Assembly: GCA_903916675.1 (NCBI GenBank)
Contig: CAIWXQ010000041.1
Location: 1 to 64,000, forward strand
Source: an uncultured bacterium
Lineage (GTDB): Bacteria; Verrucomicrobiota; Kiritimatiellia; RFP12; CAIWXQ01
DNA length: 64,000 bases
Direction: 5' to 3'
Part shown: piece after piece, positions 1 to 64,000 of the stretch
How positions within the stretch are numbered: the stretch's first letter is position 1
Layout of the letters: every line of letters begins with the position of its first letter
Position numbers and translations under genes: made by a program
Notes under the pieces: model-generated
Database searches by the model: none
What the model saw: only the letters and a program-made list of their open reading frames with translations
What the model was told of the DNA's origin: nothing

Positions 1-440
1 CCAATGGGTGGCAATGCACGCAAGGCGGCATGCCGCCGGAATATTTACGGGCTCATCAAGGGCAAGGACATCCTGACCGTCCACGAACGCGGCATCAGCG
101 AGATCGATTCGAACGTGTTGGAAGTGTGCCTCATCGCTACGAAAAGCCCGTCGCTCCTGACCGAAAGACAAAAGAGCATGATCTGGGCCGTGTGGCAACA
201 ACTGGCAGAGGCGAACAAACTGCGCGGCATTCGCAACCCGGCGAAATCTGATCCCAAAGGATAAGGGGCACCCGCGGCGCGCATTTCGCTTCCGCAAATC
301 CGCAGGACCGTCTCAATTCCACGACTCATCACCCCCAGAAACCATCTTCCTTCCCAACGCAGAAGGGGCCCCGCGTGGCGCGGATCGGCGTTCCCGGCGC
401 GGGGGAAGGCGGCAGAGTGGTCCAGCCGCAAGGCTTTGAT

Positions 441-471
441 GGGGGCGGCTGGATACGTATCCGCCGCCCCC
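441..471. terminator. Strong GC-rich hairpin downstream of the Y-family polymerase gene (possible terminator)
   Basis: GGGGGCGG-CT-GGATACGTATCC-G-CCGCCCCC: 8-bp outer stem around a perfect 12-nt palindrome; lies 3' of the minus-strand CDS ending at 575; no clear T-tract. Confidence 0.4.
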
Positions 472-574
472 GGAAAAACGCCGCGGATGGGCCACTATCA
501 CGCCTGATCTCCGCGCCCCGATCCGCGCCGCGCACGCGCGTCAGCCACCCCCCGATTCGCCGCACTGCCCACGC

Positions 575-1873
575 CTACACCCCATTCCCCAGCGTCAGCC
601 GCGGGATCGCCAGCCGCCTCAGCGCACTCTCCCCCCGTACCAGCGCCCCATGCCTCTCCGGTGCCGCATCCCGCGCATGCACCGGCTTGTCCCGCAGCGC
701 CATCATCGCCGCTGGAGACACCACGTTCTGCCCATACCGATCCCGTAACCCATCCACCGCCGCGTCCAACTTCCCGTACCCCTGCCGGGCAGGCGTCTCC
801 TCGAAGAAATCCAACTGCCGTTTCCCCTCTGCCAGGAGCCCTCCCAGCCAGACCAGGGTAGACCGGTAAATCTCCCCCGGCTGATAGATCGCATCAAAAA
901 GCAGCCGTACCACGGGCACAACCTCGCAGTCATGGCAGGTCGGGCAGGGGAGTGCCGCACAGTTTGCCCGACTGCTGTAGTCCTTCTGCCGCAGGCAGAG
1001 CCCGATCTCCCGCGCCAGGTGCTGGTGGCGGCGTAGTTTGGCCAGCGCCGCCCCCAGGTTGCGCATGGCTTCGGCAAAGACGAGCCTCCCATCTTCACTG
1101 GGCGGGGAGAACGTGTGCCCCTTCATCATGCTGGCATAACTCTGCTTGGCGTCCAGTTCGAGCGGGATCATGCGCCGCCCCTGCAACTCGCACCAGGTCG
1201 CATGGCCGGGTTTGTGGAGCAGGCGATGCACCTCCACTTCCGGCATCCGGGTGAAGTCGTACGCCGTCACAATCCCCCGGGCCTGCAGTTTCTCGGCACT
1301 CGCCGGCCCGATCCCCCAGACCTTGGCAATGGGCGTGTGCTGCAACAGCACCGGGACATGTTCCCGCCGCACAATGGTCTGACCGTTGGGCTTCCGGAAC
1401 TTGGAGCAGAGTTTGGCCAGGGTCTTGGTCAGACTGATCCCGACCGACACCGTGAGCCCCATTTCCGTTGCCACCGCCGTGCGGATCCCTTCCGCCACAG
1501 CTTCCAGGGACCGGTCGAGAATCTGACCGCACCCGGTCAGGTCGGCGAACGCCTCGTCGATCGAGTACTCCTCTACCAACGGCGAAAAGCGCCGCAGGAT
1601 GGCAAACAACCGCTGGGAATACAGGCTGTAGACTTCGTAGTCCGACGGCACCACCACCAACCCCGGGCAGAGCCGCCGGGCCTCGTGCAACTGCACCCCG
1701 CGCTTGATCCCGCACGCCTTGGCCTCATAACTCGCCGCCGCAATGATCCCCCGCTCCGCGCCCGTCACCACCGGCCGCCCCCGCAACGCAGGGTTCAGCG
1801 CCTGCTCCACCGACGCAAAAAAGCCGTCCGCGTCCACGTGCAGCAACGTGCAGTCTTGAAACCGGGAATCCAT
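575..1873 (-). CDS. Y-family DNA polymerase (DinB/UmuC-like)
   Basis: Motifs HVDADGFFASVEQ and YSIDEAFADLTG, helix-hairpin-helix region KVWGIGPASAEKL, putative beta-clamp motif RQLDFFEE; start chosen at MDSRFQD. Confidence 0.93.
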   Translation of the reverse strand: MDSRFQDCTLLHVDADGFFASVEQALNPALRGRPVVTGAERGIIAAASYEAKACGIKRGVQLHEARRLCPGLVVVPSDYEVYSLYSQRLFAILRRFSPLVEEYSIDEAFADLTGCGQILDRSLEAVAEGIRTAVATEMGLTVSVGISLTKTLAKLCSKFRKPNGQTIVRREHVPVLLQHTPIAKVWGIGPASAEKLQARGIVTAYDFTRMPEVEVHRLLHKPGHATWCELQGRRMIPLELDAKQSYASMMKGHTFSPPSEDGRLVFAEAMRNLGAALAKLRRHQHLAREIGLCLRQKDYSSRANCAALPCPTCHDCEVVPVVRLLFDAIYQPGEIYRSTLVWLGGLLAEGKRQLDFFEETPARQGYGKLDAAVDGLRDRYGQNVVSPAAMMALRDKPVHARDAAPERHGALVRGESALRRLAIPRLTLGNGV

Positions 1874-1907
1874 GCCAGCACGGTAATGGATTTCGTTTGC
1901 CCGATAC

Positions 1908-1921
1908 AGAGTAAAAACTCT
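1908..1921. promoter_or_regulatory. Putative operator: inverted repeat AGAGT-AAAA-ACTCT in the divergent promoter region
   Basis: Perfect 5-bp arms with a 4-nt spacer, in the 59-bp gap between the divergent polymerase and LexA/UmuD-like starts; followed by TATTAT. Confidence 0.45.
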
Positions 1922-1932
1922 ATTATCTCCCC

Positions 1933-2523
1933 ATGGCACCCAAATCCAAACTCAGCGAGCGCATTCCGGTCCTCAATGAGTACATCCGGCAGCATGGCCG
2001 GGCACCCACGCAAGAGGAACTGCGCCGGTTGTTTCGGGTGAAATCCCGGAATACCGCCTTCGTGCTGGCCAAGGGGTTCGTGCGCGCAGGCGTCCTGATC
2101 CGCACCGCCACCGGACGGCTGGTCGCCCCGCCGCAGCGCGCAGCCAGCACCGTGCGCCTGCTCGGGAGCGTGGCCGCCGGCTTCCCGTCGCCAGCCGAGG
2201 AATCCCTGCTCAACACCATGACCCTGGACGAGTACCTGATCACCAAACCCACCGCCACCTTCATGCTGCGGGTGGAAGGGGACAGCATGATCGACGCCGG
2301 CATCCTGCCGGACGACGTGGTTTTGGTGGAGCGCGGCCGGACCGTCCGCAACGGCGACATCGTGATTGCCTGCATCGACGGACAATGGACCATGAAATAT
2401 TTTTACAAGGACGCCACCGGCGTGCGCCTCGAAGCCGCCAACAAGAAATACCCAACCATCCGCCCCATCCACAAACTGGCCGTGGAAGGCGTCGTCAGCA
2501 GCGTCATCCGGAAACTGCTCTGA
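1933..2523 (+). CDS. LexA/UmuD-like S24 family autoprotease with N-terminal winged-helix-like domain
   Basis: SVAAG-FPSPAEE cleavage-site region, EGDSMIDAGILPDDVVLVER (Ser) and TMKYFYK (Lys); N-terminal region LexA-like. Confidence 0.85.
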   Translation: MAPKSKLSERIPVLNEYIRQHGRAPTQEELRRLFRVKSRNTAFVLAKGFVRAGVLIRTATGRLVAPPQRAASTVRLLGSVAAGFPSPAEESLLNTMTLDEYLITKPTATFMLRVEGDSMIDAGILPDDVVLVERGRTVRNGDIVIACIDGQWTMKYFYKDATGVRLEAANKKYPTIRPIHKLAVEGVVSSVIRKLL

Positions 2524-2908
2524 CCATGGCTATCTGGAGCGTTGACAGCACACAGAAATGCACTACGATCTCAGTTACGTGATTGGGCTGCCCAGTTGGA
2601 ACGAGACTAGACCATGAGTTTCTACGAAGGAACACCCCAAGAGACCGCCCCAGTGGTGATCAAGGACGAGCTTCAGATCGCCTCCAAAACCCAATGGGAA
2701 AGTTGGTTTCTGCCCGGAACTAGGCGCAAGGACGTCCATCCCGTCGAAAATTTCGGAAGCCCCGGCAGGAGTTTGTATACGGCCTGTATACGTTCTGGCA
2801 GGTATTTAGTGGGTACAGCAAGGATCGGCAAGGAACACAAGTGGCACACGCAGACAACAGGAAACGCTGTTTTATTGGCGATTATGCGTATTTATTGGGC
2901 ATTAGGGA

Positions 2909-2986
2909 TGGGGCGAAAGACGGGGCTCGAACCCGCGACCATCAGATCCACAATCTGACGCTCTAACCAACTGAGCTACTTTCGCC
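2909..2986 (-). tRNA. tRNA-His (anticodon GTG)
   Basis: Cloverleaf on minus strand GGCGAAAGTAGCTCAGTTGG...TCAGATTGTGGATCTGA...GGGTTCGAGCCCCGTCTTTCGCCCCA; G-1:C73 pair typical of tRNA-His and encoded CCA. Confidence 0.95.
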
Positions 2987-3173
2987 ACGGAACGGTGTTG
3001 CACTATAGCAGACCATGCGATCCAGGCGCAAGGCGATCTCAGCGTCCCTGACGTGCGTGAATGTTGTGTGCGCGTCAAGCTGCCTTGTTTCAATTCCGCC
3101 ACCACCTGTTTGGTGGCAACGAAGACATTGGCACGTAGCGTGCGGGGGATGTCTTGTGCAGGACGCGGCAGAC

Positions 3174-4331
3174 ATGAAGAATAAGCCGTCGGTTGTGGTG
3201 TTTCTTAACTCGTTCTGGGCTGGTCAAGCCGGCATCAGCGGCGGCGACCAGATCGTCGTACAACTGCTCAAACAGCAGCGCGACCGGTTTGACCGCGTGG
3301 TGGTGGTAACTTCGGCGGCCGGGCAACACTTGCTGGAAGGCGTGGCATCGGATCTGACGTTCGTGCGCACTGACAGTGACGGCGATTGCCTGGGACTGTT
3401 TCCCAGTTATGTCCTGCGGACGTGGCGCGCGCTGTTGCGTCTGCGCACCCTGCGGCAGGTCGACGTCCTGTTCACGGCGTCTGATTTTTTCCCGGATGTC
3501 GTGCCGTCGCGGGTGCTGCAGGCGCTGCGTGGCGGGCCGCGATGGCTGCAATGCGTCTTTCACGTCTATCCGGACTGGCGTACGCGCCCTGGGTCGAAAC
3601 TGCGCAGTTTCGTTGCCCAGTGGCTGCAGCGGTTGTCGTTCCGCCTGATCCGGCGGGCTGACGGCGTGCTGGTAATCAACACGCAGGTGGGCGACCATCT
3701 GGCCGGGTTGGGCATTCGGCAAGACCGCATCGGCCTGCAATATCTGGGTATCAATCTGGACGAGATCGCCTCCGCCCGATCGGACGACCCGCGCGGCTAC
3801 GACGGAGTTTTCCTGGCCCGGCTGGCGCCCAGCAAGGGGATTTTCGATCTGCCCCGGATCTGGGCGAAGGTTGTGGCGCGGCAACCCGGGTTGCGGCTGG
3901 GGATCATCGGCGGCGGCGGCGAGCCGATCCGCGAAGAGTTGCGGCAAGCTTGCCGGCAGGCGGGCGTGGCAGACACGGTCGAGCTGCTCGGTTTCCTGCC
4001 GAACGAGGCGGCCTTCGCGATCCTGAAGCGGAGCCGGGTGTTTTTGTTTCCCAGCCACGAGGAGGGGTTCGGTCTGGCGATCGCCGAGGCGATGGCGTGC
4101 GGGTTGCCGGCCGTCGCGTGGGATCTTTCCGTTTACCGGGAGATTTTTGGAGAGACCATCCGGACGGCGCGGGAAGGGGACATCAACGTATTTTCCGACC
4201 ACGTCGGCGGCGCATTAAACGCATCTGCATCCGAGCGAGAAGCGGGACGGGAGTTTGTCCGGCGGTATTCCTGGCCGGAGTCCACGCGCCGCATCGCGAA
4301 CCAGATTGCGGCTAGCGCCGCACGAGGCTGA
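3174..4331 (+). CDS. Glycosyltransferase family 4 protein
   Basis: GT-B layout; GVFLARLAPSKGIFDLPRIW and SRVFLFPSHEEGFGLAIAEAMACGLPAVAWD. Confidence 0.85.
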   Translation: MKNKPSVVVFLNSFWAGQAGISGGDQIVVQLLKQQRDRFDRVVVVTSAAGQHLLEGVASDLTFVRTDSDGDCLGLFPSYVLRTWRALLRLRTLRQVDVLFTASDFFPDVVPSRVLQALRGGPRWLQCVFHVYPDWRTRPGSKLRSFVAQWLQRLSFRLIRRADGVLVINTQVGDHLAGLGIRQDRIGLQYLGINLDEIASARSDDPRGYDGVFLARLAPSKGIFDLPRIWAKVVARQPGLRLGIIGGGGEPIREELRQACRQAGVADTVELLGFLPNEAAFAILKRSRVFLFPSHEEGFGLAIAEAMACGLPAVAWDLSVYREIFGETIRTAREGDINVFSDHVGGALNASASEREAGREFVRRYSWPESTRRIANQIAASAARG

Positions 4332-5280
4332 GATCGTGCTCGACCATCTCGGCGGCGATCTCCGCCAGCGGCTTGCACGGATGCCAATCCAAGAGGCGCA
4401 CCGCCTTGGCGGTGTTGCCGCAGAGGACGACCTTCTCGGGGGGGCGGAAGAACCGCGGGTCGAACCGCACGTGGTCTTCGTAGCGCAACCCCACATGGCC
4501 AAAGGCGTGCGTGAGGAAAGTCCGCACCGTGTGGGTGGCGCCAGTGGCGATCACATAGTCGCCCGGCCGGTCCTGCTGGAGCATACGCCAGGCGGCCTGA
4601 ACGTACTCGGGGGCGTAGCCCCAGTCGCGTTCCGCGTCCAGTGCGCCCAACGTGAGCGTCTTTTCCAGCCCCAGTTTGATGCGCGCGACCGTGGATGTGA
4701 TCTTGCGGGTGACAAACTCGGGCCTCCGCCGGGGCGACTCGTGGTTGTAGAGGAAGCCTGTGGCGACAAAAAATCCCTGGTTGTCGCGATAATTACGGAC
4801 GAGATGGTACCCCGCCACCTTGGCGATGCCGTAGATAGAGCGCGGGTTGAGGGGCGTGTCCTCGTTCTGCGGCGAGGCGACCGTCTGCCCGAACATCTCG
4901 CTGGATCCTGCGTAGTAGAGCCGGCAGCCGGGCGTGCATTCGGACAGGGCCGAGACCAGCGCGTGCGTTGCGCAAAAGCTCTCGTTGAACGTGGAGATCT
5001 CGTCGTCCAACGAGTAATTAACGAAGCTTGGCGAGGCGAAGTGATAGCACTCCGTGGGGCCGGCCTGCTCGATGGTCTTGCGCAGGAATTGGTAATTGTC
5101 CAGGCTTCCGACATGGAGGTCGACGCGCTCTTTGCAGGCGGCCAGATTGGCCATTTTGGCGGCGTCCTCTGTTGTCGCGCGGCGTACGATGCCATGGACG
5201 GCATATCCCCGGGTCAGCAGAAATTCGGCTAGGTAGGAACCGTCCTGGCCTGTGATTCCGGTGATGAGTGCCGTTTTCAT
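4312..5280 (-). CDS. GDP-mannose 4,6-dehydratase family NAD-dependent sugar dehydratase (possibly acting on GDP-heptose)
   Basis: ALITGITGQDGSYLAEFLL, YxxxK in SIYGIAKVAG, LYNHESPRR, FVTRKI. Confidence 0.85.
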   Translation of the reverse strand: MKTALITGITGQDGSYLAEFLLTRGYAVHGIVRRATTEDAAKMANLAACKERVDLHVGSLDNYQFLRKTIEQAGPTECYHFASPSFVNYSLDDEISTFNESFCATHALVSALSECTPGCRLYYAGSSEMFGQTVASPQNEDTPLNPRSIYGIAKVAGYHLVRNYRDNQGFFVATGFLYNHESPRRRPEFVTRKITSTVARIKLGLEKTLTLGALDAERDWGYAPEYVQAAWRMLQQDRPGDYVIATGATHTVRTFLTHAFGHVGLRYEDHVRFDPRFFRPPEKVVLCGNTAKAVRLLDWHPCKPLAEIAAEMVEHDLSLVRR

Positions 5281-5878
5281 AAGGGTGTCCGAAGCATCCG
5301 CCAGTAGAGCCAGTTGTTCGAAAAAGTACGGGTATCAAACCGGAACGTGCGCAACTTGACAAGCACAGAAAACGAGGCATGACGCAATTCAATGTGCGCA
5401 AAAGCTATGTTTAACACGCCCGTGCTGCGCGTGAAGATGTCAATTCTTGATGCATTACGCAAATAGACAACTGCGCGCCCGAATCTAGTGCCATCCGCGA
5501 CGTTACGGAACACGATGCCTGCCACCATTTCTTTTCCCCACAATCTTCCCGTCCGCGCCGACCACGAGGCGGTTGCTGCCATGTTACAACGCGAACGTAC
5601 TGCTTGACCCACGAACGCGCCGGTTGTCAGATTGTACGCAACGCGCCGAGGGTGCGCCAGACATCGGCCTTTGCATCTCGCATGCTTTTTGCCATCATAA
5701 TACGACTAGCAGGTTTCAGCAGGCACGTGTCCATCGCAGCCATGGGGCTATTTTCATCTCAATCCATGGTTAACGGCGGTAAATTCAGGAAGACGACAAA
5801 GTGTGAAGGGGCGGCTCCACTGCTGGAGCGCCCGAGTCTAACTCGGCCGCAAATTCCTCGCCTGTCAAGGAGGTCCCG

Positions 5879-6904
5879 ATGAATGCATGCGCAAGAGCCC
5901 CGCTTCGCTTAGGTCTGGCCGGCGGAGGGACCGATGTCTCTCCTTACTGTGACCTTTATGGCGGATATGTCCTCAATGCCACGATCGACCGCTATGCGTA
6001 CGCGGTGATCAAGCCATTGGACGATCCTGAAATCCGGCTCATCGCGACAGATCAGCAGAAAATCAAAATCACACCACTCGGCCAGCCGCTTCAATTCAAC
6101 GGGACGCTCGACCTTCATCAGGCTGTCTACAACGAGATAATCAACACGTTCAACGGCGGCTCACCAATTGCAATGGAAATGTCTACATTCTGCGACGCCC
6201 CTACGGGCTCGGGGCTGGGATCATCATCAACGCTCGTCGTGGCGATGATCAGAGCCTTCACCGAGCTCCTCAATATTCCCATGGATGATTACGCCTGTGC
6301 GCGGCTTGCCTACAAGATCGAGCGGTTGGACTGCGGATTGCAGGGGGGGCGGCAGGATCAGTATTCGGCGACCTTTGGCGGCTTTAATTTCATGGAATTT
6401 TATTCTGACGAACGCGCCATCATCAACTCGCTTAGGGTAAAAAACGGGGTTATTTGCGAATTAGAGGCATCCCTTTTGCTTTTCTACACCGGGGTCTCGA
6501 GAGAGTCGGCAAAGATCATCGCGGACCAGAGTTCTGGCGTCAAGAATGGGGTGCCGGAGGCTATTAAGGCCATGCATGCGATGAAGAACGAAGCCCTTTG
6601 CATGAAAGAATTCCTCTTAAAGGGAGATTTTGGCGGGATTGTAACCGCCATGCGCTCGGGGTGGGCGAGTAAGAAGAACTCTGCTCGAACAGTGACGACA
6701 CCGGTCATCGAGGAAATCTACGAGGTGGTTATGAAGGCGGGCGCCTTGGCCGGAAAAGTATCAGGAGCGGGAGGTGGCGGCTTCATGATCTTCTTTGTCC
6801 CGCTCAACAAACGGATGGACGTCATCCGTGCTCTTGGCCGTTTCAACGGGCAGGTCAGCAATTGTCATTTCACGAAGCACGGCACCCAAACCTGGAGAGT
6901 ATGA
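5879..6904 (+). CDS. hddA: GHMP kinase, D-glycero-D-manno-heptose 7-phosphate kinase-like
   Basis: APLRLGLAGGGTDVSPYCDLYGG, GSGLGSSSTLVVAM, GKVSGAGGGGFMIFF; adjacent to hddC-like gene. Confidence 0.8.
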   Translation: MNACARAPLRLGLAGGGTDVSPYCDLYGGYVLNATIDRYAYAVIKPLDDPEIRLIATDQQKIKITPLGQPLQFNGTLDLHQAVYNEIINTFNGGSPIAMEMSTFCDAPTGSGLGSSSTLVVAMIRAFTELLNIPMDDYACARLAYKIERLDCGLQGGRQDQYSATFGGFNFMEFYSDERAIINSLRVKNGVICELEASLLLFYTGVSRESAKIIADQSSGVKNGVPEAIKAMHAMKNEALCMKEFLLKGDFGGIVTAMRSGWASKKNSARTVTTPVIEEIYEVVMKAGALAGKVSGAGGGGFMIFFVPLNKRMDVIRALGRFNGQVSNCHFTKHGTQTWRV

Positions 6905-8133
6905 TGGGGACGGGCGCGACGGTTTTTGTCCTAGCCGGTGGTTTGGGCACCCGACTTGCCCATGCGATTGGCGACGTGCCGAAGCCGATGGCCGATATTG
7001 CCGGCCATCCCTTTCTGGAATGGCAGCTGAAATATTTCATAAAACATAACTTTCGTGATTTCGTCCTGATGGTTGGCCACAAAAAGGAGGCCATCATGGA
7101 TTTTTTTCATGACGGCGCATCCCTGGGATCTCGGATCCGGTACTCGGCCGAGGAGGAACTGCTCGGAACAGGAGGCGCGTTTCTTCAGGCATTGGAGCGA
7201 TTTCCCTGCGAGTCATTTGTGCTTGCCAATGGCGACACCTATTTCGCAATTCCGATCCGCGTTCTGCTCAACCATGCGCGAGAAAGGGTGGGGGTGTCCG
7301 TCGGCCTCAAGCTGATGGACCGCCCGCAGCGGTACGGATGCGTGCGACTGGGAGCCGGACACGAAATTCTGGCGGTTGAGGAGAAGCGACTGGATGTGGC
7401 CGAGGGTTATATCAACGGAGGAATTTATGCCGGCGAGACCGCGGTCCTGCGTTCGTTCCGCGTTGAAAAGTGTTCATTGGAGAACGATCTTTTTCCCCGG
7501 CTGATGAAAAAACACGCATTGTTGGGGATTCCCTTTGGCGGCGGTTTTTTGGACATCGGAATACCGGAGGATTATTACCGGGGGCAAAGCCTGATTCCGT
7601 CGTGGTGCAGTCAGGAAGAAACACCGGCGCTTTTTTTGGACCGCGACGGAATCCTGATTGAGGACCGGAAATACGAAGCCGACCCGGAAAGACTGGTGTT
7701 CAAGGAGGAAGGGGTTGGCTTATTCCGGCGTTGCCTGCGGAAGGGGTGGAAACTAATTATTGTCTCGAACCAGGCCGGCGTTGCCAAGGGGATTCTTCCC
7801 CGGTCTGCGGTTGAAGACGTGAACGCCCGTATCAGGAGCCATTTTGCTGACTGGGGGGTCGAGTTCACGGATTTTTACCACTGCCCCTTTCATGCCGATG
7901 GAAAGCTTCCGGAATTTACAAGAGAAAGCCTGCGAAGAAAGCCCGCTCCGGGAATGCTGCTGGACGCCGCAGAACGTTGGCGAATCGACATGACACGGTC
8001 AATCATGATCGGCGACAAAGATTCCGACATGATCAATCTTCCCTATCTGCGCTCCTTTATCATTCCCGGCAGATATGCGATCAAAAACACCTCCCTGATT
8101 AGAAGTTACAGCGAAATCGAGTCTCTCGTCTGA
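6904..8133 (+). CDS. Fusion: heptose-1-phosphate nucleotidyltransferase (HddC-like) + HAD phosphatase (GmhB-like)
   Basis: N-term FVLAGGLGTRLAHAIGDVPKPMADIAGHPFLEW; C-term ALFLDRDGILIEDRKY, IIVSNQAGVAKG, IGDKDSDM. Confidence 0.85.
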   Translation: MGTGATVFVLAGGLGTRLAHAIGDVPKPMADIAGHPFLEWQLKYFIKHNFRDFVLMVGHKKEAIMDFFHDGASLGSRIRYSAEEELLGTGGAFLQALERFPCESFVLANGDTYFAIPIRVLLNHARERVGVSVGLKLMDRPQRYGCVRLGAGHEILAVEEKRLDVAEGYINGGIYAGETAVLRSFRVEKCSLENDLFPRLMKKHALLGIPFGGGFLDIGIPEDYYRGQSLIPSWCSQEETPALFLDRDGILIEDRKYEADPERLVFKEEGVGLFRRCLRKGWKLIIVSNQAGVAKGILPRSAVEDVNARIRSHFADWGVEFTDFYHCPFHADGKLPEFTRESLRRKPAPGMLLDAAERWRIDMTRSIMIGDKDSDMINLPYLRSFIIPGRYAIKNTSLIRSYSEIESLV

Positions 8134-8160
8134 ATGCGCAATGCGCAAGGATCCGTCCAC

Positions 8161-9285
8161 ATGCGAATCGCCATCATCTGCGACGAACTTGATCATGGGC
8201 GCCAGACCACGGGGATCAGCGTCTTTGTCCAAGAACTGCTCGCTGGATTGCGGCAGGTGTCGACCGAAGAAGAATTTCTGCTCATCCACGCCGACGCAAG
8301 GGTGCAACTTGGCGATGGCGGCCGTTTTCGAGATGTCATTCTCCCCCATGCCGGTGGCGAACTGATGCGCAACCTCAAACACCTGCCACGGCTGCTGCGC
8401 GAACTTGCGGTGGAAGTGGTGCATGAGCCGCGGCATTTCCCGCCGCGGCTTCCCGCAGGCATCAAGGGTGTGATCACAATCCATGATCTAGCCTCGATCA
8501 GCCACGCGCCACCCGGCTGGCAGTCGTTGGTGGTGTGTTTGCGCCAATGGGTTGGTTTGATGGTCCTGCTACGGCACTATACATGCGTGGCGGCGATTTC
8601 GCAATGGACGGCGGACGAGATCCACCGCTGGCTTGGCATCCGGCGTGACAAGATCCAAACAATCCTGCAGGCCATCACGCCCAATTTTCGGCCGGCGTCC
8701 ACGGCGGCAGTTGCGGCGCTCCGGTGCAAATACAAACTTGCCGGTTCTTACTGGCTGAACGTGGGGACAATTGGCTGGCGCAAGAATCAGACGGAACTGG
8801 TACGTGCCTTTGAACAGGTGGCCAGCCGCTTTCCGGAGGTCACACTGGTCATATCCGGGAGACCTTCCGATGCGTGGAGCCAGCTTAGCGCGGCGGTTGC
8901 CGTGGCAAAGCTTGGGGGGCGAATCCGCCTGCTTACGGATGTGCCGGATGAGGAGATGCCGGCCCTTTATACGGCTGCCGACTGGCTCATCTTTCCCAGC
9001 ATCTGCGAAGGGTTCGGGCTGCCTCTGCTGGAGGCGCAGGTATGCGGCACGCCCGTGATTTGCTCGCGCAACAGTTCACTGCGGGAGATCGGGGGCGACA
9101 GCATAGCGCCCATTGAGAACCCGCCACTGGCCAGTGCCATCGCGGCCGCAATTGTGGACGCGCAGCCCAGACGCGAGGCGTTGGTCGCGGCGGGGTTTTG
9201 CAACGCACAACGATTCTCGCGGGAGAAACGCGCCCGTGCCTACCTGCAAATTTACAGGGAGCTAGCGATTCGGCGTCGCGCCTAG
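8161..9285 (+). CDS. Glycosyltransferase family 4 protein
   Basis: YWLNVGTIGWRKNQTELVRAFEQV, ADWLIFPSICEGFGLPLLEAQVCGTPVICS; start could be 8134. Confidence 0.83.
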   Translation: MRIAIICDELDHGRQTTGISVFVQELLAGLRQVSTEEEFLLIHADARVQLGDGGRFRDVILPHAGGELMRNLKHLPRLLRELAVEVVHEPRHFPPRLPAGIKGVITIHDLASISHAPPGWQSLVVCLRQWVGLMVLLRHYTCVAAISQWTADEIHRWLGIRRDKIQTILQAITPNFRPASTAAVAALRCKYKLAGSYWLNVGTIGWRKNQTELVRAFEQVASRFPEVTLVISGRPSDAWSQLSAAVAVAKLGGRIRLLTDVPDEEMPALYTAADWLIFPSICEGFGLPLLEAQVCGTPVICSRNSSLREIGGDSIAPIENPPLASAIAAAIVDAQPRREALVAAGFCNAQRFSREKRARAYLQIYRELAIRRRA

Positions 9286-9291
9286 CGTAGT

Positions 9292-10266
9292 TCAGAGAAT
9301 CTTCCGTCCAAAAGGGCGCAGGCAGACGTTTAGCGGGCGGATCAGAAGAAGAGCCCACCAGACAGCGATCATTCGCGGCAACCACACCCCGTTTGCCTTG
9401 CGAAGGATTTGGTCGGCTGCGTCCGGGTAGGGGAGCAGGAACGAGGGATGCCGGATCGCGGCGATCTGACCGACGTGACGCCGGCCATGATAACTCCAGG
9501 GGTTTGCCGCAAAAGTTGAGTCAGCACCGAATCCGAGATTTTGCACAAGATTTATGCAGGGATTGACGCAGAGCCCATGCTGTGAGAACACCAGATAGGC
9601 CCATTGGTGGTCCCAGTTGCTGCTGAGTCCGCGATAGTAGCGTCGCAACGCGCGCAGCCAGTAGCGCTGCTGGAGGCGTCTACGGAAGATGCCGCGGATC
9701 AATCCGTCCTGTTCGAACTGTGAAAAATTCTTGATGCGATAATCGTATTGATCGGCCACGCGTTTCCACGTGGCCCACCCCCAACAGTGCATGATCGGGG
9801 AGAAATAATAGCTGCCGTCGCCGAAGCCATGATCCAGCGGATTATATCCGGCGATGTGCATCACGCGGGTGTCATGCCGGTAGTGTGCCAGCAGTTCGGC
9901 GCAATAAGGGAAGAACGAGGGATCGGGTAGGCAGTCGTCCTCCAGAATGATCCCCTCTTCCACATGCTCAAAGAACCAGTGGATCGCTCCGCTGATGGCG
10001 GGGCCGCACCCCAGGTTCTGGTCGCGAAAAAGGGTCTGCACTTCGCAAGGCCAGTCCACCATTGTCGCCAGCTTGCGCGTTTCCTCGCAGCGCGCCGCTT
10101 CGCCCGGGTGGTCCGGGCGCGGGCCATCGGCGGCCACGAACAGGTGGCTGGGACGCGCGAGACGAATCGCCGCGAAGACACGGGCAGTGAGGGCCGGTCG
10201 GCGAAATACGAGAAATAGGATTGGCGGCGTCTCGTGGTGGTTAACAGAAGAGGATGGGTTAGTCAT
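9292..10266 (-). CDS. GT-A fold glycosyltransferase-like protein
   Basis: ILFLVFRRPALTARVFAAI, EDDCLPDPSFFPYC (DxD-like), WGWATWKR, GFGADSTF. Confidence 0.7.
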   Translation of the reverse strand: MTNPSSSVNHHETPPILFLVFRRPALTARVFAAIRLARPSHLFVAADGPRPDHPGEAARCEETRKLATMVDWPCEVQTLFRDQNLGCGPAISGAIHWFFEHVEEGIILEDDCLPDPSFFPYCAELLAHYRHDTRVMHIAGYNPLDHGFGDGSYYFSPIMHCWGWATWKRVADQYDYRIKNFSQFEQDGLIRGIFRRRLQQRYWLRALRRYYRGLSSNWDHQWAYLVFSQHGLCVNPCINLVQNLGFGADSTFAANPWSYHGRRHVGQIAAIRHPSFLLPYPDAADQILRKANGVWLPRMIAVWWALLLIRPLNVCLRPFGRKIL

Positions 10267-10366
10267 GACAGGCCACTCTGAAACGTATAAACTGCACCGT
10301 AACAAATTGCCGAACTTGGGTCAAAGAATCTGACAACAAAACAATTTCCAGAACATCTCCTTTTGC

Positions 10367-12907
10367 ATGTCTGAGCCACGCATCAAGAACTTTGAACCGG
10401 GATTAGCCATGCCTGATCTTCCCGTGCGCGACGTGCTGCCGGAGATAGCGCGGGAGCTGGCCACGAACCGGCCGGTCGTGCTGCAGGCGCCGCCGGGCTC
10501 GGGCAAGACCACGCTGGTGGCGCCGTCGCTGCTGGACGCCCCCTGGCTACAGGGGCGGCGCATCGTGCTGCTCGAGCCGCGCCGTCTGGCGGCCCGCGCT
10601 GCGGCCCGCTACATGGCCCGCCTGCTCGGCGAGGAGGTCGGCCGGCGTGTCGGCTACCACATCCGTCTCGAACGCCGCGTGGGACCCGAGACGCGCATCG
10701 AGGTCCTGACGGAAGGGTTGCTTACCCAGCGCCTGTTGCACGACCCCGAGCTGCCGGACGTGGGCCTGGTGATCTTCGACGAATTTCACGAGCGCAGTCT
10801 GGCGGCGGACGCTGGGCTGGCGCTGGCGCTCGACGTCCGCCGCCACCTGCGGCCGGATCTGCGGCTTCTGGCCATGTCCGCCACACTCGACGCGCAGCCC
10901 GTAGCCGAGCACTTGGGCAATGGTGCGGTCGTCGCCGCGGAAGGACGCGCCTGGCCGGTGGAGACGCGCCTCGCGGCGCGGGCCAGCACAGCGCCGGTTC
11001 CGTGGCAGGTGGCGGACGCCGTGGCGCGGGTTGTGACCGAGGAGCCGGGGAGCGTTCTGGCTTTCCTGCCGGGCGAAGGGGAGATTCGTCGCGTTGTCGA
11101 GCGTCTGCGCGCGGCGCGTCTGCCGTCGGACGTCTCGGTACATCCACTCTTCGCGGCATTGCCGCGCGCCGCGCAGGACTCGGCCATCGAGCCGCCGGCA
11201 CCGGGCCGCCGTAAGATCGTGCTGGCGACCTCCATCGCGGAGTCGAGTCTGACCATCCTGGGTGTGCGCGTGGTGGTGGACTGCGGCTGGATGCGCGTGT
11301 CGCGCTTCTCGCCGCGCAACGGCATGTCGCGGCTGGAGACCTTGCGCATCACGCGCGACCGCGCCGACCAGCGTCGCGGACGCGCCGGCCGGACCGGGCC
11401 GGGCATCTGCTACCGGCTTTGGGACGAGGCCACGGAGCGTGCACTGGCGCCCGCGGCGTTGCCCGAGATTCTGGATGCCGACCTTGCGCCACTGGCCTTG
11501 CAGGCCGCAGCCTGGGGCGCTCCTGGACGCACGGAGCTGCCGTGGTTTACGCTGCCGCCAGACGCAGCCTGGCGCCGGGCCGTGGATCTGCTGCGCGAAC
11601 TGGAGGCCGTGGACGATGCCGGGCGGATCACGACGCGCGGCCGGCGCATGGCCGAACTGCCGGTGCATCCGCGCCTGGCGCACATGATCCTGTTGGCGGC
11701 GGAACAGGGTGGCGCGCGGCGCGCCTGCCTGCTGGCTGCGGCCGTTACGGAGCGTGCCGGCGAAACCTCCCTGCGCGGCGAAACCGACGCCCGGCGTCTG
11801 CTGGACCGGTTGGGATCAAGGGAGCTGTCTGATCAGGTGAATCCGCCTGATCAGACGGATCCCTCTGACTGGGCCCACCGCACGCGTCGCCTCGCCACAC
11901 AGTGGGCGCGCGGGTTTCCGGCGGACCGCGCCGTGTTGGACACCGGCCGCTTGCTGGCGTGGGCGTTCCCGGACCGCATTGCGCAGCGGCGCGATGCGCC
12001 CGGCCGTTTTCGCCTCGCCAACGGCGCTGGCGCGACGCTGGAGAGCATGGACGCCCTGGCAGCCGGCGAATGGCTGGTGGCGGTGGAGTTGCAGGACGAC
12101 GGGCCGGATGCGCGTATCCGGCTGGCCGCGCCTGTGGCGATCGAGGAGATGGCAGAGGATTTCAAGTCGCTGCTGCGGCGCGAGGACGAGATCATCTGGG
12201 ATCGCCGCAGCGAGGCGGTGAGCGCTGTGCGGCGGCTGAAGCTCGGCGCGTTGGTTCTTCGCGAGGGCGCGCTGGCCAATCCGGACCCTGCGGCAGTGCG
12301 GCAGGCGTTGTTCGACGGCATTCGGCAGAAGGGGCTCGCGCAGCTTCCCTGGTCGACCGCGGCGCGCGGCGTGCAGGCACGGATCCGGTTCCTTCGGCGC
12401 GTCTGCGGCGAAGCGAACTGGCCGGATGTCTCCGACGAGGCGCTGGTGGCGCGCCTGGAGGAGTGGCTGGGGGCGTGTGTGGGCGGCGTCACACGCTGGG
12501 AGCAGTTGCGGCGCGTGGACCTGGCAACGGCGCTGCTGGCGCAACTGGACGGCAATCGACACCGCGAACTGGATGCTCTGGCTCCGACGCACTTGACAGT
12601 GCCGAGCGGCTCGCATGTGTCGATCCAATACGACCAAGGCGAAACGCCGGTGCTGGCCGTGCGCGTGCAGGAGGTCTTCGGCCTGGCGGATTCCCCGCGC
12701 GTGGCAGGCGGTCGTGTGGTGGTCTGTCTGCATCTGCTCTCGCCGGCGCAGCGGCCCGTGCAGGTAACCACCGACCTGCGCAGTTTCTGGCAGAACGGCT
12801 ATCCGCTGGTTCGCAAGGAGCTGCGCGGACGGTATCCGCGCCACGCCTGGCCGGACGATCCATGGAGCGCCACACCCACCAGTCGCGTCAAGCCGCGGCG
12901 GAGATAG
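10367..12907 (+). CDS. hrpB: ATP-dependent helicase HrpB
   Basis: APPGSGKTT, DEFHERSL, SATLD, TSIAESSLTILGVRVVVDCG, QRRGRAGRTGPG; C-terminal HrpB region. Confidence 0.93.
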   Translation: MSEPRIKNFEPGLAMPDLPVRDVLPEIARELATNRPVVLQAPPGSGKTTLVAPSLLDAPWLQGRRIVLLEPRRLAARAAARYMARLLGEEVGRRVGYHIRLERRVGPETRIEVLTEGLLTQRLLHDPELPDVGLVIFDEFHERSLAADAGLALALDVRRHLRPDLRLLAMSATLDAQPVAEHLGNGAVVAAEGRAWPVETRLAARASTAPVPWQVADAVARVVTEEPGSVLAFLPGEGEIRRVVERLRAARLPSDVSVHPLFAALPRAAQDSAIEPPAPGRRKIVLATSIAESSLTILGVRVVVDCGWMRVSRFSPRNGMSRLETLRITRDRADQRRGRAGRTGPGICYRLWDEATERALAPAALPEILDADLAPLALQAAAWGAPGRTELPWFTLPPDAAWRRAVDLLRELEAVDDAGRITTRGRRMAELPVHPRLAHMILLAAEQGGARRACLLAAAVTERAGETSLRGETDARRLLDRLGSRELSDQVNPPDQTDPSDWAHRTRRLATQWARGFPADRAVLDTGRLLAWAFPDRIAQRRDAPGRFRLANGAGATLESMDALAAGEWLVAVELQDDGPDARIRLAAPVAIEEMAEDFKSLLRREDEIIWDRRSEAVSAVRRLKLGALVLREGALANPDPAAVRQALFDGIRQKGLAQLPWSTAARGVQARIRFLRRVCGEANWPDVSDEALVARLEEWLGACVGGVTRWEQLRRVDLATALLAQLDGNRHRELDALAPTHLTVPSGSHVSIQYDQGETPVLAVRVQEVFGLADSPRVAGGRVVVCLHLLSPAQRPVQVTTDLRSFWQNGYPLVRKELRGRYPRHAWPDDPWSATPTSRVKPRRR

Positions 12908-13091
12908 CGCGTGCGGAACGATGCCCCCTTCTTTCGTCCTACGCCTCCCGCATCCTGAACCTCGAACTCCGTGCCCTGAATCCTGCCCCCCCGAACATCC
13001 GCTGGATTCCCCGCCGATCAGCGACTATACTGACCGGCAGTTCAGCAGGACGCGTTGCGATCTTTGTGGTCGTAAACGCGGAGGGCGGGCC

Positions 13092-15017
13092 ATGGCGAAA
13101 AGCAGATCGATTACCCGGGCAGCGAAGATACGCCGGGCGACTGTCTCTGTCGCACGCGGCCAACGCCGGGCGCGGCCGACCAAGCTGGCGCCGACAGATG
13201 CGCTGCTGCAGTCGCACAAGGAACTGCTGGCGCTGTTCGAGGCTTCGCCGCTGGCGATTCATGCGATGAATGCCGATGGAATCGTCATACAATGGAACCC
13301 GACGGCAGAGCGGATATTCGGCTGGTCCGCGCGCGAGGCAATCGGGCAGCCGCTTCCCTTTGTCCCTCCCGAGAAGCGGGATGAGTTTCTCGCCCTGTTT
13401 CAGCGCACGCTGCGGGGCGAGGTGTGCAGCAACGTCGAAGTCAGCCGCCGGCGCAAAGACGGCACCCCCATCGAGATCAGCGTCTCGGTCGCGCCGTTGC
13501 GCGACACGCAGGGTCGCATTGTCGGTGCCGTCAGCCTGAATGCCGACATCACCGAGCGCAAGCGGCTCGAGGCGCGCGCGAAGGCGATGACGCACCGGTT
13601 GCAGACGATCCTTGCCGGGCAGCACTTCGGCATCCTGGTGGTGGATGGCGAAGGCCGGGTGGAGTATGTGAACGACACCCTAGTGGCGCAGTTCGGTCTT
13701 TCGCAGACGCTGGAGGAGTTGCGCGGGTGCCCGTCGGATAAATTTATCGCGCTGGTCGCGCCGGCGTATGCCGATCCGGTCGCGCTGGTGAAGCTGATCC
13801 AGGAGACAGTTGCACGGAACGTCACCTGCCATGGCGTCGAGATTAAGATGCGCGATGGGCAGGTCCTGATGGCTGACTTCATCCCGCTTTTTTATGAAGG
13901 ACGGCCCGCGGGGCGGATGTGGGTTCATCGCGACATTACGTCGCACAAACAGGCGGAAGCCGAGCTGCGGCGCATGACCCGGCTGTATGCGACCCTAAGC
14001 CGGGTGAACTATGCGATTGTGCACGTACGGACAGAGGCGGAGCTGCTGCAGGAGGCCTGCCGGGCGGCGGTGGATCAAGGAGGATTCAAACTGGCATGGG
14101 TGGGGCAGTACGAACCGAAGACGCATGCCATCGTGCCAGTCATACGATACGGATCACCCGGGCAGTACGTCGACACTCTCCGAATCTCGGCCGATAACGG
14201 CCCCCTGGGACAGGGGCCCACCGGACGGGCGTTTCGCGAGGGCAAGCTGGTTTTCTGCAACGACCTCGCGAACGAGCCGCGCGTGGAGCCGTGGCGGGAG
14301 TCCCAGCAGGTGGCGGAACTGTTGTCGTCGGCCGGCGTGCCGATCCACGTTGGCGGGCAGTTGTGGGGTGTCCTGACGGTCTATTCCGGCGAGAAAAATT
14401 TCTTCCGGAAAGAAGAGACCTCGCTGCTGGAGGAGATGGCGCAGGAAGTCTCTTTTGCGATGGATTACCTGACCAAGGAGGGGGCGTTGCGGAAGGCGGA
14501 AGAGATGTACCGGCAACTGGTGGAAGAGGCGCCGAATGGCATCTTCCGGCTGGACGAGCAGGGCAATTTTATCTTTGTGAATTCCACGATCTGCCAGATG
14601 CTTGGCTACACCCGCGAGGAATTGCTGCAACGCAACATTCTCGACACCTATCCGGCTGCGGAACAGAAACGCGGTCGACAGCGGCTGGCGGCCATTCGGA
14701 AGGGCGTGATCAAAAGCTTCGAGCGCCTGATGGTGCGCCAAGACGGCAGCACGTTCGCTGTTCATGTGAACACCTGGCAGCTGGAACAAGGGCACATACA
14801 AGCAATTGTGCAGGATATCACCGAGCGCCGGCAGGCGGAGGAGCGGATGTCCGCACAACTTGCGGAACTGCGCCGGTGGCAGGATGTGATTCTGGACCAC
14901 GAGGAGCGGGTGCAGGAGCTAAAGCAGGAAGTGAATGCACTTTGCCGCCGACTGGGCGAACCGGTACGATATGCCAGTCAGGAATCTGTGACACAGCCGG
15001 GAGATGGGGGGACATGA
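13092..15017 (+). CDS. Multi-PAS/GAF sensor protein lacking a kinase domain, C-terminal coiled coil
   Basis: PAS repeats (LLALFEASPLAIHAMNADGIVIQWNPTAERIFGW; IFRLDEQGNFIFVNSTICQMLGYTREELL), central GAF; no H-box or ATPase motif; start MAKSRSITR. Confidence 0.8.
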   Translation: MAKSRSITRAAKIRRATVSVARGQRRARPTKLAPTDALLQSHKELLALFEASPLAIHAMNADGIVIQWNPTAERIFGWSAREAIGQPLPFVPPEKRDEFLALFQRTLRGEVCSNVEVSRRRKDGTPIEISVSVAPLRDTQGRIVGAVSLNADITERKRLEARAKAMTHRLQTILAGQHFGILVVDGEGRVEYVNDTLVAQFGLSQTLEELRGCPSDKFIALVAPAYADPVALVKLIQETVARNVTCHGVEIKMRDGQVLMADFIPLFYEGRPAGRMWVHRDITSHKQAEAELRRMTRLYATLSRVNYAIVHVRTEAELLQEACRAAVDQGGFKLAWVGQYEPKTHAIVPVIRYGSPGQYVDTLRISADNGPLGQGPTGRAFREGKLVFCNDLANEPRVEPWRESQQVAELLSSAGVPIHVGGQLWGVLTVYSGEKNFFRKEETSLLEEMAQEVSFAMDYLTKEGALRKAEEMYRQLVEEAPNGIFRLDEQGNFIFVNSTICQMLGYTREELLQRNILDTYPAAEQKRGRQRLAAIRKGVIKSFERLMVRQDGSTFAVHVNTWQLEQGHIQAIVQDITERRQAEERMSAQLAELRRWQDVILDHEERVQELKQEVNALCRRLGEPVRYASQESVTQPGDGGT

Positions 15018-17086
15018 ACGAGAAGCAGAACATTTTGGTGGTGGATGACACGCCGAGCGATCTGGAACTCATGGTCAAGACCCTGGCGGCGTCCGGGTAT
15101 GAGGCGCAGTCGGCGACCAGCGGCGAGCAGGCGCTGAGTCTGGCGGCGGCCAGCCGTCCGGATCTGATCCTGCTCGATGTGCGGATGAACGGTATGGACG
15201 GTCTGGAAGTGCTGCGGCAGCTCAAGGCTGGCGAGGCGACGCGGGGCATTCCCGTGATCCTGATCAGCGCGTTCGCCGACACGGCGGACTGGGTGGCCGG
15301 GCTGAAGATGGGCGCTGGTGATTATGTGGGGAAGCCGTTCCGGCGTGAGGAGTTGCTGACACGTGTCCGGACGCATCTGGCGCTACGGCAGGCCCAGCAG
15401 TCGCTGGAGCAGCAGACGGTGGAGTTGCGCGAGAATCTCCAGCTGGCAGAGCGCTCGCGGTTGGCCCTGCTGAGCGTGATGGAGGACCAGAAGCGGGCGC
15501 ACGAGCGGGCCCGGGCGATGAACGAGAAGAGGGAGCAGGATCGGCAGACCATGCTGCAGATGGAGGCGGAGCGCATCCGACTGGCGCTCGCCATTGAACA
15601 GGCGGCGGAGATGGTGCTGATCACCGACACGCAGGGGAGCATCCAGTATGTCAACCCGGCGTTCACGAAGTGTACCGGGTATTCGCGGGAGGAGGCGCTG
15701 GGGCACAACCCGCGCTTTCTTGGCAGCGGAAAACAGGCCCCGGCGTTCTACCGGGAGATGTGGGCGGCCCTGACGCGCGGCGAGGTCTGGCATGGACGCT
15801 TCGTCAACCGGCGCAAGAACGGCTCGCTGTACGAGGAGGACGCTACGATTTCGCCGGTGCGCGACACAGCCGGTCAGGTCGTCAGCTACATTGCACTGAA
15901 GTTGGACGTGACGCACGAGGCGGAGCTCGAAGCACAGCTTCGGCAGTCGCAAAAGGTAGACGCCATCGGGCGTCTGGCCGGCGGCGTGGCGCACGACTTC
16001 AACAACCTGCTCAACGTGATCCTTGGCTACGGCGAAATGCTCCTGCGGCGACCCGACCTTCCGGAGTCGATCCGTCCGCAAATCGTGGCGATCCACCGGG
16101 CTGGCGAGCGCGCTGCGGACGTCACGCGGCAGCTGCTGGCTTTTAGCCGCAAGCAGATTTCCGCGCCGCAGGTGTTCGATCTTAACGAGGCCATTCCAGA
16201 CATGGTCAAGATGATTCGCCGGTTGATCGGCGAGAACATCGACCTGCACCTGAAGGCCTCCACACCGTCCTGTCATGTAATGGCTGATTTCGGACAGCTG
16301 CAGCAGGTGGTGACCAACCTCTGTCTGAACGCCCGCGACGCCATGCCGGACGGCGGGAAGATCACCATCGAGACAAAACAGCTCGTGCGCGACGGCCCGT
16401 GGTTAGGAAATGCGCCCATGCTGTCGCCGGGCAACTACGTGGTGCTGGCGATCAGCGACACCGGCGTCGGCATGACAGACGAGGTCAAGGCGCATCTGTT
16501 CGAGCCGTTCTTCACCACGAAGGAGCTGGGCAAGGGAACAGGGCTGGGGCTGGCCGTGTGCCACGGCATCGTCAAGCAGAGCAAAGGCGAGATCGCCGTG
16601 TACAGCGAGGAGGGCGTAGGCACTACGGTCAAGATCTACCTCCCCTGCGCCGATCCGGCCGCTGCCAGCGTTGCGCCGGAATCGGAGGCCACGGCACTGA
16701 ACGAGTACCGTGGCCGAGGCGAGACGATCCTGCTTGTGGAGGACGAGCCGTCAGTGCGCGAGCTGATCGCCCACGTGCTGACAGGCCTGGGATACCGCGT
16801 GCTGTCCGATCCCAACGGGCAGGCGGCTCTGGCGCGGCTGCAACAGGCGCCTGGCCAGCGGATCGACCTATTGCTGACCGATGTCGTAATGCCCGGCATC
16901 AGCGGCCGCGAAACCGCCACTCGCCTCAAGGAATTCATCCCGTGCCTGAAGACGATTTTCATTTCAGGCTACACCGACGACGCCATTGTGCACCACGGCA
17001 TTCTCGACCCCGGCGTGAATTTCATTCCCAAGCCGTTCGCCTCCGTCCTGCTGGCGCGGCGCGTTCGCGAACTGCTGGACGCATAG
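15014..17086 (+). CDS. Hybrid sensor histidine kinase (REC-PAS-HisKA-HATPase-REC)
   Basis: NILVVDDTPSDLELM; AHDFNNLLNVILGYGEM; GKGTGLGLAVCHGIV; ILLVEDEPSVRELI; ATGA overlap with upstream gene. Confidence 0.9.
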   Translation: MNEKQNILVVDDTPSDLELMVKTLAASGYEAQSATSGEQALSLAAASRPDLILLDVRMNGMDGLEVLRQLKAGEATRGIPVILISAFADTADWVAGLKMGAGDYVGKPFRREELLTRVRTHLALRQAQQSLEQQTVELRENLQLAERSRLALLSVMEDQKRAHERARAMNEKREQDRQTMLQMEAERIRLALAIEQAAEMVLITDTQGSIQYVNPAFTKCTGYSREEALGHNPRFLGSGKQAPAFYREMWAALTRGEVWHGRFVNRRKNGSLYEEDATISPVRDTAGQVVSYIALKLDVTHEAELEAQLRQSQKVDAIGRLAGGVAHDFNNLLNVILGYGEMLLRRPDLPESIRPQIVAIHRAGERAADVTRQLLAFSRKQISAPQVFDLNEAIPDMVKMIRRLIGENIDLHLKASTPSCHVMADFGQLQQVVTNLCLNARDAMPDGGKITIETKQLVRDGPWLGNAPMLSPGNYVVLAISDTGVGMTDEVKAHLFEPFFTTKELGKGTGLGLAVCHGIVKQSKGEIAVYSEEGVGTTVKIYLPCADPAAASVAPESEATALNEYRGRGETILLVEDEPSVRELIAHVLTGLGYRVLSDPNGQAALARLQQAPGQRIDLLLTDVVMPGISGRETATRLKEFIPCLKTIFISGYTDDAIVHHGILDPGVNFIPKPFASVLLARRVRELLDA

Positions 17087-17128
17087 GCGGCAGGCGAGAT
17101 GCCGGGCGTTTGGGAACGGCTATTCGCC

Positions 17129-18049
17129 TCATGCCAGTAGCAGGCAGGCGACACCGCCGAGTGCGACGAGGGTGGCTAGGATGCGCCCCGGCGCCGGCCG
17201 TTCGCCGTAGCGCAACCACGACATCGGAATCAGGAAGAGCGGCGAGAGCGACGCCAGCGTGGATGCCACGCCCGTGGGCGCGCCCTGTAGCGCGATCATC
17301 GAGAGCCAGATGCCGACCACTGGGCCCGCCGTCACGCCCAGCAACAACCAGGCGAACGCAGCGCGGCTGCGGAAGACGACGCTGGCTTCGCGCGTCTTTC
17401 CGGTAAACACCATGACCCCGCTGCACCAGAGACAGGCGGCGATCACGCGGATCAACGTGGCTGAGAACGGCGGCACTGGCACCGCGGAAAAGTCGTTCAT
17501 CCCGATGCGGGAACTGAGGTAGCCGAAGGCCTGGCAGACCGCGCTGACCACGCTCAGGACGATTCCTGCACGGAACGCGGCGGGTGCGGCCGGCCAGGCT
17601 TCGCGGCCTTTTCGTTCGGCCACCACTAGCGTCACGCCGGCAATGGCCATCGCCAGGCCGCCAACCTGTAACAAGGACAGACGCTCGTGCATCGGAGGGA
17701 GCAGCGCGAACAGTGCGGCGATTGCAGGTGAGAGCGTGGTGATGGTCAGCGTCAGGCGCGGCCCGATCCGATGGATGCCGTGGATGTAAAGCGTGTCGCC
17801 GATGCCGGCGGCAACCACGCCGCTCAGGCAGAGCATGCCGACGGAAGCTGCTGGAACGTCGGCGGGCCAGAAGCTTCCGTACCACGCGAAATGCATTGCG
17901 CTTAGTGGTACGACCGCCAGCGCCAGGCGTACGGCGGCCACTGCGGTCGAATGCATGCGCCGGCTCAGTTCGCCCCAGCAGAAGGCCGCCGCTCCCCAGA
18001 GCAAGGCGGTGGCGATGCCGGCCAGTTCGCTGACGAGAGATGAGTGCAT
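17129..18049 (-). CDS. EamA/DMT family transporter
   Basis: About 10 hydrophobic segments with internal duplication; start MHSSLVSELAGIATALLWG. Confidence 0.8.
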   Translation of the reverse strand: MHSSLVSELAGIATALLWGAAAFCWGELSRRMHSTAVAAVRLALAVVPLSAMHFAWYGSFWPADVPAASVGMLCLSGVVAAGIGDTLYIHGIHRIGPRLTLTITTLSPAIAALFALLPPMHERLSLLQVGGLAMAIAGVTLVVAERKGREAWPAAPAAFRAGIVLSVVSAVCQAFGYLSSRIGMNDFSAVPVPPFSATLIRVIAACLWCSGVMVFTGKTREASVVFRSRAAFAWLLLGVTAGPVVGIWLSMIALQGAPTGVASTLASLSPLFLIPMSWLRYGERPAPGRILATLVALGGVACLLLA

Positions 18050-18129
18050 GACGGGTCGGAAAACGCGCAGTGTATCGGAAGGCCGCGTTCTCCGGCCATT
18101 ACAATCGGCGAAACGGATGCGCGACTGCG

Positions 18130-18241
18130 GGACACGAAGGGGAGGATGCAAGCCGAAGAGCACGAAGAATAATTACCGCGCACATGGCGCGCCGAGAGTA
18201 CCCTTCGTGCGCTTCGCATCCCCTTGCTCTTCTTCGTGTCC
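18130..18241. repeat. Imperfect long inverted repeat, GGACACGAAG / CTTCGTGTCC family
   Basis: Left arm GGACACGAAGGGGAGGATGC...GCACGAAG; right arm CTTCGTGCGCTTCGCATCCCC...CTTCGTGTCC; intergenic. Confidence 0.7.
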
Positions 18242-19929
18242 TAATGAAACGTCGTTCCCAGCAGCGCTTCCGCCTCGTAGCGCCAGGAGAGATCGAATGC
18301 GCGGCCGCGTGGCAGTTGCACGAACAGGCGGCGCGCGGCGAGACGGCGCACGCCAGAGGGCGAGAGCAGACGGTCAAGCCAGTGCGACGGCAGGTGGCGG
18401 AGCGTGGCGATCAGGAAATCCAGCAGATCAAGCGGCTCCTCGCGCGTCGGCGCAAGCACGAACTGCCAGAGAATGTCTGGCTCGCGCCGCACAGCGTCAC
18501 GGATACGCGCAGCCAGTACCTGTTGCTGCGCGAAGAGATCCTCGCCGCGGAAGAAGAGCGCCTGCCGATTGCCGCTGTGGGCCGGGAATAAATCCGGCAG
18601 ATTCGTGCCGACGAACCGCCGCGTCGGCGAATCGAAGCCGCCCAGTCGTTCCTGCGCCAGGGCCTCGATGGCGGCGAGTTGGCGGCTGTTCAGGCGGTCC
18701 GTGGCCAGCACACGGTAGGGTGGCAGGGGCTGGCTGCGTAGCCGGAGTTCGCGGCAACGGTCGCGCAGCTCCGTGCCGGGGAGCAGAAGCGTTGGCAGGA
18801 ATTGCGGGTGTGCCTTCGGGAAACGGGCAAGGATGTCGAGCGATCGGGAGATGTCTTCCATGCCCTGCCGCGGCAGGCCGTACATAAAATCCATGGTAGG
18901 CCGGATACCGTGGCGCTGCAGCAAGTCGATGCCAGCCATCGTGCGCTCGAGGTTGACGGGGCGATGAATGGCGCGCAGCACGACCGGATCAGTGCTTTGC
19001 ACGCCGACTTCCGCCTCGGCCACGCCCGCCGCCGCCAGGTGCGCGGCGTCTGCCTCCATGAGCGTGTCAGCTCGCAGTTCGACGAAAAACCGTACCTTCC
19101 GATCTGGGTTGGCGTGGCGCATGGCCGCGAGAATGGCGCGAAAATCGGGGTGTGCGTTGAACGTGGGATCCACCAGCCGAATCTCGCGGGCGCCGCGTCG
19201 GCGCAGCGTGCGGATCCGTTGCGTGACCTCCGATGGCGGCAGGCTGCTCCAGCCGGCCCGGCGGATATTGTAGCAGCAGAAGGCGCAGCGCATGGGGCAT
19301 CCGCGGGTGGTTTCCAGGTAGGCCATGCCGTACGCGTCGGGACGGCAGGAGGGGTGGTCGGCAGGCGGAACGAGGTCCCGCAGCGGCCGCACCGGCGCGG
19401 AGCGCGCCCCCCAGCGCGGCTGCCTATCGCGCTGCCACGCGACGGTGCGCCAGTCGGTGGAGGCCTTGCGCCGGAACGCAGAGAGGATGGCGGGAAACAC
19501 CGCCTCGCCTTCGCCGATGACGGCGACATCCACGGCCGGGTGCATGCGTGGGCCAGGTAGGGCGGGGCTGTTCGGAAACAGCAGTGGATGCTCGCGAGCC
19601 ACCTCCGGGCCGCCCACTACGAGGTGCACACGCGGCAGGAGCTTTCGGATTGCAGCCAGCAGGCGCAGCGTGCGTTCGATGTTCCAGAGGTAGAGCGTGG
19701 CGCCAATGGCGTCCGGCCGCAGTGCCGTAATGGCGGCGAGCAGTGCGGCGTTGTCGGCCGTCTCCTGTTCCGTGGGCGTCGGCAGAAGCTCCCATCGCAC
19801 GCCTTCGGAAGAACGGTCTAGCGCGCTCTGCAGGCCGGCGGCGGCGAGCATCACGTTCTCGCCGGGCGTGGTCACGTCCGGATCAAGCCGCGGCAATTGC
19901 AGCAAGAGGAGGTTCTGGCGGGACGGCAT
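18241..19929 (-). CDS. B12-binding-domain radical SAM protein
   Basis: TTRGCPMRCAFCCYN (CxxxCxxC); N-terminal cobalamin-binding-like domain; start MPSRQNLLLLQLPRLDP. Confidence 0.87.
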   Translation of the reverse strand: MPSRQNLLLLQLPRLDPDVTTPGENVMLAAAGLQSALDRSSEGVRWELLPTPTEQETADNAALLAAITALRPDAIGATLYLWNIERTLRLLAAIRKLLPRVHLVVGGPEVAREHPLLFPNSPALPGPRMHPAVDVAVIGEGEAVFPAILSAFRRKASTDWRTVAWQRDRQPRWGARSAPVRPLRDLVPPADHPSCRPDAYGMAYLETTRGCPMRCAFCCYNIRRAGWSSLPPSEVTQRIRTLRRRGAREIRLVDPTFNAHPDFRAILAAMRHANPDRKVRFFVELRADTLMEADAAHLAAAGVAEAEVGVQSTDPVVLRAIHRPVNLERTMAGIDLLQRHGIRPTMDFMYGLPRQGMEDISRSLDILARFPKAHPQFLPTLLLPGTELRDRCRELRLRSQPLPPYRVLATDRLNSRQLAAIEALAQERLGGFDSPTRRFVGTNLPDLFPAHSGNRQALFFRGEDLFAQQQVLAARIRDAVRREPDILWQFVLAPTREEPLDLLDFLIATLRHLPSHWLDRLLSPSGVRRLAARRLFVQLPRGRAFDLSWRYEAEALLGTTFH

Positions 19930-19960
19930 GGCGGCAGTGTCGGGTGTCGCAAGACGGGTG

Positions 19961-21637
19961 TCAAGCGGGACAACCGGCGCAGCTCTCGAGCAGCGCCCGC
20001 GCATGGGCCAGTGTGACGGCCGTGGAGTCCTTGCCGCCGAGCATGCGCGCGATCTCCTCCGCGCGCGCCGTCTTCTCCACCGGCAGAATGCTGGCGAACG
20101 TTCGGCCCCCGCGCACTTCCTTACCGACCACGAAATGCCGCTGTCCGCAGGCCGCCACCTGCGGCAAATGGGTGATGCAAAGCACCTGATGGCTCTCGGC
20201 CACGCCGCGCAGCTTGCCGCCGACCGCGCGGCCGACCTCGCCGCCGATGTTGGCATCGATCTCGTCGAACACCAGCACCGGGATGCGGTCATGCCGCGCC
20301 AGCACGGCCTTGACCGCCAGCATCACGCGCGAGATCTCGCCGCTGGAGGCGATGGCGCGCAGCGGCCGCATGGGCTCGCCGGGGTTCGGAGCGAAGCCGA
20401 ACTGCGCCTCGTCCACGCCGCTGGCGCGGGGCGGGCAAGGGAGCAGGTCCACGCCGAAGCCGGCCTTGAGAAAGCCGAGATCGCGCAGCTCCCGGGTGAT
20501 CGCCTGGGCCAGCTTGCCGGAGGCCGCCTGCCGTGCCTGCGAAAGCACGGCGGCTTTGGCTGTCATTTGTTTCTGCGCAGCTGCGATCTCGCGGTCGAGT
20601 CTTTCCAGCCGCTCGCCGCGCGTCAGCAAGTCATCGAGCCGCGTGCGCTGGCGCTCCAGGGTGGCAAGCACGTCTGCGAGCGCGGGACCATACTTGCGTT
20701 TCAGTTTCTGTACTAGTGCCATGCGTTGCTCGAGGTCTTTGAGGCGTCCGGAATCGGTCTCGATGCGCGCGAGGCGGTCGGCGATGGTGCGGCTGAGCTC
20801 CTGGATCTGGACCGCGGCGGACTGCGCCTCCTTCTGCCACGCCGCGGCCTCGGGAAGCAGGCGCGCGAGCTCTGCCAGGCGCTGCTGGACCGCGGCCAAC
20901 GAATCGAACGCCGCGCCCTCGCCGTCGGTCAGCGCTTCGGTCAGCGCGCTGCCGGCCTTCAGGATCGCCTCGGCATTGGCAGCTGCGGCGTGCTCCTGGA
21001 CCAGATCCTCGTCGTCGGCTGGCGTGAGTTTCGCGTTGCCGATTTCGTCCACGATGAAGCGCAGGCGGTCGATCTCTTCGGCGACGTCGGCCGAGTCACC
21101 GCTCAGTTCCGCGCGCCGCTGCTCCAGCACTTGCAGGGCGCGGTAACGCTCCTGATAGGCGTCGCGCGGATTCTGGCAACGGCCGAAGGCGTCGAGCAGT
21201 TCGAGCTGGAAGGCGGGATCGAGGAGCGACTGGTGGTCGTACGGCCCGTGGATATCCACCAGCAGGTCGCCGATTTTGCGCAGGGTCTGGGCTGTGGTCG
21301 GCGCGTCGTTCAGCAGGCAGCGTCCCGCGCCGGCGGCGGAGACGGTGCGGCGCACGATGAGCGTGCCATCCTCGCAGACCGGCAGGCCAGCCTCGGATAG
21401 CACGGCGTCCACGTCAACGGGGTTGGCCAGTTCAAACGTTGCCTCCACCAGCGCCTCGCTGGCGCCGCTGCGCAGCAGCGTTTTGTCTGCGCGGCCGCCG
21501 AGGATCAGGTCCAGAGCGCCGATCAGGACGGACTTTCCGGCGCCAGTCTCGCCGGTGATGACGTTCAGCCCTTCGCCGAAGGCGACGTGCGCCTCCTCGA
21601 CGATGGCCAGATTCTGTACGCGGAAGTGGCGGAGCAT
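19961..21637 (-). CDS. recN: DNA repair protein RecN
   Basis: MLRHFRVQNLAIVEEAHVAFGEGLNVITGETGAGKSVLIGALDLILGGRA; FDEIDANIGGEVGRAVGGKL; CITHLPQVAA. Confidence 0.96.
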   Translation of the reverse strand: MLRHFRVQNLAIVEEAHVAFGEGLNVITGETGAGKSVLIGALDLILGGRADKTLLRSGASEALVEATFELANPVDVDAVLSEAGLPVCEDGTLIVRRTVSAAGAGRCLLNDAPTTAQTLRKIGDLLVDIHGPYDHQSLLDPAFQLELLDAFGRCQNPRDAYQERYRALQVLEQRRAELSGDSADVAEEIDRLRFIVDEIGNAKLTPADDEDLVQEHAAAANAEAILKAGSALTEALTDGEGAAFDSLAAVQQRLAELARLLPEAAAWQKEAQSAAVQIQELSRTIADRLARIETDSGRLKDLEQRMALVQKLKRKYGPALADVLATLERQRTRLDDLLTRGERLERLDREIAAAQKQMTAKAAVLSQARQAASGKLAQAITRELRDLGFLKAGFGVDLLPCPPRASGVDEAQFGFAPNPGEPMRPLRAIASSGEISRVMLAVKAVLARHDRIPVLVFDEIDANIGGEVGRAVGGKLRGVAESHQVLCITHLPQVAACGQRHFVVGKEVRGGRTFASILPVEKTARAEEIARMLGGKDSTAVTLAHARALLESCAGCPA

Positions 21638-21746
21638 GGCGGGGGGGAGAGGGTCATTGGTCAGCAGTCATTGGTCATTGGAGAATATCGAATATCGAAC
21701 CGGGAAAGTCGAGAGTTGATCGTGAGAATGCCATATCGGCGTGGCA

Positions 21747-22409
21747 TCAGGCGTCCATTCGGGACACATAGCGCAAAATCCAATAGTATTGCAGAAACTC
21801 GACTTTCACGTCTGTCGCCAGGCCGTCCACAGCGGCGAACAACTCCGCCTTTGTTGGAAAATTCTTGCGTACCTCATGCGTGCTGCCGTCGGCCAGTTTC
21901 CGGACCTGATACGTGTTGCCTTGTTCGTCGGTGCGCGAAACGGGCGTGCTGCTGCCCTCGACATAGGCATTGTCGATAAACGTAACTCCGGCCCCGGATG
22001 AAAGCGCGTGGTGGAATCCCTGCAGGAAACTCCGAAGTCCCGCTTTCGGAATGTGCGACCACCAGAAGCCCGAAAAGCCGCCGGTGAATCGACGTGGCAG
22101 CATGGACAACGCGTACGCATCCGCGCGTTGGAACGTGACACGCTGCCGGTTGCCGGGCTTGCTGCGGGCGATGGCCAGGGCCTCCTCATTGATGTCAATG
22201 GCAAACACCGACGCTGCCGACCTCGCCAGAACCTTCGTCCAGTATCCCGTGCCGCAGGCGATTTCCAGGACATCCGTGCCGGAGAATTCGGTTTCGACCA
22301 GATTACGCAACTGCCGCAGATCGGCCTGACGCTCCGGCTTGCGGTAAATGCGCTCGTACTCCGCTGCACGCTCGGCGTAGTAACTAACCATGGAGGAGTC
22401 GATACTCAT
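21747..22409 (-). CDS. Class I SAM-dependent methyltransferase
   Basis: DVLEIACGTGYWTKVLARSAASVFAIDINEEAL; start MSIDSSMVSYYAERAAEYERIY. Confidence 0.87.
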   Translation of the reverse strand: MSIDSSMVSYYAERAAEYERIYRKPERQADLRQLRNLVETEFSGTDVLEIACGTGYWTKVLARSAASVFAIDINEEALAIARSKPGNRQRVTFQRADAYALSMLPRRFTGGFSGFWWSHIPKAGLRSFLQGFHHALSSGAGVTFIDNAYVEGSSTPVSRTDEQGNTYQVRKLADGSTHEVRKNFPTKAELFAAVDGLATDVKVEFLQYYWILRYVSRMDA

Positions 22410-22470
22410 GCGTGCGATTGGATGGGCAACATGGTTTTCCGGCCCAGCGCAGAATCCAGGCGCGGGGGAT

Positions 22471-23487
22471 TCAGCCACGTGGTTTCTGGAATCTGCAAAG
22501 CGGGTTTCCCTGCGCGAGGCAGGCGATGGCGGTGAGCTGTTGGCTGGCATCGCGCAGGTCGGCGGTTTCGCGCGGCGAGTGGTTGCCAATGGTGGCCAGC
22601 AGCAGTGGCAGCACGGGACAGGCCAGCCCCAGGTGCGGGAAAGCTCGTGCATCGGTGCCGCTGAAGTTGTAAACCTCGGTCTGGAGCGGCACGTGGGCGG
22701 CCGCAAGGATAACACGCACCTGGTCGCGCCGGGCCGGACTCAGCAGCACGGAGGCATCGCTGAGCGTCAGCACCGGGCCTTGGCCCAGGCGCACATTTTG
22801 GCCCGGCGCCTCGTAGGTGGCATCCACAACAATGACAAGGTCGGGCTGCACCTGCCGAGCCAGCACGGAGGCGCCGAAGCCGCCGAACTCCTCACAGGCC
22901 GTGGCGCCGAGCACGACATGGTAGCGGCTCTTCCAGCCAGCGAGACGGGGCGCCAGCTCGGCCAGGATCCAGCACCCGAGGCGGTTGTCGAGGAAAGGTG
23001 CCACGATGCGATCGCCTTCGCGCGCCGGTGCGCAGGCGAAGCAGACGCGGTCGCCATGGTCTAGGTCTGGCGGCAGCGCAGCGCCCGCGGCCGGCTCGCA
23101 GGAATAATCAAATTCACCGCGGGATTCTTTATTCCTGCGGATGACGACGGTGTATTTGCCGCTGCGCGTCTTGAGTACGCCGGCCGTGCAGCGTGCGGCA
23201 AAGGCCGCGCCGCCGAGGCGTGTGAGGCCGGCTGCGGGCTTGCGCGCGCCGGGCGCGGGGAGGCGGTCCACGGCAAAGCCGGGCGAATCCATGTGCGCGG
23301 TCACCAGCAGGATGGGTTTACGGCCGCCGCGGCGAGGGAGAGCGGCGGAGACAGCGAAGTCGCCGTGGCGCAGCACGCGCAGCCCGGCGGCGCGCCAGTG
23401 GCGTTCCAGCACGGCACGCACTTCGGCCTCATCGCCGGGGGTGCTGTGGCAGGCGAGCAGTTCCTGTAATGTGCGGGGATCAGGCAT
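22471..23487 (-). CDS. M42/M20-like zinc peptidase
   Basis: LLVTAHMDSPGFAVD, RIVAPFLDNRLGCW, GATACEEFGGFGA, YNFSGTDARAF. Confidence 0.8.
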   Translation of the reverse strand: MPDPRTLQELLACHSTPGDEAEVRAVLERHWRAAGLRVLRHGDFAVSAALPRRGGRKPILLVTAHMDSPGFAVDRLPAPGARKPAAGLTRLGGAAFAARCTAGVLKTRSGKYTVVIRRNKESRGEFDYSCEPAAGAALPPDLDHGDRVCFACAPAREGDRIVAPFLDNRLGCWILAELAPRLAGWKSRYHVVLGATACEEFGGFGASVLARQVQPDLVIVVDATYEAPGQNVRLGQGPVLTLSDASVLLSPARRDQVRVILAAAHVPLQTEVYNFSGTDARAFPHLGLACPVLPLLLATIGNHSPRETADLRDASQQLTAIACLAQGNPLCRFQKPRG

Positions 23488-24571
23488 GCGGCGGGTTGGG
23501 CGTTTCCGTCTCGGCCCCCGGCACAGGAGGTCCCCGGCGGATCAGGAACTCGTGCAGCAGCCCGTAGCCGGCGGCCAGCAGTGTGGGGCCGACAAAAATG
23601 CCGATGAACCCGAATGCCAGGACGCCGCCCATGGCGCCGAGGAAAACCAGCACAAAGGGGAGGCGGGATTCGCGGCTGATCAGATAGGGGCGCAGGAAGT
23701 GATCGATTCCGCTGACGACCAGCAGCCCCCAGACGCCCATGAAGATTGCCAGACCGATCTGCTGATGGACGGCCAGCCAGACCGTGACCGGAATCCAGAC
23801 CAGCGGCGGGCCGAACGGCAACAGTGCCAGCACGAACGTGAACAGCCCCAGCAACAGCGGCGCGGGCGCGCCGACAATCACGAACCCGACCGTGGCCAGC
23901 ACGCCCTGCACCAGCGCGGTGCCGAGGAAGCCGTACACCACACTGCGGATGGTGTTGCCGGTCACGCGCACGAGATGCTGGCTGTATTCGCCGAGCACAT
24001 GCTTGCCCATGGTGGCGACCTGCGCGACGAGGCGATCACCGTCGCGGTAGAAGAAGAACGCGACGAACACGCTGATGCCGAGGTGCACCAGCCCCACGAT
24101 AAAGCTCCGGCTCAGGTGCAGCAGATCGCCCTTGGCGTGGTCCATGACCATCTTCACGAACGAGTGGCTCTTCTCGCTGTCCGCCGCAATGGCGGCCCAG
24201 TTAGTCTGCAGCCAGTCGCCGGCCATCGGGATGCGGCCGATCCAATCCGGCGGCGGGGGGAGGCCGTTGAGGTTGGCTGTGTGGACGTAGGAGAAGAGCG
24301 CGGCGATGTTTTCGTCCAGGGTCAGGGCCGCCAGGAGAAACGGCAGCAGCATGACCACCACGATCAGCGCGGTCATGAGCGAGGCGGCCAGCGTGCGGCG
24401 GCCGCCGCAGAGGCGCTCGACGCGCACGTGCAGTGGCCAGGTGGCGAAGCAGATGATCGCCGCCCAGAGTATGGAAGAGAGGAACGGCGCCACCACGAGA
24501 AGGCACCCCGCTGCGATCAGCGCCAGCAGCGCCAGCCCGGCGCCGAGTTCCACGCGTTTGGTCAGTTCCAT
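23480..24571 (-). CDS. AI-2E family transporter (PerM/YdiK type)
   Basis: Multi-TM; IWAAIICFATWPLHVRVER, FLGAMGGVLAFGFIGIFVGPTLLAAGY. Confidence 0.85.
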   Translation of the reverse strand: MELTKRVELGAGLALLALIAAGCLLVVAPFLSSILWAAIICFATWPLHVRVERLCGGRRTLAASLMTALIVVVMLLPFLLAALTLDENIAALFSYVHTANLNGLPPPPDWIGRIPMAGDWLQTNWAAIAADSEKSHSFVKMVMDHAKGDLLHLSRSFIVGLVHLGISVFVAFFFYRDGDRLVAQVATMGKHVLGEYSQHLVRVTGNTIRSVVYGFLGTALVQGVLATVGFVIVGAPAPLLLGLFTFVLALLPFGPPLVWIPVTVWLAVHQQIGLAIFMGVWGLLVVSGIDHFLRPYLISRESRLPFVLVFLGAMGGVLAFGFIGIFVGPTLLAAGYGLLHEFLIRRGPPVPGAETETPNPPHA

Positions 24572-24572
24572 G

Positions 24573-25493
24573 CTACATCCCTCCGGCGTAACCCAGATCA
24601 CGCAGGATCCAGAAGTTCTTCATCCAATTCTTCTCGACCTTCACCCAGATTTCCAAGGTGGCCTCCACGCCGAACATGGCGCTGATTTCCGGTTCCGCGC
24701 GACGGCGCACGTAGCGCAGCGTGCGCCCCTTGAGGCCGAGAACGATCCCCTTCTGGGAGGCGCGATTGATCAGCACCGTGGCGGAAACCCGCCACGTTTT
24801 CTCCTTTTCCTCGATCCCGTCCACGCGCACGCCAACCTCGTGCGGCACCTCCTGGAAGATCTTCTCGAAGAGCTTCTCGCGGATCACGTCCGCGATGGCC
24901 AGGCGACGGGGGTAGTCGGTGACGGTGTCGGCGGGGAAGAGGAGTTCCTGCGACGGCGTGGCGAGGCGGAAGAGCGCAGCAGTCAGCTCGTGGATCCCGT
25001 CGCCGGACTCGGCCGACCCGTACAGGAAGGGAACCTCGCGGGTGTGCTGCTTCTCGGTCTGGAGTTTGTTCCACAGCTCGCGGTATGCGGCGACGTGCGA
25101 GGGAGTGAGGTCGCCCTTGTTGAAGAAGAATATGCATGGTTGCTCGGCAAAGAGGGCGCGGCGCATCCAACCGTCGTCCTCGATCTCCGGTGGGTGGTTG
25201 TCGTCGAAAACCACCAGCAGGGCATCGACATTGGCCGCGGCATGGCGCGCCATGCGGTTCATGAGCGTGCCGAGCGTGCTTTCAGACTTGTGCAGGCCGG
25301 GGGTGTCTACGAATACGAGTTGGCCGCGGGCTTCGGTGTAGATGCCGCGGATCGTATTGCGGGTGGTCTGCACTACGGGCGAGACGATACTGATCTTCTC
25401 GCCAACCAGACGGTTGACCAGTGTGGATTTTCCGACGTTCGTGCGCCCGACGACGCCGATCACGGCACAGCGGCTGGAAGTTTTGTGGGGCAT
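24573..25493 (-). CDS. era: GTPase Era
   Basis: GVVGRTNVGKSTLVNRLVGEKISIVSPVVQTTRNTIRGI; DTPGLH; C-terminal KH-like GIVLGLKGRTLRYVRRRAE. Confidence 0.94.
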   Translation of the reverse strand: MPHKTSSRCAVIGVVGRTNVGKSTLVNRLVGEKISIVSPVVQTTRNTIRGIYTEARGQLVFVDTPGLHKSESTLGTLMNRMARHAAANVDALLVVFDDNHPPEIEDDGWMRRALFAEQPCIFFFNKGDLTPSHVAAYRELWNKLQTEKQHTREVPFLYGSAESGDGIHELTAALFRLATPSQELLFPADTVTDYPRRLAIADVIREKLFEKIFQEVPHEVGVRVDGIEEKEKTWRVSATVLINRASQKGIVLGLKGRTLRYVRRRAEPEISAMFGVEATLEIWVKVEKNWMKNFWILRDLGYAGGM

Positions 25494-25504
25494 GTGGGGT
25501 GTGC

Positions 25505-26839
25505 TTATTTCCGGAGTAGCCGTTCCTGCCCGGTGGAGTCGAGCACGGCCTTCCAGAGGTCGCCATCGAGGTCCACCGCCTGCCGTTCCATGGCCGCCAG
25601 TGCAATCGGAACCAGCGTGTAGTCTGCGCCGTGCAGGTTGCCGACGACGCAATTGGTGCGGCCCGCCATGGCGGCATGCACGGCGTTGCGGGCCAGCAGG
25701 TAGCAGTGGATGGCGTCGGTTCCCTTGGCCGGCACGCTGCGGATGCTGTAGCTGGGATCGAAATACTTGATGGTGACCTCGGTGTTGCGCTTCGCGAAGT
25801 AGGCCGGAATGGCGCGGCGCAGGAGTTCGCCGACGTCTTTTTTCAGCACGTTGCCGGAGGCGTCGCGGCATTCGGGCCCGGCCGCGATGAGGTCTTGCCC
25901 CGCACCTTCCGCCACCACGATTACGGCGTGGTCCTTGCCGGCCGCGAGGCGCATTTCCAGCGCGGCGAGCAGGCCGGTGGCGCCGTCCAGCGTGAACGGA
26001 CATTCCGGAATCAGGCAGAAGTTCACCACCGGGTTGGCGAGGGCCGCGCTGGCGGCGAGAAACCCCGAGTCGCGCCCCATGAGTTTGACGATGCCGATGC
26101 CATTGACCGCGCCCTTGGCTTCCATGTGCGCGGACTGGATGATCGCCGAGGTTTCGTTCACGGCCGTGGCAAACCCGAACGAGTTGCCGACAAAATGCAG
26201 GTCGTTATCGACCGTCTTCGGGATGCCCACCACGCTGATGGCGAGTTTCCGGCGCAGGCACTCATCCGCGATGGCGTGCGCGCCGTGCAGGGTGCCGTCG
26301 CCGCCGATGCAGAAAAGCAGGTTGATGTTCATGCGGGTGAGCGTTTCCACCATTTCCGCCACGGGCTGCTCGCCGCGCGAGGCCCCCAGGATGGTTCCGC
26401 CGCGCTCGTGGATCGTGTCCACGATGTCCGCATCCAGCGTCATGGGCGCCCAGCCGTGCCGCGACGCCAGGCCGCGGTAGCCGTAGCGGATGCCGTGGAT
26501 CGTGCGGACGTTGTATTCGTTGGCAAGAATCTCCACCAGCCCTTTGATGACATGATTGAGCCCTGGGCAAAGGCCGCCGGCCGTAAGAATGGCGGCGCGG
26601 CTCCAGGCCGGGTCATGGAATATCTTGCCGTGCGGGCCGGCCTTTTCGAAGGATGGCGGGCGCCCGCCGGCGTCGGCGATGCGGGCGAGTGTCGCGGCGT
26701 CGTGGGTCAGCGCGCAGCGCTCGTTTGCGCCGAGAAACGCGCGGTTGCGCACCGGCGACTCGACCAGACAGGGGCCCAGCGTGTCGACGGCGAACCGGTA
26801 GTTCTCGGGGGCGCCGAGGACGAGCCGTAGAAGGTTCAT
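25505..26839 (-). CDS. 6-phosphofructokinase family protein
   Basis: AILTAGGLCPGLN, IGGDGTLHGAHAIADE, GIPKTVDNDLHF, KLMGRDSGFLAASAAL. Confidence 0.87.
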   Translation of the reverse strand: MNLLRLVLGAPENYRFAVDTLGPCLVESPVRNRAFLGANERCALTHDAATLARIADAGGRPPSFEKAGPHGKIFHDPAWSRAAILTAGGLCPGLNHVIKGLVEILANEYNVRTIHGIRYGYRGLASRHGWAPMTLDADIVDTIHERGGTILGASRGEQPVAEMVETLTRMNINLLFCIGGDGTLHGAHAIADECLRRKLAISVVGIPKTVDNDLHFVGNSFGFATAVNETSAIIQSAHMEAKGAVNGIGIVKLMGRDSGFLAASAALANPVVNFCLIPECPFTLDGATGLLAALEMRLAAGKDHAVIVVAEGAGQDLIAAGPECRDASGNVLKKDVGELLRRAIPAYFAKRNTEVTIKYFDPSYSIRSVPAKGTDAIHCYLLARNAVHAAMAGRTNCVVGNLHGADYTLVPIALAAMERQAVDLDGDLWKAVLDSTGQERLLRK

Positions 26840-27330
26840 TTCGGCAGCTCCAGCACCATGGCGATCTCGGGGCAGGTGAACGGATTGGCATGCTTTGTGC
26901 AGTTCACGCACCCCATGTAGATCTTGTGCATCAGCTGGGTCTTGGGCGTCTCGCGGAATCCGAGACGAGCGAAGAATTTTGGCGCAAAAGTCAGGGCTAC
27001 CGCCTGTGCGGGGCGCAGCGGCTGGATGCGCGCAAGGATGGCGCGCACCAGAGCGGAGCCGGCGCCGCCGTTGCGCAGGTCGGCCTGCACAGCCACGGAG
27101 CGGATCTCCACGCTGGCCCGCTCGGGCTCGCCGATCTCGGGAAGGATGTGCCAGGAGGCGCAGCCGACGATCACGCCGCGCTGTTCGGCGACAAAAAACC
27201 GGTCGATGCTTTCTACGATGTCGCTCAACGAGCGGGAGATCAGCTCCTCGGGGTGGGACTTGATCAGCTCGAAGATGCCGGTCGCATCGGCTAGCACGGC
27301 GCTCCGGATGACAGGTTTGGATGTATCCAT
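26836..27330 (-). CDS. GNAT N-acetyltransferase, N-acetylglutamate synthase (ArgA)-like
   Basis: EELISRSLSDIVESIDRFFVAEQRGVIVGCASWH; EIRSVAVQADLRNGGAGSALV; FFARLGF; CVNCTKHANPFTCPEIAM tail; 4-nt overlap with the PFK gene. Confidence 0.8.
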   Translation of the reverse strand: MDTSKPVIRSAVLADATGIFELIKSHPEELISRSLSDIVESIDRFFVAEQRGVIVGCASWHILPEIGEPERASVEIRSVAVQADLRNGGAGSALVRAILARIQPLRPAQAVALTFAPKFFARLGFRETPKTQLMHKIYMGCVNCTKHANPFTCPEIAMVLELPK

Positions 27331-27570
27331 GGCGGGAAAATAGTACCGGTTCCGACAGGTGGCAACAAGAACGAACGCGGGTGGTGGTATGGAAATGAGG
27401 ACCAGGAAGCGGTTTCAGATCGTAGATTTCAGGTTTCCGACGGGGGCTGAAATCTGGAATCGCCGCAGGTCAAGCAGCGACGCGTGAGCCGTAAAATCGT
27501 AGCATGTCGATTTGGGAAGGGCACTTCAAAATATCTTCGGTTGAGTGTTCGTCACTCTGCGGTTCGTACA

Positions 27571-27603
27571 AAAGAAACGGCCCGCGCGGGATTCGCGCGG
27601 GCC
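27571..27603 (-). terminator. Rho-independent terminator of the yebC-type gene
   Basis: Perfect 10-bp stem GGCCCGCGCG-GGATT-CGCGCGGGCC followed on minus strand by TTTCTTTT. Confidence 0.85.
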
Positions 27604-27628
27604 GACATTCCATCGCCAGTGCCGTGCC

Positions 27629-28384
27629 TTATTCCTCTTCCACCTGGCTGGCGATGCTGTCGTCGATTTCCATGTTGACGTAGACGTTCTGCACGTCTTC
27701 GTAATCCTCGAGCGCGGCGACGAACTTATTGACGGCCTTGGCCACGGACACGTCCTTGACCGGCACGGTGGTCAGCGGGAAGAGGCCGATTTCGGCGCTG
27801 ATCGGCTGGATGCCGGCTTTCTGGAGCGCGTCGCAGACGTCGGCGAAGGTCTGCACGGAGGCGGAGATGACGAAGCTCTCGCCCTCGTTGACCATGTCGT
27901 CGGCGCCGGCGTTGAGGACGATCTCCATGATCTTGTCCTCGCTCTGGCCGGCGGCCTCGACCACGATCTGGCCTTTACGCTCAAAGCCGCGCGAGACCGC
28001 GCCCAAGGCGGCGAAGTCGGAGTTGTTCTTCTTGAAAATGTTGCGGATTTCAGCTGCGGCCCGGTTCTTGTTGTCGGTCAGCGCCTTGACGATGAGGCCA
28101 ACGCCGCCGCCCGCGTACCCCTCGTAGGAGACCTCCTCGTACACTGCGCCGCCGACTTCGCCCGTGCCCTTCTTGATGGCGCGGTCGATGTTGTCGTTCG
28201 GCATGTTGACGGCCTTGGCCTTCTGGATCACATTGCGGAGCGCGGCGTTCATCGTCGGGTCGCCGCCGCCCTGCTTGGCAAGGACCATCAGTTCTTTCGC
28301 CAGCCGGCTGAAAATCTTCCCCTTCTTGGCGTCCGCCGCACCTTTGGCGTGCTTGATCTTGGCCCATTTACTATGACCGCTCAT
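27629..28384 (-). CDS. YebC/PmpR family transcriptional regulator
   Basis: MSGHSKWAKIKHAKGAADAKKGKIFSRLAKELMVLAKQGGGDP; MPNDNIDRAIKKGTGE. Confidence 0.96.
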   Translation of the reverse strand: MSGHSKWAKIKHAKGAADAKKGKIFSRLAKELMVLAKQGGGDPTMNAALRNVIQKAKAVNMPNDNIDRAIKKGTGEVGGAVYEEVSYEGYAGGGVGLIVKALTDNKNRAAAEIRNIFKKNNSDFAALGAVSRGFERKGQIVVEAAGQSEDKIMEIVLNAGADDMVNEGESFVISASVQTFADVCDALQKAGIQPISAEIGLFPLTTVPVKDVSVAKAVNKFVAALEDYEDVQNVYVNMEIDDSIASQVEEE

Positions 28385-28434
28385 ATCCCTCGTTCCTTCC
28401 GTCCGCCGGCGCTCTCCGCCGTTTCGTTACCTTC

Positions 28435-29421
28435 TCAAGTCCGTTGTGCGTCGTCTGCGCCGGCTAAATCCCGGCCGACCGCAGCCTCGCCCGCGGGCAT
28501 GTTGCACCCCAGCAGGTCGGCGGAGGACTCGGCCTCCTCAAACTCCTGCACCCAGCCGTTGCCCAAGCCGAGGTCCTCTACAGCGGCCGCGACCCGGCCG
28601 TATTCCTCGGCCGTAACGCGGCGGTTCCAGCCGGCTTTCTGTAGCGCGCCGTACACCGGGGTGTACTGCGACATTACGCTGACATGCACGTCCGCACCCA
28701 CTGCTTCCGCGAGCCAGCGCAGGCTGGCGACCGCCTCGTCGGCGTGTCCTGGCAGCACCAGCACGCGGCAAATCGTGCCGCGCTCGGCAATGCCGTCAGC
28801 ATCAGTGCGCAGCGGGCCGAGGTTCTCCCAAAACCACCGCAAAGCCCGTCGCGAAGCGTCAACGTACGCCGGGCAATCCGACGCCTCGGCAGCCGTGTCG
28901 CTCCGGGCGTACCGGAGGTCTATCAGCGCGATGTCGGCCAGTTCCCGGAACGACGCCAAAGTATCCGGTAATTCAAAACCGCTGGAATTATAGACCATTG
29001 GCAGCCGGATGCCATCCTGAAATAACGGGTTCAAAGCAGCACGGATCTGGGGGAGCCAGGGCGTTGGGGAGACGAGGTTCCAGTTGTGGCACCCCTGTTC
29101 CGCGAGGCGGCGGAAGATGGCGGTCAGGTCGGGAATCGAAAGATCCTTGCCCTGTGCCTGCTGGCTCCAGGGGTGATTCTGGCAGTAGAGGCAGCGGAGG
29201 GTGCAGTGCGAGAAGAAGACCGTGCCGGAGCCGTGCGTGCCGCTGAGCGGCGGTTCCTCGCCGAAATGCGGGCCATGACGGAAGACGCGTGGCACGACGC
29301 CTGCACCGCAGTAGCCCCGGCGGCCCGCCAGACGGTCCACGCCACAGGCGCGCGGGCAGAGCCGGCAGGCGGCGAGTGGGTCGGAGCAGGCGGCGGGGCC
29401 GGCTGTGCGTTCGGGGGACAT
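28435..29421 (-). CDS. Radical SAM protein, pyruvate-formate-lyase-activating-enzyme-like
   Basis: CRLCPRACGVDRLAGRRGYCG; FFSHCTLRCLYCQN; NLVSPTPWLPQI. Confidence 0.87.
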   Translation of the reverse strand: MSPERTAGPAACSDPLAACRLCPRACGVDRLAGRRGYCGAGVVPRVFRHGPHFGEEPPLSGTHGSGTVFFSHCTLRCLYCQNHPWSQQAQGKDLSIPDLTAIFRRLAEQGCHNWNLVSPTPWLPQIRAALNPLFQDGIRLPMVYNSSGFELPDTLASFRELADIALIDLRYARSDTAAEASDCPAYVDASRRALRWFWENLGPLRTDADGIAERGTICRVLVLPGHADEAVASLRWLAEAVGADVHVSVMSQYTPVYGALQKAGWNRRVTAEEYGRVAAAVEDLGLGNGWVQEFEEAESSADLLGCNMPAGEAAVGRDLAGADDAQRT

Positions 29422-29438
29422 GGTGTGGAAGAGGCCGG

Positions 29439-31592
29439 CTAGGATGGCCCGCTGTCTTTCGGCGGGCAGAGGGCGCGCACACGATCGAGCGCCTGCCGCA
29501 GGTGATGGGTATGTTCGGCGAGTGTGGTCCAGGTGTCCTGCATGGCCGTGGCCTCAAAGGCGGCGCCAAGCTTCTGCAGTTCGAGCATATTCATGTTGCC
29601 GGAGGAGCCTTTGATGGTGTGCAGGCAGTTGCAGACCTCTCTGCGGTTTTTCGCGCAGATGGCGGCGTCGAGCCTTTCCAGACAGTCGTCCGTGCAGCAG
29701 AGGAAAGTCTCGACGAGTTCGCCCAGTTCGTCCTCGCGGATGTCGAGCCGATCCTGAAAGGCCTGTTTGTCGAAGATGGTGGCGGGATCCTGCGCCGGTT
29801 GCGTTGCGGCGGATGACGGCAGGTAACGCTGGAGGATCTCGGCCAGCTTGGCGGGCTCGATAGGCTTGGCGATGTAGTCATCCATGCCGGCCGCTAGGCA
29901 GCGTTCGCGGAACCCCTTGATGGCGTGGGCGGTGAGGGCAATGATTGGCGGGCGCGACGCGGCGCCGGCTGGAAGGGGCAGCTTGCGGATGCGGCGCGTG
30001 ACTTCGAGGCCGTCCATGTCCGGCATTTCGACGTCCATCAGCACAGCGTCGTAGGGGCGTTTGCGGAAGGCCTCCAGCGCGGCGACGCCGTTGCCGACGA
30101 CATCCGCGGTGACGCCCACGCGCTTGAGAATGGCCAGCGCGACCTTCTGGTTGGTGAGGTTGTCCTCTGCGAGGAGGATGTGGCCGCGCAGCGTGTTCGC
30201 CGCGATGCGCCTCGCGCCGTTACCGGAGGGAATGGCGGTGCCGGTCAGGACTGTGCGCAGGGTGTTGAGAAAGTTGTCCCGCCGCAGGGGTTTGGTCATG
30301 ACAGCGGCTAGGGAGTTGTCACGCGCCATGATCTGGTGGCTCTGGTGCCAGCGCGAGGTGATGAGCAGGAGGCGGATTTGTCCGCCGCCGGGGAGCCGGC
30401 GGATTTCACGCGCGAGTTCCAGGCCGTCCATGTCCGGCATCTCCATGTCCAGCAGCACGGCTTGAAACGGACGGTTTTCCTGCTGGGCGCGGCGGAGGTG
30501 TTTCAGTGCGTCGGGTCCGTTCGTTGCGTCTTCGTAGGAGAGGCCGGTGGCCTCAACATACTGGCGCAGCACGCGCCGGTTGGTGGCATTGTCGTCCACA
30601 CCCAGCACGTTGCATGGCGCGGGCCATGGCGGCAGCGGCTGGCTGGCGTCGGCCGGTGGACTGGCCTTGCGAAGTGGAACCGCGAACCAGAAGGTGGACC
30701 CCTGACCGAGCGTGCTGTTGACGCCGATCTGCCCGCCCAGCAGTTCCACCAGTCGCCGCGAGATCATCAGTCCGAGACCCGTGCCTCCGAACCGGCGGCT
30801 GGTGGAGGAATCGACTTGGCTGAACGGCTGAAAGAGGCGGTGGATGCGATCTGGAGGGATGCCGATGCCGGTGTCGCGAATGGAGAAATGCAGCCAGACG
30901 GCATCCGGTTCCGCGGATGCGGGGCCTTTCGCCGGATGCGGGGCGGGGGCGATCTCGAGCGCCACCTCGCCACGGCTGGTGAACTTGATCGCGTTGCTTA
31001 CTAGATTCATCAGGATCTGCCGCAGCCGGTCGGGATCAGTATGGACATGCTCCGGAACGCGGGGATCGAAAACGAAGTTGAGTTCCACGTTTTTTTCCGC
31101 GGCGCGCACAGCCATGACGTCGGCCAGATCCTCGCAGAGGGCGCGCAGGTCGAAGTCGCTGCGGTCGAATTCCAGGTGTCCGGCCTCGATCTTGGAATAG
31201 TCGAGCACATCGTTGATCAGCCCGAGCAGGGTCTCGCCCGAGGCACGGATGATTCCCGCGAACTCGCGCTGCTCAGCCGTGAGAGGCGTGTCGAGCAGCA
31301 GGGATGTGACGCCGATGACGCCGTTGAGGGGTGTGCGGATCTCGTGGCTCATGACCGCCAGGAACTCGCTCTTGGCGGTGTTGGCGGTCTCGGCCTGCAG
31401 GGCCATGAGATTGGCACGCTCGATGGCTTGCTCGAGGTGCTGGTTGGTGGCATCGGCCTCCTCGCGCGCGACCTGCAGGGCACGGTTGGCGGCCAGCAGT
31501 TCTGATTCACGCTGCGCCAGCGCCTGCGACATGTCCGTCGGCGGGATGTCCTTCGCTGTCGGCCGGGGCGGATGTTCCTTGGATTTGGACAT
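29439..31592 (-). CDS. Hybrid histidine kinase (HisKA-HATPase-REC-REC-HPt)
   Basis: [81 protein letters not shown]. Confidence 0.92.
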
Positions 31593-31685
31593 GCCCGCAA
31601 TGTAGCAAATTCGCTGTGTTCAGCAATCCGTTATTGTGCTACAAATTCGCTGAATTAACGCGGGTGCGTGGATTAAGGGCACAGC

Positions 31686-33827
31686 ATGGCCGACGCGGAA
31701 ATGGTGCGCGCCTTTGCGGGCGAATATCGGCGACTGACGGAAGGGCTGGAAGCCGTCCTGGCGGCTCTGGACGAGCGCGTGGTCTGGCCGGTCGGCGAGG
31801 AGGGCGTGCGCCTGTGCGAACTGGCGAACACGCTGCGCGACGGCGGCGCGTTTCTCGGTTTTCACCGCCTTTCGGCGCTGGCGCGTATCATGTGCGAACT
31901 GTTGCGCGGGACACACGGCGAGGCCTCGCCGGCTGCCGCGACGGCCGCCTGCCGTCGCCTGTTCGCCGCTGCCTGCCGCTTGGCCGCACAATTCATGCGC
32001 GGCATCGAGAGCCGTGGCGTCGAGCCGGTCCTGGATGCGGAGTGGGCGCACGTGGCCGACCTGGCGAAAAGCCAGGGGCTCGCGCTGCAATGGAAGGAGC
32101 CGTCTTCCGCTGCACCTGCGGAGACTTCCGACGAACAACGGTTGGCCACGCTGCTGTCAGACGACGTCTCGGCGCCGGTCACTCCGCCGGAACCCGCGCC
32201 GTTGGCCGCAGCCGATCTTGCCGGCGTCTTCGTGCAGGATGCGGTGGAGATCCTCGACCAGGCTGAGCGCGACCTGCTGCGTGCTGAGCAGGAGCCGGAC
32301 GCCATTCACGACATCTTGCGGCACTTCCACACGCTCAAGGGGAACAGCGGGCTGATGGGGTATGATCAGCTCCAGCGGCTCAATCACCGCATCGAGGGCG
32401 CATTGCAGGCCGTGCGCGACGGGCAGGGGACCCTTCCGCCCGCGTGGGTACAGTGCCTGTTGGGGCTGGTGGATGTCCAACGGCAGTCCGTGGCCGGGAT
32501 CCAGAGCCGTGGCGACAGCCGCGTGGCGAATTTCGATGCGCACATGCAGGCGGCGGAGGCGCTCTTTTCAATTGATCCGGTCGCGGCCGGCGGCGGGAGG
32601 GTGGACCCGCTGGAGCCTTCGGTGCCGGCGGGCATCGCTGCGGCGGCGCGTGGCACGGTGCGCGTCAGCGTGGAGCGGCTCGATCAGCTGAACGACCTGG
32701 TCGGAGAACTGGCAATTGCCGCGGCCGTGGTAACGCACCTGAGCGAGCCGCGTGCGGGCACCGATGCCGAACGGTTCAGCCGCTCCTTCCACCAGCTCAA
32801 TCTGATTGCCTCTGAACTGCAGAACCTGGCCATGTCCACCCGCATGGTCCCGGTGGAGACGGTGCTGCGGCGGCTGAGCCGGCTGGTGCGCGACCTGTCC
32901 GCCCGCACCGGCAAGCCGATTGACCTGCAACTGGAGGGGGTGGAGACCGAGGTGGACCGCAGCGTGGCCGAGCTGATCGCCGATCCGCTGGTGCACATGG
33001 TGCGCAACGCCGTGGACCACGGGCTGGAGGCGCCGTCGAAACGGCGTCGCACGGGCAAGCCCGAGACCGGCACGATTCGCATCGAGGCCCGGCACCGTTC
33101 CGGCGAGGTCTGGATCCGCGTGACCGACGACGGCCGCGGCCTGCCGAAGGAGAAGATCCGCGCCCGCGCCGTGGCGTGTGGGCTGCTCGCGCCGTCGGAG
33201 GAGCTGTCCGACGAGAAACTTTATCGTCTGATTTTCGAGCCCGGTTTCTCCACCGCAGAAGAGGTCACCGAGGTTTCCGGCCGCGGCGTGGGGATGGATG
33301 TGGTGCGGCGCAACGTCGAGCGCCTGCACGGCCGGGTGGACATCGAGACCGCCGTCGGCCTGGGCACGACCCTGACGTTGCGGATTCCGCTGACGCTGGC
33401 CGTGATCCAGGGGATGCTGGTGCGCCTGGGTGCCGAGCAGTTCATCCTGCCGCTGACGACCATCCGCGAGCTGATCCGTCCGGAACCGGGCGCGGTGCGC
33501 GCCCTGCCAGGCGGCGCGGAGATCATCCTGGTGCGCGGCGAGGCGCTGCCGCTCTTCCGGTTGGCGCGCTTGCTGCGCTTCGTTGCCGCAGCCGAGCGAC
33601 CGGAAGACGGCGTCGTGTGCATTGTGGAGGATGGCGACCGGCGCATGGGGCTGGTTGCGGACGAACTGCTCGGGCAGCAGCGCGTGGTAGTGAAGAATGT
33701 CGGGGATGCGCTGGGGCGGATTCCGGGCGTGGCGGGCGCCAGTATCCTGGCCGACGGCCGGGTGCGGCTGATCCTGGACGTGCCGGGGCTGCTGCGGCTG
33801 GCGCAGGGCAAGGAGGATCAACGATGA
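31686..33827 (+). CDS. cheA: Chemotaxis histidine kinase CheA
   Basis: HPt FHTLKGNSGLMGYDQL; MVRNAVDHGLEAP; VTDDGRGLPKEKI; SGRGVGMDVVRRNVERLHG; C-terminal CheW-like domain. Confidence 0.95.
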   Translation: MADAEMVRAFAGEYRRLTEGLEAVLAALDERVVWPVGEEGVRLCELANTLRDGGAFLGFHRLSALARIMCELLRGTHGEASPAAATAACRRLFAAACRLAAQFMRGIESRGVEPVLDAEWAHVADLAKSQGLALQWKEPSSAAPAETSDEQRLATLLSDDVSAPVTPPEPAPLAAADLAGVFVQDAVEILDQAERDLLRAEQEPDAIHDILRHFHTLKGNSGLMGYDQLQRLNHRIEGALQAVRDGQGTLPPAWVQCLLGLVDVQRQSVAGIQSRGDSRVANFDAHMQAAEALFSIDPVAAGGGRVDPLEPSVPAGIAAAARGTVRVSVERLDQLNDLVGELAIAAAVVTHLSEPRAGTDAERFSRSFHQLNLIASELQNLAMSTRMVPVETVLRRLSRLVRDLSARTGKPIDLQLEGVETEVDRSVAELIADPLVHMVRNAVDHGLEAPSKRRRTGKPETGTIRIEARHRSGEVWIRVTDDGRGLPKEKIRARAVACGLLAPSEELSDEKLYRLIFEPGFSTAEEVTEVSGRGVGMDVVRRNVERLHGRVDIETAVGLGTTLTLRIPLTLAVIQGMLVRLGAEQFILPLTTIRELIRPEPGAVRALPGGAEIILVRGEALPLFRLARLLRFVAAAERPEDGVVCIVEDGDRRMGLVADELLGQQRVVVKNVGDALGRIPGVAGASILADGRVRLILDVPGLLRLAQGKEDQR

Positions 33828-34360
33828 CCAGCAGCGGAACGGGCGGAAACGCCGGCGCAGCGGAACGGGTGGAAAAATACCTGACGTTCCGGCTGGCGGG
33901 CGAGGAGTACGGCATCGGTATCCTGGGCGTACAGGAGATCGTGTCGTGGATGGAGATCACGCGCATCCCGCGCACGCCGGAGTTCATCCGCGGGGTCATC
34001 AATCTTCGCGGCCGGGTCATTCCGGTGCTGGACCTGCGGGTGCGGTTCGGGCTGCCACCGCAGGCGCAGACGCCGCGCACGTGCATCGTCGTGCTGCAGG
34101 TGCGGCGCGAGGCCGGGCGAGTCACGGTCGGCGCGATCGTGGACGAGGTGACGGAGGTGCTCGACCTCGCGGCCTCGCAGGTCGAGCCCGTGCCGGAGCT
34201 GGGCCTGGCCGTCGACACGGCCTTCCTGTCCGGCATCGGCAAGGCCGGCAGCCGGGTGATTATCCTGCTGGACGTGGAGCGTGCCCTGGCGGCGCGCGAG
34301 TGGCTTTCGGTCGAACAAGTTGTTCATCACAACGAGACAAAGGGGACGAAACATGAATAA
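33824..34360 (+). CDS. cheW: Chemotaxis adaptor CheW
   Basis: [63 protein letters not shown] overlap with cheA. Confidence 0.95.
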
Positions 34361-36359
34361 GCGCACAGGCCTGTCGTTCAAGATTGGCTTTGGCTTCGCC
34401 ACGCTGATTGCTCTCATGCTGCTGCTGGGGGTTCTGGCAGTCATCGAACTGCGCGATGTCCGGACCTCTGCCCAGGATCTGACCGAGGAGTCGGTGCCGA
34501 CCGTGGTGGCTGCCAACAATATCGAGCGGCACTCGCTTCTGGCCATGTACGCCGACCAGCGGTTCCAGTTCACCGGCGATGTGCATCAGGCCGGGATGAC
34601 CCTTACCAATCTCGACCAGGCACACGTCGCGGCGGGAGAGACTGCCAGCGTGGCCACCCAGCACGGCTTGTCCAACATCGGCGACTTCGCCCGCAAGGCG
34701 GACGGCTTGATCCTGAGCTATCAGGACGTCATGCGCCGTGCCATCGTGCAAATGGAGACCATGCGCGACCTGCGCCGGCAGCTGGAGCAAAGCGAGGATC
34801 GATATCATAAATCCTGCCAAAATATCTATACGGCGGAAGCCCGCTATGCCGTGGAATACGTCAGCGCCCATCTGACGGCCAAGAGCAATGTGGCGGCGGG
34901 AGCGGAATCGCCGATCGAAGTGGTCCGCGACCACTTTCGGGAGAACGCCCTGTACCGTGACCTGATCGACGAGGGTCACGAGGTCATGATCGCCATGCAG
35001 GTGGCCGAGCAGCAGCGCGACCCTGCGGCGGCGGAGGAAGCCCTGACGCGATTTGTGATGATCCAGTCCAAGATTGCCGAGTTGCGCAAGACGCTCGACG
35101 AGGAAAACAAGGTGGCCTTTGAGGAGATGGCCAGATCGATCACCCAGTTCCAGTCGGCCTATCAGGGGATGATCCTTGGCCTGAAGACAATGAAGGCGCT
35201 GCGTGCCGAGGGCGAGAACTCCGCCACGCAGGTTCTCAACCAGGCGGAGACCACGGTCAACGCCGGAATTTCGCAGGCGCGTGCCATCTCGAAGACGACC
35301 ATCGAGACCGTGGGCCACGCCTTCCTGATCCTCGCGGGCGGTGTTGTTCTGGCGATCATTCTGGGGATCGTATTTGCGGTGATGCTGACGCGCGCCATTG
35401 CCCGCCCGCTCAGCCGCGTGATCGCCAACCTCACGGCCGGCGCGGAGCAGGTGGCCAGCGCCTCCAATCAGGTGGCCAGCGCCAGCCAGCAGATGGCGCA
35501 GGGGTCCAGCGAGCAGGCCTCCAGCCTGGAGGAGACCTCCTCCTCGCTCGAGGAGATGGCCTCCATGACCCGTCAGAACGCCGACAATGCGGTCAAGACC
35601 GACCGCCTGATGAGCGAAACCAAGACGATCGTCGCGAACGGCGTGGACTCCATGCGCAACATGTCCACGGCCATCGACAGCATCCGCCAGTCGTCGCAGC
35701 AGACCGCGCGGATCATCAAGACCATCGACGAGATCGCCTTCCAGACCAACCTGCTGGCGCTGAACGCGGCGGTCGAGGCTGCGCGCGCCGGCGAAGCTGG
35801 CAAGGGGTTTGCCGTGGTGGCCGAGGAAGTCCGCAACCTGGCGCGGCGCAGCGCCGAGGCGGCCCGCAATACGGCGGACCTGATCGAGGGGGCGCAGAAG
35901 AACGCCGAGACCGGCGTGCAGGCCACAACCCGCGTGGCCGAAGCCCTGACCAACATCCAGGGGAGCGCGCTGCAGGTGGCCACGCTGGTGGCGGAGATCA
36001 GCGCGGCCTCGCGCCAGCAGGCGCAGGGGATCGATCAGGTGAACGTGGCTGTGGGTGAAATGGACAAGGTCATCCAGCAGAATGCCGCCAATTCCGAGGA
36101 ATCCGCCAGCGCGGCGGAGGAGCTCTCCTCTCAGGCGCAGGAGCTGTACGCACTCGTGGCGGAACTAACGGCGCTGGTCAGCGGCGTTTCCGGCGCGGCG
36201 GTCCGCAGCCTGCCGACGATGCCTCGCCGCCATACCGGCGGCGGCCTTGCGGCGGAAGGTCACGGACATCGTCAACTGGTCCATCATCCGCCGGTGCGGA
36301 GAGTCGAGAAGCCCGAGAAGGTGATTCCACTGGACAGCAAGGAGCTGGAGCAGTTTTGA
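34353..36359 (+). CDS. Methyl-accepting chemotaxis protein
   Basis: Two TM segments and [47 protein letters not shown]; start [14 protein letters not shown]. Confidence 0.95.
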
Positions 36360-36411
36360 TAATGTCGGCGCGTTCCGTCGCACGTGATGCACCAACAGAC
36401 CCTAGGCGCAG

Positions 36412-37227
36412 ATGGATACATTGGACACCGAAATGGATCAGCAGACGTTCCGCCGCATCGCGGCGGTCGTCTACCGGCAGGCCGGGATCGCGCTGGGCGA
36501 GCGCAAGGAGGCGCTCGTAGCCGCGCGGATCGGCAAGCGCATGCGCCAGCTCGGCATCGCGAACTACGGCGACTATCTGCGCCTGGTGGAGAAGTCGACG
36601 GCGGACGGCGAGGCGGTGAACATGATCAACGCCATCGCCACGAACGTCACCAGCTTCTTCCGCGAGCAGCCGCACTTCGACCGGCTGGCCGCCTGGCTGA
36701 CGCGCTGGCGGGACGATGGCCAGAGACGCTTCCGGATCTGGTCTGCGGCGGCCGCCAGCGGCGAGGAACCCTACTCCCTGGGGATCGTGGCGCGCGAGCT
36801 GCTGCCGTCGGATGCGGACGTGCGTATCCTGGCGACGGACATCTCCACCCGCGCACTGGAGGCGGCGCTGGCGGGCGAATACGAGCGGGACGACGTCGAT
36901 CCGGTGCCTGCCGCGTGGCTGCGTCGGTATTTTCGGTCAGAGGGCGGCGGCGAGCGCTGGCGCGTGGGGCAGTCTCTTCAGTCGCTGGTGACGTTTGCGC
37001 GGCTTAATCTGGCGCAGCCGCCGTATCCGATGCACGGGCCGTTCGACGTGATCTTCTGCCGGAACGTGATGATCTATTTTGACGACGCCGTTCGCATCCG
37101 GCTGCTGGAGGAGTGTTGGCGGCTGCTGCGGTCTGGTGGATACCTGGTGGTGGGGCATTCCGAAAGCCTGACCGGCATGCTCAGCCGGTTTCGGCCGGTC
37201 GAGCCGTCGATCTATTGGAAACCGTGA
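36412..37227 (+). CDS. cheR: Chemotaxis protein methyltransferase CheR
   Basis: INAIATNVTSFFREQPHF, IWSAAAASGEEPYSLGIV, FDVIFCRNVMIYFD. Confidence 0.94.
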   Translation: MDTLDTEMDQQTFRRIAAVVYRQAGIALGERKEALVAARIGKRMRQLGIANYGDYLRLVEKSTADGEAVNMINAIATNVTSFFREQPHFDRLAAWLTRWRDDGQRRFRIWSAAAASGEEPYSLGIVARELLPSDADVRILATDISTRALEAALAGEYERDDVDPVPAAWLRRYFRSEGGGERWRVGQSLQSLVTFARLNLAQPPYPMHGPFDVIFCRNVMIYFDDAVRIRLLEECWRLLRSGGYLVVGHSESLTGMLSRFRPVEPSIYWKP

Positions 37228-37248
37228 TAGGAACGATGCAAAGCGGAC

Positions 37249-37731
37249 ATGTCTAAATCGGTCATAGTGGATATCGGCGGCATGGCTGTCTCGGAGTCGC
37301 CGGACGAGGTGCTGGTGACATACTCGCTGGGATCCTGTCTCGGCGTGACTTTCTATGACACGGCGCTGCGCATCGGCGGTATGGCGCACCTGATGCTGCC
37401 GCTGTCGCCCATCGATCCGCAGAAGGCCGTGGAGCGTCCGTTCATGTTCGTGGATGTCGGCGTGCCGCGCCTGCTGGCGGACCTGTTCGCCCGCGGCTGC
37501 CGCAAGCGCGACCTGGTCGTGCGCGTGGTCGGCGGTGCGCAGGTGATGAGCGACAGCAATCTTTTCCGCATCGGCGAGCGCAACGTAGCTGTGTTTCGCA
37601 AGATCATGTGGAAAAACGGCTTGCTGATCCAGGCGCAGGAGACCGGCGGGTCGATCTCGCGCACGCTGCGCCTGGAGATCGCGACGGGGCGGCTGGTGGT
37701 GCGCAGCCAGGGCGTGGAGAAGGAACTGTGA
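37249..37731 (+). CDS. cheD: Chemoreceptor deamidase CheD
   Basis: LVTYSLGSCLGVTFYD, GGMAHLMLP, ETGGSISRTLRLEIATGRL. Confidence 0.92.
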   Translation: MSKSVIVDIGGMAVSESPDEVLVTYSLGSCLGVTFYDTALRIGGMAHLMLPLSPIDPQKAVERPFMFVDVGVPRLLADLFARGCRKRDLVVRVVGGAQVMSDSNLFRIGERNVAVFRKIMWKNGLLIQAQETGGSISRTLRLEIATGRLVVRSQGVEKEL

Positions 37732-37757
37732 CGCGTACGGAGCGGGGGACCCAACCG

Positions 37758-38141
37758 ATGGCCTTCAACATTCTGGTGGTGGACGATTCGCTGACGGCGC
37801 GCACCTTCGTGGCGCGCACGCTGGAACTGGCCGGCGTGCCGGTCAACCAGCTCTACCAGGCTCGCAACGGTCAGGAAGCGCTGGATGTCCTGGCGCGGGA
37901 ATGGGTCGACCTCGTCTTCGCTGACATCAATATGCCGGTGATGAACGGCGTGGAGATGATCCGCCGCATGCGCGCCGACGAGCTGCTGCGCTCCGTGCCC
38001 GTGATCGTGATTACAACGGACCGCAGCGACGGCCGCATGGCCGAGTTGCGCGCGGCGGGGATCCAGTCGTATCTGACCAAGCCGCTGACGCCGGAGGATC
38101 TCAAGCGCGCGGTGGACCAACTGCTGCCGGTGCGCGGCTGA
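37758..38141 (+). CDS. cheY: CheY-like response regulator
   Basis: NILVVDDSLTARTFV, DLVFADINMPVMNGVEMI, ITTD, YLTKPLTPE. Confidence 0.9.
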   Translation: MAFNILVVDDSLTARTFVARTLELAGVPVNQLYQARNGQEALDVLAREWVDLVFADINMPVMNGVEMIRRMRADELLRSVPVIVITTDRSDGRMAELRAAGIQSYLTKPLTPEDLKRAVDQLLPVRG

Positions 38142-38148
38142 AGGAGGG

Positions 38149-38604
38149 GTGATGAACGTGGAGAACACAGACATCTTGCAGAGCGCCGCGATCGAGGCGC
38201 TGGAGCGCTTTGCCTTCCTGCTGGCCGACCCGATGGAACAGTCGGCGCTGACCGCCAGTGCAGATGGGTTCTGGCAGGCGCAGGTTGCCTTCCGCGGTCC
38301 CCGGCAGGGCGCGCTGGTGCTGATCGCCACGCCGCTTCTGGCGCGACAGCTTGCCGCCAACCTCTACGGAACCGAGGGGAGCGCCATCACGCCCGAACAG
38401 GCCGAGGATGCGCTCAAGGAACTGCTGAACGTCATCTGCGGCGACTACCTGCACCGGATGGACGGCAGTGCGTCGATTTACGACCTATCCGCCCCCGCAT
38501 TGACCACGGTCTCCGGCGAAAAGGTCCAGGCGTGGCTGGCGCGGCACGGGCATGTCTTTCTGGCCGTCGAGGGGCATCCGATGATTCTGTCAGGCGGGGA
38601 TTGA
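38149..38604 (+). CDS. CheX/CheC-like chemotaxis protein
   Basis: DALKELLNVICGDYLHRM; position between cheY and cheB. Confidence 0.75.
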   Translation: MMNVENTDILQSAAIEALERFAFLLADPMEQSALTASADGFWQAQVAFRGPRQGALVLIATPLLARQLAANLYGTEGSAITPEQAEDALKELLNVICGDYLHRMDGSASIYDLSAPALTTVSGEKVQAWLARHGHVFLAVEGHPMILSGGD

Positions 38605-38610
38605 GCTGTC

Positions 38611-39642
38611 ATGAAGCGGATACGGGTTCTGATCGTGGACGACTCGGCGGTGGTGCGCGAGGTGCTGGCTGGCGCGCTCGACGCCGACCCGCGCTTTCAG
38701 GCGGTCGGCACGGCGCCGGACGCCTACACGGCGCGCAACAAGATCCTCAAGCTCGACCCGGATGTCGTGCTGCTCGACATCGAGATGCCGCGCATGGACG
38801 GCCTGACCTTCCTGCGCAAGCTGATGCGCTACCGGCCGATCCCAGTGATCATCGTCTCATCGCTCACGCCGCCCGGCGGGCAGGTGGCGCTGGACGCCGT
38901 GAATGCCGGCGCCTTGGATGTGGTCTGTAAGCCGGGCCCCGGCCTGCCGCTGCAGGAAATGATGGAGGTGCTCAAGGAGAAGATCGCAGCTGTGGCGGCG
39001 GCCAGTTTCGTTGCCCGCCCGGCGGAGACCGGGGCTCTCTCCGACACTACGGCGCTCGCCCTGCCTTCGGCTGCGCGCCGCATCGTGGCTATTGGCGCCT
39101 CCACGGGGGGCACGCAGGCGATTGAGTTGATCCTCCGGCGCTTCCCGGCCGATTGCCCGGCCACGCTGATTGTGCAGCACATGCCCGTCCATTTCACGGC
39201 CTCCTTCGCGAATCGGCTGGACGATCTCTGTGCGGCGGAAGTCCGCGAATCGGCCGACAATGACGAGGCCCGCCCCGGCCTCGTGCTGATTGCCCCGGGC
39301 AATCGCCACATGCTCCTGCGCGTCCGGGACGGCGCGTTGCGGGTGCAGATCAAGGACGGCCCGATGATCTACCACCAGCGCCCCAGCATCGAGGTGCTGT
39401 TCCAGTCCATTGTCCGTTGCGACGGTGTGCAGGTCGTCGCGGCGATCCTGACCGGCATGGGGCGGGACGGCGCCAGCGGCCTCCTGGCGCTGCGCCGCAG
39501 CGGCGCCTACACCCTTGCGCAGGACCAGGCCAGCTCCGTGGTGTACGGCATGCCGGCCGAGGCCGTGCGGCTGGGCGCAGCGTGCGAGGTGGCTTCGCTG
39601 GACCGCATGGCCGGACTGCTCCTGACCCATGCCTGCCAATGA
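38611..39642 (+). CDS. cheB: Protein-glutamate methylesterase CheB
   Basis: RVLIVDDSAVVREVLAG; VLLDIEMPRMDGLTFL; IGASTGGTQAIE; VQHMPVHFTASFANRLD; LTGMGRDGASG. Confidence 0.95.
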   Translation: MKRIRVLIVDDSAVVREVLAGALDADPRFQAVGTAPDAYTARNKILKLDPDVVLLDIEMPRMDGLTFLRKLMRYRPIPVIIVSSLTPPGGQVALDAVNAGALDVVCKPGPGLPLQEMMEVLKEKIAAVAAASFVARPAETGALSDTTALALPSAARRIVAIGASTGGTQAIELILRRFPADCPATLIVQHMPVHFTASFANRLDDLCAAEVRESADNDEARPGLVLIAPGNRHMLLRVRDGALRVQIKDGPMIYHQRPSIEVLFQSIVRCDGVQVVAAILTGMGRDGASGLLALRRSGAYTLAQDQASSVVYGMPAEAVRLGAACEVASLDRMAGLLLTHACQ

Positions 39643-39664
39643 TCGACGGGAAATCGGAGACGCC

Positions 39665-41620
39665 ATGGACAACCAAACAGAACGCCTGACAATCCTGGTG
39701 GCGGACGACAACCGCTTCGGCCGGCGCACCATCTGCCAGCTCCTGATAGATGCGGGATTCCAGACCGCGGAGGCGGCTTCTGGCGCGGAAGCCATCAAGA
39801 TTCTCAACGCGCGCGACGACATCCGCCTCCTGACGCTGGACGTGGAGATGCCGGAGATGGACGGTTTTGCCACGCTGGCCGAGCTTCGCGCGCCGCGGCA
39901 GGCGGGCGCGACACGGACCGGCGAACTGCCGGTGATTCTGGTGACAGCCCACGACACCTACCAGAACCGCTGCCGGGGATTTGAGCTCGGCGCCACGGAT
40001 TTTGTCACCAAGGAGAAAGTCTCCGAGCAGTTGGTGCTCACGGCCCGTGCGATCCTGACGCCCCGCACGATGTTTGGCGAGCTGACCGTGCTCGTAGCGG
40101 AGGATAGCCTCACGGCACGGCACGCCATTGTCTCCAGCGTCCGTCAGCTCGGCGTGCGCGTGTTTGCGGTCCCGGACGGACAGGAGGCCTTCGAGATCCT
40201 GCGCGCCGGCTCGCCGGCTGTGGACCTGGTCCTGACGGACATGCACATGCCGCGCATGAACGGCGCGGACCTCTGCCGGCGCGCGCGCTTCGAGCTGGGG
40301 ATGAAGGAGTTGCCGATCATCGTGCTCAGCGGCACCACCGAGCATGAGGCCAAGCTCTCCCTCTTCCAGGCTGGCGCCACCGACTATCTCGAAAAACCGT
40401 TCCTCAAGGAGGAGCTTGCTGCGCGGTTGCACGTGCACCTGCTGCGGCTGTTGCAGGGCCGGCAGATCTACGCCAACCTCCAGAAGCTCCGCGAGTTGGA
40501 CAAGCTCAAGGACCAGTTCCTGGCGGTCTGCTCACACGACCTGCGCTCGCCGCTGACCGGCATCCTCGGTTATGCCGAACTGCTTGCGGGTGATGCGAAG
40601 CTGTCCATTGAGCAACGCGACATGGCTCGCGAGATCCGCCTGTCGGGCGAATTCCTGCTCGAACTGATCAACGACCTGCTCGATCTCAGTCGCGTGCAGG
40701 CGCAGAAGGAGAGCCTCTCTCTGGAGACACTCGACCCGGCGGAAATCCTGCGGCAGATCGCCGGCAATTTTCGCCCCGTGGCCGCCGGCAAGGGGGTCGC
40801 TCTCAAACTGGCGGTAGAGACGCCTTCCGGCATACAGGTGCAGGCCAACCGCCGCGCGCTGCCGCGGATCTTCGCCAACCTGCTTTCGAATGCCATCAAG
40901 TTCACGCCCGCCGGCGGGCACGTTTCGCTGCGGATGTGTCCGGCGGCTGCTGGTCGCCAGGTGGCCATCTCCTTTGCCGACACCGGCATTGGCATCCCGG
41001 AGCGCATGATCGCACACCTCTTCTCGCGCTACTCCAAGACCTCACGCGACGGCACGGCGGGCGAGAAGGGGACCGGTATGGGGCTGATGATCACCCGCGA
41101 ACTGGTCGAGTCGCACGGTGGTCAATTAACCGTGCAGAGCCGGGAAGGAGAGGGGACCACCTTCACGGTGTTGCTGGAGGTTTGTGCCGCGTCTGCTGGC
41201 TCGGGCCAGTCCGCGCCAACCGCCAGTCGCCCGGCGGCACTGCGAATCCTGCTGGCCGAGGATCAGGCAGTGAACGCCAAGCTCATGCGCATCCTGCTCG
41301 AAAAGCGGGGGCATGTCTGCCGGGTGGCGGCCAACGGGCGCGAGGCGGTCGACCTGTGTTGCGCGCCGGGGCTGGAGAGATTCGACCTGGCGCTCATGGA
41401 CATCGAGATGCCCTTGCTGGATGGTCGCCAGGCGCTGGCGGCCATCCGTGCGCACGAAGGCCGTACAAACCGGCCGCGTCTGCCGGTCGTGGCGATCACC
41501 GCGCACGCCGGCGGGAAGGAACTGGCAGACCTGCGTGCCGCCGGCTTCGACGACGTGCTGCTCAAGCCGGTGGAGACCACCACGCTGGAGGAGATCCTGC
41601 GGCGATTCTCGGCCGGCTGA
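39665..41620 (+). CDS. Hybrid response regulator/histidine kinase (REC-REC-HisKA-HATPase-REC)
   Basis: TILVADDNRFGRRTI; VLVAEDSLTARHAIV; CSHDLRSPLTGILGYAELL; GTGMGLMITRELVESHGG; ILLAEDQAVNAKLM. Confidence 0.9.
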   Translation: MDNQTERLTILVADDNRFGRRTICQLLIDAGFQTAEAASGAEAIKILNARDDIRLLTLDVEMPEMDGFATLAELRAPRQAGATRTGELPVILVTAHDTYQNRCRGFELGATDFVTKEKVSEQLVLTARAILTPRTMFGELTVLVAEDSLTARHAIVSSVRQLGVRVFAVPDGQEAFEILRAGSPAVDLVLTDMHMPRMNGADLCRRARFELGMKELPIIVLSGTTEHEAKLSLFQAGATDYLEKPFLKEELAARLHVHLLRLLQGRQIYANLQKLRELDKLKDQFLAVCSHDLRSPLTGILGYAELLAGDAKLSIEQRDMAREIRLSGEFLLELINDLLDLSRVQAQKESLSLETLDPAEILRQIAGNFRPVAAGKGVALKLAVETPSGIQVQANRRALPRIFANLLSNAIKFTPAGGHVSLRMCPAAAGRQVAISFADTGIGIPERMIAHLFSRYSKTSRDGTAGEKGTGMGLMITRELVESHGGQLTVQSREGEGTTFTVLLEVCAASAGSGQSAPTASRPAALRILLAEDQAVNAKLMRILLEKRGHVCRVAANGREAVDLCCAPGLERFDLALMDIEMPLLDGRQALAAIRAHEGRTNRPRLPVVAITAHAGGKELADLRAAGFDDVLLKPVETTTLEEILRRFSAG

Positions 41621-41637
41621 GACCGGCACAGGGCCGG

Positions 41638-42138
41638 TCAATTGGCCCGCGTGCTGCCACTGGACTGCCCAACGTCTTGCCGCTGCTGATGCCGCGCCCG
41701 GCGCGCTTCAATCATCTGTGCCAGTTCGGCCTGTGTCAGCCCCTTGCCATCGGCGGAGAATCTCTTGATCTGCCGCTGCGCCACCAGTTCGGCCGGCGGT
41801 GGCGTGCGATGGTGCGACGCGGCTGCTGCGGGGGCGCCGGCGGAGGCTGTTGCATTGCTGGAAACGCCGTCGTTGTGCCCGTGAAGACGATGAGCCCGCA
41901 GGAATTCGATCGCCTGCGTCAATTCCGCCTGATCCAGTTCGCCGTCCTTGTTCGCGTCGAATTTCTCCAGCAGCCGCTGCGCCAGTTGCGACGGATCGAG
42001 GTCGCGGTGCGGGTGCTTTGCGCCGGGAGCGCCGGTGTTGCCGACTCCGGCGGAAGAGGGCGGCTGCTGTGCGATGGCTGTCAGGCCGATGGCCAGCAGG
42101 CTGATGGTCAGGCAGGTTGCGGCTGTTCGTGCGTGCAT
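41638..42138 (-). CDS. Secreted EF-hand domain protein (paralog 1)
   Basis: Signal peptide; LLEKFDANKDGELDQAELTQAIEFLRAHR EF-hand loop; similar to neighbour. Confidence 0.75.
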   Translation of the reverse strand: MHARTAATCLTISLLAIGLTAIAQQPPSSAGVGNTGAPGAKHPHRDLDPSQLAQRLLEKFDANKDGELDQAELTQAIEFLRAHRLHGHNDGVSSNATASAGAPAAAASHHRTPPPAELVAQRQIKRFSADGKGLTQAELAQMIEARRARHQQRQDVGQSSGSTRAN

Positions 42139-42220
42139 TGGTTTCCCCAGCAAAATTCGACGTGCAAGAGGCGTGCGGTTGCAGCAGAAAACGGTTGCGG
42201 CGCAGGTTAATTGTGGCAGA

Positions 42221-42256
42221 AACAAATAAGGCGGCGGATGCCCGGCACCCGCCGCC
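42221..42256 (-). terminator. Rho-independent terminator of EF-hand paralog 2
   Basis: GGCGGCGG-ATGCCCGGCAC-CCGCCGCC with TTATTTGTTT on the minus-strand 3' side. Confidence 0.75.
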
Positions 42257-42281
42257 ACGGACGCTCTCCGCCGTGCGAAGA

Positions 42282-42803
42282 TCAGTTGGCAGGGGCGGGC
42301 GACGGCGTGCCACTGGCTGGGCCGCCTCCCTTGCGCTCCTCGTGGTTCTCGCGGCGCTCCTCGAGCGCCTTGGCCAGCTCGGCCACGGTCAGCCCCTTGC
42401 CGTCAGCGGCGCACTTCGCAATCATCTGCTGCGCGACCTGCGCAGCCGGCGGCGGTGCATGGCGCGGCGGCGCACCAGTCGCCTCGCCGGAAGACGCCCG
42501 GCCCACGGCGTTGCTGGCTACGCCACCAGCGCCACCACGCCCTTCGCGGCGATGCTCGCGCAGGAACTCGAGCGCCTGCGTCAGCTCCGCCACATCGAGC
42601 TTGCTGTCCTTGTTTGCGTCGAACTTCTCCATCAGGCGCTGCGCGTGTTGCTCGGGGTTGGCGGGTGGGTGCGGGCGCTGGGCAGCGGGCGCGCCGCCGC
42701 CGGTGTTCCCGGTGCCGGGGGCAGGGGGCTGTTGTGCATTGGCAGTTAGACCGACGGCCAGCGCGCCGATCGCCAGCCAGGCTACGGTTGTGCGTGTTTT
42801 CAT
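42282..42803 (-). CDS. Secreted EF-hand domain protein (paralog 2)
   Basis: Signal peptide MKTRTTVAWLAIGALAVGLTANAQ; LMEKFDANKDSKLDVAELTQALEFLREHR. Confidence 0.75.
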   Translation of the reverse strand: MKTRTTVAWLAIGALAVGLTANAQQPPAPGTGNTGGGAPAAQRPHPPANPEQHAQRLMEKFDANKDSKLDVAELTQALEFLREHRREGRGGAGGVASNAVGRASSGEATGAPPRHAPPPAAQVAQQMIAKCAADGKGLTVAELAKALEERRENHEERKGGGPASGTPSPAPAN

Positions 42804-42892
42804 GAGACAATCTCCTGTTGGCGTGCCCGGCATGGGCACGTGTGATTTCTATGTCAGAGAACGCCGGAGGCGCGGATTTATTGTGCCCGGAA

Positions 42893-42930
42893 AAGAAAAG
42901 GGGCGGTAGGCGCATGACGCCCGCCGCCCC
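42893..42930 (-). terminator. Rho-independent terminator of glnN
   Basis: GGGGCGG...CCGCCCC stem followed on minus strand by TTTTCTTTT. Confidence 0.8.
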
Positions 42931-42949
42931 GTACGGCCCATCCGTGGGG

Positions 42950-45043
42950 TTACATCAGGAACAGCATTTCGGCGTACGAGGGGAGCGGCCACAGGTTGGC
43001 TGGCACCATGTTCTCGAGACCGTCCGCCGCCGTGCGCAGCGCGAGCATGGCTGCGAGCGTGGCGTCGGAATCGTGCGCATGCAAAGCCTTTTCCAGGGTG
43101 GCGGCCGCGTCGCTCGCCGCTTCGGCCAGGGAGGCAGCCTCCTTGACAGCGGCGGGGATGCCGGCTGTCGCACCCTTGGGCAGGGCGGCTTGCGCAGTGC
43201 CAAGTTCCGCCAGGTAGCGGTAGGCAGCCGGCAGGACCATCGTGCGGGCCATGCGCAGTGCGCAGAACCCCTCGAGCGTAACGGTCTGGTGGTATGCGTG
43301 CAGGTAGACTTCGTAGCGCGACTTGGTCTCGCGGGCGCTGAACACACCGTACTTCTCGAAGAGCGCGACGGTCTTCCTGTCCTGCAGGACTGCCAGGGCA
43401 TCCGGCGTCTTGACGAGGTTCGGCAGGCCGCGCTTGGCCGCCTCGGCCTTCCACTCGTCGGTGTAGTTGTCGCCGTCGAAGAGGATGCGCTTGTGCTTGC
43501 GGATGATCCCCTGCAGCACGCCCTGCAGCACGGTGTTCATGTCTTTCTTGCCGGCGGCCATCTTGGCCTCGATCTCGGTGCAGAGCTCGTCGATGGCCCA
43601 AGCCGTAATGGTGTTGAGGACCACGTTGGCGCCGGCGCAGCTCTGGCTGGAGCCGACGGCGCGGAACTCGAACTTGTTGCCCGTGAAGGCCATGGGTGAG
43701 GTGCGGTTGCGATCCGTGGCGTCGCGCGGCAGCTTGGGCAGCGTGGATGCGCCGATCTCGATCAGTCCGGCGGCCTTGGAACTCTTGGCACCGCCCTTCT
43801 CGACCTGCTGGATGATGTCCGTGAGCTGCTCGCCCAGGAAGATCGAGATGATGGCGGGCGGAGCCTCGTTGGCGCCGAGGCGGTGGTCGTTACCGGCCGT
43901 GGCCACGGCGGCACGCAGGAGCGCGGCATGGGTGTCGACGGCTTTCATGACCACGCAGAGCATGGTCAGGAACTTGGCATTATCGTGCGGAGTGTTGCCG
44001 GGCGAGAGCCAGTTCTTGCCGTCACTGCCGGCGACGGACCAGTTGTTGTGCTTGCCCGAGCCGTTGACGCCCGCGAAGGGCTTCTCGTGCAGCAGGCAGA
44101 CCAGGCCGTAGCGCTCGGCGACTTCCTGCAGGACGTGCATGGTGACCACGTTGTGGTCCACGGCGAGGTTCTGTTCCTCGAAGATCGGGGCGATCTCGAA
44201 CTGCGCCGGACTTACCTCGTTGTGCTGCGTGCGGGCCGGCACGCCGAGCTTCCAGAGCTCGAGGTTCACCTCGTCCATGAACGCCATGATGCGGGGCTTG
44301 ATGTGCCCGAAATAGTGGTCTTCCATCTGCTGGTGGCGGGCCGGACGGCTGCCGAAGAGCGTGCGGCCGGTCTGCAGCAGGTCGAGGCGCTTCTCGTAGA
44401 ACTTGCGGTCGATCAGAAAATACTCCTGCTCGGGGCCGAGCGTGGCAAAGGGGCGGGTGGTCGCCTTGATGCCGAACAGCTTGCCCAGACGCGTGATCTG
44501 CTTGGCCAGCGCATGCTGCGAGCGGATCAGGCCGGTCTTTTTGTCCAGCGCGTCACCGTGCCAGCCGCAGAAGACTGTCGGGATGCAGAGCACCGTGCCG
44601 CCCTTTGGATTTTCACGCACGAACGCGGGGCTGGTGGGGTCCCAGGCCGTGTAGCCGCGGGCCTCAAAGGTGGCGCGCAGGCCGCCGGACGGGAAGCTGG
44701 AGGCGTCCGGTTCGCCCTGGATCAATTCCTTGCCAGAGAAGGTTGCCACAGCTCCGCCTTCGCGGTCTGGCATGAGGAACGCTTCGTGTTTCTCGGCGGT
44801 GACGCCGGTCAGCGGTTGGAACAGGTGGGTGAAGTGCGTGGCGCCCTTCTCCAGTGACCAGGTCTTCATCGCCTCCGCAACCTCGTCCGCGATCGAATGG
44901 TCCAGCGCCTCTCCCTTTACGATGGTCGAGACCAGTTTCTGGTACGCGTTTTCGGAGAGGTAATTGCGCATCGTCTTCAGGCTGAAGACGTTTTCGCCGA
45001 ATCGATCGAGCTTGGATGTGCCGCAGGTGCAGGTTTTGCTCAT
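42950..45043 (-). CDS. glnN: Type III glutamine synthetase
   Basis: LGPEQEYFLIDRKFYEKRLDLLQTGRTLFG; EKPFAGVNGSGKHNNWS; NRTSPMAFTGNKFEFRAVGSSQSCAGANVVLNT; start MSKTCTCGTSKLDRFGENVFS. Confidence 0.95.
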   Translation of the reverse strand: MSKTCTCGTSKLDRFGENVFSLKTMRNYLSENAYQKLVSTIVKGEALDHSIADEVAEAMKTWSLEKGATHFTHLFQPLTGVTAEKHEAFLMPDREGGAVATFSGKELIQGEPDASSFPSGGLRATFEARGYTAWDPTSPAFVRENPKGGTVLCIPTVFCGWHGDALDKKTGLIRSQHALAKQITRLGKLFGIKATTRPFATLGPEQEYFLIDRKFYEKRLDLLQTGRTLFGSRPARHQQMEDHYFGHIKPRIMAFMDEVNLELWKLGVPARTQHNEVSPAQFEIAPIFEEQNLAVDHNVVTMHVLQEVAERYGLVCLLHEKPFAGVNGSGKHNNWSVAGSDGKNWLSPGNTPHDNAKFLTMLCVVMKAVDTHAALLRAAVATAGNDHRLGANEAPPAIISIFLGEQLTDIIQQVEKGGAKSSKAAGLIEIGASTLPKLPRDATDRNRTSPMAFTGNKFEFRAVGSSQSCAGANVVLNTITAWAIDELCTEIEAKMAAGKKDMNTVLQGVLQGIIRKHKRILFDGDNYTDEWKAEAAKRGLPNLVKTPDALAVLQDRKTVALFEKYGVFSARETKSRYEVYLHAYHQTVTLEGFCALRMARTMVLPAAYRYLAELGTAQAALPKGATAGIPAAVKEAASLAEAASDAAATLEKALHAHDSDATLAAMLALRTAADGLENMVPANLWPLPSYAEMLFLM

Positions 45044-45438
45044 TGCTTTGCTTCCTTTATTTCCGACATGGGTAAAACAAGCTGTTCTCAATACAAAATA
45101 AACCGATGCCAAAGCATAGCAGCATTTATGCCAAGGTGCGATAGCAACATGTTATGGGCAAAACACGGAGGTGCTGGAAGCTTGCGAGCACATTTGTGTT
45201 GTTTGCAGCATTGTTGCGGCACAAAAATGTATTCTGTCTTCCTTGTGCGTCGCCACCGAATCGCCGTTGTTTCTGTGTCTGAATATCGGCAACCGCTGGG
45301 GTAGTTTTCGGCTGTATTCGATATCTGAATACTTGCTCATTCGCGCGTCAGGCAGTCCTGCCAGGCCAATTCCAGGCTTTTGGTTTTCCGGGACAGCCGA
45401 TACTATGGCGTCGCCAATGGCAGGTGTCCGGTCACCTT

Positions 45439-45528
45439 GCCCGAGTGGCGAAATGGCAGACGCATCGGACTTAAAATCCGTAGCCGGGTTACTCCGGCGT
45501 GTGGGTTCGACTCCCACCTCGGGCACCA
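45439..45528 (+). tRNA. tRNA-Leu (anticodon TAA)
   Basis: GCCCGAGTGGCGAAATGGCAGACGC...TCGGACTTAAAATCCGT... long variable arm ...GGGTTCGACTCCCACCTCGGGCACCA. Confidence 0.95.
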
Positions 45529-45632
45529 GAAATAGCCTAAACATTTGGAGTCATCGCCATTGTACAGCTCGGCGTTCGATATTCTGTGGTCGTCGTCCAT
45601 ACGCCAATACGCCCACACAGTCCACGCTGGCC

Positions 45633-45974
45633 TCACCCGATGGCAGCATTTCCCTGCTCGTCGGTGCGGATGCGCTGCACATGGTCGAGATCCAGGACAA
45701 AAATCTTGCCGTCGCCGATCCGGCCGGTCTGCGCGCCCTGCATGATGGCATCGATCGCCGGCTGCACAAATTCTTCGTTGACCGCAATCTCCAGCTTGAT
45801 CTTCTTCAGCAGGCTGCCGGCCTCCTTGTGGCTGCGGTAGATCTCGGCGACTCCCTTCTGGCGTCCGCGTCCAAGCACCTGCGACACGGTTACGAGATGA
45901 ATCTCCTTCTCGGTCAGGCGGTCCATGACCTGGTCGAGACGATCAGGCTGGATGATGGCGATGATGTACTTCAT
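45633..45974 (-). CDS. Nitrogen regulatory PII-family protein
   Basis: MKYIIAIIQPDRLDQVMDRL; GRGRQKGVAEIYR; AQTGRIGDGKIFVLDLDHVQRIRTDEQGNAAI. Confidence 0.94.
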   Translation of the reverse strand: MKYIIAIIQPDRLDQVMDRLTEKEIHLVTVSQVLGRGRQKGVAEIYRSHKEAGSLLKKIKLEIAVNEEFVQPAIDAIMQGAQTGRIGDGKIFVLDLDHVQRIRTDEQGNAAIG

Positions 45975-46081
45975 GGGGACTCCCGGTCAATGTGAGAGAG
46001 GGCAGGGCTCAGGAGAACACGGTTTGCCCGTCGTTGACCCGCAGTCCTTCCGAATCCGAACCCTCCCCAAAACTCTACCCA

Positions 46082-47446
46082 CTAATCGATAACAGTGTAC
46101 CCGGACTCGCGGTGCTGCGTCAGATCCAACCCCAGGTTTTCCTCGTCGGTCGTCACGCGCAGGCCGACGATATGATCCACCAGTTGGAAGAGGAGCCACG
46201 ACGCAACGAATGCAAAGACAGCCACCAGCGCGGACGCCTTGATCTGCACCAGGAACTGCGCGGCATGCCCATAAAAGAGGCCGTTGACGCCAGCGCCGGG
46301 ATTGGCCGCCTGCGTGGCCCACAGACCCACGGCCACTGACCCCCAGATGCCTCCCACGCCATGCACGCCAAAGGCGTCGAGCGAGTCGTCGTAGTTCAGC
46401 TTGGCCTTGAGCGCCGTGACCGAGAGCCAGCAGACCACGCCAGCTCCGATGCCGATCCAGATCGCGCCGGAGATCTCAACGTACCCGGACGCCGGCGTCA
46501 CAGCCGCCAGCCCCGCCACCGCGCCGGTGATCATCCCCAGCGTGGTGGGCTTGCCGAATTTCAGCCAGTCCAGCAGGCACCACACGAGCCCGGCCACGGC
46601 CCCTGCGGCATGTGTGTTCATAAACGCGGTCACAGCCAGCACGTTTGCGCCCAGCGAACTGCCGGCGTTGAAGCCATACCAGCCGAACCAGAGCAACGCC
46701 GCGCCCAGCACCGCCACCGGCAGGTTGTGCGGAGGCGAGATCTGGTGCGGAAAACCGCGGCGTTTTCCCATGACCAGCACAGCAGCAAGCGCCGCCATGC
46801 CGGCATTGATGTGCACCACGATGCCGCCCGCAAAGTCCACCGCGCCCATTCCCCCCTGCGTGCCGAGAAAGCCGCCCACGCCCCAGACCCAGTGCGCCAC
46901 AGGCGCGTACACTAGCAGCGACCAGAGCAGGCTGAACAGGCAGAAGGCCGAGAACCTCATCCGCTCGGCAAATGCGCCGCAGATCAGGGCCGGCGTGATC
47001 ACGGCAAACATCATCTGGTAGATGGCAAACAAACGGTGCGGAATGTGCGGCGCATACGGCCCTGGCGCCATGCCCACGCCCGCGAGGCCCATCCAGTCCA
47101 GATTGCCGATCACGCCGCCAATGTCAGGGCCGAAGGCCAGGCTGTAGCCGCAGAAAATCCACTGCAGGCTCACCAGGCAGAGGATCATGAAACACTGCAT
47201 CACGATCGAAAGAATGTTCTTTTTGCGCACCAGGCCGCCATAGAAGAACGCCAGGCCCGGCGTCATCAGCATCACCAGTGCGGAAGCCACCAGCATCCAG
47301 GCGATGTCACCGGAATCAAGCGCCGACGCGGGTGGACTTGTCACAGGTGCCGTAGTTTCTGCCGCGCCGGCCGGCAGCGCCAATCCAGCTGCCACCAGAA
47401 ACCCCGCCAGCAGCCAACCCCTGCCACGCGTCCTTGCGTACATCAT
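46082..47446 (-). CDS. amt: Ammonium transporter
   Basis: LVASALVMLMTPGLAFFYGGLVRKKN; LDAFGVHGVGGIWGS; about 11 TM; signal-like N-terminus. Confidence 0.95.
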   Translation of the reverse strand: MMYARTRGRGWLLAGFLVAAGLALPAGAAETTAPVTSPPASALDSGDIAWMLVASALVMLMTPGLAFFYGGLVRKKNILSIVMQCFMILCLVSLQWIFCGYSLAFGPDIGGVIGNLDWMGLAGVGMAPGPYAPHIPHRLFAIYQMMFAVITPALICGAFAERMRFSAFCLFSLLWSLLVYAPVAHWVWGVGGFLGTQGGMGAVDFAGGIVVHINAGMAALAAVLVMGKRRGFPHQISPPHNLPVAVLGAALLWFGWYGFNAGSSLGANVLAVTAFMNTHAAGAVAGLVWCLLDWLKFGKPTTLGMITGAVAGLAAVTPASGYVEISGAIWIGIGAGVVCWLSVTALKAKLNYDDSLDAFGVHGVGGIWGSVAVGLWATQAANPGAGVNGLFYGHAAQFLVQIKASALVAVFAFVASWLLFQLVDHIVGLRVTTDEENLGLDLTQHRESGYTVID

Positions 47447-47708
47447 ATTTTTCTCCAGGCAATTACAATACTGTCTACCCAACTAAGCGAAAACGTCTGC
47501 GTACAGGTTTGGTATTATACGCAGTTGCCGTGCCAGACTCGTCGTGCTTCGGCGCACTCCGACTTTAGAAGCCGGATAATCTGCATATATATGTGGAATT
47601 TGCGCTGTTATTAATTGCATGTGGGCAACCACCCCTTTGCTTTGCGTGGCAAGCCGGACATTCGCGCGCGACAAAATTGTAGTGCGGCCCGCTGTCCGAA
47701 ACAAATAA

Positions 47709-47840
47709 TCGGTTGTCGGGGAAGCAACTTTCTCCGAACCGTCCGCGGACGCCTCGGCGACCGGAACGTTTGTCCTGTCTAACGCGACAGCCACGCTCGT
47801 CATTACCAACGGTCGCATCATCTCGCTGACGCAACCCTGA
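47709..47840 (+). pseudogene. Start-less ORF remnant (C-terminal tail of a secreted protein)
   Basis: In-frame tail ...GEATFSEPSADASATGTFVLSNATATLVITNGRIISLTQP* directly after an in-frame TAA, no start codon; ends 2 nt before the next ATG. Confidence 0.4.
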
Positions 47841-47842
47841 TT

Positions 47843-48694
47843 ATGAAACTGATTGTCAGTCTGCTTGTTGCTGTGGCAGCCGCTGTCCACGCCGCCAATG
47901 TCAACACCATTGACGCTGGTGGTCAGCGCGCGACGAGCGCCAGTTACGTCAATGACGGCAGCGTTGGCAACATCAGCGGTATCTCCGGGACCGGGGCGCA
48001 AGTCGCCCGCCACGGGTATCCCGGCCAGCTCACCGAAGTGGTCAGTCTGACCGTAACCAGCACGCCGTCTTCCGTCAGCGAATGCAGCACCAGCCAGATC
48101 ACCGGCACGGTAACGATGGATGACGCGACAATCACTGAACTGGCAGGCAGCGACATCGCGTGGGGCGCAGTCACGTACCCGGTTCTGTCGCTCGACAGCA
48201 ACGGCGTGCTGACAGCAGCCTATGTCTATGGGGTCGCCACCGGTATGGTCAATGGTGTCTGTCTTGGCATGGCCGGCAGCACGAGCGTGCAAGTCATCGG
48301 CCCCTATGCCAGTTCCAGTATTCCCGGCGCGTGGTTCCTGCAATACTTCGGCGCTCCGCCCAATCCGCTTGCAGCCCCGACCGCCGATGCCACTGGCACC
48401 GGGCAGAATAATTTATTCAAGTACGTAACCGGTTTAAACCCGACGAATGCCGTATCGCGATTTGTGTTGAAGATCGCCAGCGTGCCGGGCCAGCCCGGAC
48501 AGCAGCGGTTGATCTTCAGTCCACGCCTGTCGGACCGGACATACACGGTGGAATACGTGACCAATCTGGTGAACGGCGCATTCGCAAACCTGACGCTCAC
48601 CAGCACGAGCGACAATGGCCTTGAGCGCACGGTCACCGATCTAAACGGAACGGCCTCGGCAAAGTTCTATCGCATGAAGATCGCGTATCCGTAG
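47843..48694 (+). CDS. Secreted protein of a PVC/Kiritimatiellota-type family
   Basis: Signal peptide; YVNDGSVGNISGISG...HGYPGQLTEV; GTGQNNLFKYVTGLNPTNAVSRF; FSPRLSDRTYTVEYVTNL. Confidence 0.75.
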   Translation: MKLIVSLLVAVAAAVHAANVNTIDAGGQRATSASYVNDGSVGNISGISGTGAQVARHGYPGQLTEVVSLTVTSTPSSVSECSTSQITGTVTMDDATITELAGSDIAWGAVTYPVLSLDSNGVLTAAYVYGVATGMVNGVCLGMAGSTSVQVIGPYASSSIPGAWFLQYFGAPPNPLAAPTADATGTGQNNLFKYVTGLNPTNAVSRFVLKIASVPGQPGQQRLIFSPRLSDRTYTVEYVTNLVNGAFANLTLTSTSDNGLERTVTDLNGTASAKFYRMKIAYP

Positions 48695-48940
48695 CACCAA
48701 CCGCACTATAGATAGTTGTAAAAGTAGGTAACTGTCGCCGACTACCGCATCGGGGTCGGCATCGGAATCGGGGTCGACAACTTGTGCGGAATCCGCGGAT
48801 CTGGCGGCGCGAACAACCGCTTTTCGATACCGATACCGACAGCGACCCCGACTTCGACGAGATGCGGACAGTGTCGGAAGACAAGAAAACCGCGTGACTC
48901 ATTTTTGCAAGGTTCATTAGGGGCACTCCCTAAGCATCCC

Positions 48941-49122
48941 CTCTGTGTCCTTACGCGGCTGTGGACACAGAGAGCACAGAGTTGGACAAAGCACACAGAG
49001 TGGTGTTGTGGAGTATGAGCCGAAATGTCACGCACCGTGTAACATCCAGAAACCGCACCAGGGAGCGCATCCCCAAGCAGCCCCCTCTGTGTGCTCAGAT
49101 ATTCTCTGTGGCCTCTGTGTCC
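48941..49122. repeat. Intergenic cluster of CTCTGTGTCC / GGACACAGAG units in both orientations
   Basis: CTCTGTGTCC at 48941 and 49113; GGACACAGAG at 48963; GCACACAGAG at 48991 with its exact complement CTCTGTGTGC at 49085. Confidence 0.8.
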
Positions 49123-49217
49123 TTGGCGTGTCAGTTCCACCCCGCAGGTTGCAAGCCGGCCCCCGGATGGGTTAGCATGCCATTTCAGAACCGTGGCCCT
49201 TGAGAACGGACCCTGCC

Positions 49218-50492
49218 ATGCTCGACATCAAACGCATCCGCGAAAAGACCGACGAAGTACGCGAGGGGCTGCGCCGCCGCGGCGCCGACCTGGCGCTGCT
49301 CGACGCGGTCCTCGAACTCGACCGCCAGCGCCGCGCGCTCCTGGGCTCGGCCGAGGAGATGAAGAACCGCCGCAACGCCACCTCCAAGGAGATCGGCGCA
49401 GCGCGCAAGCGCGGCGAGGATACTGCCGCGATCCAGGCCGAGATCCGCACGCTGGGCGACCGCATCACCGCGCTCGACGAGCAGATCCGCGGCGTGGAGG
49501 CTGAGCTGCACAAGGCTGTGCTGTGCATCCCGAATGTGCCCTGCGCCACGATCCCGACCGGCTCCGACGCCTCGGCCAACCGCGTGGCGCGCGTCGAGGG
49601 GCAGTCGCGCGAGTTCGCCTTCCAGCCCAAGGACCATGTGGCCCTCGCCGAGAAGCTGGGGATCCTCGACCTGCCGCGCGCCGCGCGCATGAGCGGCTCC
49701 GGGTTTCCGCTGCTGGTCGGCGCTGGCGCCAAACTGCAGCGCGCGCTGATCCAGTACATGCTCGACCTGCACACCACTTGCCACGGCTACACCGAGCTGC
49801 TCCCGCCGTTCGTGGTCAACTCCGACGCCATGTGCGGCACCGGCCAGCTCCCCAAGATGGCGGAGGACATGTATCACTGCGAGAAGGACGATCTCTGGCT
49901 GATCCCCACGGCCGAGGTTCCGGTGACGAACTACTTTCGCGAGGAGATCATCGACCGTCCGCTCCCCATTTTTCTCACGGCCTACACGCCGTGCTTCCGG
50001 CGCGAGGCAGGCTCCGCCGGTAAGGAGACGCGCGGCATCCTGCGCGTGCACCAGTTCGACAAGGTCGAGATGGTGAAGTTTGTCGCGCCCGAGACCTCCT
50101 ACGCTGAGTTGGAGAAGCTCGTGGGGAACGCTGAAGACGTGCTCCAAGGACTGGGGCTGCACTACCGCATTCTTGAACTCTGCTCCGGCGACATCAGCTT
50201 TGCGGCAGCCAAGTGCTACGACATCGAGCTCTGGGCGCCGGGGCAGCAGGGGTGGCTGGAGGTCTCCTCCTGCAGCAATTTCGAGGATTTCCAGGCACGC
50301 CGCGCCAACATCCGCTACCGCGATGCGGAGGGGAAGACGCGCTTCGTCCACACGCTCAACGGCTCCGGCGTGGCTCTGCCGCGCCTGATGATCGCCCTGC
50401 TCGAGAACTACCAGCAGGCGGACGGCAGCGTCATCCTGCCGCCGGCCCTCGCGCCGTACATGGGTGGAATCGACCGGCTCGTGCCGAAGTAA
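49218..50492 (+). CDS. serS: Seryl-tRNA synthetase
   Basis: MLDIKRIREKTDEVREGLRRRG; TAEVPVTNYFREEI; TPCFRREAGSAGKETRGILRVHQFDKVEMVKF; EVSSCSNFEDFQARR; LNGSGVALPRLMIALLENYQ. Confidence 0.97.
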   Translation: MLDIKRIREKTDEVREGLRRRGADLALLDAVLELDRQRRALLGSAEEMKNRRNATSKEIGAARKRGEDTAAIQAEIRTLGDRITALDEQIRGVEAELHKAVLCIPNVPCATIPTGSDASANRVARVEGQSREFAFQPKDHVALAEKLGILDLPRAARMSGSGFPLLVGAGAKLQRALIQYMLDLHTTCHGYTELLPPFVVNSDAMCGTGQLPKMAEDMYHCEKDDLWLIPTAEVPVTNYFREEIIDRPLPIFLTAYTPCFRREAGSAGKETRGILRVHQFDKVEMVKFVAPETSYAELEKLVGNAEDVLQGLGLHYRILELCSGDISFAAAKCYDIELWAPGQQGWLEVSSCSNFEDFQARRANIRYRDAEGKTRFVHTLNGSGVALPRLMIALLENYQQADGSVILPPALAPYMGGIDRLVPK

Positions 50493-50708
50493 GGGTCGGG
50501 CCGCATAGGCCCCTGTCGCGTGCAATTGCTGCCGCCCGTGCAAACCCCGGATCTCGCCGCTCTGACAGCGCCTGTTCCGCCACTTTGCCGCATTTTTCTC
50601 CGGCTGCGAGCGGCATTTTCAGCCCTGCTGCGGGCTCCTGCGGCCGATCATCCCTGTGTGGTCGGCACAGTGAAGGGGCGTCACGTCTGGACAAGACGGC
50701 CAACCGGA

Positions 50709-52619
50709 TCAAGGAACGATCAGCACCTTGCGCGGTTCATTCTCAAGAACGACTTCTTTCTCTCTTGGAGATCCGCCCGGAAATTGCCATTTCAGCACAA
50801 CCGGACCGGCTTCGGCTTGCGCGACAAACGCATCCGCGACGCCGGGCAGTACATTCCACGCGCCAAGACAACGCCCTTTCTTTGTGTACCCGATAACCGA
50901 AACAGGCCCTTGGAAGCTGTTTCGTGCCGGCAGGATGCCGCGAACAGACCGTCCGGTGGCCTCACCGGCATCCACGGTAATCATCCAGATGGAGCCGTCG
51001 GCAAGAACAAGCGCGTTTTCCATTGTTCCGTCGCCATCAAAATCTGCCCAGCAGGCCGCTGCCGCCCCGTTCGCCGCTGCTGGAAGCGTTCCGCTCACCA
51101 CAAGATTCAATGACATGGCCACGCCGAAACTGCAGAATCCGCGATTGAAGAACAGCCGGGGCATGCCGCTGGAATAAATAAGGCTGATATCCTGTCGGCC
51201 GTCATGATTGAAATCCACTGTCGACCCGCCGGAAATATCATCGCTGCCCAGGCCGGAAGCTTCACCCGTATGCGATCTGACGTCAACAAACTGAAACTTG
51301 CCGCGATTTCTCCATAATCGGAACGTGTCGCCAATCGTTACCACGTCGAGCAGACCATCCGCATCAAAATCGCCAAGGAACGCGACGGCCTTGGCGGATC
51401 CTGCGGCAATGGGGCAGCTGACGCCCGGCTCGAACTGTCCGCCACCTTTCCCCTGATACCGGATGCTGCCTCTCTCAAAAAGCTGGATAATATCCGGATG
51501 GGAGTCTCCATCAAAGTCCGCCACCAGGCAGCGCCCCGGAATTCCCAATTCACGGAGCAGAGACCGGTCAAAAGTCAGTTGCCTCGGCGCAGCTGCAGTA
51601 GACGCCGGCTCCCAGAATACGAGCCCGTTGGTGGTGGCGATTACCAGCGCAGCTCTCCCGGCCACGCCGCAATCGACAGTCTCGAGATTCAGGCAATCCT
51701 TGATGCGATCGCCGCCGAGAGCTGCGAATTTCTGAAAGGTTCCGTCTGCTCCCTGGGCATAAATCGTTACTGACGTGCCGTTCCAACTTGCCAGATCCAT
51801 CCAGCCGTTACCCGTGAAGGCGCCCCAGGCTGCGCAGGTGGATTTCGAAGCCAGTTTGTGTTTTGCCGTCGAATCAACGAGAGCTTTCCTGTCAATTGCG
51901 TATGCAAGAAGGGCATCTCCTGCGTCGCTTGCGATGAAAAGAGCCGGTTCGCCCTCAGGCGTGATGCAAACGGGAATGGCCGCGCGAACCGTTCCCTCGA
52001 CTCTTCCGCACTGCACGGCACGTGCCCACGCGACACCGTCTTTGACAGGGATCTCCGCGTCAGGATCGGAGATGACGTAATTAATGGCCTTGATGAGCAT
52101 ATCCGTGCCGCCGTTCCACGTCGGGATCATCTTCTCGCCGCAAATGTCATTGAAATCCCAACGTCCCTCCTTCCTGCTGAGAAACGAAAGCCAGGATCCG
52201 TTGACATGCAGATACGCGCTCCGGATGGCGCCCTGCGTCGCCCCCTGTTCGTTCGAGGCTGTGCGCTCAGCCCCGGGAGCAGATCCGTCTTCGTTGAATT
52301 CGCCGACAAAAAGGATCACCGAATTGCTAGTCGATCCGTTCAGCACTGCATTCCGGACGGTTTCGAGCTTGTCCTTCATCGCCGTGGCATTGAAATCAAA
52401 TGTCAGCGTCGTGGCATCTGTCTTCCCCTTGATGACGCGTTTGACCGTTGCCGTCGCCCGGCCGTCCTTCGCCGCCCCCAAATCCAGCTCAAGGATCAGC
52501 GCGGATTGCGCGGCCAGATGCACTGGCGTGAAATTGGGATTGATCAACGCATGCGCGACGCTGCATGCGAATGCCAGCATCATGGCGGCCAGGATTGCGG
52601 CGCGACTGCGTGTCTTCAT
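50709..52619 (-). CDS. Secreted FG-GAP/VCBS-repeat protein
   Basis: Signal peptide MKTRSRAAILAAMMLAFACSVAHA; DFDGDSHPDIIQLF, DFDADGLLDVVTIG, DFNHDGRQDISLIY, DFDGDGTMENALVL. Confidence 0.8.
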   Translation of the reverse strand: MKTRSRAAILAAMMLAFACSVAHALINPNFTPVHLAAQSALILELDLGAAKDGRATATVKRVIKGKTDATTLTFDFNATAMKDKLETVRNAVLNGSTSNSVILFVGEFNEDGSAPGAERTASNEQGATQGAIRSAYLHVNGSWLSFLSRKEGRWDFNDICGEKMIPTWNGGTDMLIKAINYVISDPDAEIPVKDGVAWARAVQCGRVEGTVRAAIPVCITPEGEPALFIASDAGDALLAYAIDRKALVDSTAKHKLASKSTCAAWGAFTGNGWMDLASWNGTSVTIYAQGADGTFQKFAALGGDRIKDCLNLETVDCGVAGRAALVIATTNGLVFWEPASTAAAPRQLTFDRSLLRELGIPGRCLVADFDGDSHPDIIQLFERGSIRYQGKGGGQFEPGVSCPIAAGSAKAVAFLGDFDADGLLDVVTIGDTFRLWRNRGKFQFVDVRSHTGEASGLGSDDISGGSTVDFNHDGRQDISLIYSSGMPRLFFNRGFCSFGVAMSLNLVVSGTLPAAANGAAAACWADFDGDGTMENALVLADGSIWMITVDAGEATGRSVRGILPARNSFQGPVSVIGYTKKGRCLGAWNVLPGVADAFVAQAEAGPVVLKWQFPGGSPREKEVVLENEPRKVLIVP

Positions 52620-52719
52620 GGATGCACCAGATTCTTTCCTTTTCCGCACGGTAAAAGACGTGGCGCCCGTCGCGACACAGGGGAATACCTGCCCGGGTCG
52701 GAAGCAGGCCGGGATTCAC

Positions 52720-55491
52720 TCATCGGCCGGGTTCTGCCTTGAGCGGAGCGGCGGGCGCAACCGTCCGCTTACCCACGATCTTTGCCACTGCAGCCGCCAT
52801 GTCATAGAGCTTCTTTGATTCATCTTCCCAGTAGCTTGGCATGATCATGTCCGGGATGGCGGTCTGATTCTGAACCAGTCCGCACGTCCAGAACTCCGAG
52901 ACGTACCGCAAGGAGCGTGTGCGGTTGTCGCACAGCAGCTTTGCCTGCCTGGCCAGATCACCGCTGATTTTGTTGTCAAGCAGGGCATTCTGCACGAAGA
53001 TCCGCGCTTCCGCTTCCTGGAGAGCTTCGCGCATCATTTCATAGCGGGCGGTGGTGCCGGCGCCATCCTTGCAGGGCCAGAGGACGTACTGGACCACGGC
53101 GTTAAAACTCAATGTACCCCAGCCGCCATACTGGTAACCGTCGCCGAATCGACCGAGAATGGTCTTCGTTTCCTGTCCGTTCTTGATCACCGGCCAGAAA
53201 TCGGCGCCGAACGGACCAAATCCGCGCAAGCCCATATACCGGTCGTACCCGTCTTCTCCGGCTATGTTTCCACGTGTCAGATTGACCGGTTTTCGCCTGC
53301 CGGACAGCAAAACGGCTTCTGCGCAGAGGCGGCTTTCGGGCATGAATGCGTCCTGCCCCAATCGCGTCCCGGCATAATCGTTATTACCCGTTCGTGGGTA
53401 AGTAATCATGATGTCGGGGTTCTTCCATCCGTAGATTGGCTTATCGGCATCCACATCCCAGAATACGCTGATAACTCCGCCCACCAGTGCGGCCCGCCCC
53501 CACTTGGGCGAATTTGCCGCGCGGTCCTGATCGCCGAACCAGTAGTGCGAAATACGCACCCATTTCACGTCCGGGCCGGCAGCCGTCTGCACGTCTTTCC
53601 ATGCCTTGGGGTTGTCGTTCATGACGCCGCTGGATCCGCCGTGGGTGTGAAATCCCACCATCATTGATTTTTCCAGGCCGCGCTTGGCGAGAATCTCTCG
53701 CATTCCCGCGAAGACCGGCTTCATGAACGCCACGCACTCCGGCGTGCCCCAGGGTGGTGCCTTGCCTTCGGTACAAGTGCCGGTCTTGGGGTCCAATGCC
53801 GTATACAGGAATTGTTTCCCGTGTTCCGGGCCGGTCTCCAGTATCTGCAGGCACACCACGGGAATCTTGCCAAAGCGCTTGATGGCCGTGTCCAGGTATT
53901 TCTCGGCAATCGAGAAATCGTACTTGTAGCTCCCGTCGGTTTGCTTGACCCAGCGCACCATTCCCTGCTCCACGCCGAAATGGGTTTTCGCGATCAGGGG
54001 AATGTTGATCTCCTTGTTGCCAAGCTCGCCCATCAACTGGAAGGATTTGTCGATCAGTTTCCAGTGCTCGTCCGACCACATCTTGACGTTATATTGCAGG
54101 GCAACTGACTCCGGCGACTGGATCAGCGCAACATGCGTGATGAAATCCTTCGGATCGGGAAGAATCCAGTCGGCGACATACAGCTGAATCGGCACGTCAG
54201 TGGGCTTCAGCCCTTCAGCCTGCACCGTCAGCTTGCCTGCATAGTTGCCGGGCTTCGCATCAGGTGGGACTTTCACGATCACCCAAATGGGAACACCGGC
54301 GAAATTCTGGCCACCCTCGGCCAGGAGAGGGACTCCGGCGGGGGGGGTTGAATCCAGCGGGTCGTATCTCACCCAGCGCCCGATGGCGTCCGGAACCCAT
54401 CCGTTCCACAGCTTGAGACAATACTTGATCTGGATACTGGCGGCCGGAATCACGCCGCCGGGACCTTTCAGGTCGGAAACGACGGCCTGGATGCCTTTGA
54501 TGGCTTCTGTCGAACTCAGAACCGCCTCACCACAATAACACCCGTTGGCCGCACCCCTCAGCCTGATCGGATAGATGGGCTCATTCGGATCCCCGTACTG
54601 GGTGTAATTATAGTCGAGCAGTGCGGGCTGGGTCCATACCTGGGGCCCCTTGGGCCTCTGGATGTTGGCAACAGCTCCATTGCCCGTCAGCTTTACTTCA
54701 TCGATCGAACAGCGGTTCCACCAGAACTGCATCCGCATCCCGAAATCATGAACCGGGCTACCTTTCGTTTTCGTGCTGGTGAACATCAGTGCGTTGGCAG
54801 GCGCCCGATGCGCTTCAATGGCCAGAACGTTCACGCCCTTGTTCAGCATCTTCGCCGGGATCGTGATGCTGGACTTGCGAAAGCGATCCTTGCCTGCGCC
54901 GTTGCTCTTGAGCAGTTGAGGTTCGTCAAACACCTTGCCGGATAATTGAGTCTGAAGGAGCAGCGCACCGTCTGCTGCGTAGCACTCCTTCGTGTATTCC
55001 TCCGCGAGTGTATCGTTCTTGATCTCACCCTTCGGCATGCTGCAGCGTCCGGCCTCCACGCCGTTCACATACACAACGACGCCGCCCTGATAGATGAGCG
55101 AAAGATTCAGGTCAGATGGCGCCTTCACCTCGAATTTCCCGCGAATGCACTGCAGGGCCAGGCTTCGATATTGCGTTCGCATGGATTGGTTTCTGTGGAG
55201 CCATCGCGAATCGTCAAAATCCGTCTTCTGCCAGCCTGCCGGGGGAAGATCGGAAGATAAGACATTCTTTGTAACGGCCAGCTTCGTGGCATCCTTGGCG
55301 CCTGTGCGCGGGTTGAGAGGGTCCACCTGCACCAGTTCTCCCGAGTCAGCTTTGACGATATCGGTTTGCCAGGTCTCGAAGTAGCGCCACATGCTCCCGG
55401 AGGTGTCGAGAATCACGTTTGCCTCTGCCGCCTGCGCAGAGGGGAGACCAATCATGCTGAGGAGCACGAGGCAGGCAATCAGGTGTCTCAT
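52720..55491 (-). CDS. Large secreted glycoside hydrolase-like protein (DUF4091/GH123-like architecture, tentative)
   Basis: Signal peptide; jelly-roll-like N-terminal half; YVADWILPDPKDFITHVAL then TIM-barrel-like region and PIYGWKNPDIMITYPRTGNNDYAGTRLGQDAFMPESRLCAEA. Confidence 0.6.
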   Translation of the reverse strand: MRHLIACLVLLSMIGLPSAQAAEANVILDTSGSMWRYFETWQTDIVKADSGELVQVDPLNPRTGAKDATKLAVTKNVLSSDLPPAGWQKTDFDDSRWLHRNQSMRTQYRSLALQCIRGKFEVKAPSDLNLSLIYQGGVVVYVNGVEAGRCSMPKGEIKNDTLAEEYTKECYAADGALLLQTQLSGKVFDEPQLLKSNGAGKDRFRKSSITIPAKMLNKGVNVLAIEAHRAPANALMFTSTKTKGSPVHDFGMRMQFWWNRCSIDEVKLTGNGAVANIQRPKGPQVWTQPALLDYNYTQYGDPNEPIYPIRLRGAANGCYCGEAVLSSTEAIKGIQAVVSDLKGPGGVIPAASIQIKYCLKLWNGWVPDAIGRWVRYDPLDSTPPAGVPLLAEGGQNFAGVPIWVIVKVPPDAKPGNYAGKLTVQAEGLKPTDVPIQLYVADWILPDPKDFITHVALIQSPESVALQYNVKMWSDEHWKLIDKSFQLMGELGNKEINIPLIAKTHFGVEQGMVRWVKQTDGSYKYDFSIAEKYLDTAIKRFGKIPVVCLQILETGPEHGKQFLYTALDPKTGTCTEGKAPPWGTPECVAFMKPVFAGMREILAKRGLEKSMMVGFHTHGGSSGVMNDNPKAWKDVQTAAGPDVKWVRISHYWFGDQDRAANSPKWGRAALVGGVISVFWDVDADKPIYGWKNPDIMITYPRTGNNDYAGTRLGQDAFMPESRLCAEAVLLSGRRKPVNLTRGNIAGEDGYDRYMGLRGFGPFGADFWPVIKNGQETKTILGRFGDGYQYGGWGTLSFNAVVQYVLWPCKDGAGTTARYEMMREALQEAEARIFVQNALLDNKISGDLARQAKLLCDNRTRSLRYVSEFWTCGLVQNQTAIPDMIMPSYWEDESKKLYDMAAAVAKIVGKRTVAPAAPLKAEPGR

Positions 55492-55835
55492 GGTTTGGGC
55501 ATCCTTTCGCCAGGCCGCAAGTTCCCTTGATTCGACAGGAACGAATTGATTACGCCTGTTATGTTGGCAACTTTACCGGAATCGTGGGCTGTGTGACGAG
55601 GCAGGAATTGTCCATGGGCAGGTCACAGGGCCTTCCCAAACCCGCCGATCCGGCCGTAGCCAGCTCCATCCGTGCTGCATACTTGCGGATATCAGGTTAC
55701 CAGATGCGCTGTATGGCCGATGCTTGGTGAATTTTGCACTGGCGCAGGTTATTGAATGAGTATAAATTACATTTAAATCTGGGTTTTGTTGTGTTTACAC
55801 AAAAACCGGAATAACCAAACGAAAGGAAGATCGGA

Positions 55836-56636
55836 ATGAAGCACCTGGTGACATCCCTCGTCGTTCTGGCGCTGGTTGCATGCGCCTGCACACCCCAATC
55901 AGCCCCTGCACCGACGGCGCCCGCAGCCAAGCCGGCACCTGCCGCCCCTGTGGTCGCAAAACCTGCCGTCCCTGCTGTGGCAAAACCCGCCGCACCGGCT
56001 CCGGCATCGGTTCCTGCCGCCCCTGTGGCAAAACCCGCTGCACCGGTTCCAGCTCCTGTTGCCTCTGTGGCAAAAGCCGCCGCAATGGGCGACTGGAAAG
56101 TGGCCTACACCGCCGACCTGAAGGATCCCAAGACAGCCGAGCAGTTCGCCAAGGTGGGGTGCACGGTCACGGTTGCGGATGGTGTCATGACATTCAAATC
56201 GACAGACGAGGGCGAAGCCATCGCCTTTCTCAAAACGCAGAAGTTTCCGGGCGACGTCAGGGTCGAGTTGGTCGCGTCGTTGAGCGGCGAGAAGCTCAGC
56301 GACTTGAGCCTGATCCTGAACGGCAACGAGCAGAGTGGACGCGATAGTGGTTATCTGCTGCAGGTGGGTGCTAAGGGAAACAAGATGGGCCGGCTGCAAC
56401 GCCAGGGGACTGTGGCGGAAGAGTCCATTAATGGCAAGGGGGTTGTCTCTGCGGGCAAGAAGCACACCGTGGTTGCCGAAAAGAACGCCGGCACAATCAG
56501 CCTTACCCTGGATGGCAAGGAGATCTTCTCAGTCAAGGATAACAGCCCGATCAAGGGCGACGCCAATGCCCTCGTGGCGCTCTACACTTGGAGGAGCACC
56601 ATGAAGGTCGAGAAGTTTGTCATTTCGACAAAGTAA
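55836..56636 (+). CDS. Lipoprotein with Ala/Pro/Lys-rich linker and C-terminal beta-sandwich-like domain
   Basis: Lipobox-like LVACAC; AKPA repeats; GDWKVAYTADLKDPKTAEQFAKVGC... Confidence 0.75.
   Translation: MKHLVTSLVVLALVACACTPQSAPAPTAPAAKPAPAAPVVAKPAVPAVAKPAAPAPASVPAAPVAKPAAPVPAPVASVAKAAAMGDWKVAYTADLKDPKTAEQFAKVGCTVTVADGVMTFKSTDEGEAIAFLKTQKFPGDVRVELVASLSGEKLSDLSLILNGNEQSGRDSGYLLQVGAKGNKMGRLQRQGTVAEESINGKGVVSAGKKHTVVAEKNAGTISLTLDGKEIFSVKDNSPIKGDANALVALYTWRSTMKVEKFVISTK
55940..56085 (+). repeat. Imperfect tandem repeat encoding the AKPAAP-rich linker
   Basis: Recurring (C)TGTGG(T)CAAAACCYGCYGYMCC units at irregular spacing. Confidence 0.6.
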
Positions 56637-56655
56637 CCTGCGGGCTTCATCTGCA

Positions 56656-56691
56656 CGCCGGCCTGCGCACCTGCGCAGGGCCGGCGTTTTT
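56656..56691 (+). terminator. Rho-independent terminator
   Basis: CGCCGGCCTGCGCA-CC-TGCGCAGGGCCGGCG followed by TTTTT, directly downstream of the lipoprotein gene. Confidence 0.9.
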
Positions 56692-56938
56692 CGTATGCGG
56701 GGTGTAGACGGCGTGGCGCTACTGGACAACGAACCGCACCGGCTTGTTTTCCTCCACCGTGACTTCATGCGATGCGCAGGGACGGGCGCCACGTGAACGC
56801 TACTCGGCTGGCCCCTGCTTTCCAACAAAAGCTTCTGAAAATCAGGGAATCATGTTTCAGTCTTCCACGCATCGTTCACCTTTCCATCCAGTGGCGCAAT
56901 GGTGCGAACGGGGCGCCAACTGGCCCAGCAGGCCAGCT

Positions 56939-57117
56939 GCGTCCCGCGCCGCGCCCAGCATCTCGATTCTCTGCACGATAGCCCTTATGAGCGCATTGCG
57001 CGCCCCAAATGCCCTTTACGTCACAACACCTGCGTCCTACAATCCCGACATTCCAGCCGGGTTTGATCGGACCATTCAGCCTCTCACCCCGCTGGAAACG
57101 GGTTGGATGGCGACGCA
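56939..57117 (+). repeat. Dispersed intergenic repeat, copy 1
   Basis: Shares four ordered blocks (28, 21, 30, 24 nt) with copy 2; the 21-nt block GCGCCCCAAATGCCCTTTACG is identical. Confidence 0.85.
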
Positions 57118-57144
57118 TAACCAATAAGTTAGTCCGGAAAACAG

Positions 57145-57837
57145 ATGAAAATAGCGCCTTCTTCTTGTCTGCTCTCGGTTGTGGCCGCAATTTGCCTCGC
57201 GGCTGGATGCGCGACACAACATGGCGGAAACACAAGAACATATGTGGCACATGCCATGATGATCGAGGGGCCAACCTCGGAATTTGAACGTATCGGGTGG
57301 AATGATGTGACAAATAATATGAAACCGAGTTTTACAGCGGCTATATCTGACTCTGTCTTCCAGTCGCTCAAGTTAAAGGTTGTGCATTTTCCTCTGCTGG
57401 CGCTCAGGCTTGGCCAGACAACAGATGCGAGCAACCAGCAGATCGTTCGATATGCGACATCCCTTGACACAAACGGCATGCCGGGTGTCTTCAAAGAACA
57501 AGGAGTGGGGCAGAAGATGCAAATTCGTCTCGTCGAGGCAACGGGCGCACGCGTCAGCGTGGACGCATGGCTCGAAAATGTGCGAGAACCGAAATGGCAA
57601 AACGTCACGGAAGGGATGAACGGCGCATCTGAATGTAAGATCCCATTCTTTGCTTCAAGGAGCTGGTTTTCCAAAATGGAATTCGCAGTCGATAGTTGGT
57701 GTGTCGTGGGCGGCAGAACAGACGACGCGAACATGACAGTTTTTGCCATCAAGATTAGCTACGACAATAACACCCAACCAAGCCGGGCACCACTACCTCG
57801 CACTCCGCAAACAGGGTGCTCAGAGGTTGCGCGCTGA
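57145..57837 (+). CDS. Hypothetical lipoprotein
   Basis: Signal peptide with lipobox LAAGC; uninterrupted ORF. Confidence 0.6.
   Translation: MKIAPSSCLLSVVAAICLAAGCATQHGGNTRTYVAHAMMIEGPTSEFERIGWNDVTNNMKPSFTAAISDSVFQSLKLKVVHFPLLALRLGQTTDASNQQIVRYATSLDTNGMPGVFKEQGVGQKMQIRLVEATGARVSVDAWLENVREPKWQNVTEGMNGASECKIPFFASRSWFSKMEFAVDSWCVVGGRTDDANMTVFAIKISYDNNTQPSRAPLPRTPQTGCSEVAR
57772..57832. repeat. attC-like nested inverted repeat
   Basis: ACCCAAC-caagcc-GGGCACC-(23 nt)-GGTGCTC-agag-GTTGCGC; 61 bp, outer and inner boxes pair. Confidence 0.45.
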
Positions 57838-57865
57838 CGCTGGGGCTGTCGTCACCATCCAGTCT

Positions 57866-58075
57866 TCACTTCCGCTTCCTCATCTTCGCCAAGCCAATCT
57901 CCAGATCGCTGTGGACCGCTGCTTTGATGATGCGGTAATCGCCGGGCGCGTTGTCCACGCCCTTGAGCGCCGGCTGGGAATAATCATTGACATAGAGACA
58001 GCGCAGCGGGCCCGCTTTTGAGGCGACCACGCTGTGTTCGTCCGCATATTCCGCCAACCGTTGTACTGGATTCAT
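57866..58075 (-). CDS. Hypothetical small protein
   Basis: 69-aa ORF MNPVQRLAEYADEHSVVASKAGPLRCLYVNDYSQPALKG..., in an otherwise empty interval. Confidence 0.4.
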   Translation of the reverse strand: MNPVQRLAEYADEHSVVASKAGPLRCLYVNDYSQPALKGVDNAPGDYRIIKAAVHSDLEIGLAKMRKRK

Positions 58076-58242
58076 TTTGGTTCTCTCTGTTTCCCGTCAG
58101 TGGGGGGCATTATCCGATATTTTCCATTTGACCCGTTATCCTCGACCCTCGTGGGCTGTTCGTATTCGGCAGTAAGACATTTCCAGTTGTCGGACAACGC
58201 CGCAGGTCAAACGCGTGGCCAGGCATCGCCTGCACATGCCTA

Positions 58243-59275
58243 TCAAGAAGGGCGGTATTCAGAAAATGCCTCGTACATGGCGATGACGTTGTCCAGCGGG
58301 GTCTCTGGCATCACGATGTGGCTTGAGCCGCCGATATAGCCACCGTTGAACTTCCCGAACAGGGCGACACAGTTCATGTACCTCGCGCTTCACATCCTCC
58401 GGTGTGCCTCTTACCAGGGTTCCCTGTACGTCCACGCCGCCGTTGAAGCACACCTTGCCACCGAACTCCCGCGACAGCTGTCGCACGTCCATGGCCTGTG
58501 GTTGCACCGGGTTCAGGACGTTGAGCCCCATGTCGATCAGGTCGGGAAGAATCGTCGTGATATTCCCGCACAGATGCATCCAGACATGTGCGCCCCCGGA
58601 ACGCACACGTTCGAACATGCGCTGGTAGGAGGGCTTGTAGAAACGCCGCCAGTCGTCGGGGTTGATGAGCAGACTGCGCTGACACCCCCAGTCGTCGGAG
58701 AAAAACACGGCATCGACTCCGCGTTTGACCAACTGGTCGATGATCGCGAGATTGTATTCGACCACGCGGTCCCGCAGGCGGACGAAGTTTTCTTCATCCG
58801 TGTAGGGGTCCATCAGCATGTTGTCGAAGCCGCGGAGCATCCAGAGGCGTTCAAAGAGCGTAAACCAGACGACCGACTGTACGTACCGGTCGCCGCGCTC
58901 CCGCAGCCGTTCATCGGCCACGTCGAACCGGCCGGCGCGGTTGGGGTCAGGGAAGGCATATCCGTCCATCGCCTCATAGCCGCCCGCGAGCGGATGCGAC
59001 TCGGTCTTGTTTCCGTGCCCGTCATTCTCCCAGCCGGTGCCCCACTGGTCCTGCCAGCGATGCACGCCATCCCGGGTCCCGTGGTCCACTCGGAAATCCG
59101 TTGGCGCGACCCACTCCAGCATGTCGCTGGTGAAGCGCTCGGACAGCGCGCGGATGTGTTCGCGCTTGCGCTCGTCCTTGTCGTACAACGTGTCGAGATG
59201 CAGCCCGATTGCGCAGGGCAGATAGGCGGGTTTCTTGAACGCGATGGCCCGCTTGTAGTTTTCTTTTCCCGTCAT
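58243..59275 (-). pseudogene. URO-D (uroporphyrinogen decarboxylase-like) family gene with apparent frameshift near the 3' end
   Basis: Frame 1 through ...TPEDVKREVHELCR; expected C-terminus LFGKFNGGYIGGSSHIVMPETPLDNVIAMYEAFSEYRPS* continues in another frame from ~58362. Confidence 0.75.
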
Positions 59276-59295
59276 GCGGATCTTCTCCTCCTGAT

Positions 59296-59338
59296 GCCGA
59301 ACGCTCCGGCCAGCCGCAACAGCAGCCGGTGGTCAGGC
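59296..59338 (-). repeat. attC-like nested inverted repeat
   Basis: Minus strand GCCTGAC-CA-CCGGC...GCCGG-AGC-GTTCGGC; between two genes. Confidence 0.35.
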
Positions 59339-59710
59339 CTTCCCTATAAATGGTGTTCCCTGATGGAATCGAAGTTGCCATCCGGAACGGGTGCGCGTCC
59401 AGATGGAACTTCTTCGGGCGTATTCCGTCACGCCATGATAGGTGACGGCACTATTGTACGTGACCTGTGCCACATCCGGGGTTAGCAGTCGCACGTTGAG
59501 ATTTGGGAGCGGCAACACAGCAGCGATCGGTTGCGGTTTGGCGTCAAGCGTGTCTTCCCGTTGATAGGAGCGTCCGGACCGTCCGAACTCGAAAAAGTCA
59601 TCGGCAAAGACCTCGTTCATTCGGTGTCGGTCGAACCGTGTTTCTTCACGCCAGAGTCCCTCTTCCAGTCGCTGAAGAAGCTCACGATCTTCTTTGCTTG
59701 GGGTTGTCAT
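59333..59710 (-). CDS. DUF4440/NTF2-like family protein
   Basis: MTTPSKEDRELLQRLEEGLWREETRFDRHRMNEVFADDFFEFGRSG...VTYNSAVTYHG...WTRTRSGWQLRFHQGTP. Confidence 0.75.
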   Translation of the reverse strand: MTTPSKEDRELLQRLEEGLWREETRFDRHRMNEVFADDFFEFGRSGRSYQREDTLDAKPQPIAAVLPLPNLNVRLLTPDVAQVTYNSAVTYHGVTEYARRSSIWTRTRSGWQLRFHQGTPFIGKA

Positions 59711-59749
59711 GATGTTGCTTTCCTCACGTTCGTTTGGCCTGGCGTCAGC

Positions 59750-59798
59750 GCGCAACCGACGTTGCGCCAGCGGCTGCTGGTGCCGCGCAATGTTAGGC
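59750..59798. repeat. attC-like nested inverted repeat overlapping the GNAT stop codon
   Basis: Minus strand GCCTAAC-A-TTGCGC...GCGCAA-CGTCG-GTTGCGC; GNAT stop TAA lies inside GCCTAAC. Confidence 0.45.
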
Positions 59799-60356
59799 GG
59801 TAAGTTGCGACACGCGTTTTGCGAGTATCACGCTCCGGTAATTGGTGTCCTTCCATTGCGCGTATTCAATGAAGCGAAAGCCCTTCGCCCGGTACATGGC
59901 GATCAGTTCGGTTGCACGTTCGGACGTGTCGAGCGCAAGTTCGCGCAACCCTTTTTCCGATGCTCGTGCTTCGACCAGTCCCAGCAGCCGCGTACCGATG
60001 CCCAGGCCTTGGTGGCTGGTCCGCACCGCAAATTGGCCGAAGGATGCGACGTCCGGGAGATCGTAAAAAGGCGTGCCACAAGTCGCGGCCGCCTCTGCAA
60101 GGGTTACAATGCCCACAATACGATCGCCATCGAGCGTGACGATGGTTTCACCTCTCGAGACGCGTCTTTGCGTTGCGGACTTGTCCTGATGAGAGGCGAA
60201 GAAGCGCATGCCAGCTTCTGCGAGCGGGGCGTAGGCTTCATGGAGCATCGCGGTTATTGCTTCCAAATCGTCGCCGGGTGAGAGATAACGATAAAGGATT
60301 TGCCTGCCGGTGCGATCTGGACTCTGTAGACCGTTCCGCAGATCTTGTTCGAGCAT
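59793..60356 (-). CDS. GNAT family N-acetyltransferase
   Basis: FGQFAVRTSHQGLGIGTRLLGLVEARASEKGLRELALDTSERATELIAMYRAKGFRF. Confidence 0.87.
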   Translation of the reverse strand: MLEQDLRNGLQSPDRTGRQILYRYLSPGDDLEAITAMLHEAYAPLAEAGMRFFASHQDKSATQRRVSRGETIVTLDGDRIVGIVTLAEAAATCGTPFYDLPDVASFGQFAVRTSHQGLGIGTRLLGLVEARASEKGLRELALDTSERATELIAMYRAKGFRFIEYAQWKDTNYRSVILAKRVSQLTA

Positions 60357-60384
60357 AGGGTGCTGGTCTTTTTTGCACACAACG

Positions 60385-60744
60385 TCAGCGCGCACTTTCC
60401 GGGTTCCCCGCCTGCGGGGTAGAAGGTGGCGGTGCCGCGTTTCGCTCGGCTTGTTTCTCAATTGCTCGCTGCATTGTGCTTCGTGCTTCCGCGCGCCTTC
60501 CGAAAACTAGGACGAAGACGAGCACACCCAGACAGCCAACGATAAGTAATGTGACTTTCCCCGTCTTCTGTTTCCGCCCGATGATTCCGAACAACAACGC
60601 CAGCAGGATGGCGACAACTCCAAACCCCGTGGCGATCACCTCTTTCGCAAACATGGCGATGAGGAAAGGCACAAGCAAGCCCGCCACCAGTAGGGCGAGC
60701 GCGAGATTGCCGAAGAGTTTGTCGCTTGTTTTTGGGCCTTCCAT
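60385..60744 (-). CDS. Small hypothetical membrane protein
   Basis: About three hydrophobic segments LALALLVAGLLVPFLIAMF, VIATGFGVVAILLALLFGI, VTLLIVGCLGVLVFVLVF. Confidence 0.6.
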   Translation of the reverse strand: MEGPKTSDKLFGNLALALLVAGLLVPFLIAMFAKEVIATGFGVVAILLALLFGIIGRKQKTGKVTLLIVGCLGVLVFVLVFGRRAEARSTMQRAIEKQAERNAAPPPSTPQAGNPESAR

Positions 60745-60763
60745 TTTCACTCCTCTTTTTGCC

Positions 60764-60826
60764 GCCCAACGCCACGGCTGTGGATTCATCGCACTAGCGG
60801 CGGAACCCGTGAGCCTCCGGTTGCGC
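60764..60826. repeat. attC-like nested inverted repeat
   Basis: Plus strand GCCCAAC-GC-CACGG...CCGTG-AGCCTCCG-GTTGCGC; 63 bp, outer boxes pair 6/7. Confidence 0.45.
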
Positions 60827-60886
60827 ATACAGCGTCAGCGCCTCGGTCAGCTTGCCGAATTCCGGCAGGGTCGGATAGCCCTTCAT
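60794..60886 (-). pseudogene. Truncated ORF remnant overlapping the PfkB-family gene by ATGA
   Basis: MKGYPTLPEFGKLTEALTLYAQPEAHGFRR*; starts in the ATGA at the end of the upstream gene, stops inside an attC-like repeat. Confidence 0.45.
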
Positions 60887-61776
60887 GCCTTCGCCTCCTG
60901 TGCGGTTAGGACTTCTTGCAGGAGCGGGATCGATTCCGCTGCGCCGGGACGGGTCACGCAGATGGCTGCTGCGCGACAACCGAGCCGCAGCGCCTGGGCA
61001 GGGTCGTTGCTTCGCATGAGTTCCGCCAGAAAGAAACCGATGAACGTATCGCCGGCAGCCGTGGTGTCAACCGGCGTCACAACAAACCCGGGTTGGCGCA
61101 GCATGCGGGCGGAATCGAAAAACACTGCGCCATCCTTTCCCATTGTCAGCACAGTCGCGGACCGCGGGAACTTGGCAATCATGGTTGTTCGGACACCTGC
61201 CGGCGTCGTGTGTCCCGTCAACCCCTCGGCCTCCGTCTCATTCAGGATGAAAAGGTCGACATCCTGCAACGGGTAGTCTTGCACGACGGGCGACATGGGC
61301 GCGGGGTTGAACACAACCCTTAACCCGTGTCGTTTCCCGCTCCGGATGGCTTCAGCCGTCGAGCTGGTCTCGTTCTGGAGCAGCAGACAATCCCCTTTTG
61401 AACAAGCCGATACCGCCTGCGTGACCAACTCGGCGCTGACAGCCAGATTCGCCCCGCCGTGAAGCACGATCGCATTTTCCCCGGAGGGCACGACTTGAAT
61501 GACGGCATGCCCCGTGGCCAGATCGGTCGTCTTGAGATGCGAGACATCGATGCCCTCGCGCGTCAAACGCTCCAGCAGCCAGGCGGCATCGCGCCCGACC
61601 ATGCCCGCATGCCGGGTCACCGCGCCGGCGCGGGCCAGTGCAATCGACTGGTTGAAGCCCTTGCCGCCGGCGAACACTGCATATCTCGCGCTCGCCAGCG
61701 TCTCGCCTGGGCGCACAAAGTGATCGACCGCATAGACATGGTCGATGTTGACTGATCCAATGTTCAATATGCGCAT
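60883..61776 (-). CDS. PfkB family carbohydrate kinase (ribokinase-like)
   Basis: SVNIDHVYAVDHFVRPGETLASARYAVFAGGKGFNQSIALARAGA; FVVTPVDTTAAGDTFIGFFLAELM. Confidence 0.92.
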   Translation of the reverse strand: MRILNIGSVNIDHVYAVDHFVRPGETLASARYAVFAGGKGFNQSIALARAGAVTRHAGMVGRDAAWLLERLTREGIDVSHLKTTDLATGHAVIQVVPSGENAIVLHGGANLAVSAELVTQAVSACSKGDCLLLQNETSSTAEAIRSGKRHGLRVVFNPAPMSPVVQDYPLQDVDLFILNETEAEGLTGHTTPAGVRTTMIAKFPRSATVLTMGKDGAVFFDSARMLRQPGFVVTPVDTTAAGDTFIGFFLAELMRSNDPAQALRLGCRAAAICVTRPGAAESIPLLQEVLTAQEAKA

Positions 61777-61864
61777 CGGTTGGAACGATAGAACTTCGCG
61801 CAGTATGCGTCAATCCGGGATGCAACAGCCTTGAATCCCACCCGACGAGGCGCCCGCAGTGTAG

Positions 61865-61885
61865 CGGCGGCTGTGTCAGCCGCCG
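61865..61885. repeat. Perfect GC hairpin CGGCGGCTG-TGT-CAGCCGCCG
   Basis: 9-bp perfect stem, 3-nt loop, upstream of dispersed repeat copy 2. Confidence 0.75.
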
Positions 61886-61947
61886 TCCCGCTCACAAACC
61901 CACGGTGGGGCCGACTCTCTGTTGCCGTCCGCAAAGGTGGGCTAGCC

Positions 61948-62145
61948 GCATCCCGCGCCGAGCCCAACATCTCGAACCCCCCGCGCAATATCGCGCACCA
62001 GGTGGCAGTCCTTGCACGACCGCAGTGCGCCCCAAATGCCCTTTACGGCATATCGCCCGCGTCCTACAATCGCGACATCCCTGCCGGGGAAGGCGCAGAC
62101 CATTCGGCCGCTCATTCAGCCGGAAACGGGTTGGATAGTGACGCA
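61948..62145 (+). repeat. Dispersed intergenic repeat, copy 2
   Basis: Same ordered blocks as copy 1 at 56939-57117; ends 16 nt before the next ATG. Confidence 0.85.
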
Positions 62146-62161
62146 AAGAGGATGAGAATTC

Positions 62162-62584
62162 ATGGACGTTGAAATCAGCTCCGACCAGGACAAACTCAGG
62201 ATCTCAGATGTTCATGAGATGCTCGCAATAGCTTTCTGGTCACCAGGGATCACCGAGACGGAAATTTGCAAAGGAATTCGGAATTCTGCGCTTGTTGTGG
62301 GTGCGTACTTGGCGGATAAACGACAAGTAGGCTTTCTCCGGGTGGTGTCCGACAAGGTGCGATTTGCCTATCTTTTGGATGTGATCGTGGCGGACGCATT
62401 CAGACGTAAGGGCATCGGCCAGAAAATGGTTCAATTCGCAATGTCGCATGTGGAATTGAAGGACATATATCAGTGGTTGTTGGTCACAAAAGACGCTCAT
62501 GGCGTCTATGCAAAGTGTGGGTTTCAAAAACTGCAGACCCCGGAACGGTGGATGTCGATCATGAAGCCACGTCCGGAACGATGA
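62162..62584 (+). CDS. GNAT family N-acetyltransferase
   Basis: LLDVIVADAFRRKGIGQKMVQFAMSHVELKDIYQWLLVTKDAHGVYAKCGFQKL. Confidence 0.88.
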   Translation: MDVEISSDQDKLRISDVHEMLAIAFWSPGITETEICKGIRNSALVVGAYLADKRQVGFLRVVSDKVRFAYLLDVIVADAFRRKGIGQKMVQFAMSHVELKDIYQWLLVTKDAHGVYAKCGFQKLQTPERWMSIMKPRPER

Positions 62585-62658
62585 ATGTTGAAGGCTAACC
62601 ACCGGCTGCCGCTGCGGCAGAGTCGGAGCCTTGGAGCTCAGAACGGAAGGAAGCGAAC

Positions 62659-63447
62659 GTGATGAATTTCACTGATGAAGCATTGCAGAAGTACAAACAA
62701 GACCGCTTTCCCCGCTCGGCGCGCTACGATCCGGCCTGGGTCCACCAGAATGAGATGGGGCCAAACGTGCTGTGGCTGACAGAGGCCTTGACGCAAGTGA
62801 TGGAGATCAAGGCGGGCATGCGCGTGCTCGACCTGGGGTGTGGCACGGCCATGAGCTCGATATTCCTCGCCAGGGAGTTTGGCGCGCAAGTCTGGGCAAC
62901 GGACCTCTGGATCAGCGCCACGGACAACCTGAAGCGCATTCGCGATGCCGGGCTGGAGGATCGTGTCTTCCCCATCCATGCGGAAGCACATGCGTTGCCC
63001 TTTGCCGAAGAGTTCTTTGACGCCATCGTCAGTCTGGACAGCTACCATTACTTTGGGACCGATGTTCACTATCTGGAATCCTGCCTGCTGAAACTGCTGA
63101 AGCCAAGGTGCCAGATCGGCATCGTGTCGCCGGCTTCGCCGGAGAGAATTCCCGCCCCGCCGCCCACTTGCCTTGGCAAGGGCTGGTATTGGATGAACAC
63201 TGTCGATTGGTGGCGCGATCTGTGGTCGCGCACACCGGGACTCGACCTGGAACATGCGGAATTGCTGCCCCACGGCTGGGATATGTGGATGCAATGGCAC
63301 GAATTCCTCGAGGCTTCAGGTCCACGGAATCGACCGGGTGGAGTGAAGGAATTCGACCAACTGCGTGCCGACAACGCTCGCTATCTTGGGTTCGTGCGCA
63401 TGGTCGGCAACAGGTGTTCCAACCAGCCGGGCGAGCCGACGGCTTGA
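62659..63447 (+). CDS. Class I SAM-dependent methyltransferase
   Basis: GMRVLDLGCGTAMSSIFLAREFGAQVWATDLW; LPFAEEFFDAIVSLDSYHYF. Confidence 0.9.
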   Translation: MMNFTDEALQKYKQDRFPRSARYDPAWVHQNEMGPNVLWLTEALTQVMEIKAGMRVLDLGCGTAMSSIFLAREFGAQVWATDLWISATDNLKRIRDAGLEDRVFPIHAEAHALPFAEEFFDAIVSLDSYHYFGTDVHYLESCLLKLLKPRCQIGIVSPASPERIPAPPPTCLGKGWYWMNTVDWWRDLWSRTPGLDLEHAELLPHGWDMWMQWHEFLEASGPRNRPGGVKEFDQLRADNARYLGFVRMVGNRCSNQPGEPTA

Positions 63448-63489
63448 TCGCCGCGCCGCACGGATGCCATGCGATGAATCGGCGAAACT

Positions 63490-63993
63490 ATGACCATCCA
63501 CAAAGAAACCAATGCCGACATTACAGGGATTCGCTCCGTTGAGCAGGCCGCCTTTGGGCGGTCAACCGAGGCGAGACTTGTCGATGCATTACGCGAGAAG
63601 GGGAAGCTGGTCATCTCCCTTGTCGCTGAAGAGGGCGGCAAGGTAGTTGGGCACATCGCTTTCTCCGCGATCAGCACAGAACCGGCCGCGGAAGAATGGC
63701 GCATTCTGGGCTTGGCCCCTCTTGCCGTTGCACCCGATAAACAGAAGCAAGGGATTGGATCGGCACTTGTCAAAGATGGACTGGAACTGGCAGGACGCCT
63801 TGGCTACACGCATGCCGTTCTTCTGGGCGGCGCTTACTACCACCGGTTTGGCTTTGTCCCGGCCCAACGATATGGAATCAGAAGTGCATATGATGCGGGT
63901 GATCATTTCATGATCGTGGCTTTAACGGGAACGGCAATGCCGGTCAATGTCATGATGAAGTATGCACCGGAGTTTGCAGAGGCTGCCTGTTAG
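63490..63993 (+). CDS. GNAT family N-acetyltransferase (YhbS-like)
   Basis: LGLAPLAVAPDKQKQGIGSALVKDGLELAGRLGYTHAVLLGGAYYHRFGF. Confidence 0.9.
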   Translation: MTIHKETNADITGIRSVEQAAFGRSTEARLVDALREKGKLVISLVAEEGGKVVGHIAFSAISTEPAAEEWRILGLAPLAVAPDKQKQGIGSALVKDGLELAGRLGYTHAVLLGGAYYHRFGFVPAQRYGIRSAYDAGDHFMIVALTGTAMPVNVMMKYAPEFAEAAC

Positions 63994-64000
63994 AAGATCA

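Follow-up and report, generated by a model that had tools for sequence, protein, structure and literature searches.

The window analysed here, a 64,000-nucleotide stretch of contig C41 from an uncultured member of the Kiritimatiellia (host genome G000, 2.48 Mb, 87% complete), most probably carries real integron gene cassettes, worn down in part, and the host genome has two IntI genes. We put this reading at a probability of roughly 0.85, and with it the description of the region as a probable CALIN, decaying amid native genes, that consists of two linked minus-strand cassettes and a single plus-strand cassette (Table 1). The observations behind it are attC homology with a covarying fold, co-orientation of attC sites and ORFs, IntI genes with adjoining attC elsewhere in the genome, and a cargo whose composition is foreign. 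A first-pass annotation made from the sequence had proposed an integron-like cassette array. The core of this idea is upheld by attC models and IntI, whereas its site list stands only in part, the five sites being reduced to one strong and one weak.

Table 1. Features of the region and leader copies elsewhere in the genome (window positions, unless a contig is named; models as described in the text).
Feature	Position	Strand	Description
Leader copy 1	57012-57133	+	R3 102.5 bits (training copy); self-repeat found without a model
Putative left edge, plus-strand cassette	57128-57134	+	GTTAGTC, crossover G|TT; predicted from sequence
Cassette ORF, 230 aa	57145-57837	+	No Pfam match; GC3 0.54; stop TGA within attC a, at L'/spacer
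attC a	57771-57845	+	R'' ACCCAAC (57772-57778), L'' about AGCCGGGCACC, L' GGTTGCGCGCT, spacer GAC, R' GCTGGGG (57839-57845, degenerate)
URO-D-like gene, no cassette	58259-59275	-	PF01208, 3.2e-20; GC3 0.755, native
DUF4440 ORF	59333-59713	-	Foreign composition, GC3 0.56
attC c, eroded attC candidate	59737-59799	-	R'' GCCTAAC, L' GGTTGCGCGCT, R' GCCAGGC (59737-59743)
GNAT acetyltransferase, cassette cargo	59793-60359	-	PF00583, 2.4e-11; GC3 0.61; between attC b and c
attC b	60377-60451	-	R'' GCCGAGC (degenerate), L'' AACGCGGCACC, L' AGTGCGCGCT, spacer GAC, R' GTTGTGT (60377-60383)
Cassette ORF, about 120 aa	60385-60745	-	No Pfam match; small-membrane-protein look; stop TGA inside attC b
Putative left edge, minus-strand cassette run	60764-60770	-	GTTGGGC, G|TT at 60770/60769; placed by its position before the ORF start
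PfkB-family kinase, no cassette	60883-61776	-	PF00294, 2.7e-47; GC3 0.725, native
Leader copy 2	62039-62156	+	R3 101.3 bits (training copy); self-repeat; without terminal TAACCAATAAGTT
GNAT ORF after leader copy 2	62162-62584	+	Foreign composition, GC3 0.57
Leader, strong copy	C16:39375-39496		Before an attC-ended ORF
Leader, strong copy	C21:61630-61746	-	Before an attC-ended ORF
Leader, weaker copy	C31:96726-96820	-	Independent of the model; before a membrane-protein-like gene without attC

A strict RYYYAAC/GTTRRRY scan found no site in the window, in agreement with the deviating R boxes already conceded by the annotation. Off-consensus are R' of attC a and c, and both R'' and R' of attC b, and for this reason we describe the sites as eroded attC. 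A looser rule (boxes with at most one mismatch, nested perfect stem of at least 5) found 3 sites in the 7-kb region, or 6 counting both strands, whereas 60 dinucleotide shuffles averaged 0.20 and never gave more than 4. The pattern thus exceeds chance, but as no site has the strict consensus, boxes alone could not decide. Single-strand folding of sites a, b and c was mostly no better than that of shuffles, so the attC case rests on homology and covariation and not on folding energy. An Rfam search returned two tRNAs only.

When 115 genomes were searched with the DNA of positions 57000-64000, short matches to 60378-60459 and 57776-57846 were found at unrelated loci; the other matches were to the PfkB and URO-D genes and to copies within the host genome. 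The aligned repeat reads GYCSAAC-AA-AGCGCGGCACC-hairpin-GGTGCGCGCT-GAC-GTTGGGC, with R''-L''-L'-R' order and an extrahelical G. Two covariance models were used, R1 from eight repeats in other genomes of the order, none from the window, and the broader R2 from 16 sites, all outside the window. The arms of the R2 alignment covary, with 92.3% of cells paired (at most 37.4% in slid controls) and a covariation score of 0.275 (0.070 in shuffles), the structure having been drawn on the same sequences as were scored.

R1 ranked attC b first in the window (49.9 bits, E 8.6e-10, match 60377-60452(-)) and attC a second (41.2 bits, E 1.2e-7, match 57770-57845(+)), followed by attC c (16.6 bits, E 0.13 over 83.5 kb, match 59737-59800(-)), just above the best non-attC match at 14.9 bits. 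The R2 scores were 44.1 bits (E 2.7e-8) for attC b, 43.7 bits for attC a, and 13.1 bits for attC c, the level of the best unrelated match. Under these models attC a and b show the R''-L''-L'-R' layout, their arms paired and one base extrahelical, and judged by sequence they are bona fide attC sites, while 59737-59799(-) is probably an eroded attC.

The strings named in the first-pass annotation are present at their positions, and the site that it placed at 57772-57832 corresponds to attC a. A second, 59750-59798(-), is retained in R1 as the probable attC c, with the GNAT stop codon TAA inside R'' GCCTAAC, but is at background level in R2. In both, GTTGCGC (57826 on the plus strand; within 59750-59798 on the minus strand) had been taken for R'. 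This box is L', because the cross-genome repeat runs R''-AA-L''-hairpin-L'-GAC-R'; the true R' boxes are GCTGGGG and GCCAGGC. The best site, attC b, was missing from the list. Its remaining members are not supported: scores in 60700-60900 are at most 7.3 bits, so that the 63-bp palindrome at 60764-60826 is no attC by model (its GTTGGGC, 60764-60770, is best read as marking where a cassette has its left edge), and the same ceiling of 7.3 bits applies to the CTRACCACCGGCTGC junctions at 59296-59338 and 62593-62637. These junctions were also considered as a second attC class and rejected, the pattern being no commoner in relatives than a reversed control. The reported shared 15-mer GTTGCGCGCTGACGC is real; its only other genomic copy, C31:88492, was discarded as an attC copy, since it lies within an apparent panC gene, in coding sequence, and seems to be a chance match.

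A single array from 57.7 to 62.6 kb, with at least five attC and every gene between them a cassette, is accordingly very improbable. The strings exist and exceed shuffles under the loose rule, but three of the sites have the low scores just given, relatives show the junction motif no more often than background, and the PfkB, URO-D and methyltransferase genes look native. We find instead one plus-strand cassette and a minus-strand run of two or three, among native-looking genes.

Cassette ORFs can stop inside attC. At attC a, b and c alike, the ORF terminates within the site and lies on the same strand as its attC; the mixed gene orientation, which the annotation had counted as a weakness, is therefore none for the supported sites. 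In class A attC, the upstream ORF mostly enters in a single frame that stops at the TGA of the attC, and for this reason a C-terminal tail such as EQSAAPLPSAPQTGPSEGAR is common to unrelated proteins (G024, G029, G064, G005; window 57771 and 60377).

The cassette-type ORFs have a GC3 of 0.54-0.64, compared with 0.73-0.76 for the URO-D, PfkB and methyltransferase genes and 0.745 (sd 0.083) for background ORFs, a gap that is noisy for short ORFs (about 1.3 to 2.5 standard deviations). PfkB and URO-D had rightly been called atypical as cassettes, their composition being native; the methyltransferase had been listed as cargo, and its composition is native-looking too. The DUF4440 ORF is a possible third cassette of the minus-strand run. 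No attC was recognisable after it (59296-59339 scores only 4.5 bits), nor after the GNAT ORF at 62162-62584. The distance from attC b to the weak attC c is ~0.6 kb, attC a lies on the opposite strand, and the window contig has no IntI. Among the neighbouring genes, the URO-D ORF has an apparent frameshift near its C-terminus (around 58380), which could reflect a pseudogene or an assembly error. A short ORF, MKGYPTLPEFGKLTEALTLYAQPEAHGFRR, at 60794-60883(-), overlaps the PfkB stop (ATGA) and ends just before the cassette left edge; a search with it gave no match, and it is perhaps a truncated gene.

As the annotation had noted, no integrase is in view, the window being free of IntI matches. Two IntI genes above the TIGR02249 curated cut-off are found elsewhere in the genome, at C31:8777-9712 (379 bits) and C40:4060-4992 (359 bits). 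The closest solved structure to the C40 protein is IntI4 (2a3v), with an alignment over the whole core that includes a stretch which we take to be the IntI-specific insert. The 5' end of the C31 gene looks altered, as the ORF is without the start of the C40 N-terminal extension. Both genes have attC sites upstream and divergent (C40:1411, 1909 and 2942; C31:6822 and 8232), which is the canonical integron layout, and on C40 the sequence that separates intI from the first cassette contains TTGACG-N17-TATCGT, then GACG|GTTAGGC, candidates for a Pc promoter and attI. About ten solitary attC lie elsewhere, on C18 (three), C1 (two, one weak), C11, C21, C16 (two weak) and C44. Some of the sites beside intI belong to the R2 training set; those at C40:1411 and 1909 and at C31:6822 and 8232 do not. 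The closest IntI relatives are from Lentisphaerae/Kiritimatiellota MAGs and Pontiella.

Of 59 relatives covered by both the R1 and the IntI search, five of the eight with an IntI match (E <= 1e-40) and none of the 51 others have R1 sites, and in a same-genus genome (G001) attC-model matches lie upstream of the IntI match. The repeat is palindromic and dispersed with many solitary copies, as a non-integron element (REP-like repeat, terminator, small transposon) with a resemblance to attC might be. We give this explanation very little credence, because the copies sit at ORF 3' ends in fixed orientation, follow the R''-L''-L'-R' layout, in which L'' has an unpaired base, cluster beside intI and, in the relatives tested for both, are carried only by IntI-bearing genomes. 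For the first-pass annotation, a lack of attC-model hits or of recurrent sites would have spoken against cassettes. These objections, as far as testable, fail, because attC models match the region (at attC a and b), the sites recur between other genes in the host genome and in relatives, and the search for IntI in the genome was positive (C31, C40).

We suggest that the cassettes were most probably integrated among host genes by IntI acting in trans. This enzyme recognises the folded attC strand via the R and L boxes and the extrahelical base, with crossover at G|TT. GTT is present in every one of the five R' boxes near IntI and missing from about half of those at scattered sites; the first tally was 5/5 versus 5/12 (p about 0.04, uncorrected and post hoc), and one extra scattered site with GTT was added after this count. 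The degenerate R' boxes (GCT, GCC) may stem from mutation after integration, or from insertion at a non-attI chromosomal site whose own sequence became the right half of R'; insertion and decay would both produce them, and the data do not separate the two. DNA searches of relatives (115 genomes, query 57000-64000) found no syntenic relative for an empty-site comparison, and tblastn with the cassette proteins gave no match in the fetched relatives' loci, where the PfkB neighbours were uninformative. Excision by a trans-acting IntI would be possible in principle, two being encoded in the genome.

Rather than by insertion in trans, the region could have arisen as the broken remnant of a complete integron whose intI was deleted here. 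Loss of intI apparently does occur in the host genome, since a piece resembling the start of the C40 intI region (C18:53304-54319) precedes a single cassette, a PhzF-like ORF ending in attC; from its sequence, this locus looks like an integron with intI lost. Such an origin is rather unlikely for the window, where IntI matches are absent, native-looking genes lie between the cassettes and the cassettes occupy both strands.

Further resemblances to the C40 region were seen. C44:8915-11904 has an 86% copy of the intI-to-first-cassette stretch, then a tyrosine recombinase and an apparent IS91-type transposase, and next an ORF carrying a good attC; below the TIGR02249 cut-off and beside this transposase, the recombinase was rejected as a third IntI. 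In the window, a 52-bp stretch upstream of PfkB (61781-61832) shares 81% identity with the promoter region that precedes the C40 cassettes (TTGACG-N17-TATCGT). A separate dispersed repeat, about 215 bp long and with 76-86% identity, occurs at window 334-546, at C41:64389-64609, and on C12, C1 and C21.

Some cassettes follow a leader of ~120 bp, which comprises a promoter-like pair (TTTACG-17-TACAAT) followed by some 85 nt up to G|TTRGGS. Copy 1 has TTTACG-N17-TACAAT at 57015-57043 (promoter scan: 1 found versus 0.0 expected) and about 85 nt ending in G|TTAGTC, directly before ORF 57145. A model (R3) was built from the four strong copies, three of which (57145, C16, C21) are directly followed by an attC-ended ORF; the fourth precedes the GNAT ORF 62162. 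The leader had only two marginal matches in 37 relatives, and was found neither in the same-genus genome nor near IntI genes of other genomes. Derivation from the C40 pre-cassette region was also considered and rejected, local alignments being no better than shuffles. The leader may be a promoter, an attI-like target or an inherited flank. It seems quite improbable that its dispersed copies act like attI, as places where IntI working in trans docks cassettes for expression, which would give the chromosome several one-cassette expression slots rather than one long array.

The window resembles a CALIN in having attC-bounded ORFs without nearby intI, with IntI elsewhere in the genome; it differs in having only two linked attC (b and c, one weak) plus a solitary attC on the opposite strand, eroded R' boxes, and native-looking genes in between. 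The C40 and C31 loci, with IntI over the TIGR02249 cut-off and attC upstream and divergent, are like a sedentary chromosomal integron of the Vibrio cholerae type, but their arrays are very short (three and two attC seen, C40 being near the contig end), the host genome has many single cassettes, and the window has no intI. In attG insertion, as citing papers (PMC11023631, PMC12444791, PMC12901181) describe the work of Loot et al. (2024, Nat Microbiol 9:228), a right junction that deviates from R' would fit, and the host cassettes do lie at scattered non-attI places; a ~120-bp leader common to three scattered cassettes would, on that description, be unexpected for arbitrary attG targets.

Integrons have already been reported from Verrucomicrobiota (PMC8618304), and a published scheme of attC taxonomy (PMC8352920) does not name Kiritimatiellota/Lentisphaerae. 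Together, the above observations document integrons and scattered cassettes in a lineage apparently near Kiritimatiellota/Lentisphaerae, as placed by IntI relatives (intI being transferable). The scattered cassettes are a gene-capture system of known type, in a little-studied group. The attC consensus of the clade (about GNCGAACNAAGCGNNGCACC...GGTGNNCGCTGACGTTGGGC) can be used for finding cassettes in this group and, if the leader is a recipient site, cassette insertion and expression would take place outside the integron.
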